Shown in pieces: positions 1-57,531 of a stretch of DNA of 57,531 nucleotides. The DNA lies in NCBI GenBank assembly GCA_025357945.1, contig JANYLJ010000024.1:1-57531 (forward strand). Direction: 5' to 3'. Each line of letters opens with the position of its first letter. Positions within the stretch are counted from its first letter, which is position 1. This stretch comes from Gemmatimonadota bacterium (GTDB lineage: Bacteria > Gemmatimonadota > Gemmatimonadetes > Gemmatimonadales > GWC2-71-9). The translations under genes and the position numbers were made by a program. The notes beneath the pieces are model-generated. The model did no database searches. It had not been told where the DNA came from and saw only the letters and a program-made list of their open reading frames with translations.

Positions 1-146
1 GCAGGGGGCGTTGCGGCTCGGAGCCGTGGACGGCGTGTCGCCGCCGACGAGGCGGAGGGGAGGGTCGTCACGGTGTTGAGGCATGGCGGAAAAATAGGCG
101 CGGCCCGACGCAACGGCGGATCGGCGGACCTCCCGGCTGATCCGCG

Positions 147-180
147 TGAGGTCGGAGGTTCAACTCCTCCTCGGCCCACT
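147..180 (+). other. tRNA-Ile-like 3' fragment, probable attachment site
   Basis: From about 153 to 179 the sequence is a tRNA 3' half. It has a T-arm with stem GGAGG/CCTCC and loop TTCAACT (about 165-171), then an acceptor 3' strand TCGGCCC with discriminator A. The bases just upstream, including GAT at 149-151, recall a tRNA-Ile anticodon region. No matching 5' acceptor strand (GGGCCGA) or D-arm exists in bases 1-146, so the gene is incomplete. The integrase gene lies directly downstream and points at it, which is the usual arrangement for tRNA-targeting integrases. I infer an att site generated by tandem integration, with the intact tRNA to the left of the window. Confidence 0.6.
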
Positions 181-192
181 TTCCAAACGATT

Positions 193-233
193 GCCCCGTC
201 ACGACTTACGAAGTGGCGGGGCTTCGTTTTTTC
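193..233 (+). terminator. Intrinsic terminator after the tRNA fragment
   Basis: A 10-bp stem (GCCCCGTCAC with GTGGCGGGGC) encloses a 10-nt loop and is followed by TTCGTTTTTTC. It would terminate the original tRNA transcript. A diverged copy of the segment 181-230 occurs at 18321-18370. Confidence 0.75.
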
Positions 234-286
234 AAAGAATTTGGAAGGAGTGTCCAAACAGAGTGGCCAAATCAGCTACTGCGAAA

Positions 287-1465
287 TCAGGACGACACTG
301 AGACCAGCCGCGTTCGATTTGCTAGTGCCTCTCGCATCGTGACCATGTCGGCGCGTTGGTAACACTTCAGGATCGTCTGCGGCTCTTTCCATCCGCCCAT
401 GTAGCAAAGATCCTTGAGCGGGGTGTTCTTCATCTCTGTTGCGAACTTCCGGCGCAGTGAGTGCCAGCCCATACCTGGCTGATGCACAATCCCGGCAAGC
501 GCCTCGCCCCGCTGCCACCAATCCCGCCAAAGATGCCGGGAGCATGGCTGAGAATTGTTCCCCGGAGCGGGGAAGATCCAAGCATCCCCTAGCGAAAGAC
601 TTTCCTTTCGGACCTCTCGCAGTCGTTGCTGCAATGCAGCCAACAACTCCGGTGACATTGGAGTCTGATGTTCGAACCCGATCTTGTCGTTTGCTGCCCG
701 CCAACGAATGGTCGTGTTTTCAAAATCAATGTCCGACCAGCGCAAGAGGCTAACCGCCCCAATGCGGTGCCCCGTAGCGTTCGCGATTACCAACCCCGTC
801 TCAAACATCGGGTCAATTCGAACCGCCACATTGAGCAACGCGAGGTAGGTCTCGTCATTCACGATGGGGCGCCGGGGTGATTCTTCCTTTGGGTACGGGA
901 GCCCGTGAAGCGGATTTCGCATGAGCAGCGGCCGACCTTCAGTGTCGGTAACGGACATTGCCCAGTTGATCGCTGACCGTAGGAACTTGAGGTCGTGAGT
1001 AATCACGCGATTACCGACCGGTTTTCCTTTCGAGCGCCCTTCGCGCTGGTCGCCTCCCTTTCGCCGCCAAACGATGTACTGATCCCAATCACGGCGACTC
1101 AGCGTTGACACCTTCCGACTACCCCCAAAGCTGTTGAGAAAGAGCCTTGCCGCTCGCTTGTCGTGGTTCCGCTTGCTCACACCCTTCTGCGGAGTGACCT
1201 CTTGGAGATAATCCGACAGCATCACCTGAAGGCTCATTTCCTTCATGATGACTTTGTCGGGCTCTCGAAGCGCGACCGCTACTTCCTCAGCTTTCTTTTT
1301 CGCGGCGTCTCGGTCGCGGTGCCCTAGGGCAATCCGCTTCCGCTTGCCCTTCTCGCGAAATTCGAGGAAGATCATTCCGGTCTTCGGATGCTCGAAACAG
1401 CAGCACCGATTGCCACCGCCCCACGCTCCAGCCGAGTAGCTCCATCGTTCTTTCGTTCGGGTCAT
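287..1465 (-). CDS. int: Phage-type tyrosine recombinase (integrase)
   Basis: Site-specific integrase of 392 aa, the usual length for the family. An N-terminal arm/core-binding SAM-like region (about 60-190) precedes the catalytic domain. Visible catalytic residues are Arg234 (ATGHRIGAV), His335 and Arg338 (HSLRRKF), a Trp in GGW in place of the second His, and the nucleophile Tyr369 (KCYQ). The start overlaps the stop of the upstream gene by four bases, indicating coupling. The gene ends about 100 bp from the tRNA-Ile fragment and is transcribed towards it. It most likely integrates and excises the element occupying the first 6 kb. Confidence 0.92.
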   Translation of the reverse strand: MTRTKERWSYSAGAWGGGNRCCCFEHPKTGMIFLEFREKGKRKRIALGHRDRDAAKKKAEEVAVALREPDKVIMKEMSLQVMLSDYLQEVTPQKGVSKRNHDKRAARLFLNSFGGSRKVSTLSRRDWDQYIVWRRKGGDQREGRSKGKPVGNRVITHDLKFLRSAINWAMSVTDTEGRPLLMRNPLHGLPYPKEESPRRPIVNDETYLALLNVAVRIDPMFETGLVIANATGHRIGAVSLLRWSDIDFENTTIRWRAANDKIGFEHQTPMSPELLAALQQRLREVRKESLSLGDAWIFPAPGNNSQPCSRHLWRDWWQRGEALAGIVHQPGMGWHSLRRKFATEMKNTPLKDLCYMGGWKEPQTILKCYQRADMVTMREALANRTRLVSVSS

Positions 1466-1872
1466 CGTTTCGCTCCGTTGGTGGAGTTGACGACAGCCCG
1501 CGCGACCTCGCCCGGTGTTGCGGGGACAATTCTGAAGGCCTGGGGCAGGGGGCGCAACCCGGAAGCCTTCCTGGGCAGGTCAGAACGCCTGATTTTGGGC
1601 GCTCCGGGGCGTCCGGCATTGGGAATGACCCCCTTACGAACCTGCGCCCCAAGGTGATCCGGGGAATACCCGGACTCGGCAGCGGCTTCCTGCAGGTTGA
1701 GCACGATTTCCATCTCGGCAGCGACCACGAGGTCGAAATCCCCCAGAATTTCCTTGCACAACTCCGCGCCGTCCACCGTGGCGTGGCGCCTGCGAAGCGC
1801 GTCAGCTTCGTCGCGCCACTTCGTGCGAAAGTGTTCGGGAGTCACTCTCCAAAGTCCCCGTGACGATGCCAT
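1462..1872 (-). CDS. Small HTH-like protein, possible excisionase or accessory factor
   Basis: 136 aa, not assigned to a named family. The middle part (about 62-100: AAAESGYSPDHLGAQVRKG followed by a basic R-R-S-D-L-P-R-K stretch) has the spacing of a MerR/excisionase-type winged helix, in which a tyrosine-containing helix is followed by a short beta wing. The N-terminal 50 residues are charged and probably helical. It overlaps the gene above by 31 bp and the integrase below by 4 bp, so it is co-expressed with the integrase. A role in excision control is inference from that position. Confidence 0.6.
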   Translation of the reverse strand: MASSRGLWRVTPEHFRTKWRDEADALRRRHATVDGAELCKEILGDFDLVVAAEMEIVLNLQEAAAESGYSPDHLGAQVRKGVIPNAGRPGAPKIRRSDLPRKASGLRPLPQAFRIVPATPGEVARAVVNSTNGAKR

Positions 1873-2498
1873 AGATCATCTACCTTTTTCGATTCTTGCG
1901 CCGAACGCTCGCGACGCGGGCGCCAGTCCTCGCCGGTCTCATTGAACCCGCTTCCCCAGTTCTGCTTGATGTACAACCATCGTTCGTAGTCTGTGCGAAG
2001 ATTTCCAATGGTATCTCGCACGAACCGCTGCTGCGTCGTGGCATCGTTGCCCAATAGTTGAAGCATCTCCGGCCCCATCTCACGTAGCGCGGATTGGAAG
2101 AGTCCCTCCGCCTCAACCATGAACCGCGTGGAAATCGGACCGCCGTAGATGGCGTCATAACAACCCCGAGCAGTCTGCTTCCATGTGAGCGTCAATTCGC
2201 GCAATGCTCGATCATTGAACAGCTCACCGACGAACCTCTTCAACAGCGCGGCGCGGAGATGTCCAGCCTCGACGGGCAGCTGATCGCCGGCGGCGGGAAT
2301 GTGAAGTCGTGGTTGTACGTGCATCACGTACCGCTGCACGGTCCGGACGCTGCACCCGACGCGCCCCGCTATTTCAGGGTAGCTGAAACCTTGAACACGT
2401 AAGGCCGTCATCATATCGATCTTCTCCTGATGCATACGCTGCCCGCCTGCCCGTTTCGGCTCTTGCGTCTTGGACTTTGTCGGTACGCGCTCGCTCAT
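1842..2498 (-). CDS. HTH-domain protein of a mobile element
   Basis: 218 aa. After a basic N-terminus there is a clear helix-turn-helix at about 30-58 (SYPEIAGRVGCSVRTVQRYV), of the kind seen in resolvase-tail and homeodomain-like proteins. The remaining 150 residues are helical and rich in Arg and Trp, without a motif I recognise. It sits in the int operon and overlaps the next gene by 31 bp. It could be a regulator, a terminase-small-subunit-like protein or a replication accessory protein. Only DNA binding can be supported. Confidence 0.6.
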   Translation of the reverse strand: MSERVPTKSKTQEPKRAGGQRMHQEKIDMMTALRVQGFSYPEIAGRVGCSVRTVQRYVMHVQPRLHIPAAGDQLPVEAGHLRAALLKRFVGELFNDRALRELTLTWKQTARGCYDAIYGGPISTRFMVEAEGLFQSALREMGPEMLQLLGNDATTQQRFVRDTIGNLRTDYERWLYIKQNWGSGFNETGEDWRPRRERSAQESKKVDDLWHRHGDFGE

Positions 2499-2638
2499 CG
2501 TCAGTCCCCAGTCCGCCAGTCGGACTCGATGTGGACCGAAACCGGACTAAACACGGTCATGCTCCGGCCGTGCCACGGACCTGAGGCAGCATCTCAGATG
2601 CCTTCCCAGGCCCGAATAGGCGTCGTCACGCAGCAGGT

Positions 2639-3016
2639 TTACGCAGCGGCCGCATTGGAGCTTGGTGCAGCAACGGCAACCGTCCAATTGTGCTGAGTTT
2701 TTCCCGACATTGCAGGATGGGGCGCAAGTCCGTCGTAACGGACGAATACCTGCGTACCGACGGGCACCTGTTTCAGGAGTCGGTCAAGCACCGCACTGCT
2801 CCATACTGCGGACAGTGGACCGTCATCTGAATCACCTTGGCAGAACGCATGGACGTGATGGGCCCCCTTCGCGTTCTTGAGGTCGCGGGCCCCCCGGTAC
2901 TCAATGACCGAACCGTCCTTCAATCGGTCGTACTCGACGATCACGAACTCCGGGCCGTCCGCCTCGGGATCGGGCAGCGCGACAAAACCGGGCGGTAGCT
3001 TGGCGGAACTAGACAT
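2639..3016 (-). CDS. Possible OB-fold single-strand DNA-binding protein
   Basis: 125 aa, no signal or membrane segment. The stretch V-P-V-G-T-Q-V-F-V-R-Y-D-G-L followed by a short hydrophilic turn and a final beta strand ending in W-T-V-A-V (about 84-115) resembles the last strands of small phage OB-fold proteins. The gene overlaps the end of the Rep gene by 8 bp, so the two are translationally coupled. A single-strand binding protein beside a rolling-circle Rep makes biological sense, but the family match is weak and rests on pattern and context. An uncharacterised element protein is the alternative. Confidence 0.5.
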   Translation of the reverse strand: MSSSAKLPPGFVALPDPEADGPEFVIVEYDRLKDGSVIEYRGARDLKNAKGAHHVHAFCQGDSDDGPLSAVWSSAVLDRLLKQVPVGTQVFVRYDGLAPHPAMSGKTQHNWTVAVAAPSSNAAAA

Positions 3017-3500
3017 GTTTCCCTCTCTTGGTTGGTAGAACGACTAGTCCAGGCAGCGATGGCTGCCTGTCTCGCGCTGCAAGCGCCCGCGCGAGGTTGG
3101 GCGACACGTCGTAGTCGAACATCTCTTTCACGACGTACTTCGTGATGTAGTGCGTTGCGCCGCGATCCTGCTCGTACAAATCGATCCTCGAAAAGCCATG
3201 CTTCCATTTCCTCGCGATGTAGTTGGCCGGCAGATCGCGAGTGTTACCGACGAGACCGTGCATGTGAAGGCGACCGTTGAGCGGTCCATCCTCGAAGCCG
3301 ACGAACCAGAACAACGGCATCCCTGCTTCCAGCTCCAGGCAGCGAATCCATGCGGTGAAGGTGCGGCGGGCTCTGTCTGGCCCGCTGTTCTTCTTGAACG
3401 TCAGCGTGACGTAGTGGTCCCATGGAATTTCATTGAGCCATTCTGCCCAGCCTTCGTGAACTTTTCGTCGCACCTTCGCTGCGCGTATTACGTCGCTCAT
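3009..3500 (-). CDS. rep: HUH-type rolling-circle replication initiator
   Basis: 163 aa. It shows the three motifs of HUH endonucleases in order: motif I YVTLTF at 30-35, the metal-binding His-x-His of GRLHMHGLV (His79, His81), and the catalytic-tyrosine motif YITKYVVKEM with Tyr118 and Tyr122 and nearby Lys121/Lys125. Proteins of this type nick a specific single-stranded site in a hairpin origin and stay linked to the 5' end. The short length and YxxxYxxK arrangement recall Reps of ssDNA phages and small integrative elements. A 12-bp perfect hairpin lies just upstream (3522-3554) and may be the origin. Confidence 0.8.
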   Translation of the reverse strand: MSDVIRAAKVRRKVHEGWAEWLNEIPWDHYVTLTFKKNSGPDRARRTFTAWIRCLELEAGMPLFWFVGFEDGPLNGRLHMHGLVGNTRDLPANYIARKWKHGFSRIDLYEQDRGATHYITKYVVKEMFDYDVSPNLARALAARDRQPSLPGLVVLPTKRGKHV

Positions 3501-3920
3501 TGTTGGTCAGGCTCATGGACACACTGCGTGGGCTTCAAGTCTGCCCACGCAGTGCGTCTCGGTCTGCGTTGGCGCTTGCGAGCGAAGCTCGGAACTACTG
3601 CTACCCAGTTGAGGGAGCTTGCCTGCCGACGAGGAACCGTTCTAGGTTCAGGTCCCCGGTCAGGCTCCAACGCTTCGCCCGGTGCTGATCGTGACCGCGC
3701 GCCGAGGGTGACAGCCCTATGACGCGCGCGCTTCATTTTCTGCCATTGCGAGGGCGCCGCCCTCTGCACTCCCGGACAACTTTTAGTGGGGCGGCGCCCG
3801 GATGACCTATGGCGGGTCCGGGACGCCCCAGGCAGACCGACCCTCCGGTGTGCCGCCCATGCGGCTTGGGAGTTGTCACAACCCAGCCGCACGCTTCTTG
3901 GACCGATTGCCGTCCGACGG
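3501..3920. other. Gene-free leader region upstream of rep, candidate replication origin
   Basis: About 420 bp without a convincing gene. It contains a perfect hairpin at 3522-3554, a G/C-rich tract rich in GGCGCCG near 3751-3800 that could fold, and a short palindrome (GAACC-N6-GGTTC) at about 3640-3655. An open frame spans it on the minus strand and touches the rep start, but its product is a low-complexity Arg/Pro/Ser chain with no SD sequence, so I do not call it. This is the natural place for the double-strand origin and the rep promoter. Confidence 0.45.
3522..3554. repeat. Perfect 12-bp hairpin, 22 bp upstream of rep
   Basis: Arms CACTGCGTGGGC and GCCCACGCAGTG pair without mismatch around a 9-nt loop (TTCAAGTCT). 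Perfect stems with an exposed loop immediately upstream of an HUH Rep gene are typical nick-site (dso) structures. A regulatory hairpin in the rep leader is the alternative. Confidence 0.65.
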
Positions 3921-4067
3921 TCAGTCGTCTTCATCGTCGAACAGGAGGGCCCTGAGTTCCTCGCGTAGTTCGCCGTCCGGAATGTCGGGGTCGTCGAGGA
4001 GCGCTGCGATTTCTCCCACCAGGTCTCCAGATTCCGGCGAATCCACGTCCAATTCAGTTCCTCGCAT
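3921..4067 (-). CDS. Small acidic protein, unknown
   Basis: 48 aa with about one third Asp/Glu, ending in DDEDD. I chose the start at 4067 because the mRNA there reads GAAGGAGAAGAGAG followed by ATG, a strong Shine-Dalgarno site. It overlaps the end of the upstream small gene by 14 bp. No family is recognised. Such small acidic proteins in mobile elements can be DNA mimics or regulators, but nothing here proves that. Confidence 0.6.
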   Translation of the reverse strand: MRGTELDVDSPESGDLVGEIAALLDDPDIPDGELREELRALLFDDEDD

Positions 4068-4290
4068 CTCTCTTCTCCTTCGATTGTGTGTGTTCGTCGC
4101 GCAAGCGCTGGCGTGCGAGTTCACGCAGAGCGACTGCAAGCCCTCCCACCGCTGTGCGGACGTCGTAGCGGTCGTCGGCCCCCAGCGACCCGTATTCGAG
4201 CAGATGGCGCATCAATCCCATCGCCTTGCGCACGCGGTCTGTCGGCATGGGGGGTGACAGACGCGCCAGCCCGTTGCTTGCTCCCGACAC
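4054..4290 (-). CDS. Small basic helical protein, unknown
   Basis: About 78 aa if it starts at the GTG at 4290, which follows an AGGAGGA site (4294-4300) at short spacing. An internal ATG at the MPTDRVRKAM segment is an alternative. The second half alternates Arg and Leu (LRELARQRLRDE) and would form an amphipathic helix. It is coupled to the acidic gene downstream by overlapping reading frames. Function unknown. Confidence 0.5.
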   Translation of the reverse strand: MSGASNGLARLSPPMPTDRVRKAMGLMRHLLEYGSLGADDRYDVRTAVGGLAVALRELARQRLRDEHTQSKEKRDARN

Positions 4291-4334
4291 ATGTCCTCCT
4301 GAGGTCGACAGGTGTGTGCTCGTCAGAAGCACAA

Positions 4335-4361
4335 AGGGCCCGGTCGAATTGACCAGGCCCT
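4335..4361 (-). terminator. Hairpin downstream of the 360-aa unknown gene
   Basis: AGGGCC-C-GGTC and GACC-A-GGCCCT pair across a 5-nt loop. On the minus strand it is followed by TTTGTGCTTCT, a weak U tract. It lies 41 bp after the stop of the gene ending at 4403 and before the small-gene pair, so it may separate two transcripts. Confidence 0.5.
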
Positions 4362-4402
4362 CACTTATCTCCCCTCAAATGGTCTATCGGTTACAGACCC
4401 CC

Positions 4403-5485
4403 CTAGGCTCCGGCGTCGCCGAGGCGGACGCCCGCCCTATGCCGATGAGTTTTTAGCCGGTTCGCCTCGGCTGGGTCCATCGGCTCGATTCCCCACATCG
4501 GCATCATCACCGCGCACATCTGATCGGGGGTAAATCGCGCTCGCACAATGGCATGCAATCGTCGGAGTGTCGGGTGCTGCCCGGGTTCTCCCACCCGTTT
4601 CAAGAGAAGTTCCCGTTCGTCACCCGGCCATGCCTGCAAAGCTCTCGTCCACACCTCTCGACGACCGTCTGTCACCTGTGTTTCGTCGCTGTCATCGTCC
4701 TGGCGAAATGGGTAATACGTCTCGATAACGGTCTCGGCCAAACGGTGGCATGCCTCGCGTTCGACGCCGGGGCCCGGCTCTGCCGGTAGCGATTCCAGTA
4801 CCGTTGGCAACGCGGCAAGCATGGCGAGGCGAATCACTGTCTCGGCCAAGCGCACCTTTGGCTCAGTATATTCTCCGCGAAGTTCTGTCGCATGCGGGAT
4901 GAGTCTCGCAAAGGGTTTCTCACCCCGCGCTTTGTCAACGTGCCAGAGTCTCTCCGGTTCTTCGAACACGGTTGCAATCAAGCCAATCATCATTGCGAGA
5001 CGTACGGGCGCTGGTTGAATGGCGCGTGCCTCACTCAGAAACATGTTGAAGAAGGGACCAAAAGACGAAATGCCAATGAGCTCGTTATCTGGACTAAGCA
5101 ACACGACTCGACCAGCGGCGCCCGACTCCGCAATCGACGACGGTTTCGCCCTTAGCAGCTGGCGTTGGATCGGGCGCGGCAGGGTGTCGATCCACCGATC
5201 ATACGGCCGGCCGACGCCGTCACTCCCGAAGACAACACCCTTGGCATACAGCCAACTGCGGTGGGGCCGTCGCTGCGCATTGAGCATTCGATGCAATCTC
5301 CGCTGCATCGCATCCGTCGCGTAAATCGCGAACGAAGGCGCATGAATCACTTCGTAGGGAATTCGAACGCAGTTGTATTCGTTGAGTTCAAAGTATCCGT
5401 TCGCGCGAGGGTCCTCGGGTGCGATTCCTCTCAGGAAGATCCACCGGTGCAGCGAAGACCCACCTTCAATCGGTGAAGCTGACAC
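4403..5485 (-). CDS. Uncharacterised 360-aa element protein
   Basis: I start the gene at the GTG at 5485 because GGAGGA lies 4 bases upstream. The longer frame would run into the preceding HTH gene. No family is recognised. Visible features are a Trp/Tyr-rich N-terminal third (FELNEYN, YDRWID), a hydrophobic middle section (PVRLAMMIGLIATVF) that looks like a buried helix more than a membrane span, and a helical C-terminus. There is no signal peptide and no metal or nucleotide motif. It follows the excisionase-like gene by 22 bp, so both are probably one transcript. It could be a replication, maintenance or cargo protein. Confidence 0.6.
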   Translation of the reverse strand: MSASPIEGGSSLHRWIFLRGIAPEDPRANGYFELNEYNCVRIPYEVIHAPSFAIYATDAMQRRLHRMLNAQRRPHRSWLYAKGVVFGSDGVGRPYDRWIDTLPRPIQRQLLRAKPSSIAESGAAGRVVLLSPDNELIGISSFGPFFNMFLSEARAIQPAPVRLAMMIGLIATVFEEPERLWHVDKARGEKPFARLIPHATELRGEYTEPKVRLAETVIRLAMLAALPTVLESLPAEPGPGVEREACHRLAETVIETYYPFRQDDDSDETQVTDGRREVWTRALQAWPGDERELLLKRVGEPGQHPTLRRLHAIVRARFTPDQMCAVMMPMWGIEPMDPAEANRLKTHRHRAGVRLGDAGA

Positions 5486-5507
5486 ACGGTCCTCCACGCG
5501 GGTCGAT

Positions 5508-5891
5508 CTAGTTGACGAGCCACATGCCCTTTGGGCGTAGTTCGATTTCAGCGTCCTTCGCAAAGCGGAGCAACTCCGCAACGCTTAGGCGGGACACGCC
5601 CAGCACCTTGATGTCCGTCAGTTCTCCCGCGCGAACCAATCGGTTTACCTGCATCCGACTCAACCGTAGGAACGCAGCGGCTTCCTCCTGTGACACCTCG
5701 TCGGTTCGAGTAAGCGCTCGCCAATGCCATTTCCCTCGCACCAGCTTGCGCAACGTCATTCCCTCCGCAGGATCTGGAGGGTTCGGGAGAAAGCGGGCCT
5801 CCCTCTCTGACAAGACGCCCCCGCGCGTCGAGGAAGGTGGCCGCCCGAAGACGACGCGGATTCGTGGATTTGGGCGAAATGGCCGGGGCAT
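5508..5891 (-). CDS. Excisionase-family HTH protein
   Basis: 127 aa from the ATG at 5891; an ATG at 5918 is also possible. The C-terminal half reads TDEVSQEEAAAFLRLSRMQV, then NRLVRAGEL, then a beta turn and RLSVAELLRFA. This is the classic excisionase/MerR-like winged helix: recognition helix, then a wing that tells the protein which residue pair to read. The N-terminal 60 residues are basic and probably disordered. It would bend DNA at the att site or regulate the element. An AT-rich promoter-like site lies just upstream. Confidence 0.75.
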   Translation of the reverse strand: MPRPFRPNPRIRVVFGRPPSSTRGGVLSEREARFLPNPPDPAEGMTLRKLVRGKWHWRALTRTDEVSQEEAAAFLRLSRMQVNRLVRAGELTDIKVLGVSRLSVAELLRFAKDAEIELRPKGMWLVN

Positions 5892-5916
5892 CGGAACTCG
5901 GCGTAGATTTAGATAC

Positions 5917-5944
5917 ATATTGTAACTACAATCCGACGGGATGC
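5917..5944 (-). promoter_or_regulatory. Putative promoter of the excisionase-like gene
   Basis: On the minus strand TACAAT (5922-5917) is a good -10 element, with TTGCAT 16 bp upstream as a poor -35. It stands out as the only AT-rich stretch of the neighbourhood and is followed within 30 bp by the gene start. Confidence 0.35.
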
Positions 5945-6223
5945 AACCTTCGCCAGCAAGGGAGCGGATTCCAGGCGTTTGATTGGGGGCAAACCCCGAC
6001 GTCTCGTCAGGAACAGTGGCGTTCAGGGGACCTATGCTTCGCCCCCTTGGGCTGCGGGGCCTCACGAACGGGTCACGCAGCCTTCATCCGTCGCGCCCTG
6101 CGCCGCATCTCAGGCGTTGGGAGACACTACATCGGATATTCGCCCTCGTGTGAGTTGGACCCGGGAGCCAGCACCGCCGCCGTTTCGTGGCAGCCGTTGT
6201 GAAGCCTCGGACTGACCCACTGC
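5945..6223. other. Gene-free stretch at the right side of the mobile element
   Basis: No convincing gene or structured RNA. I searched here for a second copy of the tRNA-Ile 3' end that would mark the right end of the element and did not see one. Confidence 0.4.
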
Positions 6224-6529
6224 CTACCGGTACGGCGTTCCATGCGGAGCGTTTGCGAGCAATTCTTGGATACTCCGACGGGCGGTTGAGCCGCCAGCGC
6301 TTTGCACTCTTAGCTGACCAGTCGGTCGCGTGGCCAACGCGCGCTGCAACGCATTGATCGAAACGCCCCCGAGTGCATCAGTACTGCTGGACGCTGCGAG
6401 GAGAGAGGCCGAGCTGTTGGCCACAATGCTTCCACCGGTGGTCCAGGTCGCAACCACTTGAACGTCCGTGTAGTAGTTGCTCAACAATCGAGCCTGCGTC
6501 GGAGCTGGGTCAGTCAAGAAACTCCGCAC
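6224..6529 (-). pseudogene. Possible degraded fragment of a secreted protein
   Basis: A 101-codon open frame whose product has a stretch (TDVQVVATWTTGGSIVANSS) vaguely like a bacterial Ig-like beta-sandwich strand pair. It has no signal peptide, no clear SD sequence and no recognisable complete domain. It sits next to a truncated lipoprotein gene, so I read it as decayed DNA. It may simply be a chance frame. Confidence 0.25.
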
Positions 6530-6565
6530 CTATTTGCCGAGGCCTATCGCGGCGTGAGAGTCTAA

Positions 6566-6814
6566 CTACGAACTGTGTCCTTGACGGGGAAGCTTACGAT
6601 CTGATGACCCGCCCACCGAGAGCGCGTAATCGGAGAGGATGTTGGTGAGATCACCTGTCCCACCAACCGATGCCCCGCTCTGTACCAGTGTGAGCGTTAG
6701 GAAATAGCCGCCGGCAGTCGAACCGAACCAGCCGCCACTGAGCGATACTGGGTCATCGCCGCTCGAACATGATCCGACTAGCACGAACACCACGACGAGC
6801 ATCGCTTTGCGCAT
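6566..6814 (-). pseudogene. Truncated lipoprotein gene
   Basis: 82 aa. The N-terminus is a clear lipoprotein signal: MRKAM, a hydrophobic core, then VGSC with the lipid-modified Cys at residue 16. It is followed by a beta-rich start (SGGWFGSTAGGYFLTLTLVQSGASV) typical of the small single-domain lipoproteins common in this kind of genome, which usually run past 120 residues. The last 15 codons are Arg/Lys/Gly rich and do not fit, suggesting a 3' truncation or frameshift. Confidence 0.45.
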
Positions 6815-6860
6815 GACTCACCTTGTTCTCACAGTGATTGGCGCCCGCAGGAAGCGCGGG

Positions 6861-7428
6861 TTAGCCCGTGGGTTTCCGCCGTGGCGTGCCCGGCAGCCAA
6901 CGCGGCGGTGATGCTTTGGCAATTCGTTTAGCATTGACAATTCGACGATTCAAATAGGTGGCAAGAAGGGCAGTACCAAAGTCGAAACGCTCCCGAGCGT
7001 TCGACGGATAGGACTTCAGGGACCCCCTGGCTCGGTTCATCGCCTCGCCAACGCATTTCAGTGACCTGCACTTGCCTTGGATAGATGCGTCCGCGAATGT
7101 GAGGCCGTGGAGCCTGTGTGCGAACGCGTTGCCAGATATCGCGTATCTGGTCGAGATCGAAGCGTTCTTCCTCGGTGATTAGGCCGATCGCGAATGCACC
7201 TTTAATTCGTGCCGAAAACGTCCCAAGCGGGGCTTCGAAACCGTCGATAAGCGCCGCGCAGTACTTTGACTCGTCAACCGTACTGGCGAGCAGGAGATGC
7301 TTCACCTTGTCGTCAAGAAATGCCCTCGCGCTGCCGGGAGCCGCACGTGGTGTTTCCTGCTGGAATTCGGTAAGGAATTCATCGAGTTCAGGGTCGGTCG
7401 AAAACCTGACGTGTCTCCTCATAACCAT
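6861..7428 (-). pseudogene. MltR (mannitol repressor)-family gene with a frameshift
   Basis: The first 85 codons encode a typical MltR-family start (LDEFLTEFQQE, then a helix, then APLGTFSARIKGAFAIGLIT and the helix ending in DQIRDI). The family continues with a conserved N-A-F-A-H. Here the open frame runs on as W-Q-R-V to a stop at 6928. Shifting by one base at about 7125 gives GNAFAHRLHGLTFADASI and, later, RFDFGTALLATYLNRRI, both characteristic of the family, ending at 6861-6863. So a single-base insertion (ATCTGGCAAC) has broken one gene into two frames, or the base is a sequencing error. Proteins of this family are small all-helical cytoplasmic proteins. Confidence 0.75.
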
Positions 7429-7586
7429 GCCTCGCCGTGTTCGATCGATCGGCTCGATGCCTGCCGCACCGCAGTAATGACCACCTGCTCCGAAAGGCCC
7501 GCTTTCACCATCTCGATCACCTTGTCGTTCGTCACGGCGGACGCCGGCGCGGTAATCGGGGTGCCGGCACAGCGTGTCGCGGCGCG

Positions 7587-8123
7587 CTACAGCGCGTCGG
7601 CGGCTTTGGTAGCGCCGAACTGGTCACGAAAGTACAGGGTGATCAGATCCGTTCGTTCGTGCAGCGTGCCACTCTCGTAGGTGAAGGGCTCGCCGCGATC
7701 GCGGAGTGCGACGATCCGCCGGTAGGAAAAAGGCCTGCTCTCGCCTGCTCCTGGCGCGGATCGAATCGGACGCTGGAGCGGAAGGAGAGAGGCAAGGTCA
7801 ATATCACGAAGCGTCACCGTGTTGACACTCAGTGACGGGGGGTAGGTATTGGTCTGCGTCGATGCTCGGACTGTCAGACGACAGTCCGACAATGTCGCGA
7901 ACTCGATGGCGTATTTCGTCGAAGACGTACTCGCGCCATTGGTCGTCACTCGAGTGTCGGTGCCTAGCGGCGGAATGGCGTGCTCGATCCAGGCGGCTAC
8001 TTCCGCCATCGATGCGTTCGGAGAAGGCGGCGGGGGCTCGACCTGGGCCACCGCACTTGCCACGCTCAGGCAGAGCAACCCCAACGCCCCGGGGACTCCG
8101 CGAACAACACGCCGAACGATCAT
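7587..8123 (-). CDS. Secreted protein of unknown function
   Basis: 178 aa from the ATG at 8123, which has GGAG six bases upstream; an ATG at 8135 is in frame. Residues 1-27 form a Sec signal peptide ending AVA-Q. A proline-rich linker follows, then a beta-rich domain with two Cys-poor strand pairs (KYAIEFATLSDCRLTV, SVNTVTLRDIDLA) and a C-terminus with an F-T-Y-E-S-G pattern. No family recognised. It lies 41 bp downstream of the kinase gene on the same strand and may belong to that transcript. Confidence 0.65.
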   Translation of the reverse strand: MIVRRVVRGVPGALGLLCLSVASAVAQVEPPPPSPNASMAEVAAWIEHAIPPLGTDTRVTTNGASTSSTKYAIEFATLSDCRLTVRASTQTNTYPPSLSVNTVTLRDIDLASLLPLQRPIRSAPGAGESRPFSYRRIVALRDRGEPFTYESGTLHERTDLITLYFRDQFGATKAADAL

Positions 8124-8164
8124 CGCGATCTCCATGTGATATCACGCGCCGCCATCGCGCGATC

Positions 8165-10528
8165 CTATTGTTTCAACTTGCGTGCGAGGTCGGCAATGAG
8201 GTTCATCCATTGATCGCAGATCGCGCCCGCGCAGGTAACGCTCTTGATGGGTATGGGCTGACCCGGGTTTGTCACGGTGATCTGGGTCCACGCCGGGCGC
8301 CAGTCGTATCTCTTCTTGTCTTCCTTGTCCCCTTTGGCGATTCCCACTTGAATGCTCACTTGGGCGGTGTTTTCGGGTTGAGTCTTAATGGAATAGATCT
8401 TCGAGGCCGCCACGGAGAAGTCGTCGCCCGTTCCGTCCGTCTCGTGCCACGCGAAGCCTCCCTTGCTGAAGGAGAGGATCCCGTTCAGGAAATCTCCGCC
8501 GCCCAGGCCACCGTGGTGATGTTTGCCCTGCAACTTCACTGTGTCGCCCAAGTCGATGGCGGTGCTGAAGTAGGAAGTGCTCGCGGCGATACTGCCCTTC
8601 GAGTATAGCGCGGACCCGATCATCAAATTCAGTTTCGAGTTTTGGGGCTGGGTCGCCAGCAGTCCCCGACCGTCACTGATGACGCCGTCGAAGTCTTTCG
8701 CCTGATACTTTTTCTCAATTGAGCCCAGCTGCTCTTGGCTGGACAACGGCTGTAGCGTCACGTCGACGTTTTGGACCCGCCCGGGAGCGACCGTGACCGT
8801 GCGAGTGTCCGACTTGAACCCCGTCTTCGAAACGGTCACCGGGTACTGGCCGGCGGCCAATTGCAGGTCGGACACTTGCCCGTGATACGAGCGACCGGCC
8901 ACGACGACGTCCGCGTCGGGTATGCTTGGACTGATCGTCAGCTTTCCCGGAAGCGGGGCGAGAACCAGGTTGAGGGCTTGAGCCTGGCCAGGTGGCAGCG
9001 ACACGGTACGCTGCTCGTCGCCATATCCCTCTTTGTGGATCTTGACGAAGTGCGTACCGGCCGCAAGTCCGTCGCGCTTCAGGAAGCCTTGACCGTCCGT
9101 GGTGCCAATCGGCGCGTTGTCGACGAGCACGGTTGCTCCGGAGGCCGACTGAATCGCCAGGCTTGATGACCCCGCCGAACGTGCCGCTGATTGCGCTGGA
9201 CCGGCACTCGGCGGCGGCGGTGCCGGGTTTGCTGCGGGCGGGGGAGGCGTTGGCGATGGAGCGCTCGTCGCCGCGGCACCGGCCACTACCGGTGAGCCTC
9301 CTGCGGTCGTGGCGGCCACATGCTCAGGCTCGGCGCCACCGCTCTTATGCAGCATGGCAAAGGCGCCCGCAGCGGCAAGCACGACCACAGCGGCCGCGAC
9401 GCCGATCCACGTCCACGGCGGGCCACGCTTGGCCGGCCGGTCGGTCGGGCGTGCGGTGATCGGCGGCGGCTGGGCGGGGGCATTCGTCCACGCCGGCGGC
9501 GCCATCTGCATCGTTGGGACGCTGCTGGAGGCCGGCGAGGCGAACATGGCATTGGCGGGTGGTGTCGGGGTCCCGGCCCCGCCGCTCACCGCCGCGTTGA
9601 GCTCCTCCGCCAGCGCGCCGGCCGACCGCGGTCGATCGTCGCGCCGTTTGGCGAGGGCGTGCCGCACCACGGCGTCGACCGACTCCGGGATACTGATGTT
9701 GATGACCGGCAGCGGCGGCGGTGCCTGGTTGACGTGCTGGATGATAACGGCCGTCGGAGTCGGCGAATTGAATGGGACGATGCCGGTCAGCATTTCGAAG
9801 AGAACAATGCCGAGGCTGTAGATATCCGACCGTTGGTCGAGTTCCTCGCCAAGGCACTGCTCGGGAGACATGTAGTGCGGCGTCCCCATGACGCTGCCGG
9901 TCTGCGTCAGGTTCGCTGCGGCAATATCGCGCATCCGGGCGATGCCAAAGTCGAGCACCTTCACTCGAACGGTTCCCGAACTGACATCAACAAGAATGTT
10001 GTCCGGCTTGATGTCGCGGTGGACGATGTTCTGCCGGTGGGCTTCGTCCAGCGCCGCGCTCGCTTGGGTCAGGATACCGGCTGCGGCGGTCGGTGTGAAA
10101 GGACCCTGTTCCTTGATCATGGCGCGCAAGCTCTGCCCGTGCACCAGTTCCATGACGAGGAAGATCAGCCCGTCGTTGGACACGCCGAAGTCGTAAATCG
10201 TGACGGCGTTGGGGTGCTTCAGTCGCGCCGCGGCCTGTGCTTCCCGGCGAAATCGTTCGGCGCTTTGCGGGTCGGCCATCTGAGCGGCATGCAGGATCTT
10301 GACTGCCACGGTGTCACCGATCAACAAGCGCGTCGCCCGGTAGACCGTGGCCATGCCGCCGACACCGATCATGCCGTCGAGGCGGTACTTCTCGTCGATG
10401 ACCAGGCCGACACGCGATGGTTCAGCCGGCGCCTGTCCCGCCGGTGGAGTTCGCTGCGCACCCGCGCCGCAATGTGGGCAGGGTGCATTGGCATCGGGAC
10501 GGTCCTTACCGCACGATTGACAAAACAT
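8165..10528 (-). CDS. Membrane Ser/Thr protein kinase with zinc ribbon and PEGA domains
   Basis: 787 aa. An N-terminal zinc ribbon (C-x2-C at 3-6, CPHC at 17-20) is followed by a Hanks-type kinase at about 45-315: glycine loop GVGGMATV 55-62, Lys77, HRDIKPDN with Asp172, DFG 193-195, and GTPHYMSPEQ. A low-complexity Pro/Ala linker leads to one membrane helix (about 372-394), then a Pro/Ala stretch and two PEGA-type beta domains outside the membrane, then a C-terminal domain of about 150 residues. It should phosphorylate cytoplasmic Ser/Thr targets. The FHA-ABC transporter gene ends 41 bp upstream of its start; its FHA domains are obvious phosphothreonine readers for this kinase. The start has a GGAG site. 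Confidence 0.9.
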   Translation of the reverse strand: MFCQSCGKDRPDANAPCPHCGAGAQRTPPAGQAPAEPSRVGLVIDEKYRLDGMIGVGGMATVYRATRLLIGDTVAVKILHAAQMADPQSAERFRREAQAAARLKHPNAVTIYDFGVSNDGLIFLVMELVHGQSLRAMIKEQGPFTPTAAAGILTQASAALDEAHRQNIVHRDIKPDNILVDVSSGTVRVKVLDFGIARMRDIAAANLTQTGSVMGTPHYMSPEQCLGEELDQRSDIYSLGIVLFEMLTGIVPFNSPTPTAVIIQHVNQAPPPLPVINISIPESVDAVVRHALAKRRDDRPRSAGALAEELNAAVSGGAGTPTPPANAMFASPASSSVPTMQMAPPAWTNAPAQPPPITARPTDRPAKRGPPWTWIGVAAAVVVLAAAGAFAMLHKSGGAEPEHVAATTAGGSPVVAGAAATSAPSPTPPPPAANPAPPPPSAGPAQSAARSAGSSSLAIQSASGATVLVDNAPIGTTDGQGFLKRDGLAAGTHFVKIHKEGYGDEQRTVSLPPGQAQALNLVLAPLPGKLTISPSIPDADVVVAGRSYHGQVSDLQLAAGQYPVTVSKTGFKSDTRTVTVAPGRVQNVDVTLQPLSSQEQLGSIEKKYQAKDFDGVISDGRGLLATQPQNSKLNLMIGSALYSKGSIAASTSYFSTAIDLGDTVKLQGKHHHGGLGGGDFLNGILSFSKGGFAWHETDGTGDDFSVAASKIYSIKTQPENTAQVSIQVGIAKGDKEDKKRYDWRPAWTQITVTNPGQPIPIKSVTCAGAICDQWMNLIADLARKLKQ

Positions 10529-10569
10529 TCACGGCTCTCCATTGCACGGTGTGTACCCGAGCGCACCTG

Positions 10570-13140
10570 TCAGAGGACATCTTTCCGCTTCAGCGCCCAT
10601 ACGGTCAAGGCCAGCAGAATCGCGTTGAACGCCGCCAGGATGCTCAGGTCGAGCCATACCCGTACTCGATAAGCGTGTGCGACGCTCGCCGCGTCCTTGC
10701 CATCGAATACCGCTTGATATCCCGGAACATACACGGTGCTCGCCAGGGTGTTGCGCGCGTCGGCATCGTTCACGCTCACGGCGTGGACCAGGCCATCCAT
10801 CGACCATCGGGCCATCACGACCGCGCTTACCGGCCCGGCCGGCCCGAGCCCATCCTTCTTGGTTACCACATCAGGCACGTTGCTTCGGCCAAACGCCAGG
10901 GTGCCCGCGCTACCGCCGGCCATCCGGCCCTTGGCGTCCTCGTATCGCTGAAAAGCTTCCGCGGTGGCCGGCTTGCCGGTCCGCGGATAGAAGTACACGT
11001 CGCCCACCGGCTTGAAGAATCCGCTGAGAAGGAGCTGCGGAATCAGCACGAGCGGGAGAATGCTCATTGCCTTTTCGGTCGAATTCACCAGGGCGGACAG
11101 AAAGAGCGCGGAGCTGATGCCGCCGAGGGACGTCAAGTAGAGAATCGCGAGAAGGGCCGGGAAGTCGCCGGCGCTCAGTCGGTGAAAGTTGATCAGGATG
11201 CCCAGGAACAGGATTGTCTGGATCAGGCCGATGCCGCTCAATACCGCAAACTTGGAGAACACGTACGACGGAATTTTGAGATTGAACCGTCGCTCCCGGA
11301 CGTAGATCGGCGATTCGGACACGATGTCGCGAATCGCGTTGTTGGCGCCAAACCAGATGGAGATGATGGCGCTGATGAACAGCGCTTTGGCATCATTCAG
11401 TTTGTTGCCGGTGATGACTGCCAGGATGAGCGCAATGGCCGGCGCCTGCACCAGGAGCAGTGCCGTATTGCGCCGGTCCTTGAGCTTGATTTCGAGAAAG
11501 CGCCGCGTCAAGACCAACCATTGTGCCAGTCCCGGTCGCCGCGTCGCAGAAGCCGACTCGGCGGCAACGCCATCGGCCGTCTGTTGTCCCGGTGCATCGA
11601 GACGGCTGGCGTCGGCCAGTCTTCCATGCACATAGGTCTGGTACTGCGACGAAGCCTTGAACCGCCGGCCAAGTTCCTCCGGGTCGCCGCCGATCTTGCG
11701 ATAGATATCCGCCGGCTCCCTGCATCCGAAGTATTCGAGCGCGACCCTGGGCGGCCCGAAGAATGCAAGATGTCCACCACGGGCAAGAATCGCGACGTGG
11801 TGCATCTCGTAGAACTTCTCGAACTTGTGCGTGACCATCACGACGATGCGCCCTTCGTCGGCCAGCTTCCGGAACAGCAGCATCATGCTTTCCGTGCTCT
11901 CCGGATCGAGCGGCGATGTCGGTTCGTCAAGGAAGAGGAAGCTCGGCTTGGTAATCAGCTCGACGCCGAGGCTCAGTCGCTTCTGCTGTCCACCGGAGAG
12001 CTGCTTGAACTGGGTGGCGCGCTGCTCGCCGAGGCCCACGGTGCCGATCACGTCGTCGACAACACGATGCACGTCACCGTCGGACGTGCCGTCGGGGAGG
12101 CGCAGCTTGGCGGAATAGTAGAGCGTCCGCTCCACGGTCAGCGCATCATGCAAGATGTCCCGCTGCGGGACATACCCGATCGATCGCCGAAGCGAATTGA
12201 AGTGCTTGTAGAGGTCGAGCTTGTTGATCGACACCGAGCCGCTCGTCGCCGGACGCAGACCGTTCAGTGCGTCCATCAGCGTCGACTTCCCGCACCCGGA
12301 TGGCCCCATCAATCCCACGAATTCACGAGGAAACAGCGCCAGCGTGACGTCACGCAGAAGCACTTTCTCGCCGATCCGCTTGGTGATTCCCTGGGCGCAG
12401 ATCCGGCTCGAACTGAGGTCGAATTGATGGACCGTGCGCCCGTCGACCCGCATCAGGAATCCGCCGATGAAAACCAGGTCACTGGGCGCAATCACCTTCG
12501 GCTCGCGCAGGAATTCGCCGTTCAGGTACGTGCCGTTGGTACTCCCAAGGTCGGCGAGCGTCGGCTGACGCCCCTCCTTGTATGTCAGGCTGGCGTGGTA
12601 CCGGGAGACACCGAGTCCGTCGAGTACCACCTGATTGTCGGTGGCTCGCCCGAGCCGTAGCACGGCCGCGTCCTCCGCTGCCGTCGCCGCTCGCGGATGC
12701 GCCGGCGGGTGTCCGTGTGGCGTCTCCGGGGCGGCCACGATCACCGGACCGGACCGCTCTGCCGCCGCCCGGAATTGTGACCGCAGCGCCTGAGCTGTCG
12801 GCGTGCTCCCGGTGACGGCTGGCACCGCCGGCGGCGCCGGCGGCAAGAATCGAAAACTCAGCACGCCGCCCGGACCGAGCCCGAGCTGGTCGCCGCTCGC
12901 CAGCACCTGTTCCAGCACTGGCTTGCCGTTCACGAAAATGCCGAGCCGTGAGCCAAGATCCCTGGCCGTTGTCAAACCATCTTCGTCGGTGTCGAGCGCG
13001 ACATGCTGCTTTGAGATGAACGCCTGGGTGAGCACAAAGTCGCAACTCTCCGCGTCGCGACCCAGTACCACGCGCGGCTTGTCGAGCGGAATCCGTTGGC
13101 CTTCGAGCGCACCGGACTCTCCAATGAGAAATCCGCGCAT
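10570..13140 (-). CDS. FHA-FHA-ABCG-type transporter fusion
   Basis: 856 aa from the ATG at 13140; a longer frame would overlap the upstream gene. There are two FHA domains (about 1-100, and 140-235 with LGRATDNQVVL, SRYHASL and DLGSTNGTYLNG). An ABCG-like ATPase follows at about 255-470: Walker A GPSGCGKST, signature LSGGQQKRLSLG, Walker B FLFLDEPTSPLD. A C-terminal ABC2-type membrane domain of about six helices covers 570-850. Phosphothreonine binding by FHA could gate export. The substrate cannot be read from sequence; the family includes lipid and peptidoglycan-related exporters. It is flanked by the kinase gene and a small zinc-ribbon membrane protein in the same orientation. Confidence 0.88.
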   Translation of the reverse strand: MRGFLIGESGALEGQRIPLDKPRVVLGRDAESCDFVLTQAFISKQHVALDTDEDGLTTARDLGSRLGIFVNGKPVLEQVLASGDQLGLGPGGVLSFRFLPPAPPAVPAVTGSTPTAQALRSQFRAAAERSGPVIVAAPETPHGHPPAHPRAATAAEDAAVLRLGRATDNQVVLDGLGVSRYHASLTYKEGRQPTLADLGSTNGTYLNGEFLREPKVIAPSDLVFIGGFLMRVDGRTVHQFDLSSSRICAQGITKRIGEKVLLRDVTLALFPREFVGLMGPSGCGKSTLMDALNGLRPATSGSVSINKLDLYKHFNSLRRSIGYVPQRDILHDALTVERTLYYSAKLRLPDGTSDGDVHRVVDDVIGTVGLGEQRATQFKQLSGGQQKRLSLGVELITKPSFLFLDEPTSPLDPESTESMMLLFRKLADEGRIVVMVTHKFEKFYEMHHVAILARGGHLAFFGPPRVALEYFGCREPADIYRKIGGDPEELGRRFKASSQYQTYVHGRLADASRLDAPGQQTADGVAAESASATRRPGLAQWLVLTRRFLEIKLKDRRNTALLLVQAPAIALILAVITGNKLNDAKALFISAIISIWFGANNAIRDIVSESPIYVRERRFNLKIPSYVFSKFAVLSGIGLIQTILFLGILINFHRLSAGDFPALLAILYLTSLGGISSALFLSALVNSTEKAMSILPLVLIPQLLLSGFFKPVGDVYFYPRTGKPATAEAFQRYEDAKGRMAGGSAGTLAFGRSNVPDVVTKKDGLGPAGPVSAVVMARWSMDGLVHAVSVNDADARNTLASTVYVPGYQAVFDGKDAASVAHAYRVRVWLDLSILAAFNAILLALTVWALKRKDVL

Positions 13141-13163
13141 CACCTTGGCCTCGAAGCCGTCAG

Positions 13164-13574
13164 TCACTTGCTGCTGCCTGGTGCTGCGGGGGCGGGCGCG
13201 CCGCACCCTGGGCACGTCATTGCCTCACGGCTTATGCGCTTGCCGCATTCCCGACAGGGAATCAGCGAAGTGGCGGTCGACATGACCAGCATCCTGGCGC
13301 AGCCCCAGCCGATCAGCGCGCCGAGCACCGCGCCGGCGACTGTCACATTGAACGATGCCGCCGCCGTGTCCGCGAGAATCCGATCGACTCCGGAGAGGTT
13401 GGCGCCACGGGTGGCCACTACGTTGAAGGGGAGTTTGCCGATCAGGACGACCGATGGGCGGAGGGCATATCCGATCACGCCGCCGAATAGCGCTCCACCG
13501 GCCAACCAGCCAACCAGGTCTTGGCGTTTTCCTGGAGTCGAAGCAGGGTTTCCGTTCGGAGCGCTCGTATCCAT
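13164..13574 (-). CDS. Small membrane protein with C-terminal zinc ribbon
   Basis: 136 aa. A hydrophobic segment at about 20-42 (LVGWLAGGALFGGVIGYAL) and another at about 75-100 (FNVTVAGAVLGALIGWGCA) give two membrane helices. The C-terminus carries C-x2-C at CREC and CPGC, a zinc ribbon like that at the front of the kinase. The SD sequence GAGGGATCGAG precedes the ATG. It ends 23 bp before the FHA-ABC gene. It is probably an accessory subunit or adaptor of the kinase-transporter system; the shared ribbon type is suggestive only. Confidence 0.7.
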   Translation of the reverse strand: MDTSAPNGNPASTPGKRQDLVGWLAGGALFGGVIGYALRPSVVLIGKLPFNVVATRGANLSGVDRILADTAAASFNVTVAGAVLGALIGWGCARMLVMSTATSLIPCRECGKRISREAMTCPGCGAPAPAAPGSSK

Positions 13575-13661
13575 CTCGATCCCTCAATCCCCCGGGGTGC
13601 GCTGCGCCATCATCACATCTTCACGTCTCTGGTGGATCAGTTGACGACCGCAATGGATCTA

Positions 13662-13691
13662 CACAGGTGTCCGGCCTCGGCCGGACCTGTG
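13662..13691 (-). terminator. Hairpin downstream of the DUF3185-like gene
   Basis: CACAGGTGTCCGGCC and GGCCGGACCTGTG pair around a 2-nt loop with one bulge. It lies 22 bp past the stop at 13714. No clear U tract follows on the minus strand, so termination strength is uncertain. Confidence 0.45.
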
Positions 13692-13713
13692 GCACAAGCA
13701 GCGTGCGCCGGGC

Positions 13714-13962
13714 TCAGGCGCGGTGCGAGCCTCGCGCGAGGACGCCGACCCCGATGGCAAAGAGCCCAGCGCCGGCTGCCAAGAGGATATAGGCGTCTGT
13801 CTTGTCTCGTTGCAGACTTGCCGGGACTTTTTGTCCGGAGATATTCGCCATGAACTCCGTTGCCTTGTCGCCCATCGTTGGCTGCATCCTCTCGTAGCCC
13901 GACACCCCTAAGCCAACCCCAATGAGGAGCAGGAGCACGCCAGCGATTATCCGACCGTTCAT
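13714..13962 (-). CDS. DUF3185-like two-helix membrane protein
   Basis: 82 aa from the ATG at 13962, chosen for the GAGGG site upstream; the longer open frame lacks coding character. The N-terminal helix (GRIIAGVLLLLIGVGLGVSGYE) and C-terminal helix (ILLAAGAGLFAIGVGVLA) are joined by a hydrophilic loop of about 35 residues. This is the layout of DUF3185 proteins, whose function is unknown. Confidence 0.7.
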   Translation of the reverse strand: MNGRIIAGVLLLLIGVGLGVSGYERMQPTMGDKATEFMANISGQKVPASLQRDKTDAYILLAAGAGLFAIGVGVLARGSHRA

Positions 13963-14122
13963 GGATCGACCCTCGATATGCCCAGGGAGAATGGACAACA
14001 GTGGCGTGGCGCGATGGAACATGGGGAATTCGGCATGATCATGCGGCGCATTTGGGGATTGCGCAAGGTGCGAGCCTTTCAGGGTTGGATCGGATCCTCG
14101 CTCCGGCCGTCCTCGCGCGGCC

Positions 14123-14791
14123 TCAGGGGCATGCACCTCTTGGGGCAACATCTGCAACCTCAATTTCCACCAGAAGGTCCGGCGGACGGGGGACCACACG
14201 CTTCAGGATGATTTGGTCGGTGGTCCGGCATCCCTTGGTGGTCAGCCTCGGTCCTGGCAGCGCCGGATCTGCGGATGCCCGGGCAAGTCGGCGCGCCAGG
14301 TCCCACGGATGCGCGTGCAGGAGGTCCAGCACCCGGGATTTGAGGCCGGTCAGCGCGACACCGCACATCGGTCCCTCCGTCGTAACGTCCGGACCCTCGA
14401 GTGCGATCTTGTTGTCGGCGACGATGGGCCGCCCGGAGAGCGTGACCGGGCAACGGAAGGCGCCCCTGGAACTGATCGCTGCAGTTCCCTGCACAATGAC
14501 TCGTGGTGAATCAACCGCAAAGGCCGCGCTGCCAGTCAGCAACTCGAAGCTGAAGGAGTTTGTATTGGCCTGCGCAAGTGCCTCCTCGACGAGCAACCGC
14601 CCATCAGCCGGTGTGAGTACGACCGTAATGGGACGGCGATTGCCTCGCCCGATGTGAGGCGTCCGCGGCGGTGGTGCACCGCGAGGGGCCGGCATGAGAC
14701 CAAGAAGCAGGAACAAGCCCCGGGGAATTGGCACGATCCCGTCCGACGCTGAAGGGAGGCTCCAAGCCAAAATCTTCCAGCTGCCCTGCAC
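14123..14791 (-). CDS. Hypothetical protein, possibly secreted
   Basis: 222 aa if it starts at the GTG at 14791. A hydrophobic stretch (RGLFLLLGLM, about 24-33) may be a weak signal or anchor; the N-terminus is otherwise unusual. The body is beta-rich, with repeated short strands (RPITVVLTPADGRLLVEEAL, AVDSPRVIVQG, IVADNKIALEG), and a C-terminus ending in a cysteine. No family recognised. It is separated from its neighbours and has no strong SD sequence, so the start is uncertain. Codon usage is like the chromosome. Confidence 0.5.
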   Translation of the reverse strand: MQGSWKILAWSLPSASDGIVPIPRGLFLLLGLMPAPRGAPPPRTPHIGRGNRRPITVVLTPADGRLLVEEALAQANTNSFSFELLTGSAAFAVDSPRVIVQGTAAISSRGAFRCPVTLSGRPIVADNKIALEGPDVTTEGPMCGVALTGLKSRVLDLLHAHPWDLARRLARASADPALPGPRLTTKGCRTTDQIILKRVVPRPPDLLVEIEVADVAPRGACP

Positions 14792-14859
14792 TTCCGCGGC
14801 GGCCGCATTCGCGGCGCAGCCGCAACCTTATCTATGGCGCCGCCCGCCGCGAGCGCGGG

Positions 14860-15564
14860 TTATACCGCCAACGCCGCAACCGCGTCAGTCGCGAGAGGAC
14901 TCTCGACCCACCCTAGGTAAAACTCCGTGTCGCCTATCCTGACTGGTCCGCTGACCCCACCTTTCACAACGGAAAGACCGAACTGCGCTGCAAACGCGAC
15001 GTAGTCCTGCCAGCTCGTGCGCGATTCGCTGAATGACTGCACAAGCATCATTGCTTTCTCGACGCGCCACCGCCTCGCCTCAAGAACTGCAGATGCGGCT
15101 CGATGGAAGAGCTGATAGCGGAGCGACTTGTCCGGATTCGAGTCGAGGCCCAAGGTGCGGCAAAGAAACTCGAGGCGTTGAGTCTTGCCCTCGCCGTCTG
15201 ACACGAGCCATTCGCTCAGGCGGCGGTCAAAGTCTTCGCCGGCCTTTGCCTCGACAGCAACGGATAGATGACCTGAGTTGGTCAAGAGCATGCACCATAG
15301 GTCGTTTTGGGACGGGGTCTTCTTAGTGTCGAGAGCGACGCGGTGTTCAACAAGTCCGATGAGGAGGGCGGGGTTGCGCAAGTCGACATGACCGTCGAGG
15401 GCGGCGGATATCTCGGGTGGAAGGCCGGTGTCAGTATCGCGCCGTGACTCCCAGGCGACTGCCAGCTCCCAAGCTGATTTTTTCCGCCGCCAGTGGAGAT
15501 ACGGGTCCGCAAGACCCGCTCGCCATACCGACGTCCCCAAGCTCGCACTCGAAATTCGGTTCAT
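14860..15564 (-). CDS. DUF6946-like protein, PD-(D/E)XK-type core possible
   Basis: 234 aa from the ATG at 15564, which follows CGAGGA at seven bases. It begins with an aromatic region (SVWRAGLADPYLHWRRKKSA), then SQNDLW-like text (SQNDLWCMLLTNSG), then VAVEAKAGEDFDRRLSEWL, where Glu and Lys are placed like a PD-(D/E)XK nuclease core, and LRYQLFHRAASAVLEA. This matches my recollection of DUF6946, found near mobile islands and of unknown activity. It lies beside a tRNA 3' fragment, typical of integrated cargo. Confidence 0.65.
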   Translation of the reverse strand: MNRISSASLGTSVWRAGLADPYLHWRRKKSAWELAVAWESRRDTDTGLPPEISAALDGHVDLRNPALLIGLVEHRVALDTKKTPSQNDLWCMLLTNSGHLSVAVEAKAGEDFDRRLSEWLVSDGEGKTQRLEFLCRTLGLDSNPDKSLRYQLFHRAASAVLEARRWRVEKAMMLVQSFSESRTSWQDYVAFAAQFGLSVVKGGVSGPVRIGDTEFYLGWVESPLATDAVAALAV

Positions 15565-15838
15565 AGGTATTCCTCGGGCGACATAACAAGTACTGGACCT
15601 GCGCGGACCGATCCGGCTCGTTGAGAAAATACTTCCAAAAAAAATCGGCGCCTCAGGGACCAGCCACGGCAACCGGCCCCCTTTTTCCGGGGGCCGGGGG
15701 GCTCGCGGGTCGCTTTTGGGTCGCGATTCGTACCTAGAATGACGTCGGATCTGGAAAACGCTTCCCGGCAGAGAGTCGGGTTTTCCTAGGAAACGCCGGC
15801 ATTTCGTCGTGATCCAGCCTTGGAGCGGATCGCCTCCG
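15565..15838. other. Intergenic stretch with a G/C hairpin
   Basis: No gene seen. CCGGCCCCC (15673-15681) and GGGGGCCGG (15689-15697) form a perfect 9-bp stem around a pyrimidine loop; a run of eight A follows the AT-rich bases near 15640. The AT-rich patch could serve as promoter for the minus-strand gene. I see no clear -10/-35 pair. Confidence 0.4.
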
Positions 15839-15840
15839 GC

Positions 15841-15875
15841 GCAAGAGGTCGTGGGTTCGACTCCCTCCAGGCCCA
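15841..15875 (+). other. tRNA 3'-end fragment, second attachment-site remnant
   Basis: The bases AAGAGGTCGTGGGTTCGACTCC and onward to CAGGCCCA have the form of a tRNA variable loop, T-arm (loop TTCGACT) and acceptor strand with discriminator A. A 5' partner GGGCCTG and a D-arm are absent upstream, and position 50-64 of the T stem is mismatched. A terminator follows at 15894. I read it as the 3' half of a tRNA left by an integration event, of a different tRNA from the one at 153-179. Confidence 0.5.
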
Positions 15876-15893
15876 TTGGTTCCAGGTGCTTGT

Positions 15894-15927
15894 CCCATCT
15901 GCTTTTCCTGAGCAGGTGGGATTTTTC
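15894..15927 (+). terminator. Intrinsic terminator after the second tRNA fragment
   Basis: CCCATCTGCT pairs with AGCAGGTGGG (one G-T pair) around a 7-nt loop, followed by ATTTTTC. This is the normal position of a terminator behind a tRNA gene. Confidence 0.7.
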
Positions 15928-16033
15928 ATTTGCGTGAAATCGAGGGACAGGGGTCCGTTCGTCAGACGGCAGAATGACAGCTATCGACCTTTTGTTGTTT
16001 TGCGCCCAGACGAACAACACCCTTGGTAGCCTT

Positions 16034-16072
16034 CTCACTACCGATTCTTCCGAAACAATTTTCGATAGTGAG
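16034..16072. repeat. Inverted repeat CTCACTA-N-CGA
   Basis: CTCACTACCGA (16034-16044) pairs with TCGATAGTGAG (16062-16072) with one mismatch across a 17-nt loop. It lies in the gene-free leader between the tRNA fragment and the minus-strand cassette. Recombination site or terminator are both possible. Confidence 0.4.
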
Positions 16073-16084
16073 GGCCGGAGATCA

Positions 16085-16102
16085 TGACACGCCCCGTGAC
16101 AC
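16085..16102 (-). repeat. Paired GTGTCA repeat, 12-bp spacing
   Basis: On the minus strand GTGTCA occurs twice, 12 bp apart. The same spacing is seen for GGTGTCCG pairs at 17918 and 18390 in the opposite orientation, so this may be one end of a cassette or an integrase arm-type site. Confidence 0.35.
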
Positions 16103-16125
16103 AAAGTCTCATCCGGGCGCGGCAG

Positions 16126-16431
16126 TTATGAATCGCAGCTGAGCGTATTCGGGACCGAGATCGATAGATGTCGCACTGAAATGGCTGTAACGGGTCCGAT
16201 TCCCAACGTGCTGCAAGGCCCGCTGCACCTGAGCCAGAGTGCCCGCTTGTCGGATAGATTCGCGGACATCATGAGCCGGGATCGAGGATCTCCAGTGTCC
16301 TCAACCGAGGAATCTTCCAGCAGTTCGCTATCAGCCATGGCGGCCTCTGCATCGATTTGGAAGCCGAGAAGTTCATTCCCGCTACTTGCCGTGGCGGCCC
16401 CCGATACCTGCTCAACAACGGCATCCAGCAT
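16126..16431 (-). CDS. Hypothetical 101-aa protein of the accessory cassette
   Basis: The ATG at 16431 is preceded by AAGGAGG at six bases, one of the best ribosome sites in the window, which supports a real gene. The first 45 residues are acidic and Ser/Ala rich (AAMADSELLEDSSVEDTG); the rest is mildly hydrophobic with two Cys (LRCSGPC). No signal peptide and no family recognised. It is the last gene of the minus-strand cassette 17851-16126. Confidence 0.45.
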   Translation of the reverse strand: MLDAVVEQVSGAATASSGNELLGFQIDAEAAMADSELLEDSSVEDTGDPRSRLMMSANLSDKRALWLRCSGPCSTLGIGPVTAISVRHLSISVPNTLSCDS

Positions 16432-16570
16432 TCGCTGCCTCCTTCGTCGCGCCCCCGATTTGCGCTTCTGCTGCGAGGCCAGGTGAGGCCGCCGCAGGCC
16501 TCGATGTCAATCATATCGTCCCGCGGCCGGACCGCCCTGGTCTCGCCAGCGCCGAACGCGTGTGAGGCCG

Positions 16571-16828
16571 CTATCGGTCCGGCAATCGTACGACCCGGAT
16601 TCCTGCGCTGTCGTCGCCCGCAATGCGCCACCGGACTGCCGCAAACGATCCATTGGTCGCAGTCACATACTCAGCGGTGCCACTGATATTGTCCACGCAC
16701 ACCGCCATCGCCGACTCATGAGCGACGCTTTCGCACCGATAGCGCGATGCGAGGCGGATTTCGACAGCAAGCGCACCAATCGCAGCCGCAACGATGAGGA
16801 TGCCAACGTACCAATGAAGCGGCTTCAC
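16571..16828 (-). CDS. Small single-span membrane protein
   Basis: 85 aa from a GTG at 16828 that overlaps the stop of the upstream gene (GTGA), so translation is coupled. Residues 6-24 (WYVGILIVAAAIGALAVEI) are one membrane helix with the rest outside, containing two Cys that could pair. No family recognised. Being paired with the next, also membrane-anchored, protein suggests a complex. Confidence 0.55.
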   Translation of the reverse strand: MKPLHWYVGILIVAAAIGALAVEIRLASRYRCESVAHESAMAVCVDNISGTAEYVTATNGSFAAVRWRIAGDDSAGIRVVRLPDR

Positions 16829-17235
16829 AAGAGCCCCTTTGCGATTCTGAGTACCTCTTGGCCCAACTCGGTCAATGCGACTTTTCGGGCGGCTCCCTCG
16901 CCCTCAATTGTGATTAGACCAACGTCACGGAGCGTACGCGCTGCCACTCGCTGCGCCGGCGTCAAGTCCGTCCCCGGGGGCATCGCCTTGTCTGCGAAGC
17001 TGTCAAGCGCCCAAATGTCGTGCGCAGTCAAGCCCGCGAGCTCGCTCCGCGAACCAAATGGGAGCTGCTGTTCGCGTTCAAGTTCCCGCAGAATGAGGTC
17101 TACGCCCTTGGAGCCCGCCTTGATCCGAAGCACGCGTGCCAACAATTCGTTGAGTGGGCGTCGGAACAAGAGAAAGACCGTCAGCACCACTACTGGCCAC
17201 ATGACGGCACCAAGGATTGCTGCGAACCCTTCCAT
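16825..17235 (-). CDS. Membrane-anchored winged-helix protein
   Basis: 136 aa from the ATG at 17235, chosen because GAGGGTGAT lies directly upstream. An N-terminal helix (AAILGAVMWPVVVLTVFLLF) spans the membrane. It is followed by a basic amphipathic segment, then from about 80 a winged-helix-like fold: PAQRVAARTLRDVGLITIEG with a beta wing (KVALTELGQEVLRIA). Membrane-tethered wHTH proteins may sense and regulate, or recruit DNA. It is coupled to the next small membrane gene. Family name not known to me. Confidence 0.6.
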   Translation of the reverse strand: MEGFAAILGAVMWPVVVLTVFLLFRRPLNELLARVLRIKAGSKGVDLILRELEREQQLPFGSRSELAGLTAHDIWALDSFADKAMPPGTDLTPAQRVAARTLRDVGLITIEGEGAARKVALTELGQEVLRIAKGLL

Positions 17236-17356
17236 ATCACCCTCGAGGTGGAGTTTGCAGTAGCTCACTGCGGTCTAACGGCCCCACGCCTCTGCGGCGG
17301 CCGCGTCATCGCTACGGTGCAGAATCTACTACGCGGCCGTCAGCAGCAAGCGCGTG

Positions 17357-17851
17357 TCAGCCAGCGAGTTCGTTGGTGCCCCAGTACTGCGCTGCGAATT
17401 GAAGTGTTCGAAGGTGCGGGAACACTTCAGGGATGGCAGCGTTGTTCACCTTGCGATGCCCGATGCCGGCATGGATTTCGGACATGAAATCCTTAATGAA
17501 CATGACACGTCCACCCGCGAGTTGAGTCCGACCGCGGCCTCCACCGTATACGAAGAGCGCGACCTGATCGATGTGCTTGGGAATCGGGATCCCCCGAAAG
17601 AGCGTCGGGATGTACCGCCGCCCCGCTTCGAACTTCTTCTTGTACCGGAGCTCGCGCTTTGCCCAGCTGTCCGAGTCAAGCGATGGCTCTAGGTGGACAA
17701 GAGCGCGCTGCTCGGGATGAAAAGCAACAATATCGAGTTCGCACTCATACCCTCCCGCCGACCGTTTTCCGACCTGAACATTTCTGCGGACGTAGAATCC
17801 TCGAAATTCATACCACTCCGCAACGAGTGTTTCGAAATGATTCGCTGCCAT
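17357..17851 (-). CDS. Restriction-endonuclease-like protein, PD-(D/E)XK type
   Basis: 164 aa. The N-terminal half has the layout of a nuclease core: an opening helix (NHFETLVAEWYEFRGFYV), then ECELDIVAFHP with Glu/Asp, then a strand LVHLEPSLDSDSW and basic helix KRELRYKKKF. A canonical E-x-K is replaced by E-P-S, so the catalytic residue assignment is uncertain. The C-terminal half is unrecognised. An AGAGGA site precedes the ATG. It heads a minus-strand cassette with two small membrane proteins in an accessory region, a composition also seen for defence genes. Confidence 0.6.
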   Translation of the reverse strand: MAANHFETLVAEWYEFRGFYVRRNVQVGKRSAGGYECELDIVAFHPEQRALVHLEPSLDSDSWAKRELRYKKKFEAGRRYIPTLFRGIPIPKHIDQVALFVYGGGRGRTQLAGGRVMFIKDFMSEIHAGIGHRKVNNAAIPEVFPHLRTLQFAAQYWGTNELAG

Positions 17852-17917
17852 CTGTTTGTCCTCTAGTCAGGCTAACAAGGAATTAGTCCGCACTGAGTCG
17901 CTCGCGATAGTCTCCCA

Positions 17918-17937
17918 GGTGTCCGTTGCGGTGTCCG
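17918..17937 (+). repeat. Paired GGTGTCCG repeat, 12-bp spacing
   Basis: GGTGTCCG at 17918-17925 and 17930-17937. A second such pair with identical spacing lies at 18390-18397 and 18402-18409. The pattern resembles arm-type integrase sites. Confidence 0.5.
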
Positions 17938-18320
17938 ATAGATTCCAACCTGACCCGAAAACCCCAGAATCGCGCCGACCTCTTGCCAACTTAGCATGAG
18001 GTTTTGGCCACCGCCGTCCAGCGAAATTGGACCTCATGTTTGAAAAAGCGTGAGGTCGCGGTGTGGCAAAATGAGTGGCCAATTAGCCCGCGAGGGTCCG
18101 AAACCACGAAAAACCGATCCGGGCGGATCACGCGAACTGTCAATGAGTTAGCGGTTTTTTCGCGGGATTCGGACCCTCCCAAAAACGAGCTGATCCGCGT
18201 GATGTCCGAAGTGGAGCGGTACCCGCTTCGCGGCCTCGCTCGCTTTCGGCTCAACTGCTCCCAGTGCCTGCCCTGCCCATCCCGAGCGAGGCGAGGGACG
18301 CTTGTCGAAGGGCGCTGACG
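17938..18320. other. Gene-free, palindrome-rich stretch
   Basis: No gene seen. It holds three nested inverted repeats: CATGAGGT (17995-18002) with ACCTCATG (18031-18038); a long imperfect pair at 18092-18116 and 18152-18178; and ATCACGCG with CGCGTGAT (about 18127-18203). The words GCTGATCCGCGTGA at 18189-18202 also occur at 147-160, at the start of the tRNA-Ile fragment. Likely regulatory or recombination DNA for the adjacent elements. Confidence 0.45.
18092..18178. repeat. Long imperfect inverted repeat
   Basis: GAGGGTCCGAA (18092-18102) with TTCGGACCCTC (18168-18178), continued by AAAAACCG (about 18109-18116) with CGGTTTTTT (18152-18160). The loop is about 35 nt. Confidence 0.6.
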
Positions 18321-18370
18321 TTCCAAATGATTGCCTCACCACGTCTTACGCGACTGGCGGGGCTTTCATT
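18321..18370 (+). repeat. Diverged copy of the post-tRNA terminator segment
   Basis: TTCCAAATGATTGCC, CTTACG and TGGCGGGGCTT at matching spacing repeat the segment 181-230, with roughly three quarters identity by eye. At 181 this segment follows a tRNA-Ile 3' end; here no tRNA T-arm precedes it. Confidence 0.6.
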
Positions 18371-18389
18371 TTCCTGCGAATAATGTCGT

Positions 18390-18409
18390 GGTGTCCGCTA
18401 AGGTGTCCG
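18390..18409 (+). repeat. Paired GGTGTCCG repeat, second copy
   Basis: GGTGTCCG at 18390-18397 and 18402-18409, the same 12-bp spacing as at 17918. It lies about 20 bp after the terminator copy, just as GAGTGTCC/GAGTGGCC (248-268) lies after the first terminator. Confidence 0.5.
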
Positions 18410-18457
18410 TTGCTCACGCGTCGCCCAGCAAACGCCGGGTGGGCCGCAATTACAGTA

Positions 18458-18802
18458 TCAACTCCCTGTTAGGCGAAGCGTCGGAAACCGAATCTGTGTC
18501 TGATCCTTCGCAAATGATTTGTACTGACGTTCTCCCCGATGACCTGCTCGATAGACGTCCCGGAAGGTATGGACCGTCAGCGTCGCGAGGGCCTTGGAAT
18601 CGACTGCAGCGGGAGCATCGAGGAAGAAGTTGGGAGATCCATCGGCGGTCATTCCAGACTCGCACGCAGAAACCAGGTACCCGTCCACGATCTGCTTCGA
18701 TGCCCCGATCGCGGCGTCGAGGGTCGGAAACTCGTCGAACTCGTGGCGCCTGGATTCATCCATGAAGTGGAAGTTGTCATCCACGAAGACTTTGTACGTC
18801 AT
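18458..18802 (-). CDS. Conserved hypothetical protein, MTYKVxVDDNFHxMDES family
   Basis: 114 aa. The opening MTYKVFVDDNFHFMDESRRH and the following EFPTLDAAIGASKQIVDGYL match a small conserved hypothetical family of cytoplasmic proteins that I recall but cannot name. In those relatives a Y-x-S-F-G-E-D-P-F-I motif follows soon; here an unusual Ala/Val-rich stretch is inserted and only YKSFAKDQTQI remains, so the C-terminus may be degenerate. Its start overlaps the stop of the upstream gene (ATGA), suggesting a two-gene operon. Confidence 0.65.
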   Translation of the reverse strand: MTYKVFVDDNFHFMDESRRHEFDEFPTLDAAIGASKQIVDGYLVSACESGMTADGSPNFFLDAPAAVDSKALATLTVHTFRDVYRAGHRGERQYKSFAKDQTQIRFPTLRLTGS

Positions 18803-19116
18803 TTGTCAGCCCTCTGTGCACGGAAGGCATTGTAGTTCACCCGCCGCATCTGCATCTGGAATCCGCCGGCAGGCACCTCGTTCTTCCATGTCGAAGTACC
18901 GTCAGGCTCCATGAACAAGCCGCGACACCGGGACACGACAAGGCACATGCGGTGGCGTTGGCCGAGCTTCGCCATCTTCGTCCAGGCTTGAGCGACCAGT
19001 GTCCGGGTGTTTGCGTGAGCTGGCAAGCGCACGATCATGTAGACCGCGGGGATGAGGCGCACGACGAGGTATGGCGTGAACATTCCTGTCGGCCGGCGAA
19101 TGGGAGTCCGCTTCAT
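18799..19116 (-). CDS. Hypothetical basic protein
   Basis: 105 aa from the ATG at 19116, which follows GAAAGGA at seven bases; a longer frame is open but lacks a site. The product is rich in Arg/Met with a beta-rich first half (TPYLVVRLIPAVYMIVRL). No signal peptide and no family recognised. It is coupled by a 4-bp overlap to the conserved hypothetical gene downstream. Confidence 0.5.
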   Translation of the reverse strand: MKRTPIRRPTGMFTPYLVVRLIPAVYMIVRLPAHANTRTLVAQAWTKMAKLGQRHRMCLVVSRCRGLFMEPDGTSTWKNEVPAGGFQMQMRRVNYNAFRAQRADK

Positions 19117-19624
19117 GGCAAGATCCTTTCGAAGAACGTCCCGTCTCATCGCACATGGCTGCGGACCCGGTGGTCCGGTCGGCGTTGCCACCGTAAGGAA
19201 ACGGTTGGCGGGCGGGTCATCGAGCCGATGCTCTCACCGCCGCTCTCCATGCTGGCAGCCGAGACGGAGGCTGCCGGAACAACAAACGGCCCCCGACATT
19301 GGAGTCGCGGGCCGCTACTGTGCCGCGACTTAGACGATGTGTCCGGAGTGATCCGGTGCGCGGCCCGTCAAGTCGGGGAAATCGCCGCGCAGGTCAAACG
19401 TAAGGTATCCGGACGGTGGGACAAGAGGTTCGGGAAGGGGAAGTCCAGTCGCCTCAGCGGCGCGCAGTGTTCGCCGCCGCACCTGTCGGCCAACGTCAGA
19501 TAGAAGAGACCGCTCAGGCGGATTGGTGGGCGCAGCGGGGATCGGCCCGTTGCGACGCGATCCCTCGCCTGCGGCTTCCCTCGCTTCGCTCGGGACAGGC
19601 GGGATGACGCCCTGCGAGGAGCAG
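19117..19624. other. Gene-free stretch between accessory region and sugar module
   Basis: I see no convincing gene. A hairpin at 19287-19314 is the only clear structure. The composition becomes chromosome-like towards 19560, where a Ser/Arg-coding-like tract and the palindromic repeat begin. Confidence 0.4.
19287..19314 (-). terminator. Hairpin with T-rich tail on the minus strand
   Basis: CGGCCC-C-CGAC pairs with GTCG-C-GGGCCG around a 6-nt loop. On the minus strand it is followed by TTTGTTGTT. No gene I accept ends just upstream of it, so it may be an attenuator for the genes at 19116-18458. Confidence 0.4.
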
Positions 19625-19737
19625 ACGTCGCTTTAGCGACATCAGCCGAGCCGTCACTTTAGTGACGAGCTCGTGCCGCGATCTCCCTGAGCTGGCGTCA
19701 CTTTAGTGACGAGCTCGTGCCGCGATCTCTCTGAGCT
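19625..19737. repeat. Palindromic repeat plus tandem copy of the araB 3' end
   Basis: 19625-19672 is a 48-bp unit of two small palindromes (GTCGCTTTAGCGAC and GTCACTTTAGTGAC) joined by ATCAGCCGAGCC and ending GAGCTC. An identical inverted copy lies at 57408-57455. From 19653 a 44-bp unit is repeated in tandem (second copy at 19697, one mismatch over 41 bp); the second copy is the last 11 codons and stop of the kinase gene. Confidence 0.9.
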
Positions 19738-21280
19738 GCGGTAACACACCGCCGACTTCCACCGCCGCCGAGCCCGGATTGCCCATCGCGAAATAGAGCG
19801 AGCGATACATCGGGTACAGTCGCTCGTACACGGCAACGGCTGCGGGATCTGGCTGCACCACACGATACGACGGGCAGAGCGCCCGCTGCGCCGCCTCAAT
19901 GTTGGGGTGCAACCCCGCCGCAACGCACGCAAAGATCGCCGACCCGAGCGACGTGATCGGCCGCTCGGGCACGAGTACCGGCTTGTTCAGCACGTTCGCA
20001 AAGACCTGATTGAGAACGTTGTTCTTCTGTGGAATGCCACCGGCGTGGATGACACGGTTGATCGGCACACCATGTTCGCCCATCCGATCGAGAATGATCC
20101 GGGTGTTGAACGCGGTGCCTTCGATCGCGGCAAAGAGTTCGTCGGCCGCGGTGTGATTGAGGTTCCAGCCCAGGGTGACGCCGCCGAGACGTGGGTTCAC
20201 CAGCACGGTACGATCACCGTTATCCCAGCCCAGCCGCAGCAGTCCCGTTTCGCCGGCACGATGTGCGTTGACGTCGCTGCTCAATGCCGCCACGGTCGTA
20301 TGCGCGCGCTGCGCAATCGCCTCGAACAGGTTGCCCATCGCGGAGAGGCCGGCCTCAATGCCGACGTAGTCCGGGTGAATCGACCCGGGCACGATGCCGC
20401 AGAGACCGGGGATCTCGGCCGCGTCGCGCGCGATCGCCATGATGCAGCTCGCCGTGCCGACTACGTTGACCACATCACCCTCGGCGATCCCGGCGCCAAC
20501 AGCGTCCCAGTGGGCGTCGAACGCCCCGACCGGAATCGGTGTGCCGGGCGACAGGCCGAGACGCTTGGCCCACGCCGGCGTGAGCCCGCCGGCGATGGCG
20601 TCCGAGGTCTGGTACCGACCACCAAGTTTGGCGCGCACGCCGGCGAAGAGCGGATCGACGGCGCGCAGGAACTCTTCCGGTGGCAGCCCGCCCTCGCGCT
20701 CCACCCAGAGCCACTTGTGCCCCATCGCGCAGACGCTGCGGGGTAGTTTCGCCGGGTCGGTGATCCCGCAAAGCACCGCCGCCACCATGTCGCAATGCTC
20801 GAGGGCGGTGACGAACTCGCCGCGCTGTCCCGGATGGTGGCGCAACCAGTGCAACAGCTTCGCCAGACCCCACTCCGAGGAGTAGACGCTGCCGCAGGCC
20901 CGGATCGCCGGCAACGCCATCTCGTGGGCCACCTCGGTAATCCGCGCCGCCTCTACCGCCGCGCGATGATCGCACCAGAGGTAATAATCGCTGAGCGGTC
21001 GCAATCCTTCGCCGACAGGCACGACCGTGGAGCCGGTCGTATCGAGCGCGAGTGCCTTGATCGCGGTGCCGGAGACCTTCGCGCTGTCCAGGGCGCGGTG
21101 CATCGCATCCACCAGCGCCGTCATGTGGGACTCGTGCGACTGCGTGGCGAAATCGGGATCGTCGCGCTCGCGCTTGACCGGATACTCCGCGGTCCCGAAG
21201 CCGGCCACGCCGTCGCGATGGTCCACGATCGAGACACGCACGCTTTGCGTCCCGAAATCCACACCCGCGACGAGGGTCAC
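19703..21280 (-). CDS. araB: Ribulokinase-type FGGY carbohydrate kinase
   Basis: 525 aa, normal for AraB. The N-terminal nucleotide-binding lobe starts GVDFGTQSVRVSIVD and has the substrate loop ALDTTGSTVVPVG. The C-terminal lobe has VVGTASCIMA, the GSIHPDYVGIEAGLSAMGN block and HAGGIPQKNNVLNQVFANVL, all characteristic of ribulokinases. It should phosphorylate L-ribulose (or another ketopentose) in the cytoplasm. The start is a GTG whose ribosome site AGGA comes from the end of the interspersed repeat at 21285-21425. The last codons and stop come from the palindromic repeat. It is transcribed with the isomerase gene upstream. Confidence 0.85.
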   Translation of the reverse strand: MTLVAGVDFGTQSVRVSIVDHRDGVAGFGTAEYPVKRERDDPDFATQSHESHMTALVDAMHRALDSAKVSGTAIKALALDTTGSTVVPVGEGLRPLSDYYLWCDHRAAVEAARITEVAHEMALPAIRACGSVYSSEWGLAKLLHWLRHHPGQRGEFVTALEHCDMVAAVLCGITDPAKLPRSVCAMGHKWLWVEREGGLPPEEFLRAVDPLFAGVRAKLGGRYQTSDAIAGGLTPAWAKRLGLSPGTPIPVGAFDAHWDAVGAGIAEGDVVNVVGTASCIMAIARDAAEIPGLCGIVPGSIHPDYVGIEAGLSAMGNLFEAIAQRAHTTVAALSSDVNAHRAGETGLLRLGWDNGDRTVLVNPRLGGVTLGWNLNHTAADELFAAIEGTAFNTRIILDRMGEHGVPINRVIHAGGIPQKNNVLNQVFANVLNKPVLVPERPITSLGSAIFACVAAGLHPNIEAAQRALCPSYRVVQPDPAAVAVYERLYPMYRSLYFAMGNPGSAAVEVGGVLPQLREIAARARH

Positions 21281-21284
21281 CGAT

Positions 21285-21425
21285 TGTCATCCTGGGCGGA
21301 GCGCTCACGAAGTGAGTGCGCAGTCGAAGGACCTCGGCTCCACGCACCAATACTGGCCCTTGCGAGCGGAACCGAGGTCCTTCGACTGCGCAACTGCTTC
21401 GCAGTTGCTCCGCTCAGGATGACAG
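21285..21425. repeat. Interspersed palindromic repeat, copy 1
   Basis: Starts TGTCATCCTGGGCGGAG and ends CTCCGCTCAGGATGACA. The two halves, each carrying GTCGAAGGACCTCGG or its complement, face each other and form a long hairpin. The copy fills the gap between the isomerase and kinase genes. Confidence 0.9.
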
Positions 21426-21428
21426 CGG

Positions 21429-22916
<1,488 letters not shown>

Positions 22917-22939
22917 CGATTGCCTCGGTTCAAGTCTCG

Positions 22940-22982
22940 TTGACAGACTACCCGCCAAGCCCTAGTCTTGCAAGCGCTTACA
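22940..22982 (+). promoter_or_regulatory. Divergent control region: promoter and LacI-type operator
   Basis: TTGACA (22940-22945), 17-bp spacer, TAGTCT (22963-22968). TGCAAGCGCTTACA (22969-22982) directly follows; its core AAGCGCTT is a perfect palindrome and the whole fits the LacI/GalR-family operator pattern. A repressor bound there would cover the transcription start of the importer operon at 23002, and could also affect the divergent isomerase-kinase genes. No LacI-family gene is visible in the window. Confidence 0.6.
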
Positions 22983-23001
22983 CTCGAGGGGCCCACTCCA
23001 C

Positions 23002-24033
23002 GTGCACCGTTCCATCCTGCGATCCCCATCGGCGGGGCTGGTCATCGTCCTGCTCGCGCTGGGCACGCTCCTGACGCTGGTTGCCGGTTCGCACGTGGAC
23101 CCCGTCTCGGGGCAGAGCGTCAACAACTTTCTCAACGCCCATACGCTGATCCAGATGGCCACCGACGCCAGCACCTTTGCCATCATGGGCGTCGGTGCCA
23201 CGCTGGTGATCATCTCCGGAGCGATCGACCTCTCGGTCGGTGCCGTCTACGCGCTGGCCGGCGTCGCGATGGCGATGGTGCTTCGCGCCGCCGGGCCGAT
23301 GAACCCGGTAGCCACTGTCGGACTCGGACTCGCCACCTGCCTGACCGTGGCGTTCCTGTGCGGTCTCGCCAACGGTCTCATGGTCGTCGGCCTCGGTGTC
23401 CATTCCTTCATTATCACCCTCGGCACAATGTGGATCCTGCGCGGACTCGCGTTCGTCGCCAGTCACGCCGAAAGCATCCTCGTCCCGGCCGCGCTGACAT
23501 CGGTCGCCAAAGCATCCCTCGGACTCGGTGCGTCGTTGTCGCCGGTGCCGCTCCTCGCGATGCTCGCGGTGACCGCTGTTGGTGCGGTTTTCCTCAATCG
23601 CACCGTGATGGGACGGCACGTCCTCGCCATCGGTGGCAACGCCGAAGCGAGTCGCTTTTCCGGACTCCGGGTGAACCGGATTCGCCTCGGTGTCTTCCTG
23701 ATCTCGGCCGTGACCGCCGGCGTGGCCGCATTCCTGGGGGCGAGCTTCTACGGTTCGGCCACGTCGTCAGACGGCACCGGCTACGAACTGTACGTCATCG
23801 CATCCGCGGTCGTGGGCGGTGCCAGCCTCGCCGGCGGCAAGGGGAGTGCGTTGAGCGCGATGCTCGGCGCACTGCTCATCGTCCTGATCCGCCAGGCAAT
23901 CCGGACACTGCACCTCGATCAGAATTACGAATGGATCATCATCGGCACGGCGATGATCGTGGCGGTGGTGGTGGACCAGAAGGGATCGCAATTGCTGGCG
24001 AGGAAGCTCACGAAACAAACGTTGTCATCCTGA
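23002..24033 (+). CDS. Sugar ABC transporter permease, CUT2 (RbsC/AraH) type
   Basis: 343 aa integral membrane protein of the BPD_transp_2 family, with about ten helices. Diagnostic text is the IDLSVGAVYAL helix near 70-85, the cytoplasmic loop GGNAEASRFSGLRVNRI around 212-228, and the Gly-rich ASAVVGGASLAGGKGS near 265-280. It forms the channel for a periplasmic-binding-protein-dependent pentose importer. The last two Ser codons and the stop (TCATCCTGA) lie inside interspersed repeat copy 2. It is first in the plus-strand operon, directly behind the putative operator. Confidence 0.88.
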   Translation: MHRSILRSPSAGLVIVLLALGTLLTLVAGSHVDPVSGQSVNNFLNAHTLIQMATDASTFAIMGVGATLVIISGAIDLSVGAVYALAGVAMAMVLRAAGPMNPVATVGLGLATCLTVAFLCGLANGLMVVGLGVHSFIITLGTMWILRGLAFVASHAESILVPAALTSVAKASLGLGASLSPVPLLAMLAVTAVGAVFLNRTVMGRHVLAIGGNAEASRFSGLRVNRIRLGVFLISAVTAGVAAFLGASFYGSATSSDGTGYELYVIASAVVGGASLAGGKGSALSAMLGALLIVLIRQAIRTLHLDQNYEWIIIGTAMIVAVVVDQKGSQLLARKLTKQTLSS

Positions 24034-24162
24034 GCGCAGCACCGGCGAAGCCGGTACGGAGTCGAAGGACCTCGGCTCCGCTCGAAACGGTTGGCTCAGC
24101 ACTGTGGGACCGGGATCCTTCGACTTCGCGCTCGCTTCGCGGGCGCTTCGCTCAGGATGACA
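24023..24162. repeat. Interspersed palindromic repeat, copy 2
   Basis: Begins TGTCATCCTGAGCGCAG inside the permease gene and ends CTCAGGATGACA 20 bp before the binding-protein gene. Inner words GTCGAAGGACCTCGG and TCCTTCGAC are in opposite orientation. Confidence 0.88.
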
Positions 24163-24182
24163 ACCAAAAGAGAGGCTCTCCA

Positions 24183-25196
24183 ATGCGTAGCAACGGTTTC
24201 ACCCTCGCGGCGATCACGATCGCTCTCGCCGCCTGCAGCAAGGGCGCCGAACAGAAGGCCGCCGCGACTGGTGGCAAGTCCTTCCATATCGCGATGATCG
24301 CCAAGAGCTCGACCAATCCGGTCTTCCTTTCCGCCCGTACCGGCGCCGAGGCGGCTGCGGCCGAACTGAGCCGGTCGATGGGAATCGACATCAAGATTGA
24401 CTGGCTCACGCCGCCCACCGAAGATGGCCAGGTCCAGGCACAGCGCGTCGCGCAGGCCGTCAACGACGGCGCGAACGCGATTCTCATCTCCGCCAGCGAC
24501 GTCGGCAAGACCACTGGCGCGATCAACGATGCGGTCGACCGCGACGTGCCCGTGATGATGTTCGACAGTGATGCGCCGGGCTCCAAGCGGTTCGCGTTCT
24601 ATGGCGGCGACGACATGGCCATTGGCCAGCAGGTCATGGCCGAACTCGCAACCCAGATGGGCGGCAAGGGCACCGTCGCTATCCTCGCGGGCAACCAGAA
24701 CGCACCAAACCTGCAAAAGCGTGTCGAAGGTGTGAAGGAAGAGGCGAAGAAGTACCCGGGCATCAAGATCCTCGGCGTGTTCAACCACATCGAAACACCG
24801 CAGGAAGCCGCGGCCGAGGTGATCCGGGCGCAGAACGCCAACCACGAAATCCAGGGGTGGGCGATGATCGGCGGCTGGCCGCTCTTCACCGGCGCACTCC
24901 TCACCGAACTCGACCCCGCCAAGGTCAAAATCGTTGCGGTGGATGGCTTGCCACCGGAGCTGCCATACGTCGAGAAGGGGCTCGCACCGGTACTGCTGGC
25001 GCAGCCGACGTATCTCTGGGGTGATGTGTCGGTCCGCACCATCATGGACCACGTCTACCTGAAGAAGCCGGTGCCTGAGCGAATCGAGATGAAGCTGGTA
25101 CGCGTGTCGAAGGACAACCTCGGCGCATGGGCGCGCCAGTTGAAGGCGTGGGGATTTGACGGCATCGATCCCAAGTACCTCGCGTTGCCCAAGTAG
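24183..25196 (+). CDS. Periplasmic sugar-binding lipoprotein of the ABC importer
   Basis: 337 aa from the ATG at 24183 (AGAGAGG upstream). A lipobox LAAC places the lipid-modified Cys at 18. The rest is a type I periplasmic binding fold of the ribose/xylose class: FHIAMIAKSSTNPVFLSART at the start, ILISASDVGKT, VMMFDSDAPGS, and VDGLPPELPYVEKG near the end. It captures the sugar outside the membrane and delivers it to the permease at 23002 and ATPase at 25201. In a Gram-negative-type cell it would be anchored in the periplasm. Confidence 0.88.
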   Translation: MRSNGFTLAAITIALAACSKGAEQKAAATGGKSFHIAMIAKSSTNPVFLSARTGAEAAAAELSRSMGIDIKIDWLTPPTEDGQVQAQRVAQAVNDGANAILISASDVGKTTGAINDAVDRDVPVMMFDSDAPGSKRFAFYGGDDMAIGQQVMAELATQMGGKGTVAILAGNQNAPNLQKRVEGVKEEAKKYPGIKILGVFNHIETPQEAAAEVIRAQNANHEIQGWAMIGGWPLFTGALLTELDPAKVKIVAVDGLPPELPYVEKGLAPVLLAQPTYLWGDVSVRTIMDHVYLKKPVPERIEMKLVRVSKDNLGAWARQLKAWGFDGIDPKYLALPK

Positions 25197-25200
25197 CGGC

Positions 25201-26697
25201 GTGGCAGCACCGGCGGTCCGGTTCGTCGGCATCACCAAGCGCTTCCCCGGTGTGGTGGCGCTGAGCGACGTGGGGTTTGACGTCGCGTCCGGATCGTGCC
25301 ACGCTATCTGCGGCGAAAATGGTGCCGGCAAGAGCACGCTCAGCAGTATTCTCGCCGGTATCCAGACGCAGGACGCCGGCGACCTCGTCATTGATGGCCG
25401 CCCCGTCAGGTTTAACAGCCCGCGCGACGCGCTCGCCGCCGGCGTGGCGATGGTGCATCAGGAACTCGCGTTCTGTGATAACCTCTCGGTGGCCGAGAAT
25501 CTCTTTCTGGGTCAACTACCGACGCGGCGAGGTTTCCTCGCGCGCGACACGCTGCGCGCGCAGGCCACCGAGTTGCTGCGCTCGATCGGAGCGGCGATCG
25601 ACCCCGACCGAGCCGTCGAGACCCTGAGCATCGCGCAGCAGCAGCTGGTGCAAATCGCCGCCGCGGTCGGCAGCGGTGCCCGGGTCATCATCTTCGACGA
25701 ACCGACGTCGTCGCTGGGTGAACGGGAGTCTGAGCAGCTGTTCGCGTTGCTCCGGTCATTGCGCGCGCGCGGTGTCACGGTGCTCTACATCACGCACCGG
25801 ATGCCGGAGATCTTCCGGCTCTGCGACAGCGTGACGGTGCTCCGCGACGGGCGTCATGTCTGCACGGCACCGGCGGCCACGCTCGATGAAGCGACGCTGG
25901 TACAACGGATGATCGGGCGCCGACTGGAGCAATACTTTCCCGAGCACCAGCGTGCGGCACCGGGCGCCGAAGTGTTGCGTGTCGAGGGACTGTCGAGCGC
26001 CGGAAAGTTCTCGGAGATCTCCTTTGCACTGCGCGCGGGCGAGGTGGTCGGCATGGCCGGTCTCGTCGGTGCCGGACGCTCGGAAATCGCCCGGGCACTC
26101 TTCGGGCTCGACCCGACAGCCACCGGATCGATCCGCGTTCGCGGCGAGCGCGTGGCGATCCGCCGTCCTGGCGACGCGATGAAGCACGGCATCGGGCTGG
26201 TGCCAGAGGATCGCAAGCGACAGGGGCTGGTGCTCTCGATGCTCACACGCGAAAACACCACGCTGCCAATCCTCGACCGCTTCGCGCGTTGGACGATCGT
26301 GCAACGCCAAAAGGAACGTCAGGTTGCCAGCACGCACCTGGGTCAGGTGCAGGTTCGTGCCTCGTATTTCGAGAGCCCGACCGTGACGATGTCGGGCGGC
26401 AACCAGCAGAAGGTGGTCCTGGCCAAGTGGCTCGCCGCAGCGAGCACGATCCTGATCCTCGACGAGCCCACCCGCGGCGTGGACGTGGGCGCGAAGGCAG
26501 AGTTGCATGCGTGGATTGACCGGATGGCCGCCGAAGGTGCCGCCATCCTGCTGATTTCGAGCGAACTGCCGGAGCTGTTGAATTTGTCGCGACGGATCCT
26601 GGTGCTGCGCGCGGGACGGCTGGTCGGTGAGCTGTCGCGTGACGAGGCGGATCAGGACGCGTTGCTGCGGATGATGGCGGGGATCAAGTCGGCGTAG
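25201..26697 (+). CDS. Sugar ABC transporter ATPase with two nucleotide-binding domains
   Basis: 498 aa, the fused-dimer type (RbsA/AraG). NBD1 carries GENGAGKST, a diverged signature LSIAQQQLV and VIIFDEPTSSL. NBD2 has a degenerate P-loop (GLVGAGRSE), signature MSGGNQQKVVLAKW and ILILDEPTRGVD. I start at the GTG at 25201, four bases after the binding-protein stop, because the frame upstream reads through that gene; no SD sequence is visible, so translation is probably coupled. It energises the importer formed with the two preceding genes. Confidence 0.9.
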   Translation: MAAPAVRFVGITKRFPGVVALSDVGFDVASGSCHAICGENGAGKSTLSSILAGIQTQDAGDLVIDGRPVRFNSPRDALAAGVAMVHQELAFCDNLSVAENLFLGQLPTRRGFLARDTLRAQATELLRSIGAAIDPDRAVETLSIAQQQLVQIAAAVGSGARVIIFDEPTSSLGERESEQLFALLRSLRARGVTVLYITHRMPEIFRLCDSVTVLRDGRHVCTAPAATLDEATLVQRMIGRRLEQYFPEHQRAAPGAEVLRVEGLSSAGKFSEISFALRAGEVVGMAGLVGAGRSEIARALFGLDPTATGSIRVRGERVAIRRPGDAMKHGIGLVPEDRKRQGLVLSMLTRENTTLPILDRFARWTIVQRQKERQVASTHLGQVQVRASYFESPTVTMSGGNQQKVVLAKWLAAASTILILDEPTRGVDVGAKAELHAWIDRMAAEGAAILLISSELPELLNLSRRILVLRAGRLVGELSRDEADQDALLRMMAGIKSA

Positions 26698-26704
26698 GAG
26701 ACTT

Positions 26705-26892
26705 GAGGTTGTCATCCTGAGCGGAGCATGCGCGAAGCGCTTGCGCAGAGGTTGTCATCCTGAGCGGAGCATGCGCGAAGCGCTTGCGCAGTCGAAGGAC
26801 CTCGGCTCCGTTTGAAGAAGTCTGGCTCTGATGCCTGGTCCCGAGGTCCTTCGACTGCGTGCGGCCAGGAGCCGCACTTCGCCCAGGATGAC
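26705..26892. repeat. Interspersed palindromic repeat, copy 3, with 43-bp tandem duplication
   Basis: Bases 26705-26747 and 26748-26790 are identical. The second is the normal left end of the element; the facing half ends CCCAGGATGACA at 26892, and AGGA there serves the next gene as ribosome site. Confidence 0.92.
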
Positions 26893-26897
26893 AACAA

Positions 26898-28688
26898 ATG
26901 ACCGATTCACTTTCTCGCCGCGACGCCATCAAGGTCCTCGGCGTCGCCGGCACCGGCATCCTCGCCCACTCAGCCGCGGCCGCCCAACTTGTCGCACCTG
27001 GGTTCACCAGCGACGCTGCCGTTCCAACTGACATCCTCCCACTCACCTCGACCAGCGAAGTCTTCATCCCGCCGCGGGGCCGATCGTACGACACCTTCTC
27101 GTTCGACTTCCCCGAACCGTCGGTGGAGTTCGACGGCTTTCGCTTCGGCTTCATCGTCTTCACAGGCGAAAACGCCTATGCCCTCGATCCGTTGCGGATG
27201 ACCGCATCAACCACCGGCGACACGATGACACTCACCTGCACCGGCTTTACCTGGGCCGGCGGCCAGCAGCAGGCGACGGGATCACTCACGGCCCGGTTCA
27301 GGAAGAATGGCTTGACGATCGAATGGGAAACATCCGTCGAAATGGCCTGGCCGATCAAGACCGTCACCGCAATCATCCGCGGTGTCCCGCGCGGCCGGGT
27401 CGGTTTCGGCGGTCCGGGAGGGGGCGCGTCGACGGACGACGAGATTCTGGTCGGGTATCCGTTCAGCGGTGGCGACCTCTTCGGTGGCAATACGGCGGGC
27501 GGGATGGGCACGCCGCTGGCCGTCGTGACCGCGGCCGACCAATCGTGCATCGCAATTTCCTCGCTCGACACCATGGTGTGCACCAAGCGTTTCTTCTTCC
27601 AGCCCGGTGAATCCGGCTATCGCGTCGAGGCGATCGCCGAGGCGCCGGCATGGAACCAGCAGAAACGGTGGCAGGTGCCGGGGTGGCGGATCATGCGCAC
27701 GGCCAATGCCGACGCCGCGGTACAGGCGCACTATGAGTATCTCGATCGCACTTATCGCCTGAAAAAGTGGGATGAGCGCACCGACGTGCCCGACTGGATG
27801 CGCAAGGTGGCGCTCGTCACCACGATGCATGGTCAGCACTACACCGGCTACATCTTCAACGATTATGCCAAGCAGCTCGAGATCCTCCGCTGGATGGCCA
27901 CGCAGATCCCGGCCGAACGCGTGTTGATCTTCCTGTCGGCATGGGACGGCCGCTACTACTGGGACTATCCCAATTACAGGGTCAACGACCGAATGGGTGG
28001 CGAAGCAAGCTTCCGCAAGCTCATTGACGAAAGCCACAAGCTCGGCTTCAGGATGATGCCGATGTATGGGACAAACTCGGCGAATCGCCGGCAGCCATCG
28101 TTCAACCAGTTCCAGGATGCTGTGGTCACCAAAGTGGACGGCGATGTGGTGGACCTCAACTGGGTCGACTGGGACAACGATCGGCACCAGGAGGGGTGGG
28201 CTGCCTACATGAACCTCGCCGTCGACTCATGGCGCAACTGGCTGGTCGGGCGGATCGATGACATGGTCACCAAGTACGGCGTGGACGCGTATTTCCTCGA
28301 CATTGTTGGCGGGCACATCAACAGCCGAAATGGCGACATGCACGACGGCACCCGCAAGCTGGTGATGGAACTGCGCGCCAGGCACCCGAACGTACCGTGC
28401 GTCGGTGAAATGGCGTACGACGCGCTGGTCGAGTTCATTCCGATGTTTCATGTCGGCCTTGGGAGAATGGGAGAGTATTCGCATTCCTTCCAGCATCTCA
28501 GCTCACCGGCAGCGGGTCGTGGCAGCAGCGGCGTGCATGAATCGGGTTTCGGACGGTTCAATCCGGACACGCTGTCGCTGTCGCCGAATGCGATTCCGAC
28601 GCTGCAGGTGGTGGACGATACGTTTACGAAGTATCGTGATGTGATGGCCGCGATCATCGCCAAGGCAAAGGAGAGAGCCGGGATATGA
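26898..28688 (+). CDS. Tat-exported putative glycoside hydrolase (TIM barrel)
   Basis: 596 aa. The N-terminus SRRDAIKVLGVAGTGILAHS is a twin-arginine signal. A beta-sandwich region follows to about 250. Then comes an amylase-like barrel: HGQHYTGYIFNDYAKQLEIL, LNWVDWDND and YGVDAYFLDIVGGH, where Asp residues at strand ends are candidate catalytic acids, and VGEMAYD. It resembles DUF6259-like hydrolases; I am not sure of the family. It overlaps the GH127 gene by 4 bp and follows the importer, so it should release sugar from a plant-type polysaccharide outside the cytoplasm. Confidence 0.65.
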   Translation: MTDSLSRRDAIKVLGVAGTGILAHSAAAAQLVAPGFTSDAAVPTDILPLTSTSEVFIPPRGRSYDTFSFDFPEPSVEFDGFRFGFIVFTGENAYALDPLRMTASTTGDTMTLTCTGFTWAGGQQQATGSLTARFRKNGLTIEWETSVEMAWPIKTVTAIIRGVPRGRVGFGGPGGGASTDDEILVGYPFSGGDLFGGNTAGGMGTPLAVVTAADQSCIAISSLDTMVCTKRFFFQPGESGYRVEAIAEAPAWNQQKRWQVPGWRIMRTANADAAVQAHYEYLDRTYRLKKWDERTDVPDWMRKVALVTTMHGQHYTGYIFNDYAKQLEILRWMATQIPAERVLIFLSAWDGRYYWDYPNYRVNDRMGGEASFRKLIDESHKLGFRMMPMYGTNSANRRQPSFNQFQDAVVTKVDGDVVDLNWVDWDNDRHQEGWAAYMNLAVDSWRNWLVGRIDDMVTKYGVDAYFLDIVGGHINSRNGDMHDGTRKLVMELRARHPNVPCVGEMAYDALVEFIPMFHVGLGRMGEYSHSFQHLSSPAAGRGSSGVHESGFGRFNPDTLSLSPNAIPTLQVVDDTFTKYRDVMAAIIAKAKERAGI

Positions 28689-30598
28689 CGAACGAACCCA
28701 CGCGCCGCGCGTTCGTGGCAACCGCAGCTTCCGCGGCCGCCGCGCTCGCTGCTATTCCTGGTTTACCTCGGATTGGCGCCGCGCTCGCCGCGCGGCGAGA
28801 TCCCTTGTTGCGCGTCCGCCCGTTCGACTTGCACCAGGTCCGGCTCCTGCCGGGCATCTTCCGCGACGATGTCGAAGTCAATCGCGGCTACATGATGAGA
28901 CTCGATCCCGACCGACTGTTGCATTCATTCCGTATCACCGCCGGAATGCCATCGACCGCGGAGCCGTACTACGGCTGGGAAGCCCCCGACAACGAGTTGC
29001 GCGGCCACTTCGTTGGCCACTATCTCTCCGGCTGTGCATTACTCGCAGCGCAACTCGGTGATGCCGCCGTCAAGGCGCGCGGGGATCTCGTGGTCGCCGA
29101 GCTGGCGAAGTGCCAGATGCCCAACGGGTACCTCAGCGCGTTTCCGGAAGAGTTGTTCGACCGGTTCAAGGCCCGCCGGGGCGGTGTGTGGGCACCGTTC
29201 TATACCATCCACAAGATCCTGGCCGGCATGCTCGATTCGTACACGCTCAGCGGCAACGCGCAGGCGCTCGATGTCGCGAAAGAGATGGCACGTTGGACGC
29301 GCAACTGGGTCGCACCGCTCGACGATACCACGATGCAGGCGATCCTTCGTACCGAGTTTGGCGGGATGGGCGAATCGCTCAACAACCTCGCGGCGATCAC
29401 GCACGACATGTCGTACATCGACATCAGCCGTCGCTTCGACCACGAACGCATCCTCGCCCCGCTCGCCGAGGGACGCGACACACTCACGGGCGTCCATGCG
29501 AACACGACGATTCCCAAGGTCATCGCCGCGGCGCGGCGATATGAGATCACTGGCGACCAGCGCTCCCGCGACATCGCCACGTACTTCTGGCACGAAGTGA
29601 CAGAGAAGCGCTCCTTCTGCACCGGCGGATCGAGCAGCGGTGAGAACTACAAGGGAGAAGTGGGTAAGCTCTCGACCGAACTCGGCTCTGACACCGAGGA
29701 GAGCTGCGTCACCTACAACATGCTCAAGCTCACCCGGAATATCTTCAGCTGGACGGCTGACCCGAAGGCCGCCGATTACCATGAGCGGGCGCTTTTCAAC
29801 GGCATGCTCGGCACCCAGCATCCGCGCGACGGCGAAAAGATCTACTACACGCCTATGGCGTCGGGATACTGGCGCATGTTCGGCACGCCGGATCATGGCT
29901 TCTGGTGCTGTCACGGCTCCGGCGTGGAGTCGCATGCCAAGTTTGGTGACAGCATCTACTTCCATGACGACGACGGGATCTACGTCAACCTTTTCATCGC
30001 GTCCGAGGTGAACTGGCCGTACATGAACCTGCGGCTGGTACAGGAGACCTCGTTCCCCGAACAGAGCAGCACACGCCTCACGGTCCACATGACCAAGCCC
30101 ACGCCGATGGCGTTGCGGATCCGGGTTCCTTACTGGGCGACCAAGGGTGCCACCGTGCACGTCAACGGCCAACCCGTAAAGACGTCCGCTGCGCCCCGCA
30201 GTTATGCCGTGATCACGCGCACCTGGAAGGATGGCGACAAGGTGGAGTTCTCCGCGCCGATGAGCTTGCACGTGGCTGCAATGCCCGACGACCCGACGCT
30301 CCAGGCGGTGATGTACGGTCCGCTCGTCCTGGCCGGGAAGCTCGGTGCCGAGCCAACGCGCGCGGAGGCGACCAAGCCGCGGATGACACCGGACTTTGAC
30401 TTGAGCCCGGTCACGAAACCCGTCGCGGTGGCGCCAATCAAGGCCTCGTCGGATGACGTCACGTCGTGGGTGAAGCCGGTGCCAGGCACGCCGCTCCAGT
30501 TCACGACGGTTGGCCAGGCGACGCCCGTGACGTTGGCGCCATTCAACAGCATGTACGATGAGCGGTATGTTGTGTACTGGAAAGTGGTCCGCGCGTAG
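28685..30598 (+). CDS. GH127 beta-L-arabinofuranosidase
   Basis: 637 aa, usual length for GH127 (DUF1680). A twin-arginine signal (TRRAFVATAASAAAALAAI) is followed by an (alpha/alpha)6 barrel. The zinc-cysteine site characteristic of the family is present: Glu and Cys in EESCVTYNMLKLTR and the Cys pair in FWCCHGSG, one Cys being the nucleophile in characterised members. GHFVGHYLSG and HKILAGMLDSY are further family signatures. The C-terminal beta domain closes the protein. It removes beta-L-arabinofuranose from oligosaccharides. It is coupled to the previous gene by an ATGA overlap. The product fits the downstream isomerase and kinase. Confidence 0.9.
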   Translation: MTNEPTRRAFVATAASAAAALAAIPGLPRIGAALAARRDPLLRVRPFDLHQVRLLPGIFRDDVEVNRGYMMRLDPDRLLHSFRITAGMPSTAEPYYGWEAPDNELRGHFVGHYLSGCALLAAQLGDAAVKARGDLVVAELAKCQMPNGYLSAFPEELFDRFKARRGGVWAPFYTIHKILAGMLDSYTLSGNAQALDVAKEMARWTRNWVAPLDDTTMQAILRTEFGGMGESLNNLAAITHDMSYIDISRRFDHERILAPLAEGRDTLTGVHANTTIPKVIAAARRYEITGDQRSRDIATYFWHEVTEKRSFCTGGSSSGENYKGEVGKLSTELGSDTEESCVTYNMLKLTRNIFSWTADPKAADYHERALFNGMLGTQHPRDGEKIYYTPMASGYWRMFGTPDHGFWCCHGSGVESHAKFGDSIYFHDDDGIYVNLFIASEVNWPYMNLRLVQETSFPEQSSTRLTVHMTKPTPMALRIRVPYWATKGATVHVNGQPVKTSAAPRSYAVITRTWKDGDKVEFSAPMSLHVAAMPDDPTLQAVMYGPLVLAGKLGAEPTRAEATKPRMTPDFDLSPVTKPVAVAPIKASSDDVTSWVKPVPGTPLQFTTVGQATPVTLAPFNSMYDERYVVYWKVVRA

Positions 30599-30602
30599 GG
30601 AG

Positions 30603-30743
30603 TCGTCATCCTGAGCGGAGTGCGGCCGACGGCCGCACACAGTCGAAGGACCTCGACTCCGCACGTTCAGGCAAGGTGAATCACACGGAGCCGAGGTCCT
30701 TCGACTCCGCAACCGCCGTGCGGTTGCTACGCTCAGGATGACA
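30603..30743. repeat. Interspersed palindromic repeat, copy 4
   Basis: Starts CGTCATCCTGAGCGGAGTG and ends GCTCAGGATGACA. The arms contain TGCGGCCGACGGCCGCA and GTCGAAGGACCTCG facing its complement. It supplies the AGGA ribosome site of the GH27 gene. Confidence 0.9.
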
Positions 30744-30746
30744 CCC

Positions 30747-31901
30747 ATGAATTACACGTTCATCTTCCTCGCCCTCGTCGCCGCCTTTGGCCGCGACCCT
30801 GCCCGGCCTCTCATCGCCCCACTCGCCGCGACGCCGCCGATGGGGTGGAACAGCTGGAACCGGTTCGGCTGCAAGATCGACGAACCTCTTATCCGCGAGA
30901 CCGCCGACGCCATGGTCAGTTCGGGCATGAAGGCCGCGGGCTACCAGTACGTCAACATCGACGACTGCTGGATGGCGAAGGAGCGCGACGCCCAGGGCAA
31001 CCTGCAGAGCGATCCGGTCCGCTTCCCGCACGGCATCAAGGCGATCGCCGACTATGTGCACGCCAAGGGTCTCAAGCTCGGCATCTATTCCTCTGCCGGC
31101 ACCAGGACGTGTGAAGGGCTGCCCGCGTCGCTCGACCACGAAGTGGCCGACGCGAAGAAGTTCGCCGAGTGGGGCGTGGACTACCTCAAGTACGACAACT
31201 GCAACGACGAGAAGCGTCCCGACATCGAGCGGTACACCGCCATGAACACGGCGCTGAAGGCGACCGGGCGTCCGATCGTCTACTCGCTCTGCAACTGGGG
31301 CCACGAAAAGCCGTGGGAATGGGGCCGCTCCGTCGGTGGCATGCTGTGGCGCACCACCGGCGACATCAGCGACAAATGGACGTCGATGATCGGCATCCTC
31401 GACAAGCAGGTGGGACTCGAGCAGTATTCCGGGCCGAGCGGCTGGAACGACCCCGACATGCTCGAAGTCGGCAACGGCCAGATGTCCTTCACGGAGTACG
31501 TCGCACACTTCTCGCTCTGGGCGCTGCTCAACGCGCCACTCATCGCCGGCAACGATCTGCGATCGATGTCAGACTCCACGCGGTACATTCTCACCAACAA
31601 GGCCGTCATCGCGGTGGACCAGGATTGGGGCGGCCAGCAGGGTTCGCTGGTTCACACCGATGGCAACACGCAGGTCTGGGCCAAGCCCATGCACGACGGA
31701 TCGAAGGCCGTCGTGTTGCTCAATCGCGGTACCACGCCGACCTCGATCTCGATCCAGCTCGCCGACCTCGGATTCACGCCATCCACCAAGTACCAGGCGC
31801 TCGATCTCTGGGCACACACCGTCCAGCAACTGGATCAGATGCTCCAATCAGGTGTGCCGGCCCATGGTGCGGCGATGTTCATCGTGAAGGGCGGACGATG
31901 A
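30747..31901 (+). CDS. GH27 glycosidase (alpha-galactosidase or beta-L-arabinopyranosidase)
   Basis: 384 aa from the ATG at 30747; the ATG at 30738 lies inside the repeat. Family signatures: TPPMGWNSWNRFGC, YQYVNIDDCW, LKYDNCND with the nucleophile Asp, and SGWNDPDMLEVG with the acid/base Asp. A C-terminal beta-sandwich ends the protein. A short N-terminal hydrophobic stretch (MNYTFIFLALVAAFG) suggests secretion. GH27 contains both activities; with a GH127 arabinofuranosidase and a pentose kinase in the same operon, a beta-L-arabinopyranosidase role is plausible but cannot be settled by eye. Confidence 0.88.
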   Translation: MNYTFIFLALVAAFGRDPARPLIAPLAATPPMGWNSWNRFGCKIDEPLIRETADAMVSSGMKAAGYQYVNIDDCWMAKERDAQGNLQSDPVRFPHGIKAIADYVHAKGLKLGIYSSAGTRTCEGLPASLDHEVADAKKFAEWGVDYLKYDNCNDEKRPDIERYTAMNTALKATGRPIVYSLCNWGHEKPWEWGRSVGGMLWRTTGDISDKWTSMIGILDKQVGLEQYSGPSGWNDPDMLEVGNGQMSFTEYVAHFSLWALLNAPLIAGNDLRSMSDSTRYILTNKAVIAVDQDWGGQQGSLVHTDGNTQVWAKPMHDGSKAVVLLNRGTTPTSISIQLADLGFTPSTKYQALDLWAHTVQQLDQMLQSGVPAHGAAMFIVKGGR

Positions 31902-31902
31902 C

Positions 31903-33186
31903 ATGGTAAGCCGCCGTCAGTTCATCGCGTCGTCCACCGCCGTCGCCGGGGCGGCGACGATCCATCCAACGATCGCGGCCGCATCCGCGCTTGAGGAATA
32001 TCCCGGACACGATGTCCCTGCCGCGATCCGGGCGCTCAAGCCGATGACCGCCGACGTCGTCCCCATTTCCGACGACGAGCGTCGCCTGCGGATGGAAAAG
32101 GCGCGTCGGCTGATGGTGGACACCGGCCTCGACGCGATTTTCATCGAGCCCGGCACCACCATGGCGTACTTCACCGGGGTCAGCTGGGGCACCAGCGAGC
32201 GGATGTTCGCGCTGGTGCTCCCCGCCCGGGGCGAGCCGGCCTTCATCTGTCCCGCGTTCGAAGAAGCGCGCGCCCGCGAGGTGATCCGCTTCTCCAACGA
32301 CATCCGGTTCTGGCAGGAGGACGAGAACCCCGGTGCCCTGGTCGCACAGGTCATTCGTGATCGTGGTGTCGCCACTGGGCGAATCGGTATCGAGCAACGC
32401 GCGCGATTCTTCCTCGCTGACCTGATTCGCACGGCATCCCCCGCGGTGGAGCAGCGGATCGCCGACGCCGTGACGGTCGGCTGCAGGATGATCAAGTCGC
32501 CGGCGGAGCTCGCCCTGCTGCAGCGGGCGAACGAGATCACGCTCGCAGCATTCAAGGCCGCGTTCGCGACGATGAAGGAAGGGATGACACAGGACGAGTT
32601 GGGCGCCAATGTCGCCGCCGCCTACCAGGCCCTCGGCGTCGCCAACCATCGGGCCACACCGCAATTCGGTGTCTACTCTGCGTATCCACACGGCAGCCGC
32701 GAACCGCAGCAGCTCCGCGAAGGGGACGTGGTCCTCCTCGACGACGGCATCACGATCGAAGGCTACGAATCGGACATCACCCGCACGACGGTGTACGGCA
32801 GGCCGAGCACCCGCCAGCGCCAGGTGTGGGCCCTGGAAAAGAAAGCCCAACAGGCGGCACTCGACGCCGCCAGGGTCGGCGTGCCATGCGAGGCCATCGA
32901 CGCGGCCGCGCGCAAGGTGATCACCGATGCCGGCTTCGGCCCCGGCTACAAGGTCCCCGGCCTGCCGCACCGCACCGGCCACGGCATCGGGATGGATGGC
33001 CACGAAGCACCAAACCTGGTGCGCGGCAACAAGATGCCACTCGCACCAGGTATGTGTTTCAGCGACGAACCGATGATCGCGATCTACGGTGAGTTCGGTA
33101 TCCGTCTCGAGGACTGCTGGCACATGACCGAGAACGGCCCGGTAACGTTCACGCCGCTCAGTCCGTCGATCGAGGTACCGGTCTAG
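31903..33186 (+). CDS. Exported M24-family metallopeptidase (Xaa-Pro peptidase-like)
   Basis: 427 aa. A twin-arginine signal (SRRQFIASSTAVAGAATI) precedes a creatinase-like N-terminal domain and a pita-bread peptidase domain. The five metal ligands are visible: Asp in LLDDGITIEGYESDITRT (two Asp), His in HRTGHGIG, Glu in SDEPMIA and Glu in RLEDCWH. It cleaves X-Pro bonds or related amides. M24 enzymes are normally cytoplasmic, so a Tat signal is noteworthy but is seen in some environmental phyla. It begins one base after the GH27 stop, so it belongs to the sugar operon by position, without an evident functional link. Confidence 0.85.
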   Translation: MVSRRQFIASSTAVAGAATIHPTIAAASALEEYPGHDVPAAIRALKPMTADVVPISDDERRLRMEKARRLMVDTGLDAIFIEPGTTMAYFTGVSWGTSERMFALVLPARGEPAFICPAFEEARAREVIRFSNDIRFWQEDENPGALVAQVIRDRGVATGRIGIEQRARFFLADLIRTASPAVEQRIADAVTVGCRMIKSPAELALLQRANEITLAAFKAAFATMKEGMTQDELGANVAAAYQALGVANHRATPQFGVYSAYPHGSREPQQLREGDVVLLDDGITIEGYESDITRTTVYGRPSTRQRQVWALEKKAQQAALDAARVGVPCEAIDAAARKVITDAGFGPGYKVPGLPHRTGHGIGMDGHEAPNLVRGNKMPLAPGMCFSDEPMIAIYGEFGIRLEDCWHMTENGPVTFTPLSPSIEVPV

Positions 33187-33234
33187 ATCAGGGATTTGTC
33201 ACTCAACAGTACCTGCAATCAAGCAGAGGCAACC

Positions 33235-34026
33235 ATGCGCATCGCACTCGCCACCGCCGGCATCCTCGGCACAGTTGCCACGTCGGTCGCCTTGGCCCAG
33301 AACCCCAATCCGGTTCCCAAGGATCCGGGCGCGTATCCGCAGCACTCGCGTACGCGGCCGCCGCCGGTGGTCGTGACGCCGGGCCCGTATCTCGGACCGG
33401 TTGCCGCTCCGTCCGATGCGATCGTGCTCTTCGACGGCCATTCACTCTCCGAATGGCGCGCTGCTGACACGACCAAGGGTGACGCCAAGTGGCAGGTCAA
33501 GAGTGGTGACATCGTAATCGCCGCCGGCACCGGAGACATCGCTACCCGCCGCAGTTTTGGCGACGTGCAACTGCACGTCGAGTGGTCGGCGCCCAATCCG
33601 CCGCGGGGCGAGGACCAGGATCGCGGCAACAGCGGCGTCTTCCTGATGAGTACGTACGAAGTGCAGGTGCTCGATTCGTATCACGCCGCCACGTATCCCG
33701 ACGGCCAGGCCGCGTCGATCTATGGCCAGTACCCGCCGCTCGTCAACGCGATGCGACCGCCGGGCGAGTGGCAGGTGTACGACATCGTATTCCATCGTCC
33801 GCATTTCGACGCCGCTGGCCGGGTCACCACACCGGCACGCCTCACGGTCTTTCACAATGGCATCCTGGTCCAGGACGACATGACGGTCATCGGACCGACG
33901 ACCAATTCGCGGCGCGCGCCCTATGCGGCGCACCCGGACCGGCTACCGATCAAACTGCAGGATCACGGTCACCCGGTACGCTTTCGCAACATCTGGGTGC
34001 GCGAACTCCCGGAGGTTGCCAATTAG
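33235..34026 (+). CDS. Secreted DUF1080 (3-keto-disaccharide hydrolase-like) protein
   Basis: 263 aa from the ATG at 33235, which has CAGAGG at five bases. A Sec signal ends at AQNPNPV, then a Pro-rich spacer and a concanavalin-like beta-sandwich: AIVLFDGHSLSEWR, GDIVIAAGTGDIATRRSF, NSGVFLMSTYEVQVLDS, and RFRNIWVREL at the end, all characteristic of DUF1080. Related proteins hydrolyse or bind 3-ketoglycosides, acting with glycoside oxidoreductases. None of those partners lies next to it here, but the sugar module is upstream by 48 bp. Confidence 0.85.
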   Translation: MRIALATAGILGTVATSVALAQNPNPVPKDPGAYPQHSRTRPPPVVVTPGPYLGPVAAPSDAIVLFDGHSLSEWRAADTTKGDAKWQVKSGDIVIAAGTGDIATRRSFGDVQLHVEWSAPNPPRGEDQDRGNSGVFLMSTYEVQVLDSYHAATYPDGQAASIYGQYPPLVNAMRPPGEWQVYDIVFHRPHFDAAGRVTTPARLTVFHNGILVQDDMTVIGPTTNSRRAPYAAHPDRLPIKLQDHGHPVRFRNIWVRELPEVAN

Positions 34027-34030
34027 TCGC

Positions 34031-34195
34031 ATGCCAACTGAACGGCCACGGGTCCTCGACGCCGATACTCCGCTGATGCAGCGGGCCCGTCAGCTGTTGC
34101 GGCGCCACGGGCAGGAGCGCCGCCGAACGACCGCCCCGGCGTGCGATCGCTGCCCACTGGCAGCGAAGTGTCCCCGGACGGGAGTGTCGTCGTGA
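34031..34195 (+). CDS. Small cysteine-containing protein, unknown
   Basis: 54 aa starting four bases after the DUF1080 stop. An Arg-rich helix (QRARQLLRRHGQERRR) is followed by CDRCPLAAKC near the end, a C-x2-C-x5-C spacing that could bind metal. It overlaps the start of the next small gene (GTGA). Function unknown. Confidence 0.5.
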   Translation: MPTERPRVLDADTPLMQRARQLLRRHGQERRRTTAPACDRCPLAAKCPRTGVSS

Positions 34196-34353
34196 CGAAA
34201 CTGCTGATCTTCATCGCTGCGACGATCGGCGGCGCGATTGGCTGGTGGTTGGGTGCGTTCGTCGGGTTCATGACGGCGTTTTTCATGAGCGTCGTCGGCA
34301 CGGCGGCGGGCGTGTATGTCGCCCGGAAGTGGGCATCGGGGTACATCGCGTAG
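34192..34353 (+). CDS. Small two-span glycine-rich membrane protein
   Basis: 53 aa from the GTG at 34192, overlapping the previous stop. LLIFIAATIGGAIGWWLGA and FMTAFFMSVVGTAAGVYVA are two membrane helices with glycine-zipper spacing. The protein looks complete. Family not named; similar mini-proteins occur as neighbours of unrelated genes. Confidence 0.6.
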   Translation: MTKLLIFIAATIGGAIGWWLGAFVGFMTAFFMSVVGTAAGVYVARKWASGYIA

Positions 34354-35459
34354 AGGCGGAGGGCTTTTCGTACAGCATCGCCTCGCTCTTCGAAGCGCGC
34401 GATGTCGACCGGTTGCGCGCGACTGCCCAGCCTGATGGGTCGGTGCGTCTGGAAGTCCGCAACGAAGCGTACGAGACGCACTACCTCAACCATCTCGAGT
34501 TGCTTGAGGTGCGGCACGCGCCGGACGAGTTCGTTCTCCGTGACCCACTTGAACGATCGGTCGCAGTGCGCGATCTCCGTCCGGCAACTCGCGCCATTGA
34601 CCGCGCCGGACATGACGTCACCGACCTCCTCGCCAGCGCCGACGGCCGGGTGACCCGTACCGATTCCGTGCTGCTCGCCGGCGCCGACGCGAAAGATTTC
34701 GAGGATCACATCGACCTCACGCTGCCGGTTCCGCGTGGCGCCGACAGCGTGGCATTGGTGCTGCGGCTGCGTAACTCGCTGCTCAATACCGTGTTGCTCT
34801 ACGACATCGTGCTCGGTGATCGCGGTGCGCGCTCCCTCGACTGGCTCGGTCAGACCACCCAGCAGGTGGGTCCGGCGCTCGCGCTCGGACAGTGGTACGC
34901 CGGCAAGATGGGACTCCGCGTCCTGGTGCTCGAGGGCGACTCGGCGCGCGAAGTGGCCCACCTTCGCGACACCGGCCCGGTCGCGTGGAAGGACCTCGCC
35001 GTCGTGCTTCCCAACCCGCACCAGGATTCCATCCGCTTGCGTCTGTCGTACGTCGCCGACAACTGGCGGATCGATCGCGTTGCCCTGGGCGCCGCGCGGA
35101 TTCCGGCAGTGCGCACCTGGCCACTCGCCGAGGTGATCGGCGCCGACGATCGGACGGATACCACGGCGCTGCGGAGCCTGTCCGCACCGGACGCGCGGTA
35201 TCTGGTGACCTCTCCCGGGCAGCGCTTCACCGCTATCTGGCGGCCAGCGCCGGCCAGACCAGGCGAAACGCGCACCTTCCTCCTCGCGTCGCAGGGATAC
35301 TACACCGAGTGGATTCGCCAAGGTTGGCTCGCCGCTCCGCGCGACACCATGCCCTTCCGTCCGTCGAACGCCGTCCTGGCGAACGCGGTGCAGCGCTGGC
35401 GCGTCGAACAGGACTCGCTCGAGGTGAACTTCAACCGCACCCGCGTTCCGGTGAGGTAG
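34245..35459 (+). CDS. N-terminally truncated conserved protein
   Basis: The coding signal begins at about 34357 with EGFSYSIASLFEARDVDRLR and continues RLEVRNEAYETHYLNHLELL, a block that in relatives I recall lies well inside a longer exported protein. Here it follows the small membrane gene stop by a few bases, with no ATG, GTG, TTG or SD in frame before it, except an ATG at 34245 that lies inside the preceding gene in another frame. So at least 100 residues including a signal peptide seem missing. The remainder is beta-rich (SVALVLRLRNSLLNTVLLYD). I believe a deletion removed the 5' part; the gene may be non-functional. Confidence 0.5.
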   Translation: MVGCVRRVHDGVFHERRRHGGGRVCRPEVGIGVHRVEAEGFSYSIASLFEARDVDRLRATAQPDGSVRLEVRNEAYETHYLNHLELLEVRHAPDEFVLRDPLERSVAVRDLRPATRAIDRAGHDVTDLLASADGRVTRTDSVLLAGADAKDFEDHIDLTLPVPRGADSVALVLRLRNSLLNTVLLYDIVLGDRGARSLDWLGQTTQQVGPALALGQWYAGKMGLRVLVLEGDSAREVAHLRDTGPVAWKDLAVVLPNPHQDSIRLRLSYVADNWRIDRVALGAARIPAVRTWPLAEVIGADDRTDTTALRSLSAPDARYLVTSPGQRFTAIWRPAPARPGETRTFLLASQGYYTEWIRQGWLAAPRDTMPFRPSNAVLANAVQRWRVEQDSLEVNFNRTRVPVR

Positions 35460-35462
35460 ACC

Positions 35463-35852
35463 ATGCGCCGATTGCATCTCGTTTCGATACTCGGGTTCGC
35501 GTGCGCGGCCTGTGTCGTAGGTCAGCACCTCGATAGCTTCGAACCCGCCAATGGACCGGCCGGCGGTACCGTCACCTTGACCACGAAAGTGAAGCCGATC
35601 GGCTACATGGGAGAGTTGCTCGCGGTGGAGGACTCCGCCCTGTTGCTCGTCCGCAACGACACCCTGATGCGGGTGCCGTCCAGCCTGATTCGCTCCATTG
35701 ACGAGCCGTATGGCGGCGGATCGGGCAAGCTCGACAAGCACCAGCGCGAGCAGCTCCGCCTGATCTCGCGATATCCCAAGGGTGTGAAACCCGATCTCGA
35801 GCAGCGTTTGTTGGCGGCAAATCACCAACCTGGCGTCAAGGTGGTGGAATGA
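35463..35852 (+). CDS. Small exported or lipoprotein, unknown
   Basis: 129 aa with a signal sequence (RRLHLVSILGFACAACVVG) whose Cys residues could carry lipid. A beta-rich middle (PAGGTVTLTTKVKPIGYMGE, ALLLVRNDTLMRVP) and a charged helical tail follow. It lies three bases behind the truncated gene and overlaps the next gene by 4 bp. No named family. Confidence 0.6.
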   Translation: MRRLHLVSILGFACAACVVGQHLDSFEPANGPAGGTVTLTTKVKPIGYMGELLAVEDSALLLVRNDTLMRVPSSLIRSIDEPYGGGSGKLDKHQREQLRLISRYPKGVKPDLEQRLLAANHQPGVKVVE

Positions 35853-36682
35853 TTCGCGCGGCGCTCGCCGCTGCGTTGCTGTTGCCGCCACGCGCACTCG
35901 TCGCCCAACACGACGCCGGACAAACCCCTGCCGTTTCGGAGTTTGTCGCAACTGTACGGGAGGCCACCACGCGGTACCGCGATCGTAATGTTGCGATCAC
36001 CGACGGGTACCGGATGATCGGACCCGACATTCCCAGCTTGGGGGAGCACTGGCTCAACGTCCCGATGCTCCTCGCCGGCACTGTCGATCCGTTGCACCCA
36101 CCGATTCTCGAGTACGCGGTGATCCGCGGCAAACTTGAACTGGTTGGCGTGGCGTATGCGGCGCTGGTCGACAGCGGCGCGCCGCCGCCCACCGGCTTTC
36201 CGGTCGGGAACGACGCGTGGCACTTCCACGCCGGGACGGTGAACGAAGAGAGCTTCATCCTCAGTCACGGGCACGTGGTCCAGGCGTCCGCGCCCGGACC
36301 GCGGGTGGCGGTGCTCCATCTCTGGGCCTGGGTCGAGAACCCCGCCGGCGTGTTCGCCACCGACAACTGGGCGCTCCCCTGGCTGCGACTCGGTTGGCCG
36401 CCGCCGCACGCCGCCGCTGAGGACGCCGTCGGACGCGCCGTGGCGCTTGCCGCAGGGGGCGGTAGTTACTTCGCCGCGGTGATCAACGCGACGGCGCACC
36501 CCGATTCGCTCGGCCGACGCGCGGTGCGCGACGTGCTGGCCCGCGCCAAGACGGATATCTCCGCCACCCTGGGCGTGGGTGACTCCGGCGCGCCACCGGG
36601 TACAGCTCGGCTGGCATCAGCCGCTCGCCAATGGGAAGCGGCATGGGACGAGGCGCTGGCGCTGGTGCACCACCACAAATAG
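35849..36682 (+). CDS. Secreted conserved protein with His/Trp-rich metal-like site
   Basis: 277 aa. A Sec signal (MIRAALAAALLLPPRALVAQ) is followed by helices with GEHWLN, NDAWHFHAGTVNEES and HLWAWVENPAGVFATDN. The His-Phe-His and His-x-Trp clusters are the sort of residues that bind metal, though I know no structure for this family. A trailing Ala-rich helical region ends in HHHK. It starts within the stop of the previous gene (ATGA). Function unknown. Confidence 0.6.
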   Translation: MIRAALAAALLLPPRALVAQHDAGQTPAVSEFVATVREATTRYRDRNVAITDGYRMIGPDIPSLGEHWLNVPMLLAGTVDPLHPPILEYAVIRGKLELVGVAYAALVDSGAPPPTGFPVGNDAWHFHAGTVNEESFILSHGHVVQASAPGPRVAVLHLWAWVENPAGVFATDNWALPWLRLGWPPPHAAAEDAVGRAVALAAGGGSYFAAVINATAHPDSLGRRAVRDVLARAKTDISATLGVGDSGAPPGTARLASAARQWEAAWDEALALVHHHK

Positions 36683-36744
36683 ATGGCAGCTGGGAGCTGA
36701 GCATCTCGTAGCCGGCTTGGCAATAACGTGCTAAGATCCTCTGA

Positions 36745-36800
36745 CCCAGCTCCCAGCTCCCAGCTCCTGGCCCCTGGCTCCTGGCCCCTGGCTCCTAGCC
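36745..36800. repeat. Short tandem repeats upstream of the amidohydrolase gene
   Basis: CCCAGCT in three tandem copies, then CCTGGCCCCTGGCT in two. The word GCAGCTGGGAGCTGAGC at about 36686-36702 is the inverse of the first. The gene starts 15 bp downstream. Confidence 0.8.
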
Positions 36801-36814
36801 CGAAGGATCTCACC

Positions 36815-38215
36815 ATGTCTCGTTCACCCCGGCTGCTGCTCGCCGCCTGCTGCATCGCAGGCCCTCTCGCGGCCCAGGTTCCTGCCACGCCCGCCGCCGC
36901 AGCCGCACCAATCACCGCCATACGTGTCGGCCGCCTCATCGATCCTGAATCCGGGACCGCCGCGAGCAACCAGGTGTTGCTAGTGCAGAACGGACTGTTC
37001 ACCGCCATCGGAGCGAACGTCACCATTCCGGCCGGTGCCCGCGTGATCGACCTGTCGCGGATGACCGCGCTGCCAGGCCTGGTGGACTCGCACAACCACT
37101 TGGCGCTCACCTACAAGGAAGATCCGGAGCGCAACGAGTACTACATCACCTACATCCACGAGTCGAGCGAGCTGCGGGCAATCGAGGCAGCATCGAACGG
37201 AATGCAAATGCTCGCCGGCGGCTTCACCGTGGTGCGCGACCTGGGCAACAACGCCAACTACGCCGACATCGCGCTCCGCCAGGCGATTGATCAGGGATGG
37301 CTGCCCGGCCCGACGGTGATCCCGAGCGGGTTGATCATTGGCGGGCTGGGCGGTCAGTTCTCCCCGACGCCCCAGATGGAGATCGATCACAAGATCACCT
37401 ATCCCGAGTACCTCGAAGCCGATACGCGCGACGAAATCATCAAGGGCGTGCGCCGGAACGCATTGTTCGGCGCGCGGGTGATCAAGATCTGCGTGGATTG
37501 CAAGCGCTGGGGATACACCACAGACGAGATCAAGCTGTTCATCGACGAGGCGGCAAAGGCAGGTCTCAAGGTCGCCGGGCATGTGCAGACCGCGGCGGGA
37601 GCACAGCGGGCCATCGACGCCGGGATCTGGTCGATCGAGCACGCCGTTGCGCTCAACGACACGCTCCACAAGCAGATGGCGGCAAAGGGGATCTGGCGGG
37701 CCGGAACCGAAACACCGGTTACGCTCGTGGGACACACCACGGCCGCGGCCTACGAACGCACGGTCGCCGGGCTCAAGAACGCCTTCGCCAATCACGTCCC
37801 ACTCACGTTTTCCACCGATGCCGATTACTACGTGCCGGGCAAGACCCGCGGTGAGGTCGCGATCGAATTCCTGACCACATGGAAGGCCGCCGGCATTCCC
37901 GCTAACGAGATCCTCCGGGCGATGACAATCAACGGGTACAAGGTGGCCACCATCGAGAACGAGCGGGGGCCGATCCGCGTCGGCATGCCGGCCGATTTCA
38001 TTGCCGTGCCCGGAAACCCGCTCGACAGTATTGACGCCTTGCGTGACGTCCAGTTCGTCATGAAGGATGGCACCGTCTTCAAGAAGGATGGCGTGATTCT
38101 CGTTGGCGAGTTCCTGCACGGTGGACCGCAGAATCGTGGCCGCGGTGGACGCGACGCGGCGACTCCGGCGGCCGCACCGGCAGGACGAGGAGGCCGCGGC
38201 GGCGGCGTACAATAG
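36815..38215 (+). CDS. Secreted amidohydrolase (imidazolonepropionase-like)
   Basis: 466 aa from the ATG at 36815 (AAGGA seven bases upstream). A signal peptide ends LAAQV. The TIM-barrel amidohydrolase domain shows the metal ligands: DSHNH (two His), KICVDCKRW with Lys, AGHVQT, SIEHA and STDADYY with Asp. The tail after 440 is Gly/Arg rich and probably disordered. Homologues act on cyclic amides, dipeptides or lactones in the periplasm. Substrate unknown. Confidence 0.88.
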   Translation: MSRSPRLLLAACCIAGPLAAQVPATPAAAAAPITAIRVGRLIDPESGTAASNQVLLVQNGLFTAIGANVTIPAGARVIDLSRMTALPGLVDSHNHLALTYKEDPERNEYYITYIHESSELRAIEAASNGMQMLAGGFTVVRDLGNNANYADIALRQAIDQGWLPGPTVIPSGLIIGGLGGQFSPTPQMEIDHKITYPEYLEADTRDEIIKGVRRNALFGARVIKICVDCKRWGYTTDEIKLFIDEAAKAGLKVAGHVQTAAGAQRAIDAGIWSIEHAVALNDTLHKQMAAKGIWRAGTETPVTLVGHTTAAAYERTVAGLKNAFANHVPLTFSTDADYYVPGKTRGEVAIEFLTTWKAAGIPANEILRAMTINGYKVATIENERGPIRVGMPADFIAVPGNPLDSIDALRDVQFVMKDGTVFKKDGVILVGEFLHGGPQNRGRGGRDAATPAAAPAGRGGRGGGVQ

Positions 38216-38248
38216 CGATTCGCCCGGTTCACGCTTTCCTTTCCGGCC

Positions 38249-39022
38249 ATGTTCCTCCTTGACCGCCCCGGGCGCGCACTGGCCGGATACCTCACGCGGC
38301 CCCGCGCCAGGCCGTTCCGCATCTCGACCTCTCCGCCGCAGGCGTTGCTCGCCGCACTCCAACCCGGCGACGTGCTGCTGGTCGAAGGCGACACCCGGGT
38401 CGCCGTCGCGATCAAATACCTCACGCAATCGAGCTGGTCGCACGCCGCACTCTGCATCGCCAAGCCAGGCGGTCCGGCCGGCGATGGCGCCAATATTCTC
38501 CTCGAGGTGGACGTCAACCAGGGTGTGCGCATCGTGCCGCTCAGCATGTACGCCAACCTCCACACGCGCATCTGCCGCGCGGTCGGGCTCAGCGCCGAGG
38601 AGATCCGTGCGGTGATCGACTTCGCCGTGGCCCACGTCGGTCGGCAGTATGACGTGCGACACATCTGGGACCTCGCGCGCTACCTTTTGCCGATGCCGCC
38701 CGTTCCCACGCGGTGGCGACGACGACTCCTCGCCCTCGGTAGCGGCGATCCGACGCGGGCGATCTGCTCCACACTCATTGCCGAGGCGTATCACAGCGTG
38801 GACTATCCGATCCTCCCGGAAGTCGTTTTGTCGCGCGACAGCGACATCGAAGCCGAGCATGCGTACGCTGAGCTGCGGCACATCCAGGAGCATGGGCTGT
38901 ACATGCCACGCGACTTCGACGTGTCACCATACTTTCAGATCGTCAAGCCCACGCTTGAACAGGGATTCGATCCGCACACCCGGCGCGCACTCGTCGGGTC
39001 GGCCACCAATCGGGAGGCGTGA
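38249..39022 (+). CDS. YiiX-like permuted papain-fold protein
   Basis: 257 aa. Motifs of the NlpC/P60-related permuted papain family: LQPGDVLLVEG near the start, SSWSHAAL with the catalytic His and RAICSTLIAEAYHSVD with the catalytic Cys. Relatives are lipid- or peptide-bond hydrolases at the envelope; the substrate is unresolved. No signal peptide is apparent. Its stop overlaps the next start (TGATG). It lies 33 bp behind the amidohydrolase gene. Confidence 0.8.
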   Translation: MFLLDRPGRALAGYLTRPRARPFRISTSPPQALLAALQPGDVLLVEGDTRVAVAIKYLTQSSWSHAALCIAKPGGPAGDGANILLEVDVNQGVRIVPLSMYANLHTRICRAVGLSAEEIRAVIDFAVAHVGRQYDVRHIWDLARYLLPMPPVPTRWRRRLLALGSGDPTRAICSTLIAEAYHSVDYPILPEVVLSRDSDIEAEHAYAELRHIQEHGLYMPRDFDVSPYFQIVKPTLEQGFDPHTRRALVGSATNREA

Positions 39023-39750
39023 TGTCGTTTACCAGGCGAGAATTCGTGACCCAAGCTGCGGTGATGCTCGCGTCGAGCCGTCTCATGCCCTGGAGTGGTC
39101 CGCGATCGATCGACACCGACGCCGCTGTCCTGCTCTTTCAGGGCGACTCGATCACCGACTGCGGTCGCGACCGCGCCACCGCCACCGCAAACGCCACGCG
39201 CGCCCTCGGCACCGGCTACCCGTTGCTGCTCGCCGGCATACTCCGCGAGCGGCACCCCGAGCGCGATTTCCAGGTCTTCAATCGTGGGATCAGCGGCAAC
39301 ATCGTCCCCGACCTGCAGGCGCGGTGGCAGGGCGACACGCTCGACCTGAAGCCCACCCTCCTTTCCATCCTGGTCGGCGTCAACGATATCTGGCACACGC
39401 TCGGCAAGACTCCCGCCGACGAAGTCGTGACGACGTACGAAGCCGGTTATCGGGCACTCCTCGATCGGACGCAGGCCGTTTTGCCGAACATCCGCATCGT
39501 GGTGCTCGAACCGTTCGTGCTCCGCACCGGCGCGGTAACCGACGCCTGGTTCCCGGAGTTCGACCAGCTTCGCACCGCGTGCCGGCGTGTCGCCAATCAC
39601 GCCGACGCCCGGTTCGTCCCACTGCACGAGATGTTTCAGAAACGCGCCGCCAGAACTGGTCCCGCCTACTGGGCTGCCGACGGGGTGCACCCCACGGCGG
39701 CCGGACACGAGGCGATTGCAAGACAGTGGATCGACAGGGTCAAGCTGTGA
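39022..39750 (+). CDS. Exported SGNH/GDSL esterase
   Basis: 242 aa starting at the ATG at 39022 with GGGAGG upstream; a GTG three bases earlier is less likely. A twin-arginine signal (TRREFVTQAAVMLASS) precedes the hydrolase: block I FQGDSITDCG with the nucleophile Ser, block II Gly (NRGISGNIV), block III Asn (VGVNDIW) and block V DGVHPTAAGH with the Asp-His pair. It should deacetylate or de-esterify polysaccharides, consistent with neighbouring sugar genes. It is coupled to the YiiX-like gene. Confidence 0.9.
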   Translation: MSFTRREFVTQAAVMLASSRLMPWSGPRSIDTDAAVLLFQGDSITDCGRDRATATANATRALGTGYPLLLAGILRERHPERDFQVFNRGISGNIVPDLQARWQGDTLDLKPTLLSILVGVNDIWHTLGKTPADEVVTTYEAGYRALLDRTQAVLPNIRIVVLEPFVLRTGAVTDAWFPEFDQLRTACRRVANHADARFVPLHEMFQKRAARTGPAYWAADGVHPTAAGHEAIARQWIDRVKL

Positions 39751-39849
39751 CACGCCTGGCGCCCATGGTGCTGGCTACGGTAGACCCCTTCCGCAAACCC
39801 GTTTCGCGCCACATCCTATTGGCTCCCCGTGTCCACAACGGAGCCAGAC

Positions 39850-40263
39850 ATGCCCGAAGCCAACTATCTCGCCGTGCTCGTCGCCGCAGCCGCCTCGTTT
39901 GTCGTCGGGGGACTCTGGTACTCGCCGCTGCTGTTCAGCAAACCATGGATGGCAGAAAACCGGATGACGACGGAAAGTGTCAAGGACTCTCCGCCGCCGA
40001 TGGCGCGCCGGTACACCACCGCGTTCGTCGCCGCCCTGGTGTCATCCTACGCGATGGCCGTGCTGCTGGTCACCTTGCAACATCACAGCCTCGAGATCGG
40101 CCTCAGGCGCGGCTTTGTCGCCGGCCTCGGCTGGATCGCAATGTGTTTCGGCTCCAGCTACGCCTTCGAGGGGAAGAGCCTGCGGCACTGGGCGATCAAC
40201 GCAGGATATTACGTCGTGCAGTTCACCGTGATGGGCGCGATCCTGGGATTGATGAACGGCTGA
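39850..40263 (+). CDS. DUF1761 integral membrane protein
   Basis: 137 aa from the ATG at 39850; a GTG at 39829 is in frame. Four membrane helices: NYLAVLVAAAASFVVGGLWY, TAFVAALVSSYAMAVLLVT, GFVAGLGWIAMCFGSSYAF and WAINAGYYVVQFTVMGAILG. The early GLWYSPLLFSKPWM motif is the DUF1761 signature. Function unknown. It ends immediately beside the truncated TolC remnant on the other strand. Confidence 0.85.
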   Translation: MPEANYLAVLVAAAASFVVGGLWYSPLLFSKPWMAENRMTTESVKDSPPPMARRYTTAFVAALVSSYAMAVLLVTLQHHSLEIGLRRGFVAGLGWIAMCFGSSYAFEGKSLRHWAINAGYYVVQFTVMGAILGLMNG

Positions 40264-40383
40264 CTACGCCGCTTCCGCTCGCGCCAATGCCTCGGCGAGC
40301 GAGAGACGAACCGGTTGCTGCTGCGCCAGCAGGTGAGTGGTCGCAACAATCCCCAGTGCCAGCGCAAGCGCGGGACGCTTCAT
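40264..40383 (-). pseudogene. Truncated TolC-family outer-membrane efflux gene, N-terminal 39 codons
   Basis: Starting from an ATG that overlaps the TetR stop (ATGA), 39 codons encode a signal peptide (KRPALALALGIVATTHLLA) and then QQQPVRLSLAEALARAEAA, the standard beginning of a TolC-like mature chain, where helices would follow for another 400 residues. Instead a TAG stop comes next to the end of the DUF1761 gene. TetR-TolC-MFP-RND operons are common, and everything after this point is absent. This is a deletion remnant. Confidence 0.75.
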
Positions 40384-40961
40384 CCGGTCTCCGTTACCGC
40401 GAGAGCGCGCAGCACCAGGTCGACGAACAACCTGATCGATTCTTCCGCAGAATACGGCGCCGCACCCGGCATCACATCCCGGGTCATCGCATCCATGAAA
40501 ATCGCGTTGCTCAACATGACCGCCGCGGCCTCGAGGGAACCGTCACGACCGATCATCCCGCGCTCGCGGGCCAGCCCCAGGTAGCGGGTGAGATCCGCGA
40601 ACGCGACCAGACCACCGGCGCAAACCTTCGGCGCCAGCTCGGGACGCTGCTCCCATTCGGCCAGACAGGCGCGGATGATGCCGCCCTTCTCCCTGATCGA
40701 ACCATGATGGGCGACACCCCAGACCCTCAGCTCGGTCGCCAACATTTTGGGAGAGTCTGGAAGCCTGGTGGTGATGCCGTGGTCGCCTGAGGCCAGCGTG
40801 ATCGCCTCGAGCAGCAAGCTCTCCTTTGAGCCGAATTGCCGGAACAGCGTAACCTCATTGACACCAGCAGCTTCCGCGATTCGCCTGGTGGTCGTACCAA
40901 GCCAGCCGTGCTCGGCGTAGAGCTTGGCGGCAACATCGAGAAGGGATTCGCGGGTAGCCAT
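40380..40961 (-). CDS. TetR-family transcriptional regulator
   Basis: 193 aa from the ATG at 40961; the frame upstream is not coding-like. The N-terminal HTH is canonical: RESLLDVAAKLYAEHGW, TTTRRIAEAAGVNEVTLFRQ and FGSKESLL. The C-terminal ligand domain is helical and has no known ligand. Upstream is a 108-bp divergent gap to the sortilin-like gene. Its natural target was probably the efflux operon it heads, now reduced to the TolC remnant. Confidence 0.88.
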   Translation of the reverse strand: MATRESLLDVAAKLYAEHGWLGTTTRRIAEAAGVNEVTLFRQFGSKESLLLEAITLASGDHGITTRLPDSPKMLATELRVWGVAHHGSIREKGGIIRACLAEWEQRPELAPKVCAGGLVAFADLTRYLGLARERGMIGRDGSLEAAAVMLSNAIFMDAMTRDVMPGAAPYSAEESIRLFVDLVLRALAVTETG

Positions 40962-41069
40962 TGGGCGGCAACAATAAGGAACATCGCCGGTGAGAGCAAG
41001 TACCCGCTTACATCGAGTCGGGCCTTCGTCTCTCCTTCTCCGTCCCCTGGTTCCGCCGCATATTGGCGG

Positions 41070-44000
41070 ATGCCCAAGATCAGTCTCCGCCATCTCGCGC
41101 TCGCGAGTTACCTGCTCGCTCCGCTCGCCCTCCCCGCGCAGAAGATCAGCTACCCCGGGTCACTCACCGAAGACACCGTCACCTGGCACGGGCTCCGCTG
41201 GCGTGAAATCGGCATCTTCCGTGGTGGGCGGACCGTTGCCGTCGCCGGTTCCGCATCGCGACCATACGAGTACTGGATGGGCACAACCGGTGGCGGCGTG
41301 TTCAAGACCACCGACGGCGGCCAGACCTGGCTCCCCGCGAGCGACGGCTACTTCGGCGGCACGATCGGCGCGTTCGGCGTCAGCGAATCGAATCCCGACG
41401 TTGTCTATGTCGGCACCGGCGAGTATGCCATTCGCGGCAACGTCTCGCACGGCGACGGCGTGTTCAAGACCACCGATGGCGGCCACAAATGGAGCTATCT
41501 GGGACTTGCCGAAACGCAGCAGATTGCCCGCGTGCGGGTCCACCCGACCAATCCTGACATCGTCTGGGTGGCGGCACAGGGACACGTGTACGGCCCGAAC
41601 GCCGAACGCGGGATCTACAAGACCACCGACGGCGGGAAGAACTGGCGCAAGGTCCTCTTCCGCAACGACAGCACGGGCGCGGCCGATCTCGTCGTCGATC
41701 CAGCGAACCCCGACGTGCTCTACGCCTCGTTCTGGCAGGTCTATCGCAAGCCGTGGATGCTCAACTCGGGCGGTGCCGGCAGCAGCATCTACAAGTCGAC
41801 CGATGGCGGCGAGCACTGGACCGAGCTTTCCCGCAATCCCGGCTTGCCCAATGGACCGCTCGGCATGATCGGACTCGCGGTCTCGCCGGCAAAGCCGTCA
41901 CTCCTGTTCGCCCTGATCGAGGCGGACAGCGGTGGGTTGTATCGTTCGGACGATGCCGGTGCAACCTGGCGGCGGATCAATCCCGACCACCGCCTCCGCG
42001 AACGCGCGTGGTATTACATGCGCCTCTGGGCGGACCCCAAGGACACCAACACGATCTACGCCGCCAACACCAGTCTGCTCAAGTCCACCAATGGCGGCAA
42101 GCTCTTCAAGCGACTCCCCGATCCCCACGGCGACAACCACGACATGTGGATCGCCCCGAACGACCCGAAGCGATTCATCGAGTCCAGCGACGGCGGCGCG
42201 ACCGTCACGTTCAATGGCGGAGAGACCTGGACCGATCAGGACTTCGCCACGGCACAGTTCTATCACGTCGCGACGACCAACCACTTTCCCTATCACGTCT
42301 GCGGCGCGCAGCAGGACAACTCCGGCGTCTGCGGCCCGAGCCGCTGGCCCGGCGGCATTCCGCGCGGCGAGTGGTACGACGTGAGTGGCGAGAGCGGGTA
42401 CATCGCTACCCGACCGGATGCACCCGACGTCACGTATGGCGGCGACAATAGCGGCTCGATCACCCGGGTCGACCACCACAACTTCATGGCGACGGCGATC
42501 GACGTCTGGCCCGAAGGGCCGGACGGCCACCCGGCGCGCGAAGCGAAGTACCGCTTTCAATGGACTGCCCCGCTGTTCGTCTCGCCGCACGATCCGCACG
42601 TGCTCTACGCGGCCGGCAATCGCCTGTTCAAGACACTGGACGAAGGCCAGCACTGGACAGCGATCTCTCCCGACCTCACGCGCAACGATCCGAAAACGAC
42701 GGGGATTTCCGGCGGCCTCACGCCGGACCAGACCACGGCGGAGTATTACGCCACCATCTTCGCGGCGGCGGAATCGCCGCTCGTCGCCGGCCTCATCTGG
42801 GCCGGGTCCGATGATGGCCTGCTGAACATCACGCGGAACGGCGGCGTAACGTGGACCGGAATCACGCCGAAGGACTTCGGCGACTTCACCCGGGTTTCCA
42901 CCATCGAGCTATCGCACTACGCGCCTGGAACGGCGTACGTTGCGGCGAGTCGCTACCAGCTCGAGGACATGGCACCGTACGTGTGGAAGACGACGGATTA
43001 CGGTCAGCGGTGGTCGCGCATTGACGCAGGACTCCCGCCGACCGAGTTCGTGCGCAGCGTGCGTGAGGATCCGGTCCGGAAGGGACTGCTGTTTGCCAGT
43101 ACCGAGCGCGGCGTGTGGGTGAGTTTTGACGACGGCGGCCACTGGCAGTCGCTGCGCCTCAATCTGCCGATCGTGCCGGTGCACGATCTGGCGATCAAGG
43201 AGGGCGACCTCATTGCCGCAACCCACGGTCGCAGCTTCTGGATTCTCGATGACATTTCACCCCTGCGCCAGTGGCACGGTGAAATCACCGGCGAGGCCGC
43301 CCACCTCTTCAAGCCGAAGGATCCGTATCGGGTGACCTGGGGCAGTGCCTCGAGCGGCAAGGCTCATCCAGTCGGACAGAATCCACCCGACGGCGCCATG
43401 ATCTATTACTCGGTGAAGAGCCCCGGGCAGGAGGTCACGCTCGACGTGCTGGACGCGAACCGGAGACTCATCCGGTCATTCTCCAGCAGGCAGGACAGCG
43501 TCACCCGCGCCGACAGCATCCGCGGCGACAGCGTCAAGCATTTCCGCACCGACTCGCTCACCCGGGAGCGCAACGACTCGCTGCGCAAGCTTGGCCGGCA
43601 GCCCGACACCGCCAAGGTCGAATACACCGGGCCGCTGCAGGACGAACAGCCGTGGCCGCAGCGCGTGCCGTCAGAGGCCCGGGTACCGGCGCTGCCCGGG
43701 CTCAACATGTTCGCGTGGGATTTCCAGTATCCCCAGGCGCAGGCATTCGCCGGCATGATGGATGTCAACAACAGCGGCCCGACCGCGCCGCCTGGGCGAT
43801 ACTGGGTCCGCCTTCACGTCGCCTCGTGGACCGACTCGGCGAGCTTCACGATCCGGCCGGATCCCCGCGTGCACGCAACACCGGCGGAGTATGCCGCCCA
43901 GTTCGCGTTCCTGAAACGGGTGCGCGACACCGTAAACGCCGGCACCACGGCGGTGATCGCGATTCGCAACGCCCGCTCCCAGCTCGACGACCGCACGGCC

Positions 44001-44378
44001 GGCATCCACGGCGCCGATAGCGCGGCGTTCGCGCCGGTCGGCCGGCGCTTCCGTGACTCCATCAACACGGTGGAGCAGAAGCTCTATCAGGTTCACCTTG
44101 AGGCGGACGAGGACAACCTCGTCTATCCCGCCCAGGTGGTCGAGCGCGTCAGCATTCCGATGGGCTACGCCTCGAGTTCCGATGCCAGGATACCGGCGCA
44201 AGTCATCGGCGTGTTCGACCAATTCGCGCCCCTGCTCCAGCGTCACCTGCTCAACCTGAAGGATATCTGGAAGAACGAACTCCCCAAGGTGAACGATGCG
44301 TTGAAGCGGGCGGGCCAGCCCGCGATCGTCCCGAACGCGCAGGAAATCCGACCACCGAAGCCGGTCGTTCTGCCGTGA
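41070..44378 (+). CDS. Large secreted sortilin/BNR-repeat protein
   Basis: 1102 aa. A signal peptide ends ALPAQKIS. The rest is a series of BNR/Asp-box repeats of a ten-bladed VPS10-like propeller: TTGGGVFKTTDGGQTW, GVFKTTDGGHKW, GIYKTTDGGKNW, SIYKSTDGGEHW, GLYRSDDAGATW, and later KTTDYGQRW and VSFDDGGHW. From about 790 a beta-sandwich and helical tail replace the repeats (RSFSSRQDSV onward; PVGRRFRDSINTVEQK). Proteins of this type are abundant in these genomes and may bind or hydrolyse glycans or peptides; no catalytic residues are assignable. Confidence 0.85.
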   Translation: MPKISLRHLALASYLLAPLALPAQKISYPGSLTEDTVTWHGLRWREIGIFRGGRTVAVAGSASRPYEYWMGTTGGGVFKTTDGGQTWLPASDGYFGGTIGAFGVSESNPDVVYVGTGEYAIRGNVSHGDGVFKTTDGGHKWSYLGLAETQQIARVRVHPTNPDIVWVAAQGHVYGPNAERGIYKTTDGGKNWRKVLFRNDSTGAADLVVDPANPDVLYASFWQVYRKPWMLNSGGAGSSIYKSTDGGEHWTELSRNPGLPNGPLGMIGLAVSPAKPSLLFALIEADSGGLYRSDDAGATWRRINPDHRLRERAWYYMRLWADPKDTNTIYAANTSLLKSTNGGKLFKRLPDPHGDNHDMWIAPNDPKRFIESSDGGATVTFNGGETWTDQDFATAQFYHVATTNHFPYHVCGAQQDNSGVCGPSRWPGGIPRGEWYDVSGESGYIATRPDAPDVTYGGDNSGSITRVDHHNFMATAIDVWPEGPDGHPAREAKYRFQWTAPLFVSPHDPHVLYAAGNRLFKTLDEGQHWTAISPDLTRNDPKTTGISGGLTPDQTTAEYYATIFAAAESPLVAGLIWAGSDDGLLNITRNGGVTWTGITPKDFGDFTRVSTIELSHYAPGTAYVAASRYQLEDMAPYVWKTTDYGQRWSRIDAGLPPTEFVRSVREDPVRKGLLFASTERGVWVSFDDGGHWQSLRLNLPIVPVHDLAIKEGDLIAATHGRSFWILDDISPLRQWHGEITGEAAHLFKPKDPYRVTWGSASSGKAHPVGQNPPDGAMIYYSVKSPGQEVTLDVLDANRRLIRSFSSRQDSVTRADSIRGDSVKHFRTDSLTRERNDSLRKLGRQPDTAKVEYTGPLQDEQPWPQRVPSEARVPALPGLNMFAWDFQYPQAQAFAGMMDVNNSGPTAPPGRYWVRLHVASWTDSASFTIRPDPRVHATPAEYAAQFAFLKRVRDTVNAGTTAVIAIRNARSQLDDRTAGIHGADSAAFAPVGRRFRDSINTVEQKLYQVHLEADEDNLVYPAQVVERVSIPMGYASSSDARIPAQVIGVFDQFAPLLQRHLLNLKDIWKNELPKVNDALKRAGQPAIVPNAQEIRPPKPVVLP

Positions 44379-44379
44379 C

Positions 44380-44434
44380 GACGTGACCGGGGTGTCGCTC
44401 CCCGCTCCGCTCGGGGCGACACCCCGGTCACGTC
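44380..44434 (+). terminator. Strong hairpin after the sortilin-like gene
   Basis: GACGTGACCGGGGTGTCGC and its exact complement pair over 19 bp, extended by CCCC/GGGG, around an 8-nt loop. It is followed by TCTCTTGC. It separates the long gene from the amidoligase operon. Confidence 0.75.
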
Positions 44435-44479
44435 TCTTGCATCTTGCCTTGCCCACTCTTCCCTGGGATCAACGACTGC

Positions 44480-45205
44480 ATGTGGCAACGCCTTCACCAG
44501 ACCTGGGACAGCCCGGCGCTGCTTGGCCGCAAGATGGATCTCCTGGTCTTCGGCCACGCGGGCACTCGGGTCCTCGCGTTTCCCACCTCCCGCGGGAGCT
44601 ATCATGAGTGGGAAGACCGCCACATGCCCGAGGTGCTCGGTGAGCAACTCCGCGCCGGAACGCTGCAGCTTTTCTGCGTCGCGAGCGCCGACGATGCCAG
44701 CTGGTATGATGAAACGCTCTCGATGCACGAGCGCGCCGAGGGGCAGAGCCGTTACGACACCTTCCTGAAGGATGAAGTGCTGCCGCGAACGCGAACACTC
44801 AACGGCTCCCCTCGTCTGATCACCGTTGGCGCATCGTTCGGCGGCTACCATGCCCTTTGCTTTGCGATGCGGTATCCGCACCTGGTCACCCGGGTGCTCT
44901 CGATGAGCGGACTGCCGGACATCAAGCGCCTCACCAACGGCTGGTCGGATGACGCCGTGTATTTCCAGAACCCAGCCGAGTTCATGCAAAACGAGCACGA
45001 CGAGGAGCGTCTCGCCGCGTTCCGACGCATGGATATCATCCTGGCGGTAGGGAAAGACGATCCGCTGGCCCCAAGCAATATCGAGTTCTCTCGCATGCTC
45101 TGGGACCGCGGCGTCGGCAACGCGCTCAGGGTCTGGGACGGCTGGGCGCACGACTGGCCGTACTGGCAGCAGATGCTCCAGCTGTACATCGGTGGTCACG
45201 ACTGA
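44480..45205 (+). CDS. Esterase-like alpha/beta hydrolase of the amidoligase operon
   Basis: 241 aa from the ATG at 44480. The nucleophile elbow is GASFGGYHA with Ser; the final catalytic His is in WAHDWPYW and an Asp in GKDDPLAP. The N-terminal part (LLVFGHAGTRVLAFPTSRGS) resembles esterase/PHB-depolymerase-like proteins that act on small esters or peptides. No signal peptide is seen, so it is cytoplasmic. It is followed after 13 bp by the ATP-grasp gene. In such operons it may release or edit the product. Confidence 0.8.
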   Translation: MWQRLHQTWDSPALLGRKMDLLVFGHAGTRVLAFPTSRGSYHEWEDRHMPEVLGEQLRAGTLQLFCVASADDASWYDETLSMHERAEGQSRYDTFLKDEVLPRTRTLNGSPRLITVGASFGGYHALCFAMRYPHLVTRVLSMSGLPDIKRLTNGWSDDAVYFQNPAEFMQNEHDEERLAAFRRMDIILAVGKDDPLAPSNIEFSRMLWDRGVGNALRVWDGWAHDWPYWQQMLQLYIGGHD

Positions 45206-45218
45206 GGAGATGACGGAG

Positions 45219-46163
45219 ATGCCGCAGCGCAGAATCGGAATCCTCGTCGGCCGCGAATGGTCCTGGCCGCCCGCGTTTATCGACGAAGTCAACCGTCGCG
45301 ACGTCGGCGTCACCGCCGAATTCGTCAAGCTCGGCGCACCACCGCTCGACGAAGCGATTTCCTGGGATGTCGTGGTCGACCGGATTTCACACGAGGTGCC
45401 GTTCTACCGCACCTGGCTCAAGCACGCGGCACTCCAGGGCGTCACCGTGATCAACAATCCGTTCATGTGGACCGCCGACGACAAGTTTTTCGGCGCCACA
45501 CTGGCCGAGGCTAACGGCGTCCGCTCACCCAGGACGATGGCGCTGCCAAACAAGGACTACGTGCCGGGGATCACGCACGACGAATCACTGCGCAACCTGG
45601 TCTATCCGCTCGACTGGGACGGCGTCATCGCCCACATTGGCCTGCCGTGCATCCTCAAGGACGCGCACGGCGGCGGCTGGCGCGATGTATATGTCTGCCA
45701 CTCACTCGAGCAGCTGATCCACCACTACGACAACAGTGGCATGCTCACGATGATCGTCCAGGAGTTCATCAGGTGGGACGAGTTCGTGCGCTGCATCTGC
45801 ATCGGACGCCAGCATATTCTCCCGATCAAGTACGATCCCAAGGAACGCAAGTACCACGACGATGACAATTTCCTGCCGCCGGACATGCGCGCCCGCATCA
45901 TTTCGCAGGCACGCACGCTCGTCCGCGCCCTCGGCTACGACATGAACTCGATCGAGTTCGCGATCCGCGACGGCGTGCCCTACGCGATCGACTTCATGAA
46001 TCCAGCGCCCGACTTCGATATCAACTCGCTGACACCCAGGTACTTCAACTGGGCCGTCAAGACGATGGCGGACTATTGCATCGCGGCGGCATTGGCGCCA
46101 CGGAAGACGCCCACGCCCGAAGCCGCACACCTCTTCGCCCGCACGTCCGGGACGGATCAGTGA
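45219..46163 (+). CDS. ATP-grasp ligase of the amidoligase operon
   Basis: 314 aa from the ATG at 45219. The pre-ATP-grasp part begins RRIGILVGREWSWPPAFIDE. The grasp shows GLPCILKDAHGGGWRDVY (nucleotide Lys and Gly loop), IVQEFIRWDEFVRCI (Glu for adenine) and YAIDFMNPAPDFDINS, where acidic and Asn residues coordinate magnesium. It should activate a carboxylate as an acyl phosphate and couple it to an amine. A 13-bp gap follows the esterase gene; GAGGAG lies about 10 bases upstream. Substrates unknown. Confidence 0.85.
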   Translation: MPQRRIGILVGREWSWPPAFIDEVNRRDVGVTAEFVKLGAPPLDEAISWDVVVDRISHEVPFYRTWLKHAALQGVTVINNPFMWTADDKFFGATLAEANGVRSPRTMALPNKDYVPGITHDESLRNLVYPLDWDGVIAHIGLPCILKDAHGGGWRDVYVCHSLEQLIHHYDNSGMLTMIVQEFIRWDEFVRCICIGRQHILPIKYDPKERKYHDDDNFLPPDMRARIISQARTLVRALGYDMNSIEFAIRDGVPYAIDFMNPAPDFDINSLTPRYFNWAVKTMADYCIAAALAPRKTPTPEAAHLFARTSGTDQ

Positions 46164-46165
46164 CC

Positions 46166-46251
46166 GGCACGTCGGGTGGGGGTCCGTTCCGGCGTGCATC
46201 GGTCGCCGCAGTTGCGACCGGCGCGCCGGACGGAGCCCCCACCGACGTGCC
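46166..46251 (+). repeat. 86-nt near-perfect intercistronic hairpin
   Basis: GGCACGTCGG-GTGGGGG and CCCCCAC-CGACGTGCC, then CCGT-CCGGCG and its complement, with an inner hairpin (GGTCGC/GCGACC) at the tip. It fills almost all of the gap between the two ATP-grasp genes, beginning 3 bases after the stop. Confidence 0.85.
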
Positions 46252-46263
46252 GAACGTGAGCGC

Positions 46264-47631
46264 ATGACGTCGGGCATCAACCAGCCCGATCCGATCGCCG
46301 TCTGGCATGACGCTCTCGACGAGTCACTGGCGCTCGAATCCGCCGCGTGGCTCACCGAACGCCAGCTCGAGCGCGGCATTGCCTTTGGCGACCGGCCACT
46401 TTGCACCGTGCTGCGGCCGCGACTCATGCGCCAGGCCGAGTACGACACATTGCGTGGAGTGTGCGCCGAACTCCTCGGCGCGTTCCGGACCGCTGGCGAA
46501 GCGGCGCTCACCGACGCCGATTTCCGGACACAGTTTCGCCTTGCCGACTGGGAAGAAACACTCCTCGAATCGGCGCCGCGGCTCCATGTCACCTCGCCGC
46601 TCGGCCGACTCGACGCCTTCATCGACCCGACGGATGGTGTGGCGCGCATCACCGAGTTCAATGGCGAGACCCCTGCCGGGACGGCATACTGCGACGCGTT
46701 ATCGGAGCTCTTCCTCGCCATGCCCGCGATGCGTCCGTTCGCCAGGAAGTGGACTGTGCGCCCACTGCCGGCGCGCAACCATCTCTTCAACGTCCTGCTC
46801 GATACCTGGCACCAGTTCCGCGGCGTGCGCACGATTCCGTCGATCGCCATCGTCGACTGGCACGACGTGCCCACGGTGTCGGAATTCCAGCTCTCGCGCG
46901 ACTATTTCGAGTCGATGGGCTCCGAGTGCATCATCACCACGCCGGACGCGCTGACGTACACCGGTGGCAACCTGCGCGACGCCAGCGGCATGGTGATCGA
47001 CCTGATCTACAAGCGAGTGTTGATCCACGAATTGATCGAGGAATGCGGGCTCGACCACGCCATGGTGCGCGCGGTGGTGGACGGTGCCGTGTGCATGGTC
47101 AATCCGTTCTCGTGCAAGCCGCTTCACAAAAAGGCGTCCCTCGCCGTTCTTTCCGATGAACGCAACAACCGCCGCTTCAGCGGCGAACAGCTTGCCGCCA
47201 TCGCCCGTCACGTCCCCTGGACTCGCGTGGTCGAGGAACGCCACACCACCAGCGACGGCCGCGATATCGACCTGGTGCCCTGGATCGGCGAGCAGAAAGA
47301 CCAGCTCGTGCTCAAGCCCAACGACGACTACGGGGGTGCCGGCATCGTCCTCGGCTGGGAAGTGGACAGCGCCACCTGGGAAATCGCCGTCACGCGGGCA
47401 CTCAGCGAACCGTATATTGTCCAGCGGCGCATCGCGCTGCCGAGCGAGCCGTTCGCGGCGGTAGTCGACGGAGCGTTGACCGTCGACACCCGTATCGTTG
47501 ATACGGCGCCGTTCTGTTGGGACGGTGCCTGGGCCGACGGCATGCTCTGCCGCATCTCCACGTCCACGCTGGTCAATGTCACCGCCGGCGGCGGATCGAC
47601 CATACCCACATTTGTCGTGGAGCCCCGATGA
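46264..47631 (+). CDS. Circularly permuted ATP-grasp ligase
   Basis: 455 aa. Glutathionylspermidine-synthetase-like/circularly permuted ATP-grasp pattern: [15 protein letters not shown] (metal/nucleotide loop), [35 protein letters not shown], then [19 protein letters not shown] and [10 protein letters not shown], which in ordinary ATP-grasps would come first. It is a second amide-forming enzyme of the operon. Its stop overlaps the start of the YbdK-like gene (ATGA). The partner substrate is unknown. Confidence 0.82.
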
Positions 47632-48734
47632 AGCCCCCATCGCTCACCATCGGCATCGAAGAGGAATACCAGATCATCGATCCCGTCACCCGGGAGCTGC
47701 GCAGTTACATCACTGAAATCCTGCAGGAGGATTCGGTGCTTCTCGGCGAGATCAAGCCGGAACTGCATCAGTCGATGGTCGAGATCGGCACGCCGATCTG
47801 CCACACGCCGGCAGAGGCGCGCTCCGAGCTGGTGCGACTGCGTCGGCTCGTGATGGACCTCGCCGCCAAGAAGGGCCTGGTGATCGCCGCGGCGGGAACC
47901 CATCCGTTCTCGTCGTGGATGGAACAGGAGATCACGCCGCTGGAGCGTTACATCGGGGTGAAGGAAGACCTTCAGGAGCTGGCGCAGTCGCTGCTGATCT
48001 TCGGTACCCACGTGCATATCGGCATCGAGGACCCGGACTTCCGGATCGATGCGATGAACGTCTGTCGCTACTTCCTCCCGCACGTGCTGGCGCTCTCGAC
48101 GTCGTCACCGTTCTGGATGGGGCGCAACACCGGGCTCAAGTCCTATCGCAGCGTCGTGTTTCGCGCCTTCCCGCGCACCGGCATTCCGCGCACGATGGCG
48201 TCGTGGTCCGATTATCAGGAATTCGTCGACGTGATGGTGGCCACCGGATCGATCCCCGACGCCAGCAAACTCTGGTGGGACATCCGGCCACACCACAAGT
48301 TCCCGACCCTCGAGTTCAGGCTCTGTGACGTCTGCACCCGTGTGGACGAGGCGGTCTGCGTCGCAGCGATTTTCCAGGCGATCATTGCCAAGCTCTGGAA
48401 GCTGCGGCGCGACAACATGACGTTTCGCCAGTATTCGCCGAACCTGATCGAGGAGAACAAGTGGCGCGCCACGCGCTTCGGCCTCGATGGAAAGTTGATT
48501 GACTTTGGCCACGCCAAAGAGTTGCCGGCACGCGACTTGATACGGGAACTGATCGACTGGTTTATCGGAGATATCGTGGACGAATTGGGGAGTCGCAAGG
48601 AAGTGGAATATGCATTCAAGATCCTGTCGGACGGCACCAGCGCCGATCGCCAGCTCGCCACGTTCCGTGAGACTGGCGACCTGAAGGCAGTCGTCGATCA
48701 GCTCGTGCGCGAAACCGCCGAAGGCGTGCCGTGA
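47628..48734 (+). CDS. ybdK: YbdK-type carboxylate-amine ligase (GCS2 family)
   Basis: 368 aa from the ATG at 47628. Family text: [43 protein letters not shown] with the conserved His pair, and [21 protein letters not shown]2 members resemble glutamate-cysteine ligase and join glutamate's carboxylate to an amine with ATP; YbdK itself has weak activity of that kind. It is translationally coupled to genes on both sides. A gamma-glutamyl amide is a plausible product within this operon. Confidence 0.92.
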
Positions 48735-49486
48735 TGGCCAGTCGCCGTCCGCTTATCGGCGTCACCACGCAGACGCTACAGGCCATCGACGGAATCCCGG
48801 CCGAATTGCCGACGTCGTGGGTGATGAACCAACGCTACGTCCACGCGCTCGCTGCCGCCGGCGGTGTACCCGTGCTGATCCCGTTGCTTGCCGACGACAT
48901 TGCAACGTTGCGCGAGATCTACGACCGGCTCGACGGCGTGCTCGTACCGGGCGGCGTGGACATCGACCCCGCGGTCTATCGTGAACCGCGCCACGAACTC
49001 CTCGGCCGGCTCGATCCCGCCCGCGACACCACTGAAGTGACGATCACTCGCTGGGCGCTCGAAGACGAGAAGCCGTTTCTCGGTCTCTGCCGCGGCTTGC
49101 AGGTCCTCAGTGTCGCGCTGGGCGGCACCCTCTGGCAGGATATCACACAGGAACGACCCGACTCCGCCAAGCATGACTATTTTCCCAACCGCGGGTTCTC
49201 CCGCGATCACCTCGCCCACAACGTCGAAGTGACCGGGGACTCGCGTCTCGGCGACGCGCTCGGTGCCGGCACCATTGCGGTCAATTCGATGCACCACCAG
49301 GGCATTCGCGATCTCGGCGCCGGCTTGGTGCCCACCGCCCGCGCCTCCGATGGGTTGATCGAGGGCGCTGAGCTCAAGGGACGCGGGTTTGCGGTGGGCG
49401 TGCAGTGGCATCCGGAGATGTTTGCGTCCGGCGAGCCGTCCGTGGGAAAACTGTTTGAAGATTTTGTGGAAGCGGCGAGAGGCTAA
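48734..49486 (+). CDS. Class I GATase-like gamma-glutamyl hydrolase (peptidase C26/PuuD type)
   Basis: 250 aa from the ATG at 48734. Features of the PuuD family: GVLVPGGVDIDPAVYRE, FLGLCRGLQVLSVALGG with nucleophile Cys, VNSMHHQG and GVQWHPEMF with the catalytic His. It hydrolyses gamma-glutamyl amides, which fits as editing or recycling enzyme of the same gamma-glutamyl chemistry as the GCS2 ligase upstream, to which it is coupled (TGATG). It ends in 4-bp convergent overlap with the DUF5916 gene. Confidence 0.88.
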   Translation: MASRRPLIGVTTQTLQAIDGIPAELPTSWVMNQRYVHALAAAGGVPVLIPLLADDIATLREIYDRLDGVLVPGGVDIDPAVYREPRHELLGRLDPARDTTEVTITRWALEDEKPFLGLCRGLQVLSVALGGTLWQDITQERPDSAKHDYFPNRGFSRDHLAHNVEVTGDSRLGDALGAGTIAVNSMHHQGIRDLGAGLVPTARASDGLIEGAELKGRGFAVGVQWHPEMFASGEPSVGKLFEDFVEAARG

Positions 49487-51834
49487 CCTCGCATTCTCCA
49501 CAAATACGAAAGTTTCAGAAAGAAATCGCTTCTCACCGCGCCAAGCTTCGCGTGGCCGATCGGATCGGGGTTCTGGTCCATCGTGCCGTAGCCGAAATAG
49601 ATCACGGTGCCTGGGTTAGGCAGGTACGTGAACAGGAAATTCGTCTGGAGCGCGCGATTGTCGTAGGCAGCGGTCGGCGCGTAGGCGCCCGAGCCGTTCT
49701 TGATCACGATTGGAAGGTTAGTGCGCGAGTCGTCACGCAATGAATCGCGGGCATCGACCGAGTACTGCGAGATGACGCGCAACTGGAATGCCCGGGAAAT
49801 CTGGTATTCCACCGTTCCGACCACGACGTCCTGAAGTAATACCCGCGAGCCGTCGCTCGGTCGCCAGACATGGGTGGCGTTGTAGGAAAGATTGAAGCGC
49901 AGGTGATCGGTCGGGCGAATGTTCATGCCGAGGCTGCCGCTCGCGAGCCGGCCCGATGCCCATTCGCTGTAATTCTCGTCGTTGAGGCCGGCGATCAACA
50001 ATGTGTTGAAATCGAAGTGCTTCCAGATCGGCGTGCTGAACGAAAGGATGTAGTCGTTGTTCGGCAGTCGGTCGCCGCCGCCGGTGAACGGGGCCACGCT
50101 GCCGTCGGCCTGACGCACGCCGTAGGCGGAGTAGATCGACGGATCGTAGCCAAAGCTCTCGCGAAAGTACGAGGCGCCCGCGTTCCAGCCACCGCGGAGA
50201 CGCGCGTTGAAGTTGATATGGAGTTGCCGATTCTGGATCGGTCCGCCGTACACGAAATCGTTGTAGTGCCAGGTCCCCTGGAGCGTGACGTCGCCGGTCA
50301 ATGATTCGATGGTGTGCTTCTGGAGGAGCCAGGTGTAACTGTGCGACATCGATGCGGTGGCGATGTCTCGCTGTCCGAGAAGTCCGGAACGGGTGATGAA
50401 GTTCGCGGGAACTCCGGAAAGACTGTAGTTCACGCGGAGGTTCCGACCGGCGCGCCGGAACCCCAGGCCCCACAGCGGAGCGTCAGTGACAACGCCGTCC
50501 CGGCTGTCGTGCGCCAGTGCCGCGGTCGCAGTCAGCGAATTGATCCTGTTGATCACCAGACGACCATCGACGTCGAGCACCCGGTTAGTTGCTGACCCGT
50601 CGTGTCGCTCGGTCCAGAGCACGCCGACCCGCGAACCCGGTCCGAGGTCATGCGACGCGCGGACGATGCCGTACACGGGGTTGGCGCCGAAGCTGGATGC
50701 GCCCTGATCGTCGACCGCCGCCAGCACACCGATCTGGTTATTCCCCACCTTGCCAGTGACCTTGCTCGCGAACACCGGCTGCACGATGCGCCGGGTATAG
50801 ATCAGGCCATTTGGTGCATCGAACTGCTCGGCGCCATCGAGAAAGAACGGCCGGCGTTCGGGATAGCGTACCGCCTGCCGCGGGTCGAAGGCGAACTGCG
50901 TGACGTCGCTCTCCACCTGCGAGAAGTCGGGGTGCGCCGTCGCGCGCAATGTCAGGTTCGGGGTGATGCCGTAGCGGATGTCGCCGCCGAACTGTGGGTT
51001 GCCACCGGTGTAGTCCCACGACGTCCCCGGCGTCGGTGCAGTGCCCGACACGCGCGATGTTACCGTCGGCACGATGTCGAGTACGTGTCCCGCGTTCAGG
51101 TCGGTGAGCCCTTCGAGGCGGCCCGACTGGGCAAGGAACGATGATGCGGCGAGCTTCACAGGGGCCCACGTCTGTTCCTGGCCAGTGCGTTGCACGGTCC
51201 GCAGGACGTTGATCCCCCACGTCTGCGTCTTCCCCGCCTGGAAACGAATGCTCTTGAACGGAATCCGGATTTCGACTTCGTATCCGTCCGGGGTCAGGCG
51301 ACCCTTCGACTCCCACACGAAATCCTGCGAAAGGTCTGGCTTCTGGCGCGTCTGCGAGCCGCACCCCACCATTCCGCACGACAGCCCGCCGTTCTCGTTC
51401 AATGCGCCATCCGCCTGCACCCCGAACGGGTTGACGGCAAACACCGATGCCTGACGACCGTCATTGAAGGTCGACAGGAAAAGCTGCACGTTGTCGTCGG
51501 CGAAGATGTGGTCGCGCGTGGCCAGCGTCGCGTGCACCGCACCACTCCTGTCCATCGCGCGGACGCCGACGTAGAGCGCGTTGGCCGAATACCAGACCAG
51601 GATTTCCGTGGAATCGTCGGCCGCCACGCCATCGACCGGCGTGAACTGCGAGAAGCCGGTGAGCACCGTCGCCTGCTGCCACTGGGGCTCGTCGAGGACG
51701 CCGTCCACGACGATGTTGCCATCGAGTCGGGGCGGTTTCACGACGGTCTGGCCGGCGCGGCCGGAATGGATCGGTGGGTCGGCGTGGTGCGGCTTCGGCG
51801 GATCGATCGCGAGGAGCAGGCTGAGGAGGAACAT
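49483..51834 (-). CDS. DUF5916 outer-membrane protein with CBM9-like domain
   Basis: 783 aa. Signal peptide (MFLLSLLLAID), then a CBM9-like beta-sandwich near 35-190 (VVDGVLDEPQWQQATVLTGF, ADDNVQLFLSTFNDGR). From about 200 the DUF5916 region consists of many amphipathic strands (for example FRFNLSYNATHVW-like repeats), ending in FFLKLSYLWRMRG, a normal beta-barrel C-terminus. It should sit in the outer membrane and may bind carbohydrate. Convergent with the amidoligase operon. Confidence 0.88.
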   Translation of the reverse strand: MFLLSLLLAIDPPKPHHADPPIHSGRAGQTVVKPPRLDGNIVVDGVLDEPQWQQATVLTGFSQFTPVDGVAADDSTEILVWYSANALYVGVRAMDRSGAVHATLATRDHIFADDNVQLFLSTFNDGRQASVFAVNPFGVQADGALNENGGLSCGMVGCGSQTRQKPDLSQDFVWESKGRLTPDGYEVEIRIPFKSIRFQAGKTQTWGINVLRTVQRTGQEQTWAPVKLAASSFLAQSGRLEGLTDLNAGHVLDIVPTVTSRVSGTAPTPGTSWDYTGGNPQFGGDIRYGITPNLTLRATAHPDFSQVESDVTQFAFDPRQAVRYPERRPFFLDGAEQFDAPNGLIYTRRIVQPVFASKVTGKVGNNQIGVLAAVDDQGASSFGANPVYGIVRASHDLGPGSRVGVLWTERHDGSATNRVLDVDGRLVINRINSLTATAALAHDSRDGVVTDAPLWGLGFRRAGRNLRVNYSLSGVPANFITRSGLLGQRDIATASMSHSYTWLLQKHTIESLTGDVTLQGTWHYNDFVYGGPIQNRQLHINFNARLRGGWNAGASYFRESFGYDPSIYSAYGVRQADGSVAPFTGGGDRLPNNDYILSFSTPIWKHFDFNTLLIAGLNDENYSEWASGRLASGSLGMNIRPTDHLRFNLSYNATHVWRPSDGSRVLLQDVVVGTVEYQISRAFQLRVISQYSVDARDSLRDDSRTNLPIVIKNGSGAYAPTAAYDNRALQTNFLFTYLPNPGTVIYFGYGTMDQNPDPIGHAKLGAVRSDFFLKLSYLWRMRG

Positions 51835-51910
51835 CCCTGTGATACGGCGGGCGGTGGGTCGGGGTTTCCATGGACGAGGGTCGGCCTGACGGGATGTTGA
51901 CGGTCGGGGT

Positions 51911-54454
51911 TCACCGCCGCCGCTTCGCCCCCCGCACCGCCTCTGCCGTCAACGGATCTTCCGGCCAGTGATGCCTGGGATATCTCCCGCGCAAATCCTT
52001 ACGCACATCGAAGTAGCCGCTCTTCCAGAAACTCGCCAAATCCCGGGTCACCTGCACCGGCCGGTACGCCGGCGACAACAACTGCATCGTCACCGGTATT
52101 CGGCCGCCAAGTCTCGGCGTTTCCGTCAATCCGAACACCTCCTGCAGCCGCACCGGAAGTGCCGGCGCTGCTGGGTCGCTGTAGTTCACCGCGATCTTCG
52201 ACCCACTCGGCACCTCGATCCGCTCCGGCGCCAGGTCGTCCAGCTGCCGTCGCTGCTCCCACGTCAACAACGCCCGCAATGCGCCGCCGAGATCGGCACG
52301 TGAAACCTGCTCCAGCTTGCGGATGCCGGCGAGGTGCGGACCAAGCCACTCGGGGAGCGTGGCAGCAAGCGCCTCGTCGCTAACGTCGGGCCACGCCGGA
52401 TCCTGGCGATGCAGGAACGCCAATCGCTGGCGCAACGAGGTGGCCGCATCGCTCCAGGGCAACACACCCACGCCGCTGCGCGCGATCCCTTCCAGCAGTG
52501 CCGCCAAGATCTCGGCCGGATTGGGCACCGGAATCGCTGTATCCGCGAGCACCAACGCGCCAAGCATGGTGCGACGCCTTGCCAGCACGCTCCCCGTCAC
52601 CTCGTTCCATACGATGGTATCACGCGTGACGACGTCGTCCGCCGCGTGGCTGATCAATTCGGCCGGATCGAGCGATGCGGCGAGCGTGATTCGCCCGTCG
52701 CGGCCGGCGTCGTCGATCTGTGCCGCCACGATCCATTCCGCCTGCGCCAGCGCATCGGTGAGTGGCAGCGTAGCCCCACGTCCGTTCCGCAGCAGAAAGC
52801 GGCCCGACGCGTCACGCCGCTGCGCGACGCGATCCGGATAGGCCCAAGCGAGGAGGAGGCCAACGGATACGTTGTCATCCTGAGCGAAGGCGCGCAGCGC
52901 CGGAGTTGAAGGAGGGCAACGCTTTCGCCACTCCGCCGCGACCTCGCGCACTCGCTGCACCAGTCCGCGATCGATCGTCGCCCCGCCGAGCATGACATCG
53001 TCCACGTCGCGCGCCACTGCGTCGAGACGGAGCTGGACAACGGCGGGCGGCGGTCCACCGGCGCCGCGCAACAGGTCTCGCTCTTCGAGGATCGCGACCA
53101 GCACGGCGGCCGTCGCCGCTGGTTCGACGCCGCTCTCTTGCGCCCGCAACAGCATGTGCGCCAGGCGCGGATGAGTGCCGAGATCGGCCATCGCGACGCC
53201 GTGCGCCGTGATGCGACCGCTCGCGTCAACCGCGCCAAGGAGTCGTAACAGCTCGACTCCCTGCGCGAAAGCCGCGATCGGTGGCGGATCAAGCCACCGC
53301 AATTCGCCGGGATCGGCAAAGCCGGCACTGCCGAGGTCGAGCGCGAGTGGCGCGAGATCCGCGTCGAGAATTTCTGGCCTCGTGTACGGAATCAGGCCCG
53401 CGTCCTCACCGGCGCTCCAGCACCGCAGGCAGACGCCCGGCTCGACCCGGCCGGCTCGACCCCGCCGCTGGTCGGCCGATGCGCGGGACACCCGCACCGT
53501 CTCGAGCCGCGTCATTCCCGTGCCGGCGGAAAAGCGCGGGATCCGCATCAGGCCGCTGTCGACCACCACGCGAATCCCCTCAATCGTGAGCGATGTCTCG
53601 GCGATGCTGGTTGCGAGCACGATCTTGCGCTGGCCTGGCAGCGCCGGCGCAATGGCCGCGTCCTGCATCGCGACGGGGAGCGAACCGTGCAGCGGCTGCA
53701 GCGATACCGCTCGCGGCAGGGTCCCGCGCAACAACTCCTCCACCCGCCGGATTTCGCCGGCACCGGGAAGGAAGACGAGGACCGAGCCCGATTCCTCGGC
53801 AACGGCATGGCGCACGACGCGTGCGACGTGCCCCTCGAGCGCCGATCGGCGCTGAAAGCCGGTAGCGGCCGGCTGATCCGGGCGCATCGGCACGTGGCGG
53901 GTCACCACCGGCCAGGCACGTCCCTCGCTCCGGATCACCGGCGCGTCGCCGAGCAGTTTCGAAACGGCAATGCCATCCAGAGTCGCCGACATCACCACGA
54001 TCTTCAGGTCTTCACGCAGCGAATCGGCCGCGGCGAGCGTGAGCGCCAGACCAGTATCGCCGATCATCGAGCGCTCGTGAAACTCATCGAAAATCACCAA
54101 CCCGACGCCGGCGAGCGCGAGGTCGTGCTGCAGCATTCTGGTGAGAATCCCCTCGGTGACCACCTCGATGCGTGTGCGCGGCCCGACACGCGTATCCAGG
54201 CGCATCCGGTACCCCACGGTCTCGCCAACCCGCTCACCGATCGTCGTTGCCATCCACGCCGCGGCCGCGCGCGCTGCCAGCCGCCGCGGCTCGAGCACGA
54301 CGATTTTCTTCTCCCCCAGCCACGCGGCATCGAGCAGCGCGAGTGGGACCCGGGTCGTCTTGCCCGCGCCAGGCGGCGCCTCGAGCACCACACCCCGGCT
54401 CGCCGCGAGCGCCGACCGGAGCGCGGGAAGAATCGATTCGATGGGAAGAATCAT
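51911..54454 (-). CDS. hrpB: ATP-dependent DEAH-box helicase HrpB
   Basis: 847 aa. Motif I APPGAGKTT, motif II DEFHERS, motif III SATLDG, motif VI (QRRGRAGR) and the HrpB C-terminal region (QLLSPAYRPVQVTRDLASFW, KDLRGRYPRHHWPEDP). HrpB-type proteins are putative RNA helicases of unclear role, not essential. Near residue 517 the protein contains STPALRAFAQDDN, which is a translated fragment of the interspersed repeat (52868-52912), inserted in frame before LLLAWAYPDRVAQRR. It still looks functional. Confidence 0.95.
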   Translation of the reverse strand: MILPIESILPALRSALAASRGVVLEAPPGAGKTTRVPLALLDAAWLGEKKIVVLEPRRLAARAAAAWMATTIGERVGETVGYRMRLDTRVGPRTRIEVVTEGILTRMLQHDLALAGVGLVIFDEFHERSMIGDTGLALTLAAADSLREDLKIVVMSATLDGIAVSKLLGDAPVIRSEGRAWPVVTRHVPMRPDQPAATGFQRRSALEGHVARVVRHAVAEESGSVLVFLPGAGEIRRVEELLRGTLPRAVSLQPLHGSLPVAMQDAAIAPALPGQRKIVLATSIAETSLTIEGIRVVVDSGLMRIPRFSAGTGMTRLETVRVSRASADQRRGRAGRVEPGVCLRCWSAGEDAGLIPYTRPEILDADLAPLALDLGSAGFADPGELRWLDPPPIAAFAQGVELLRLLGAVDASGRITAHGVAMADLGTHPRLAHMLLRAQESGVEPAATAAVLVAILEERDLLRGAGGPPPAVVQLRLDAVARDVDDVMLGGATIDRGLVQRVREVAAEWRKRCPPSTPALRAFAQDDNVSVGLLLAWAYPDRVAQRRDASGRFLLRNGRGATLPLTDALAQAEWIVAAQIDDAGRDGRITLAASLDPAELISHAADDVVTRDTIVWNEVTGSVLARRRTMLGALVLADTAIPVPNPAEILAALLEGIARSGVGVLPWSDAATSLRQRLAFLHRQDPAWPDVSDEALAATLPEWLGPHLAGIRKLEQVSRADLGGALRALLTWEQRRQLDDLAPERIEVPSGSKIAVNYSDPAAPALPVRLQEVFGLTETPRLGGRIPVTMQLLSPAYRPVQVTRDLASFWKSGYFDVRKDLRGRYPRHHWPEDPLTAEAVRGAKRRR
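52868..52912 (-). repeat. Interspersed repeat half-copy inside hrpB
   Basis: ACGTTGTCATCCTGAGCGAAGG on the plus strand is the left end of the repeat family. The rest of the element is missing. It is read in frame within hrpB. Confidence 0.85.
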
Positions 54455-54520
54455 CGCGCCGGAAGGTTAGCCGGTCGCGGCGGGATGGCGGAGCCGCCCG
54501 CCGCCGCGAACCGACACCAC

Positions 54521-54526
54521 TAGAAT
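54521..54526 (+). promoter_or_regulatory. -10-like TAGAAT for a possibly leaderless gene
   Basis: TAGAAT ends 6 bases before the ATG at 54533, so transcription would start on or next to the start codon. No SD sequence is seen. Such TANNNT-ATG spacing marks leaderless mRNAs in several phyla. Confidence 0.45.
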
Positions 54527-54532
54527 TGTCTC

Positions 54533-55813
54533 ATGCGAACCCCAGGTCGCAGCGCCCTGCTATTGCTCATGATCGCGGTACCAGCGGCGATCCACGCCCA
54601 GAAGGCCGACTCCACGCCGGTCGCGCCCGTCGATTCGAACGCGGCGCTGAATCTTTTTCTCGACTGCCGCGCCCCGGGGTGCGACTTCAACTATCTGCGT
54701 ACCGAGCTCACCTGGGTCAACTATGTTCGCGACCGGACCGCCGCCCAGGTGCACGTGATCGCCACCGCGCTCGGCACCGGATCGGGCGGCCTCGAGGTGA
54801 AGCTGGCGTTCATCGGCGAGAAGCAGTTCATCGGGGTCGACAACGAAGTGATGTACAACACGCAGCGTGGCGCCAGCGGCGATGAGTTGCGGCAGGAATT
54901 CACCCGGGTCCTCAAGCTGGGGCTGGTGCAGTACATGCTCGGCACACCGTTCGGGCGGCACCTCGCCGTCGCCTACACGGCACCGCCCAACGCCGCGCCG
55001 GCGCAACACGATCGCGATCCGTGGAACTTCTGGGTCTTCAGTATCGGGATGAACGGCTCGTTCGGCGGGCAGTCGCAGAGCAGCAACCGGAGCGGCAGCG
55101 GATCGCTCTACGCGTCGCGTACCACCGCCGCGTGGAAATTCCGCGCCAACGCAAATGGCAGCACCAGCCGGAACAGCTACGTGCTGGACGATACGACCAA
55201 CTATATCGCCCTCTCACACAGCTATTCGGGCGGAGCGGTTCTCGTCCGGTCGGTCAACGACCATCTCTCCTTCGGCGGCGGCTTCGGCCTGAGCGCATCA
55301 ACCGCCAACAACCTCGATCTCGCGCTGCGCGTGGCACCCACGGTCGAGTTCGATTTCTTCAAGTACGATCAGTACACCCGCAAGCGCCTCGTGCTCTCGT
55401 ACAGCGTCGGCCTCGACCGCTACCACTATACCGACACGACGATCTACAATCAGATTCGCGAGACGCGCCTCGACAACCAGCTTTCGCTCTCCTACGCGAC
55501 GACGCAGCCGTGGGGCGGCGCCAACGCCGGGATCAGCGGATCGGCCTATCTCTCCGATATCTCGGAGAACCACCTGTCGGCGTACACCAGCATGTCGGTA
55601 CGCGTTGCCCGGGGCCTCTCGGTGTCGTACTCGCTCTCGTACTCGCGGGTGCGCGACCAGATCTCGCTCGCCAAGGCGGCGGCATCGGACGCCGAGATCC
55701 TGCTCCAGTTGCGCCAGCTCGCCACCAGCTATACCTACGGCGGATCGTTCTCGCTCAACTACACCTTCGGATCGCTGTTCAACAACGTCGTCAATCCCCG
55801 GTTCGGCTTCTAG
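54533..55813 (+). CDS. Outer-membrane beta-barrel protein, unknown
   Basis: 426 aa. Signal peptide ending IHAQK. Residues 30-140 form a soluble part with two Cys (DCRAPGCDFNYLRTELTWVN). From about 165 strands alternate polar and aromatic residues (FGGGFGLSASTANNLDLALR, RLVLSYSVGLDRYHYTD, SVSYSLSYSRVRDQ) and the protein ends in YTFGSLFNNVVNPRFGF, with the final Phe typical of barrels. It is divergent from hrpB with 78 bp between. Function unknown. Confidence 0.75.
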   Translation: MRTPGRSALLLLMIAVPAAIHAQKADSTPVAPVDSNAALNLFLDCRAPGCDFNYLRTELTWVNYVRDRTAAQVHVIATALGTGSGGLEVKLAFIGEKQFIGVDNEVMYNTQRGASGDELRQEFTRVLKLGLVQYMLGTPFGRHLAVAYTAPPNAAPAQHDRDPWNFWVFSIGMNGSFGGQSQSSNRSGSGSLYASRTTAAWKFRANANGSTSRNSYVLDDTTNYIALSHSYSGGAVLVRSVNDHLSFGGGFGLSASTANNLDLALRVAPTVEFDFFKYDQYTRKRLVLSYSVGLDRYHYTDTTIYNQIRETRLDNQLSLSYATTQPWGGANAGISGSAYLSDISENHLSAYTSMSVRVARGLSVSYSLSYSRVRDQISLAKAAASDAEILLQLRQLATSYTYGGSFSLNYTFGSLFNNVVNPRFGF

Positions 55814-55828
55814 CGGTTAACGCGACGA

Positions 55829-55852
55829 ACCCCCGGACGCGCGTCCGGGGGT
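55829..55852. terminator. Bidirectional hairpin between convergent genes
   Basis: ACCCCCGGACGC and GCGTCCGGGGGT are a perfect 24-bp palindrome between two convergent genes. No U run is present, so it may be Rho-assisted. Confidence 0.65.
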
Positions 55853-55905
55853 CCATCGTTGTCCCGGCCCCCCACGCGGCTGCGCGTGCGAGGCACCGCG
55901 GACGA

Positions 55906-56469
55906 CTAGAAGTGAATGCCGCCCTTGATCAGGAACTCGCTTCCGCCACCCGCGCCGAGCTTGACCTCAAGGAAAGGCATCAGCTTGCTGTTCGCGGCGA
56001 AGTTGATGCCGCCAACCAGGTCGAGCCCGAAGCTGGAGGCGCCGTAGCCACCGCAACCAAGTACGCCGCTGCAAAAAGTGTCGCCGAACGAGATGTGCGT
56101 GTACTCGAGTCCGGCGCCAACGTACGGCTTGATGTCGCTCTTCGGATTCGCGACGTCGTAAAGTGCGTCACCCGTCACGATGAAGTAATGCACACCACAG
56201 CCGGAGAATCCGCCGCAGTAACTGTCGCCCGGGAAGAAATAGTCGAACGACACGCGGCCCGTGATCGGATGCTCGCTCATGTCGGCGAGGTGAAACTTGA
56301 CGAACGCGCCGACGCCGATGCCGACGCTGTTATTGGCACCAAATGCTGCCTCGACACCAAACCGCGTACCGCTGGTCTGCGCCTGGGCGCTGGCCGACGG
56401 AGCAATCAGCGCCAACCCGAGCACCGCGCTCGCGCCAACCGCTATTCCACGTAGCATGCTCACCTGCAT
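55906..56469 (-). CDS. Small outer-membrane beta-barrel protein
   Basis: 187 aa from the ATG at 56469, preceded by CAGGAGG at five bases. Signal peptide ends SASAQA. Eight amphipathic strands are plausible: TRFGVEAAFGANNSVGIGVG, ITGRVSFDYFFPG, IKPYVGAGLEYTHISFG, FGLDLVGGINF, LMPFLEVKLGAGG and a C-terminal FLIKGGIHF ending in Phe. Two Cys pairs lie in loops. This is the OmpA/OmpW-like small porin layout; substrate unknown. Confidence 0.78.
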   Translation of the reverse strand: MQVSMLRGIAVGASAVLGLALIAPSASAQAQTSGTRFGVEAAFGANNSVGIGVGAFVKFHLADMSEHPITGRVSFDYFFPGDSYCGGFSGCGVHYFIVTGDALYDVANPKSDIKPYVGAGLEYTHISFGDTFCSGVLGCGGYGASSFGLDLVGGINFAANSKLMPFLEVKLGAGGGSEFLIKGGIHF

Positions 56470-56605
56470 GAAGCCTCCTGGAGGGGTGAAGTGAACGTCC
56501 CGGGGGTAATGTATCAATTTGACTACTTTCTGACCTCCGGCACAAGGCGTAACCCCTTTTCCAGTCGCGGCCTAGGGAAACTAGTGCATAGCTGTACCTT
56601 TATTC

Positions 56606-57421
56606 GTGCCTGCAATTCTCTGGGCCAGTGATCTCCATCTGGACCATCTTTCAGCCGCCGGACACGATGAACTCCGCGCGCGGTTCGTCGCCGCCGCCGC
56701 GGGAGCCTTCGTCGTAACGGGCGACATTTCAGTCGCGCCGCGCCTGACCGACGATCTCGAATTCCTCGCCGATGCGGCTTCCCGCCCACTCTATTTCGTT
56801 CTCGGCAACCACGACCACTATGGCGGCACTGTCGCCACCGTCCGCGATGCTGTCCTCGCGCTCGCCGACCGACAGCCGGCGATCCAATGGCTTCCGCCAG
56901 CTGGTGTCGTCGCCCTCGACGCCGACACGGCGCTGGTCGGCGTCGACGGTTGGGCCGATGGCCGCGAGGGCGACCCGTTCGCCACGCAATTCGTGCTCAA
57001 CGACGACCGCCTCATCGGTGAGATCGCGACGGCGGGGACCCGCGCGGGAAGACTTCTCGTCAAGCGCGCCCTCGCCGACGCCGACGCGCATCGACTCGGC
57101 GTTCTGCTTGGCCGCGCGGTCGCGACGGCCCGCCACATCGTGATTGCCACGCATGTGCCGCCGTTCGTCGAAGCGCTGCCGAAGACAGGACGGCTGACCC
57201 ACCCGGGCTGGCTGCCACTGCTTGTCTGTGGTGCAACCGGCCGGGTGATCCGCCAGGCTGCAGCCGCGAGCCCGGACCACACCTTTCTCGTGCTCTGTGG
57301 CCACACCCACGCCGCGATTGACGTCGCGATCACGCCGAACCTGCGATGCCTCGTTGCGGGAGCACGCTACGGCGATCCGGGGGTGCGGAGACTTGAGCTC
57401 AATGGGGGAGCTCGTCACTAA
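56606..57421 (+). CDS. Calcineurin-like metallophosphoesterase
   Basis: 271 aa from the GTG at 56606. Full metal site: SDLHLD (Asp-x-His), VTGDIS (Asp), LGNHDHYG (Asn-His), IATHVPPF (His) and LCGHTHAAID (His-x-His). Such enzymes hydrolyse phosphoesters or nucleotides in the cytoplasm. TACCTT lies five bases before the GTG and there is no SD sequence, so the mRNA may be leaderless. The last codons and stop (CGT CAC TAA) are supplied by the palindromic repeat at 57408-57455. Confidence 0.85.
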   Translation: MPAILWASDLHLDHLSAAGHDELRARFVAAAAGAFVVTGDISVAPRLTDDLEFLADAASRPLYFVLGNHDHYGGTVATVRDAVLALADRQPAIQWLPPAGVVALDADTALVGVDGWADGREGDPFATQFVLNDDRLIGEIATAGTRAGRLLVKRALADADAHRLGVLLGRAVATARHIVIATHVPPFVEALPKTGRLTHPGWLPLLVCGATGRVIRQAAAASPDHTFLVLCGHTHAAIDVAITPNLRCLVAGARYGDPGVRRLELNGGARH

Positions 57422-57455
57422 AGTGACGGCTCGGCTGATGTCGCTAAAGCGACGT
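57408..57455. repeat. Inverted 48-bp copy of the palindromic repeat at 19625
   Basis: Exact reverse complement of 19625-19672: GAGCTC, GTCACTAAAGTGAC, GGCTCGGCTGAT, GTCGCTAAAGCGAC, GT. It overlaps the end of the phosphoesterase gene. Confidence 0.95.
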
Positions 57456-57531
57456 TGGCTCCCAGTGTGAACGGCGTGGGCTGCGTCGCAGGGAGGACCC
57501 GCTAGGGAGCGCGCCCCCAACCGGCGTGTCA

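What the first reader, a model, noticed from the sequence alone, without database searches (positions are those of the whole stretch)
287..5891. Integrative element using tyrosine integrase plus HUH Rep and a possible OB-fold partner
A minus-strand series of overlapping genes couples int, two HTH proteins, OB-like protein and an HUH Rep, with no capsid, portal or relaxase gene recognised. It may be a rolling-circle integrative element or a satellite of an ssDNA phage. The 360-aa and two small proteins have no assigned function.
Basis: partly seen in the sequence, partly recalled or inferred. Interest (0 to 1): 0.55.

Follow-up and report, generated by a model that had tools for sequence, protein, structure and literature searches.

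The report
Mosaic tRNA-anchored rolling-circle integrative element
A small stretch of mobile DNA in an environmental bacterium carries an enzyme for inserting itself at transfer-RNA genes together with a virus- or plasmid-like rolling-circle copying set, but no recognised genes of its own for virus particles or cell-to-cell transfer.

Summary
Window 136 to at least about 5930 is an integrative element of a Gemmatimonadota genome: int (287-1465), two HTH genes, a 125-aa OB-like protein, an HUH Rep (3009-3500, PF23343), two small ORFs, a conserved 360-392-aa protein and a Xis-like HTH gene. The set is collinear in a second species of the genus, at tRNA-Arg. Added here: (1) it is a mosaic: 136-1844 matches a tRNA-Ile island of that species (84% DNA), and from 1841 on it matches that species' tRNA-Arg element (up to 83%). 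(2) A 16-bp hairpin with loop AGACTTGAA just upstream of rep is conserved, and CTTG-loop hairpins recur at three other Rep loci: a likely replication origin. (3) In sister elements the OB slot holds a true SSB, and the Rep there groups with filamentous-phage Reps. The left junction is a tRNA-Ile 3' half cut in the anticodon loop; no right att was found, so the right end may be eroded. No capsid, portal or relaxase gene was recognised. Excision, replication and transfer are inferred. New variant of a known kind: like an AICE or integrated rolling-circle plasmid without transfer genes.

The parts
136..179 (+). left att junction: GCTGAT then tRNA-Ile 3' half, cut in the anticodon loop
   Evidence: 84% match to 3' half of a tRNA-Ile; island homology starts at 136; same form of junction in the tandem islands of G009
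287..1465 (-). int, tyrosine integrase
   Evidence: PF00589 3.4e-15; 88-97% identical to an integrase at a tRNA-Ile tandem junction in G009
1462..1872 (-). hthA, HTH protein, possible directionality factor
   Evidence: weak HTH_17; 83% to G009:C8 copy; function inferred
1841..1844 (.). mosaic breakpoint between the tRNA-Ile and tRNA-Arg lineages
   Evidence: end of C8 and start of C9 homology
1842..2498 (-). hthB, HTH protein
   Evidence: PF13384 and PF08281 above cut-off; 81% to L014
2639..3016 (-). OB-like protein, putative ssDNA-binding partner
   Evidence: 44% to L014 copy; SSB PF00436 in the same slot of G080; model strand order b-b-b-a-b-b at pLDDT 48.5
3009..3500 (-). rep, HUH endonuclease
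   Evidence: PF23343 4e-10; H79, H81, Y118, K121 invariant in 5 Reps
3518..3558 (-). hairpin with loop AGACTTGAA, candidate double-strand origin
   Evidence: conserved, recurrence near Rep, folding z -5.78
3771..3840 (-). non-coding block, 69 of 70 bases identical to L014; role unknown
3921..4139 (-). small acidic ORF, 72 aa
   Evidence: 70% over 56 aa in L014
4054..4332 (-). small ORF, 92 aa
   Evidence: 58-60% in L014
4403..5581 (-). conserved 360-392-aa protein, unknown function
   Evidence: 72-74% in L014, 47% in L058; 2 of 395 genomes
5508..5891 (-). Xis-like HTH protein (start taken at 5891)
   Evidence: TIGR01764 2.1e-4 below cut-off; 62-69% in L014
5909..5928 (-). last short match to L014 upstream of the Xis-like gene
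   Evidence: 19 of 20 bases, E 0.15

Best explanation
An integrative element with a rolling-circle replication module. Int, helped by one or more HTH proteins as directionality factors, excises it as a circle by crossing over in the anticodon loop of a tRNA-Ile-type site. Rep nicks the hairpin next to its own gene at CTTG and starts rolling-circle synthesis; the OB-like protein covers the displaced strand. The circle can re-integrate at tRNA-Ile sites, also in tandem behind other islands. It has no known transfer genes, so it must spread by a helper, by transformation or by an unknown route. This copy is a recombinant of an int/hthA module of the tRNA-Ile island lineage with an hthB-OB-Rep-392aa-xis module of a tRNA-Arg element. 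Shown from sequence: gene set, collinearity, breakpoint, left junction, conserved origin-like hairpin, SSB in sister elements. Inferred: excision, nicking, replication, any transfer, and present mobility.
For: Collinear set in G009. Related elements beside intact tRNA-Ile in G080 and G090 and beside tRNA-Arg in G009. Left end exact at 136 and mosaic breakpoint at 1841-1844. Tandem junctions of the same form in G009:C8. HUH and Tyr motifs invariant. Hairpin with CTTG loop: 5 of the 7 found in 480,555 bases lie within 500 bases of a Rep gene; folding better than all shuffles in 4 of 4 tested. CTTGATA is the reported nick site of pC194-type origins (PMC10378824, passages). SSB in the OB slot.
Against: No right att site or second tRNA-Ile half found. 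10 of 15 Rep loci tested lack such a hairpin, and the 5 with it are about three independent cases. OB fold not significant. The 392-aa protein is unexplained. Two related islands share int, hthA and hthB but have no Rep, so the Rep module is optional.
Confidence: 0.7

Rival explanations
1. A satellite of a filamentous or other ssDNA phage: rolling-circle ssDNA is packaged by a helper's coat and export proteins, as RS1 uses CTX phage.
For: G080/G090 sister Reps group with inoviruses XaF13 and L117 at 99/98 (XaF13 35% identity, E 1e-17); window Rep has weak microvirus Rep hits; no structural genes.
Against: Zot in 0 of 12 Rep-carrying genomes; the window's own Rep does not group with the inovirus or microvirus Reps sampled (weakly resolved); no packaging signal known; none of the viral-contig scans with window proteins found a relative.
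Confidence: 0.12
2. A tailed-phage satellite or other phage-packaged island: rolling-circle concatemers are packed by a helper's terminase.
For: In two remote Rep loci a small-terminase-like gene lies next to Rep: G388 PF03592 1.6e-36, G318 phrog_3218 8e-7.
Against: Window hthB shows only a generic HTH and no TerS match below 0.01; no TerS elsewhere in the window element.
Confidence: 0.1
3. A mobilizable element in which Rep acts as the relaxase and a resident conjugative element supplies the pore.
For: HUH initiators can serve both replication and transfer (PMC5714925, passages).
Against: No relaxase, coupling or Tra-type match among 10 products; the Rep is a short single-domain protein. Conjugation systems elsewhere in the genome were not searched.
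Confidence: 0.08
4. A decayed, immobile remnant in this genome.
For: No right att found; piece like an IS end at 6551-6599 beside a shortened ORF; the left flank is not a tRNA 5' half.
Against: The main ORFs are open and Rep motifs intact. Contig C52 ends exactly at base 141, inside the att core, which suggests cells with and without the element (inference).
Confidence: 0.3

Closest known systems
Actinomycete integrative and conjugative elements (AICEs, pSAM2 type; PMC3218068)
   Same: tyrosine integrase at tRNA 3' ends, Xis-type gene, rolling-circle Rep, tandem insertions and tRNA remnants as sites
   Different: no FtsK-type Tra; Rep is PF23343 (only the sister Rep has a sub-threshold RepSA match, 7.5e-5); OB or SSB partner; other phylum
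Integrated rolling-circle plasmids (PMC6668415)
   Same: chromosomal HUH Rep replicon bordered by att sites; exchange of Reps between plasmids and ssDNA viruses
   Different: here an own integrase module related to that of cargo and defence islands, and a swap of the integrase module
Filamentous-phage satellites such as RS1
   Same: small element with a Rep and without morphogenesis genes
   Different: RS1 integrates through host XerCD at dif (recalled); here own integrase at tRNA sites; no helper seen
Inoviridae (XaF13, L117) and Microviridae
   Same: Rep of related type
   Different: no coat, Zot or major capsid gene recognised in the element

Membership tests
AICE | site-specific integrase at a tRNA 3' end | tested here: met
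   PF00589; tRNA-Ile 3' half; relatives at intact tRNAs
AICE | replication initiator of RepSA, RepAM or Prim-Pol type | tested here: not met
   window Rep matches PF23343 only; sister Rep RepSA 7.5e-5 below cut-off
AICE | FtsK/SpoIIIE-type Tra | tested here: not met
   no such match among 10 products
IME | relaxase and/or oriT | tested here: not met
   no relaxase match; oriT not testable
Inovirus or inovirus satellite | coat and Zot/pI genes (virus) | tested here: not met
   none among 10 products; Zot in 0 of 12 genomes
Inovirus or inovirus satellite | packaging by a helper (satellite) | not testable with these tools
   needs particles
Microvirus provirus | major capsid protein VP1 | tested here: not met
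   no match
Rolling-circle replicon | HUH motif and catalytic Tyr | tested here: met
   H79, H81, Y118, K121 invariant in 5 Reps
Rolling-circle replicon | nickable hairpin origin | tested here: inconclusive
   conserved CTTG-loop hairpin at rep; nicking not tested
Integrative element | both att sites | tested here: inconclusive
   left junction clear, right not found

The most novel reading that the evidence does not exclude
Gemmatimonadota hold a class of tRNA-anchored elements that swap whole replication modules (Rep, SSB or OB protein, origin hairpin) with filamentous phages and integrase modules with defence islands, and that travel as rolling-circle DNA in helper phage particles; Rep-TerS pairs in some members would be their packaging tools.
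Probability: 0.15. Interest if true: 0.75.

Novelty: new variant of a known kind. Interest (0 to 1): 0.5.

Why it matters
It is a small, well-bounded model in which integration, origin, Rep and ssDNA-binding partner can each be tested, in a phylum whose mobile elements are little described. The sharp module swap shows how an element can change its tRNA target, and the shared Reps link chromosomal islands with ssDNA phages.

Tried and rejected
Rejected: an intact tRNA in the window. Rejected: Rfam matches at 3517-3559 and 93-230, all below gathering score; the first is the hairpin itself. Rejected: the 145-aa ORF as a gene. Rejected as a firm right att: CTGAT at 6601, which abuts the IS-end-like piece. 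Led nowhere: AlphaFold of the 392-aa protein (pLDDT 35.7) and of the OB protein (48.5); Foldseek of the latter gave nothing at E <= 0.001 (several top-ranked hits are OB folds, as recalled). Viral-contig scans with the window Rep, the 392-aa protein, hthB and the sister Rep alone found no relative; the five-Rep alignment found 2. The kinase flank was too common and the SEC-C flank too rare to give an empty site. Structural-gene check of related loci: 69 ORFs from 11 loci, based on the 87 listed with 27 or so mostly antisense or doubtful ones dropped and some overlapping genes added; 49 PHROG families matched, only 25 were shown, so the 24 unseen could include a structural family.

Full report
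The window is contig C30 of a 3.0-Mb genome. A genome of the same genus, G009, is a Gemmatimonadetes metagenome assembly (PNAE01000003.1), so the host is Gemmatimonadota. The stated ORFs exist. The integrase (PF00589) and the HUH Rep (PF23343, 4e-10) are clear; hthB has an HTH; hthA and the Xis-like product have weak HTH or excisionase matches; the 125-, 72-, 92- and 392-aa products match no family with confidence. No capsid, portal, relaxase or FtsK match was found among the 10 products.

The same set in the same order lies in G009:C9 (locus L014), next to tRNA-Arg(ccg). The 392-aa protein was found in 2 of 395 phylum genomes, this one and G009, twice in G009; the second G009 copy (C1, L058) sits with int and hthA but without Rep. 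Rep-like genes were found in 17 of 395 genomes; five of these supplied the search alignment, and some are weak or broken. I read ORF lists around 16 of the 17; for G071 (L070) I only ran BLAST and ARAGORN. In nine (window genome, G009, G080, G090, G169, G132, G210, G388, G321) an integrase gene, split in the last two, lies in the stretch read (by eye); G155 has a fragment.

Sister elements in G080 and G090 stand beside an intact tRNA-Ile(gat) and read int (50% identical to the window's), hthA, a MerR-like protein, SSB (PF00436 1.2e-32 in G080), Rep; G080 goes on with an acidic 67-aa protein and a Xis-like gene, while the G090 contig ends in or just after rep. The AlphaFold model of the 125-aa protein has the OB order of strands and helix, but mean pLDDT is 48.5 and Foldseek found nothing significant. 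G080's island is longer: a further tRNA-Ile 3' half lies about 18.5 kb downstream on the same contig, with cargo between.

The left end is exact. Homology to an island in G009:C8 starts at window 136, at GCTGAT, and runs to 1844 at 83.8% DNA identity; homology to the G009:C9 element starts at 1841, 82.6% over 1841-2465 and 72.9% over 3396-5802. The breakpoint falls between hthB and hthA. So the integrase module is of the tRNA-Ile lineage and the Rep module of the tRNA-Arg lineage. In G009:C8 two islands stand in tandem at tRNA-Ile, with junctions GCTGATAAGCGTGAGG at L127 19140 and L128 16571; the second carries the integrase most like the window's (88% and 97% in two pieces), and neither has a Rep match. 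The window junction GCTGATCCGCGTGAGG is of this kind, so the window element probably sits behind another island or at a secondary site. The left neighbour gene (SEC-C protein, by eye) was found in 1 of 10 genus genomes, its own. The tRNA-Ile query found no intact tRNA-Ile in this genome, only tRNA-Val-type matches and the window half, so the tRNA end may be missing from the assembly.

Contig C52 ends with window bases 1-141 exactly. I read this as an assembly overlap that joins C52 to the window; that it ends at base 141, inside the att core, suggests that cells with and without the element exist. This is inference.

The right end is unresolved. Homology to L014 fades by 5928. No second tRNA-Ile half was found. 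Window 6551-6599 resembles DNA near the start of C52, next to a reading frame MRKSKFTEAQIVAVLQEGVAGM that I recognise from memory as the start of an IS3-family OrfA. A short lipoprotein-like ORF at 6566-6814 seems cut there (by eye). This copy may have lost its right att.

Origin. Directly upstream of rep lies GACGCACTGCGTGGGC-AGACTTGAA-GCCCACGCAGTGTGTC. In L014 the hairpin keeps the same loop, with one T-A to G-C change on both sides, but also weakened or lost pairs. G080 and G090 have a 14-bp hairpin with loop CGACTTGA between Rep and SSB, and G200 a 17-bp hairpin with loop TCCATCCTTGT near Rep. In 480,555 bases of loci 7 such hairpins were found; 5 lie within 500 bases of a Rep gene (P 4e-6, too small because the five are about three independent cases). 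The other two are at window 30675 and L060 10798. Ten of the 15 Rep genes tested have none. Dinucleotide shuffles of the Rep regions gave 0.01 per set. Folding beats all 200 shuffles in 4 of 4 hairpins tested. One paper reports CTTGATA as the conserved nick site of pC194-type origins (PMC10378824, passages); another says that origins often lie upstream of rep and that the pMV158 nick site is in a hairpin loop (PMC5703833, passages). A further block, 3771-3840, is identical to L014 in 69 of 70 bases, against 73% for the surrounding 2.4 kb; its role is unknown.

Rep kinship. Window and G009 Reps group together (97/97) among other Gemmatimonadota element Reps in a weakly resolved clade; the G080/G090 Reps group with inoviruses XaF13 and L117 (99/98). 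I call L117 and L118 inoviruses from their Zot-like and coat-like ORFs by eye; XaF13 is annotated so. Thus Reps of different origin sit beside homologous integrases. Replication modules of inoviruses are known to be exchanged with plasmids (PMC6668415, passages). A Zot match was found in 0 of 12 Rep-carrying genomes, which gives no support for a resident filamentous helper.

Transfer. Nothing in the element points to conjugation. In two remote loci Rep lies next to a small-terminase-like gene: G388 (PF03592 1.6e-36) and G318 (phrog_3218 8e-7). That hints at phage packaging for some Rep islands, not for this one. Several related islands carry defence-type genes (Old, BrxD, methyltransferases, families shown only in part).

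Print. The listings of searches showed no paper on such an element in Gemmatimonadota; the library is partial and only the listed rows were seen. The closest kinds are AICEs (PMC3218068, passages) and integrated rolling-circle plasmids (PMC6668415). It fails the AICE test on Tra and on initiator type, so I file it under the wider kind, integrative elements with rolling-circle replication, as a new variant.

Noticed in passing
G080:C15 and C128, G090:C8, G249:C12, G157:C68, G077:C6 (L101-L105, L129): Clustered copies of the tRNA-Ile 3' half, each starting at CCTGATAA and preceded by a shared arm AGTGAAC..GCGCACAAA..TGCGCA..GGGGT, with cargo such as PIN/antitoxin-like genes between (names by eye). 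Nine near-full-length copies in 5 of 287 order genomes (list cut after the best rows). Looks like an array of integrase-less islands.
   Followed up: partly
L127 1240 to L128 16571 (G009:C8): Two tandem islands at tRNA-Ile with int-hthA-hthB and restriction- or methylase-like cargo, no Rep match (cargo named by eye).
   Followed up: partly
L063 2364-3598; L064 80-1107: Rep next to a small-terminase-like gene.
   Followed up: partly
window 6551-6814: About 50 bases like an IS end next to a shortened lipoprotein-like ORF.
   Followed up: partly
window 1-141: Identical to the end of contig C52; assembly branch inside the att core.
   Followed up: partly
L058 5750-9956 (G009:C1): Element with int, hthA, a MerR-like protein, small acidic ORF and the 392-aa homologue (47%) but no Rep or OB gene.
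   Followed up: partly
window 30675 (-); L060 10798 (+): Two strong CTTG-loop hairpins that are not beside a Rep gene; unexplained.
   Followed up: no
L014 6079-6531 (-): Phage-type membrane protein (phrog_3996, 3.7e-29) just beyond the Xis-like gene of the G009 element.
   Followed up: no
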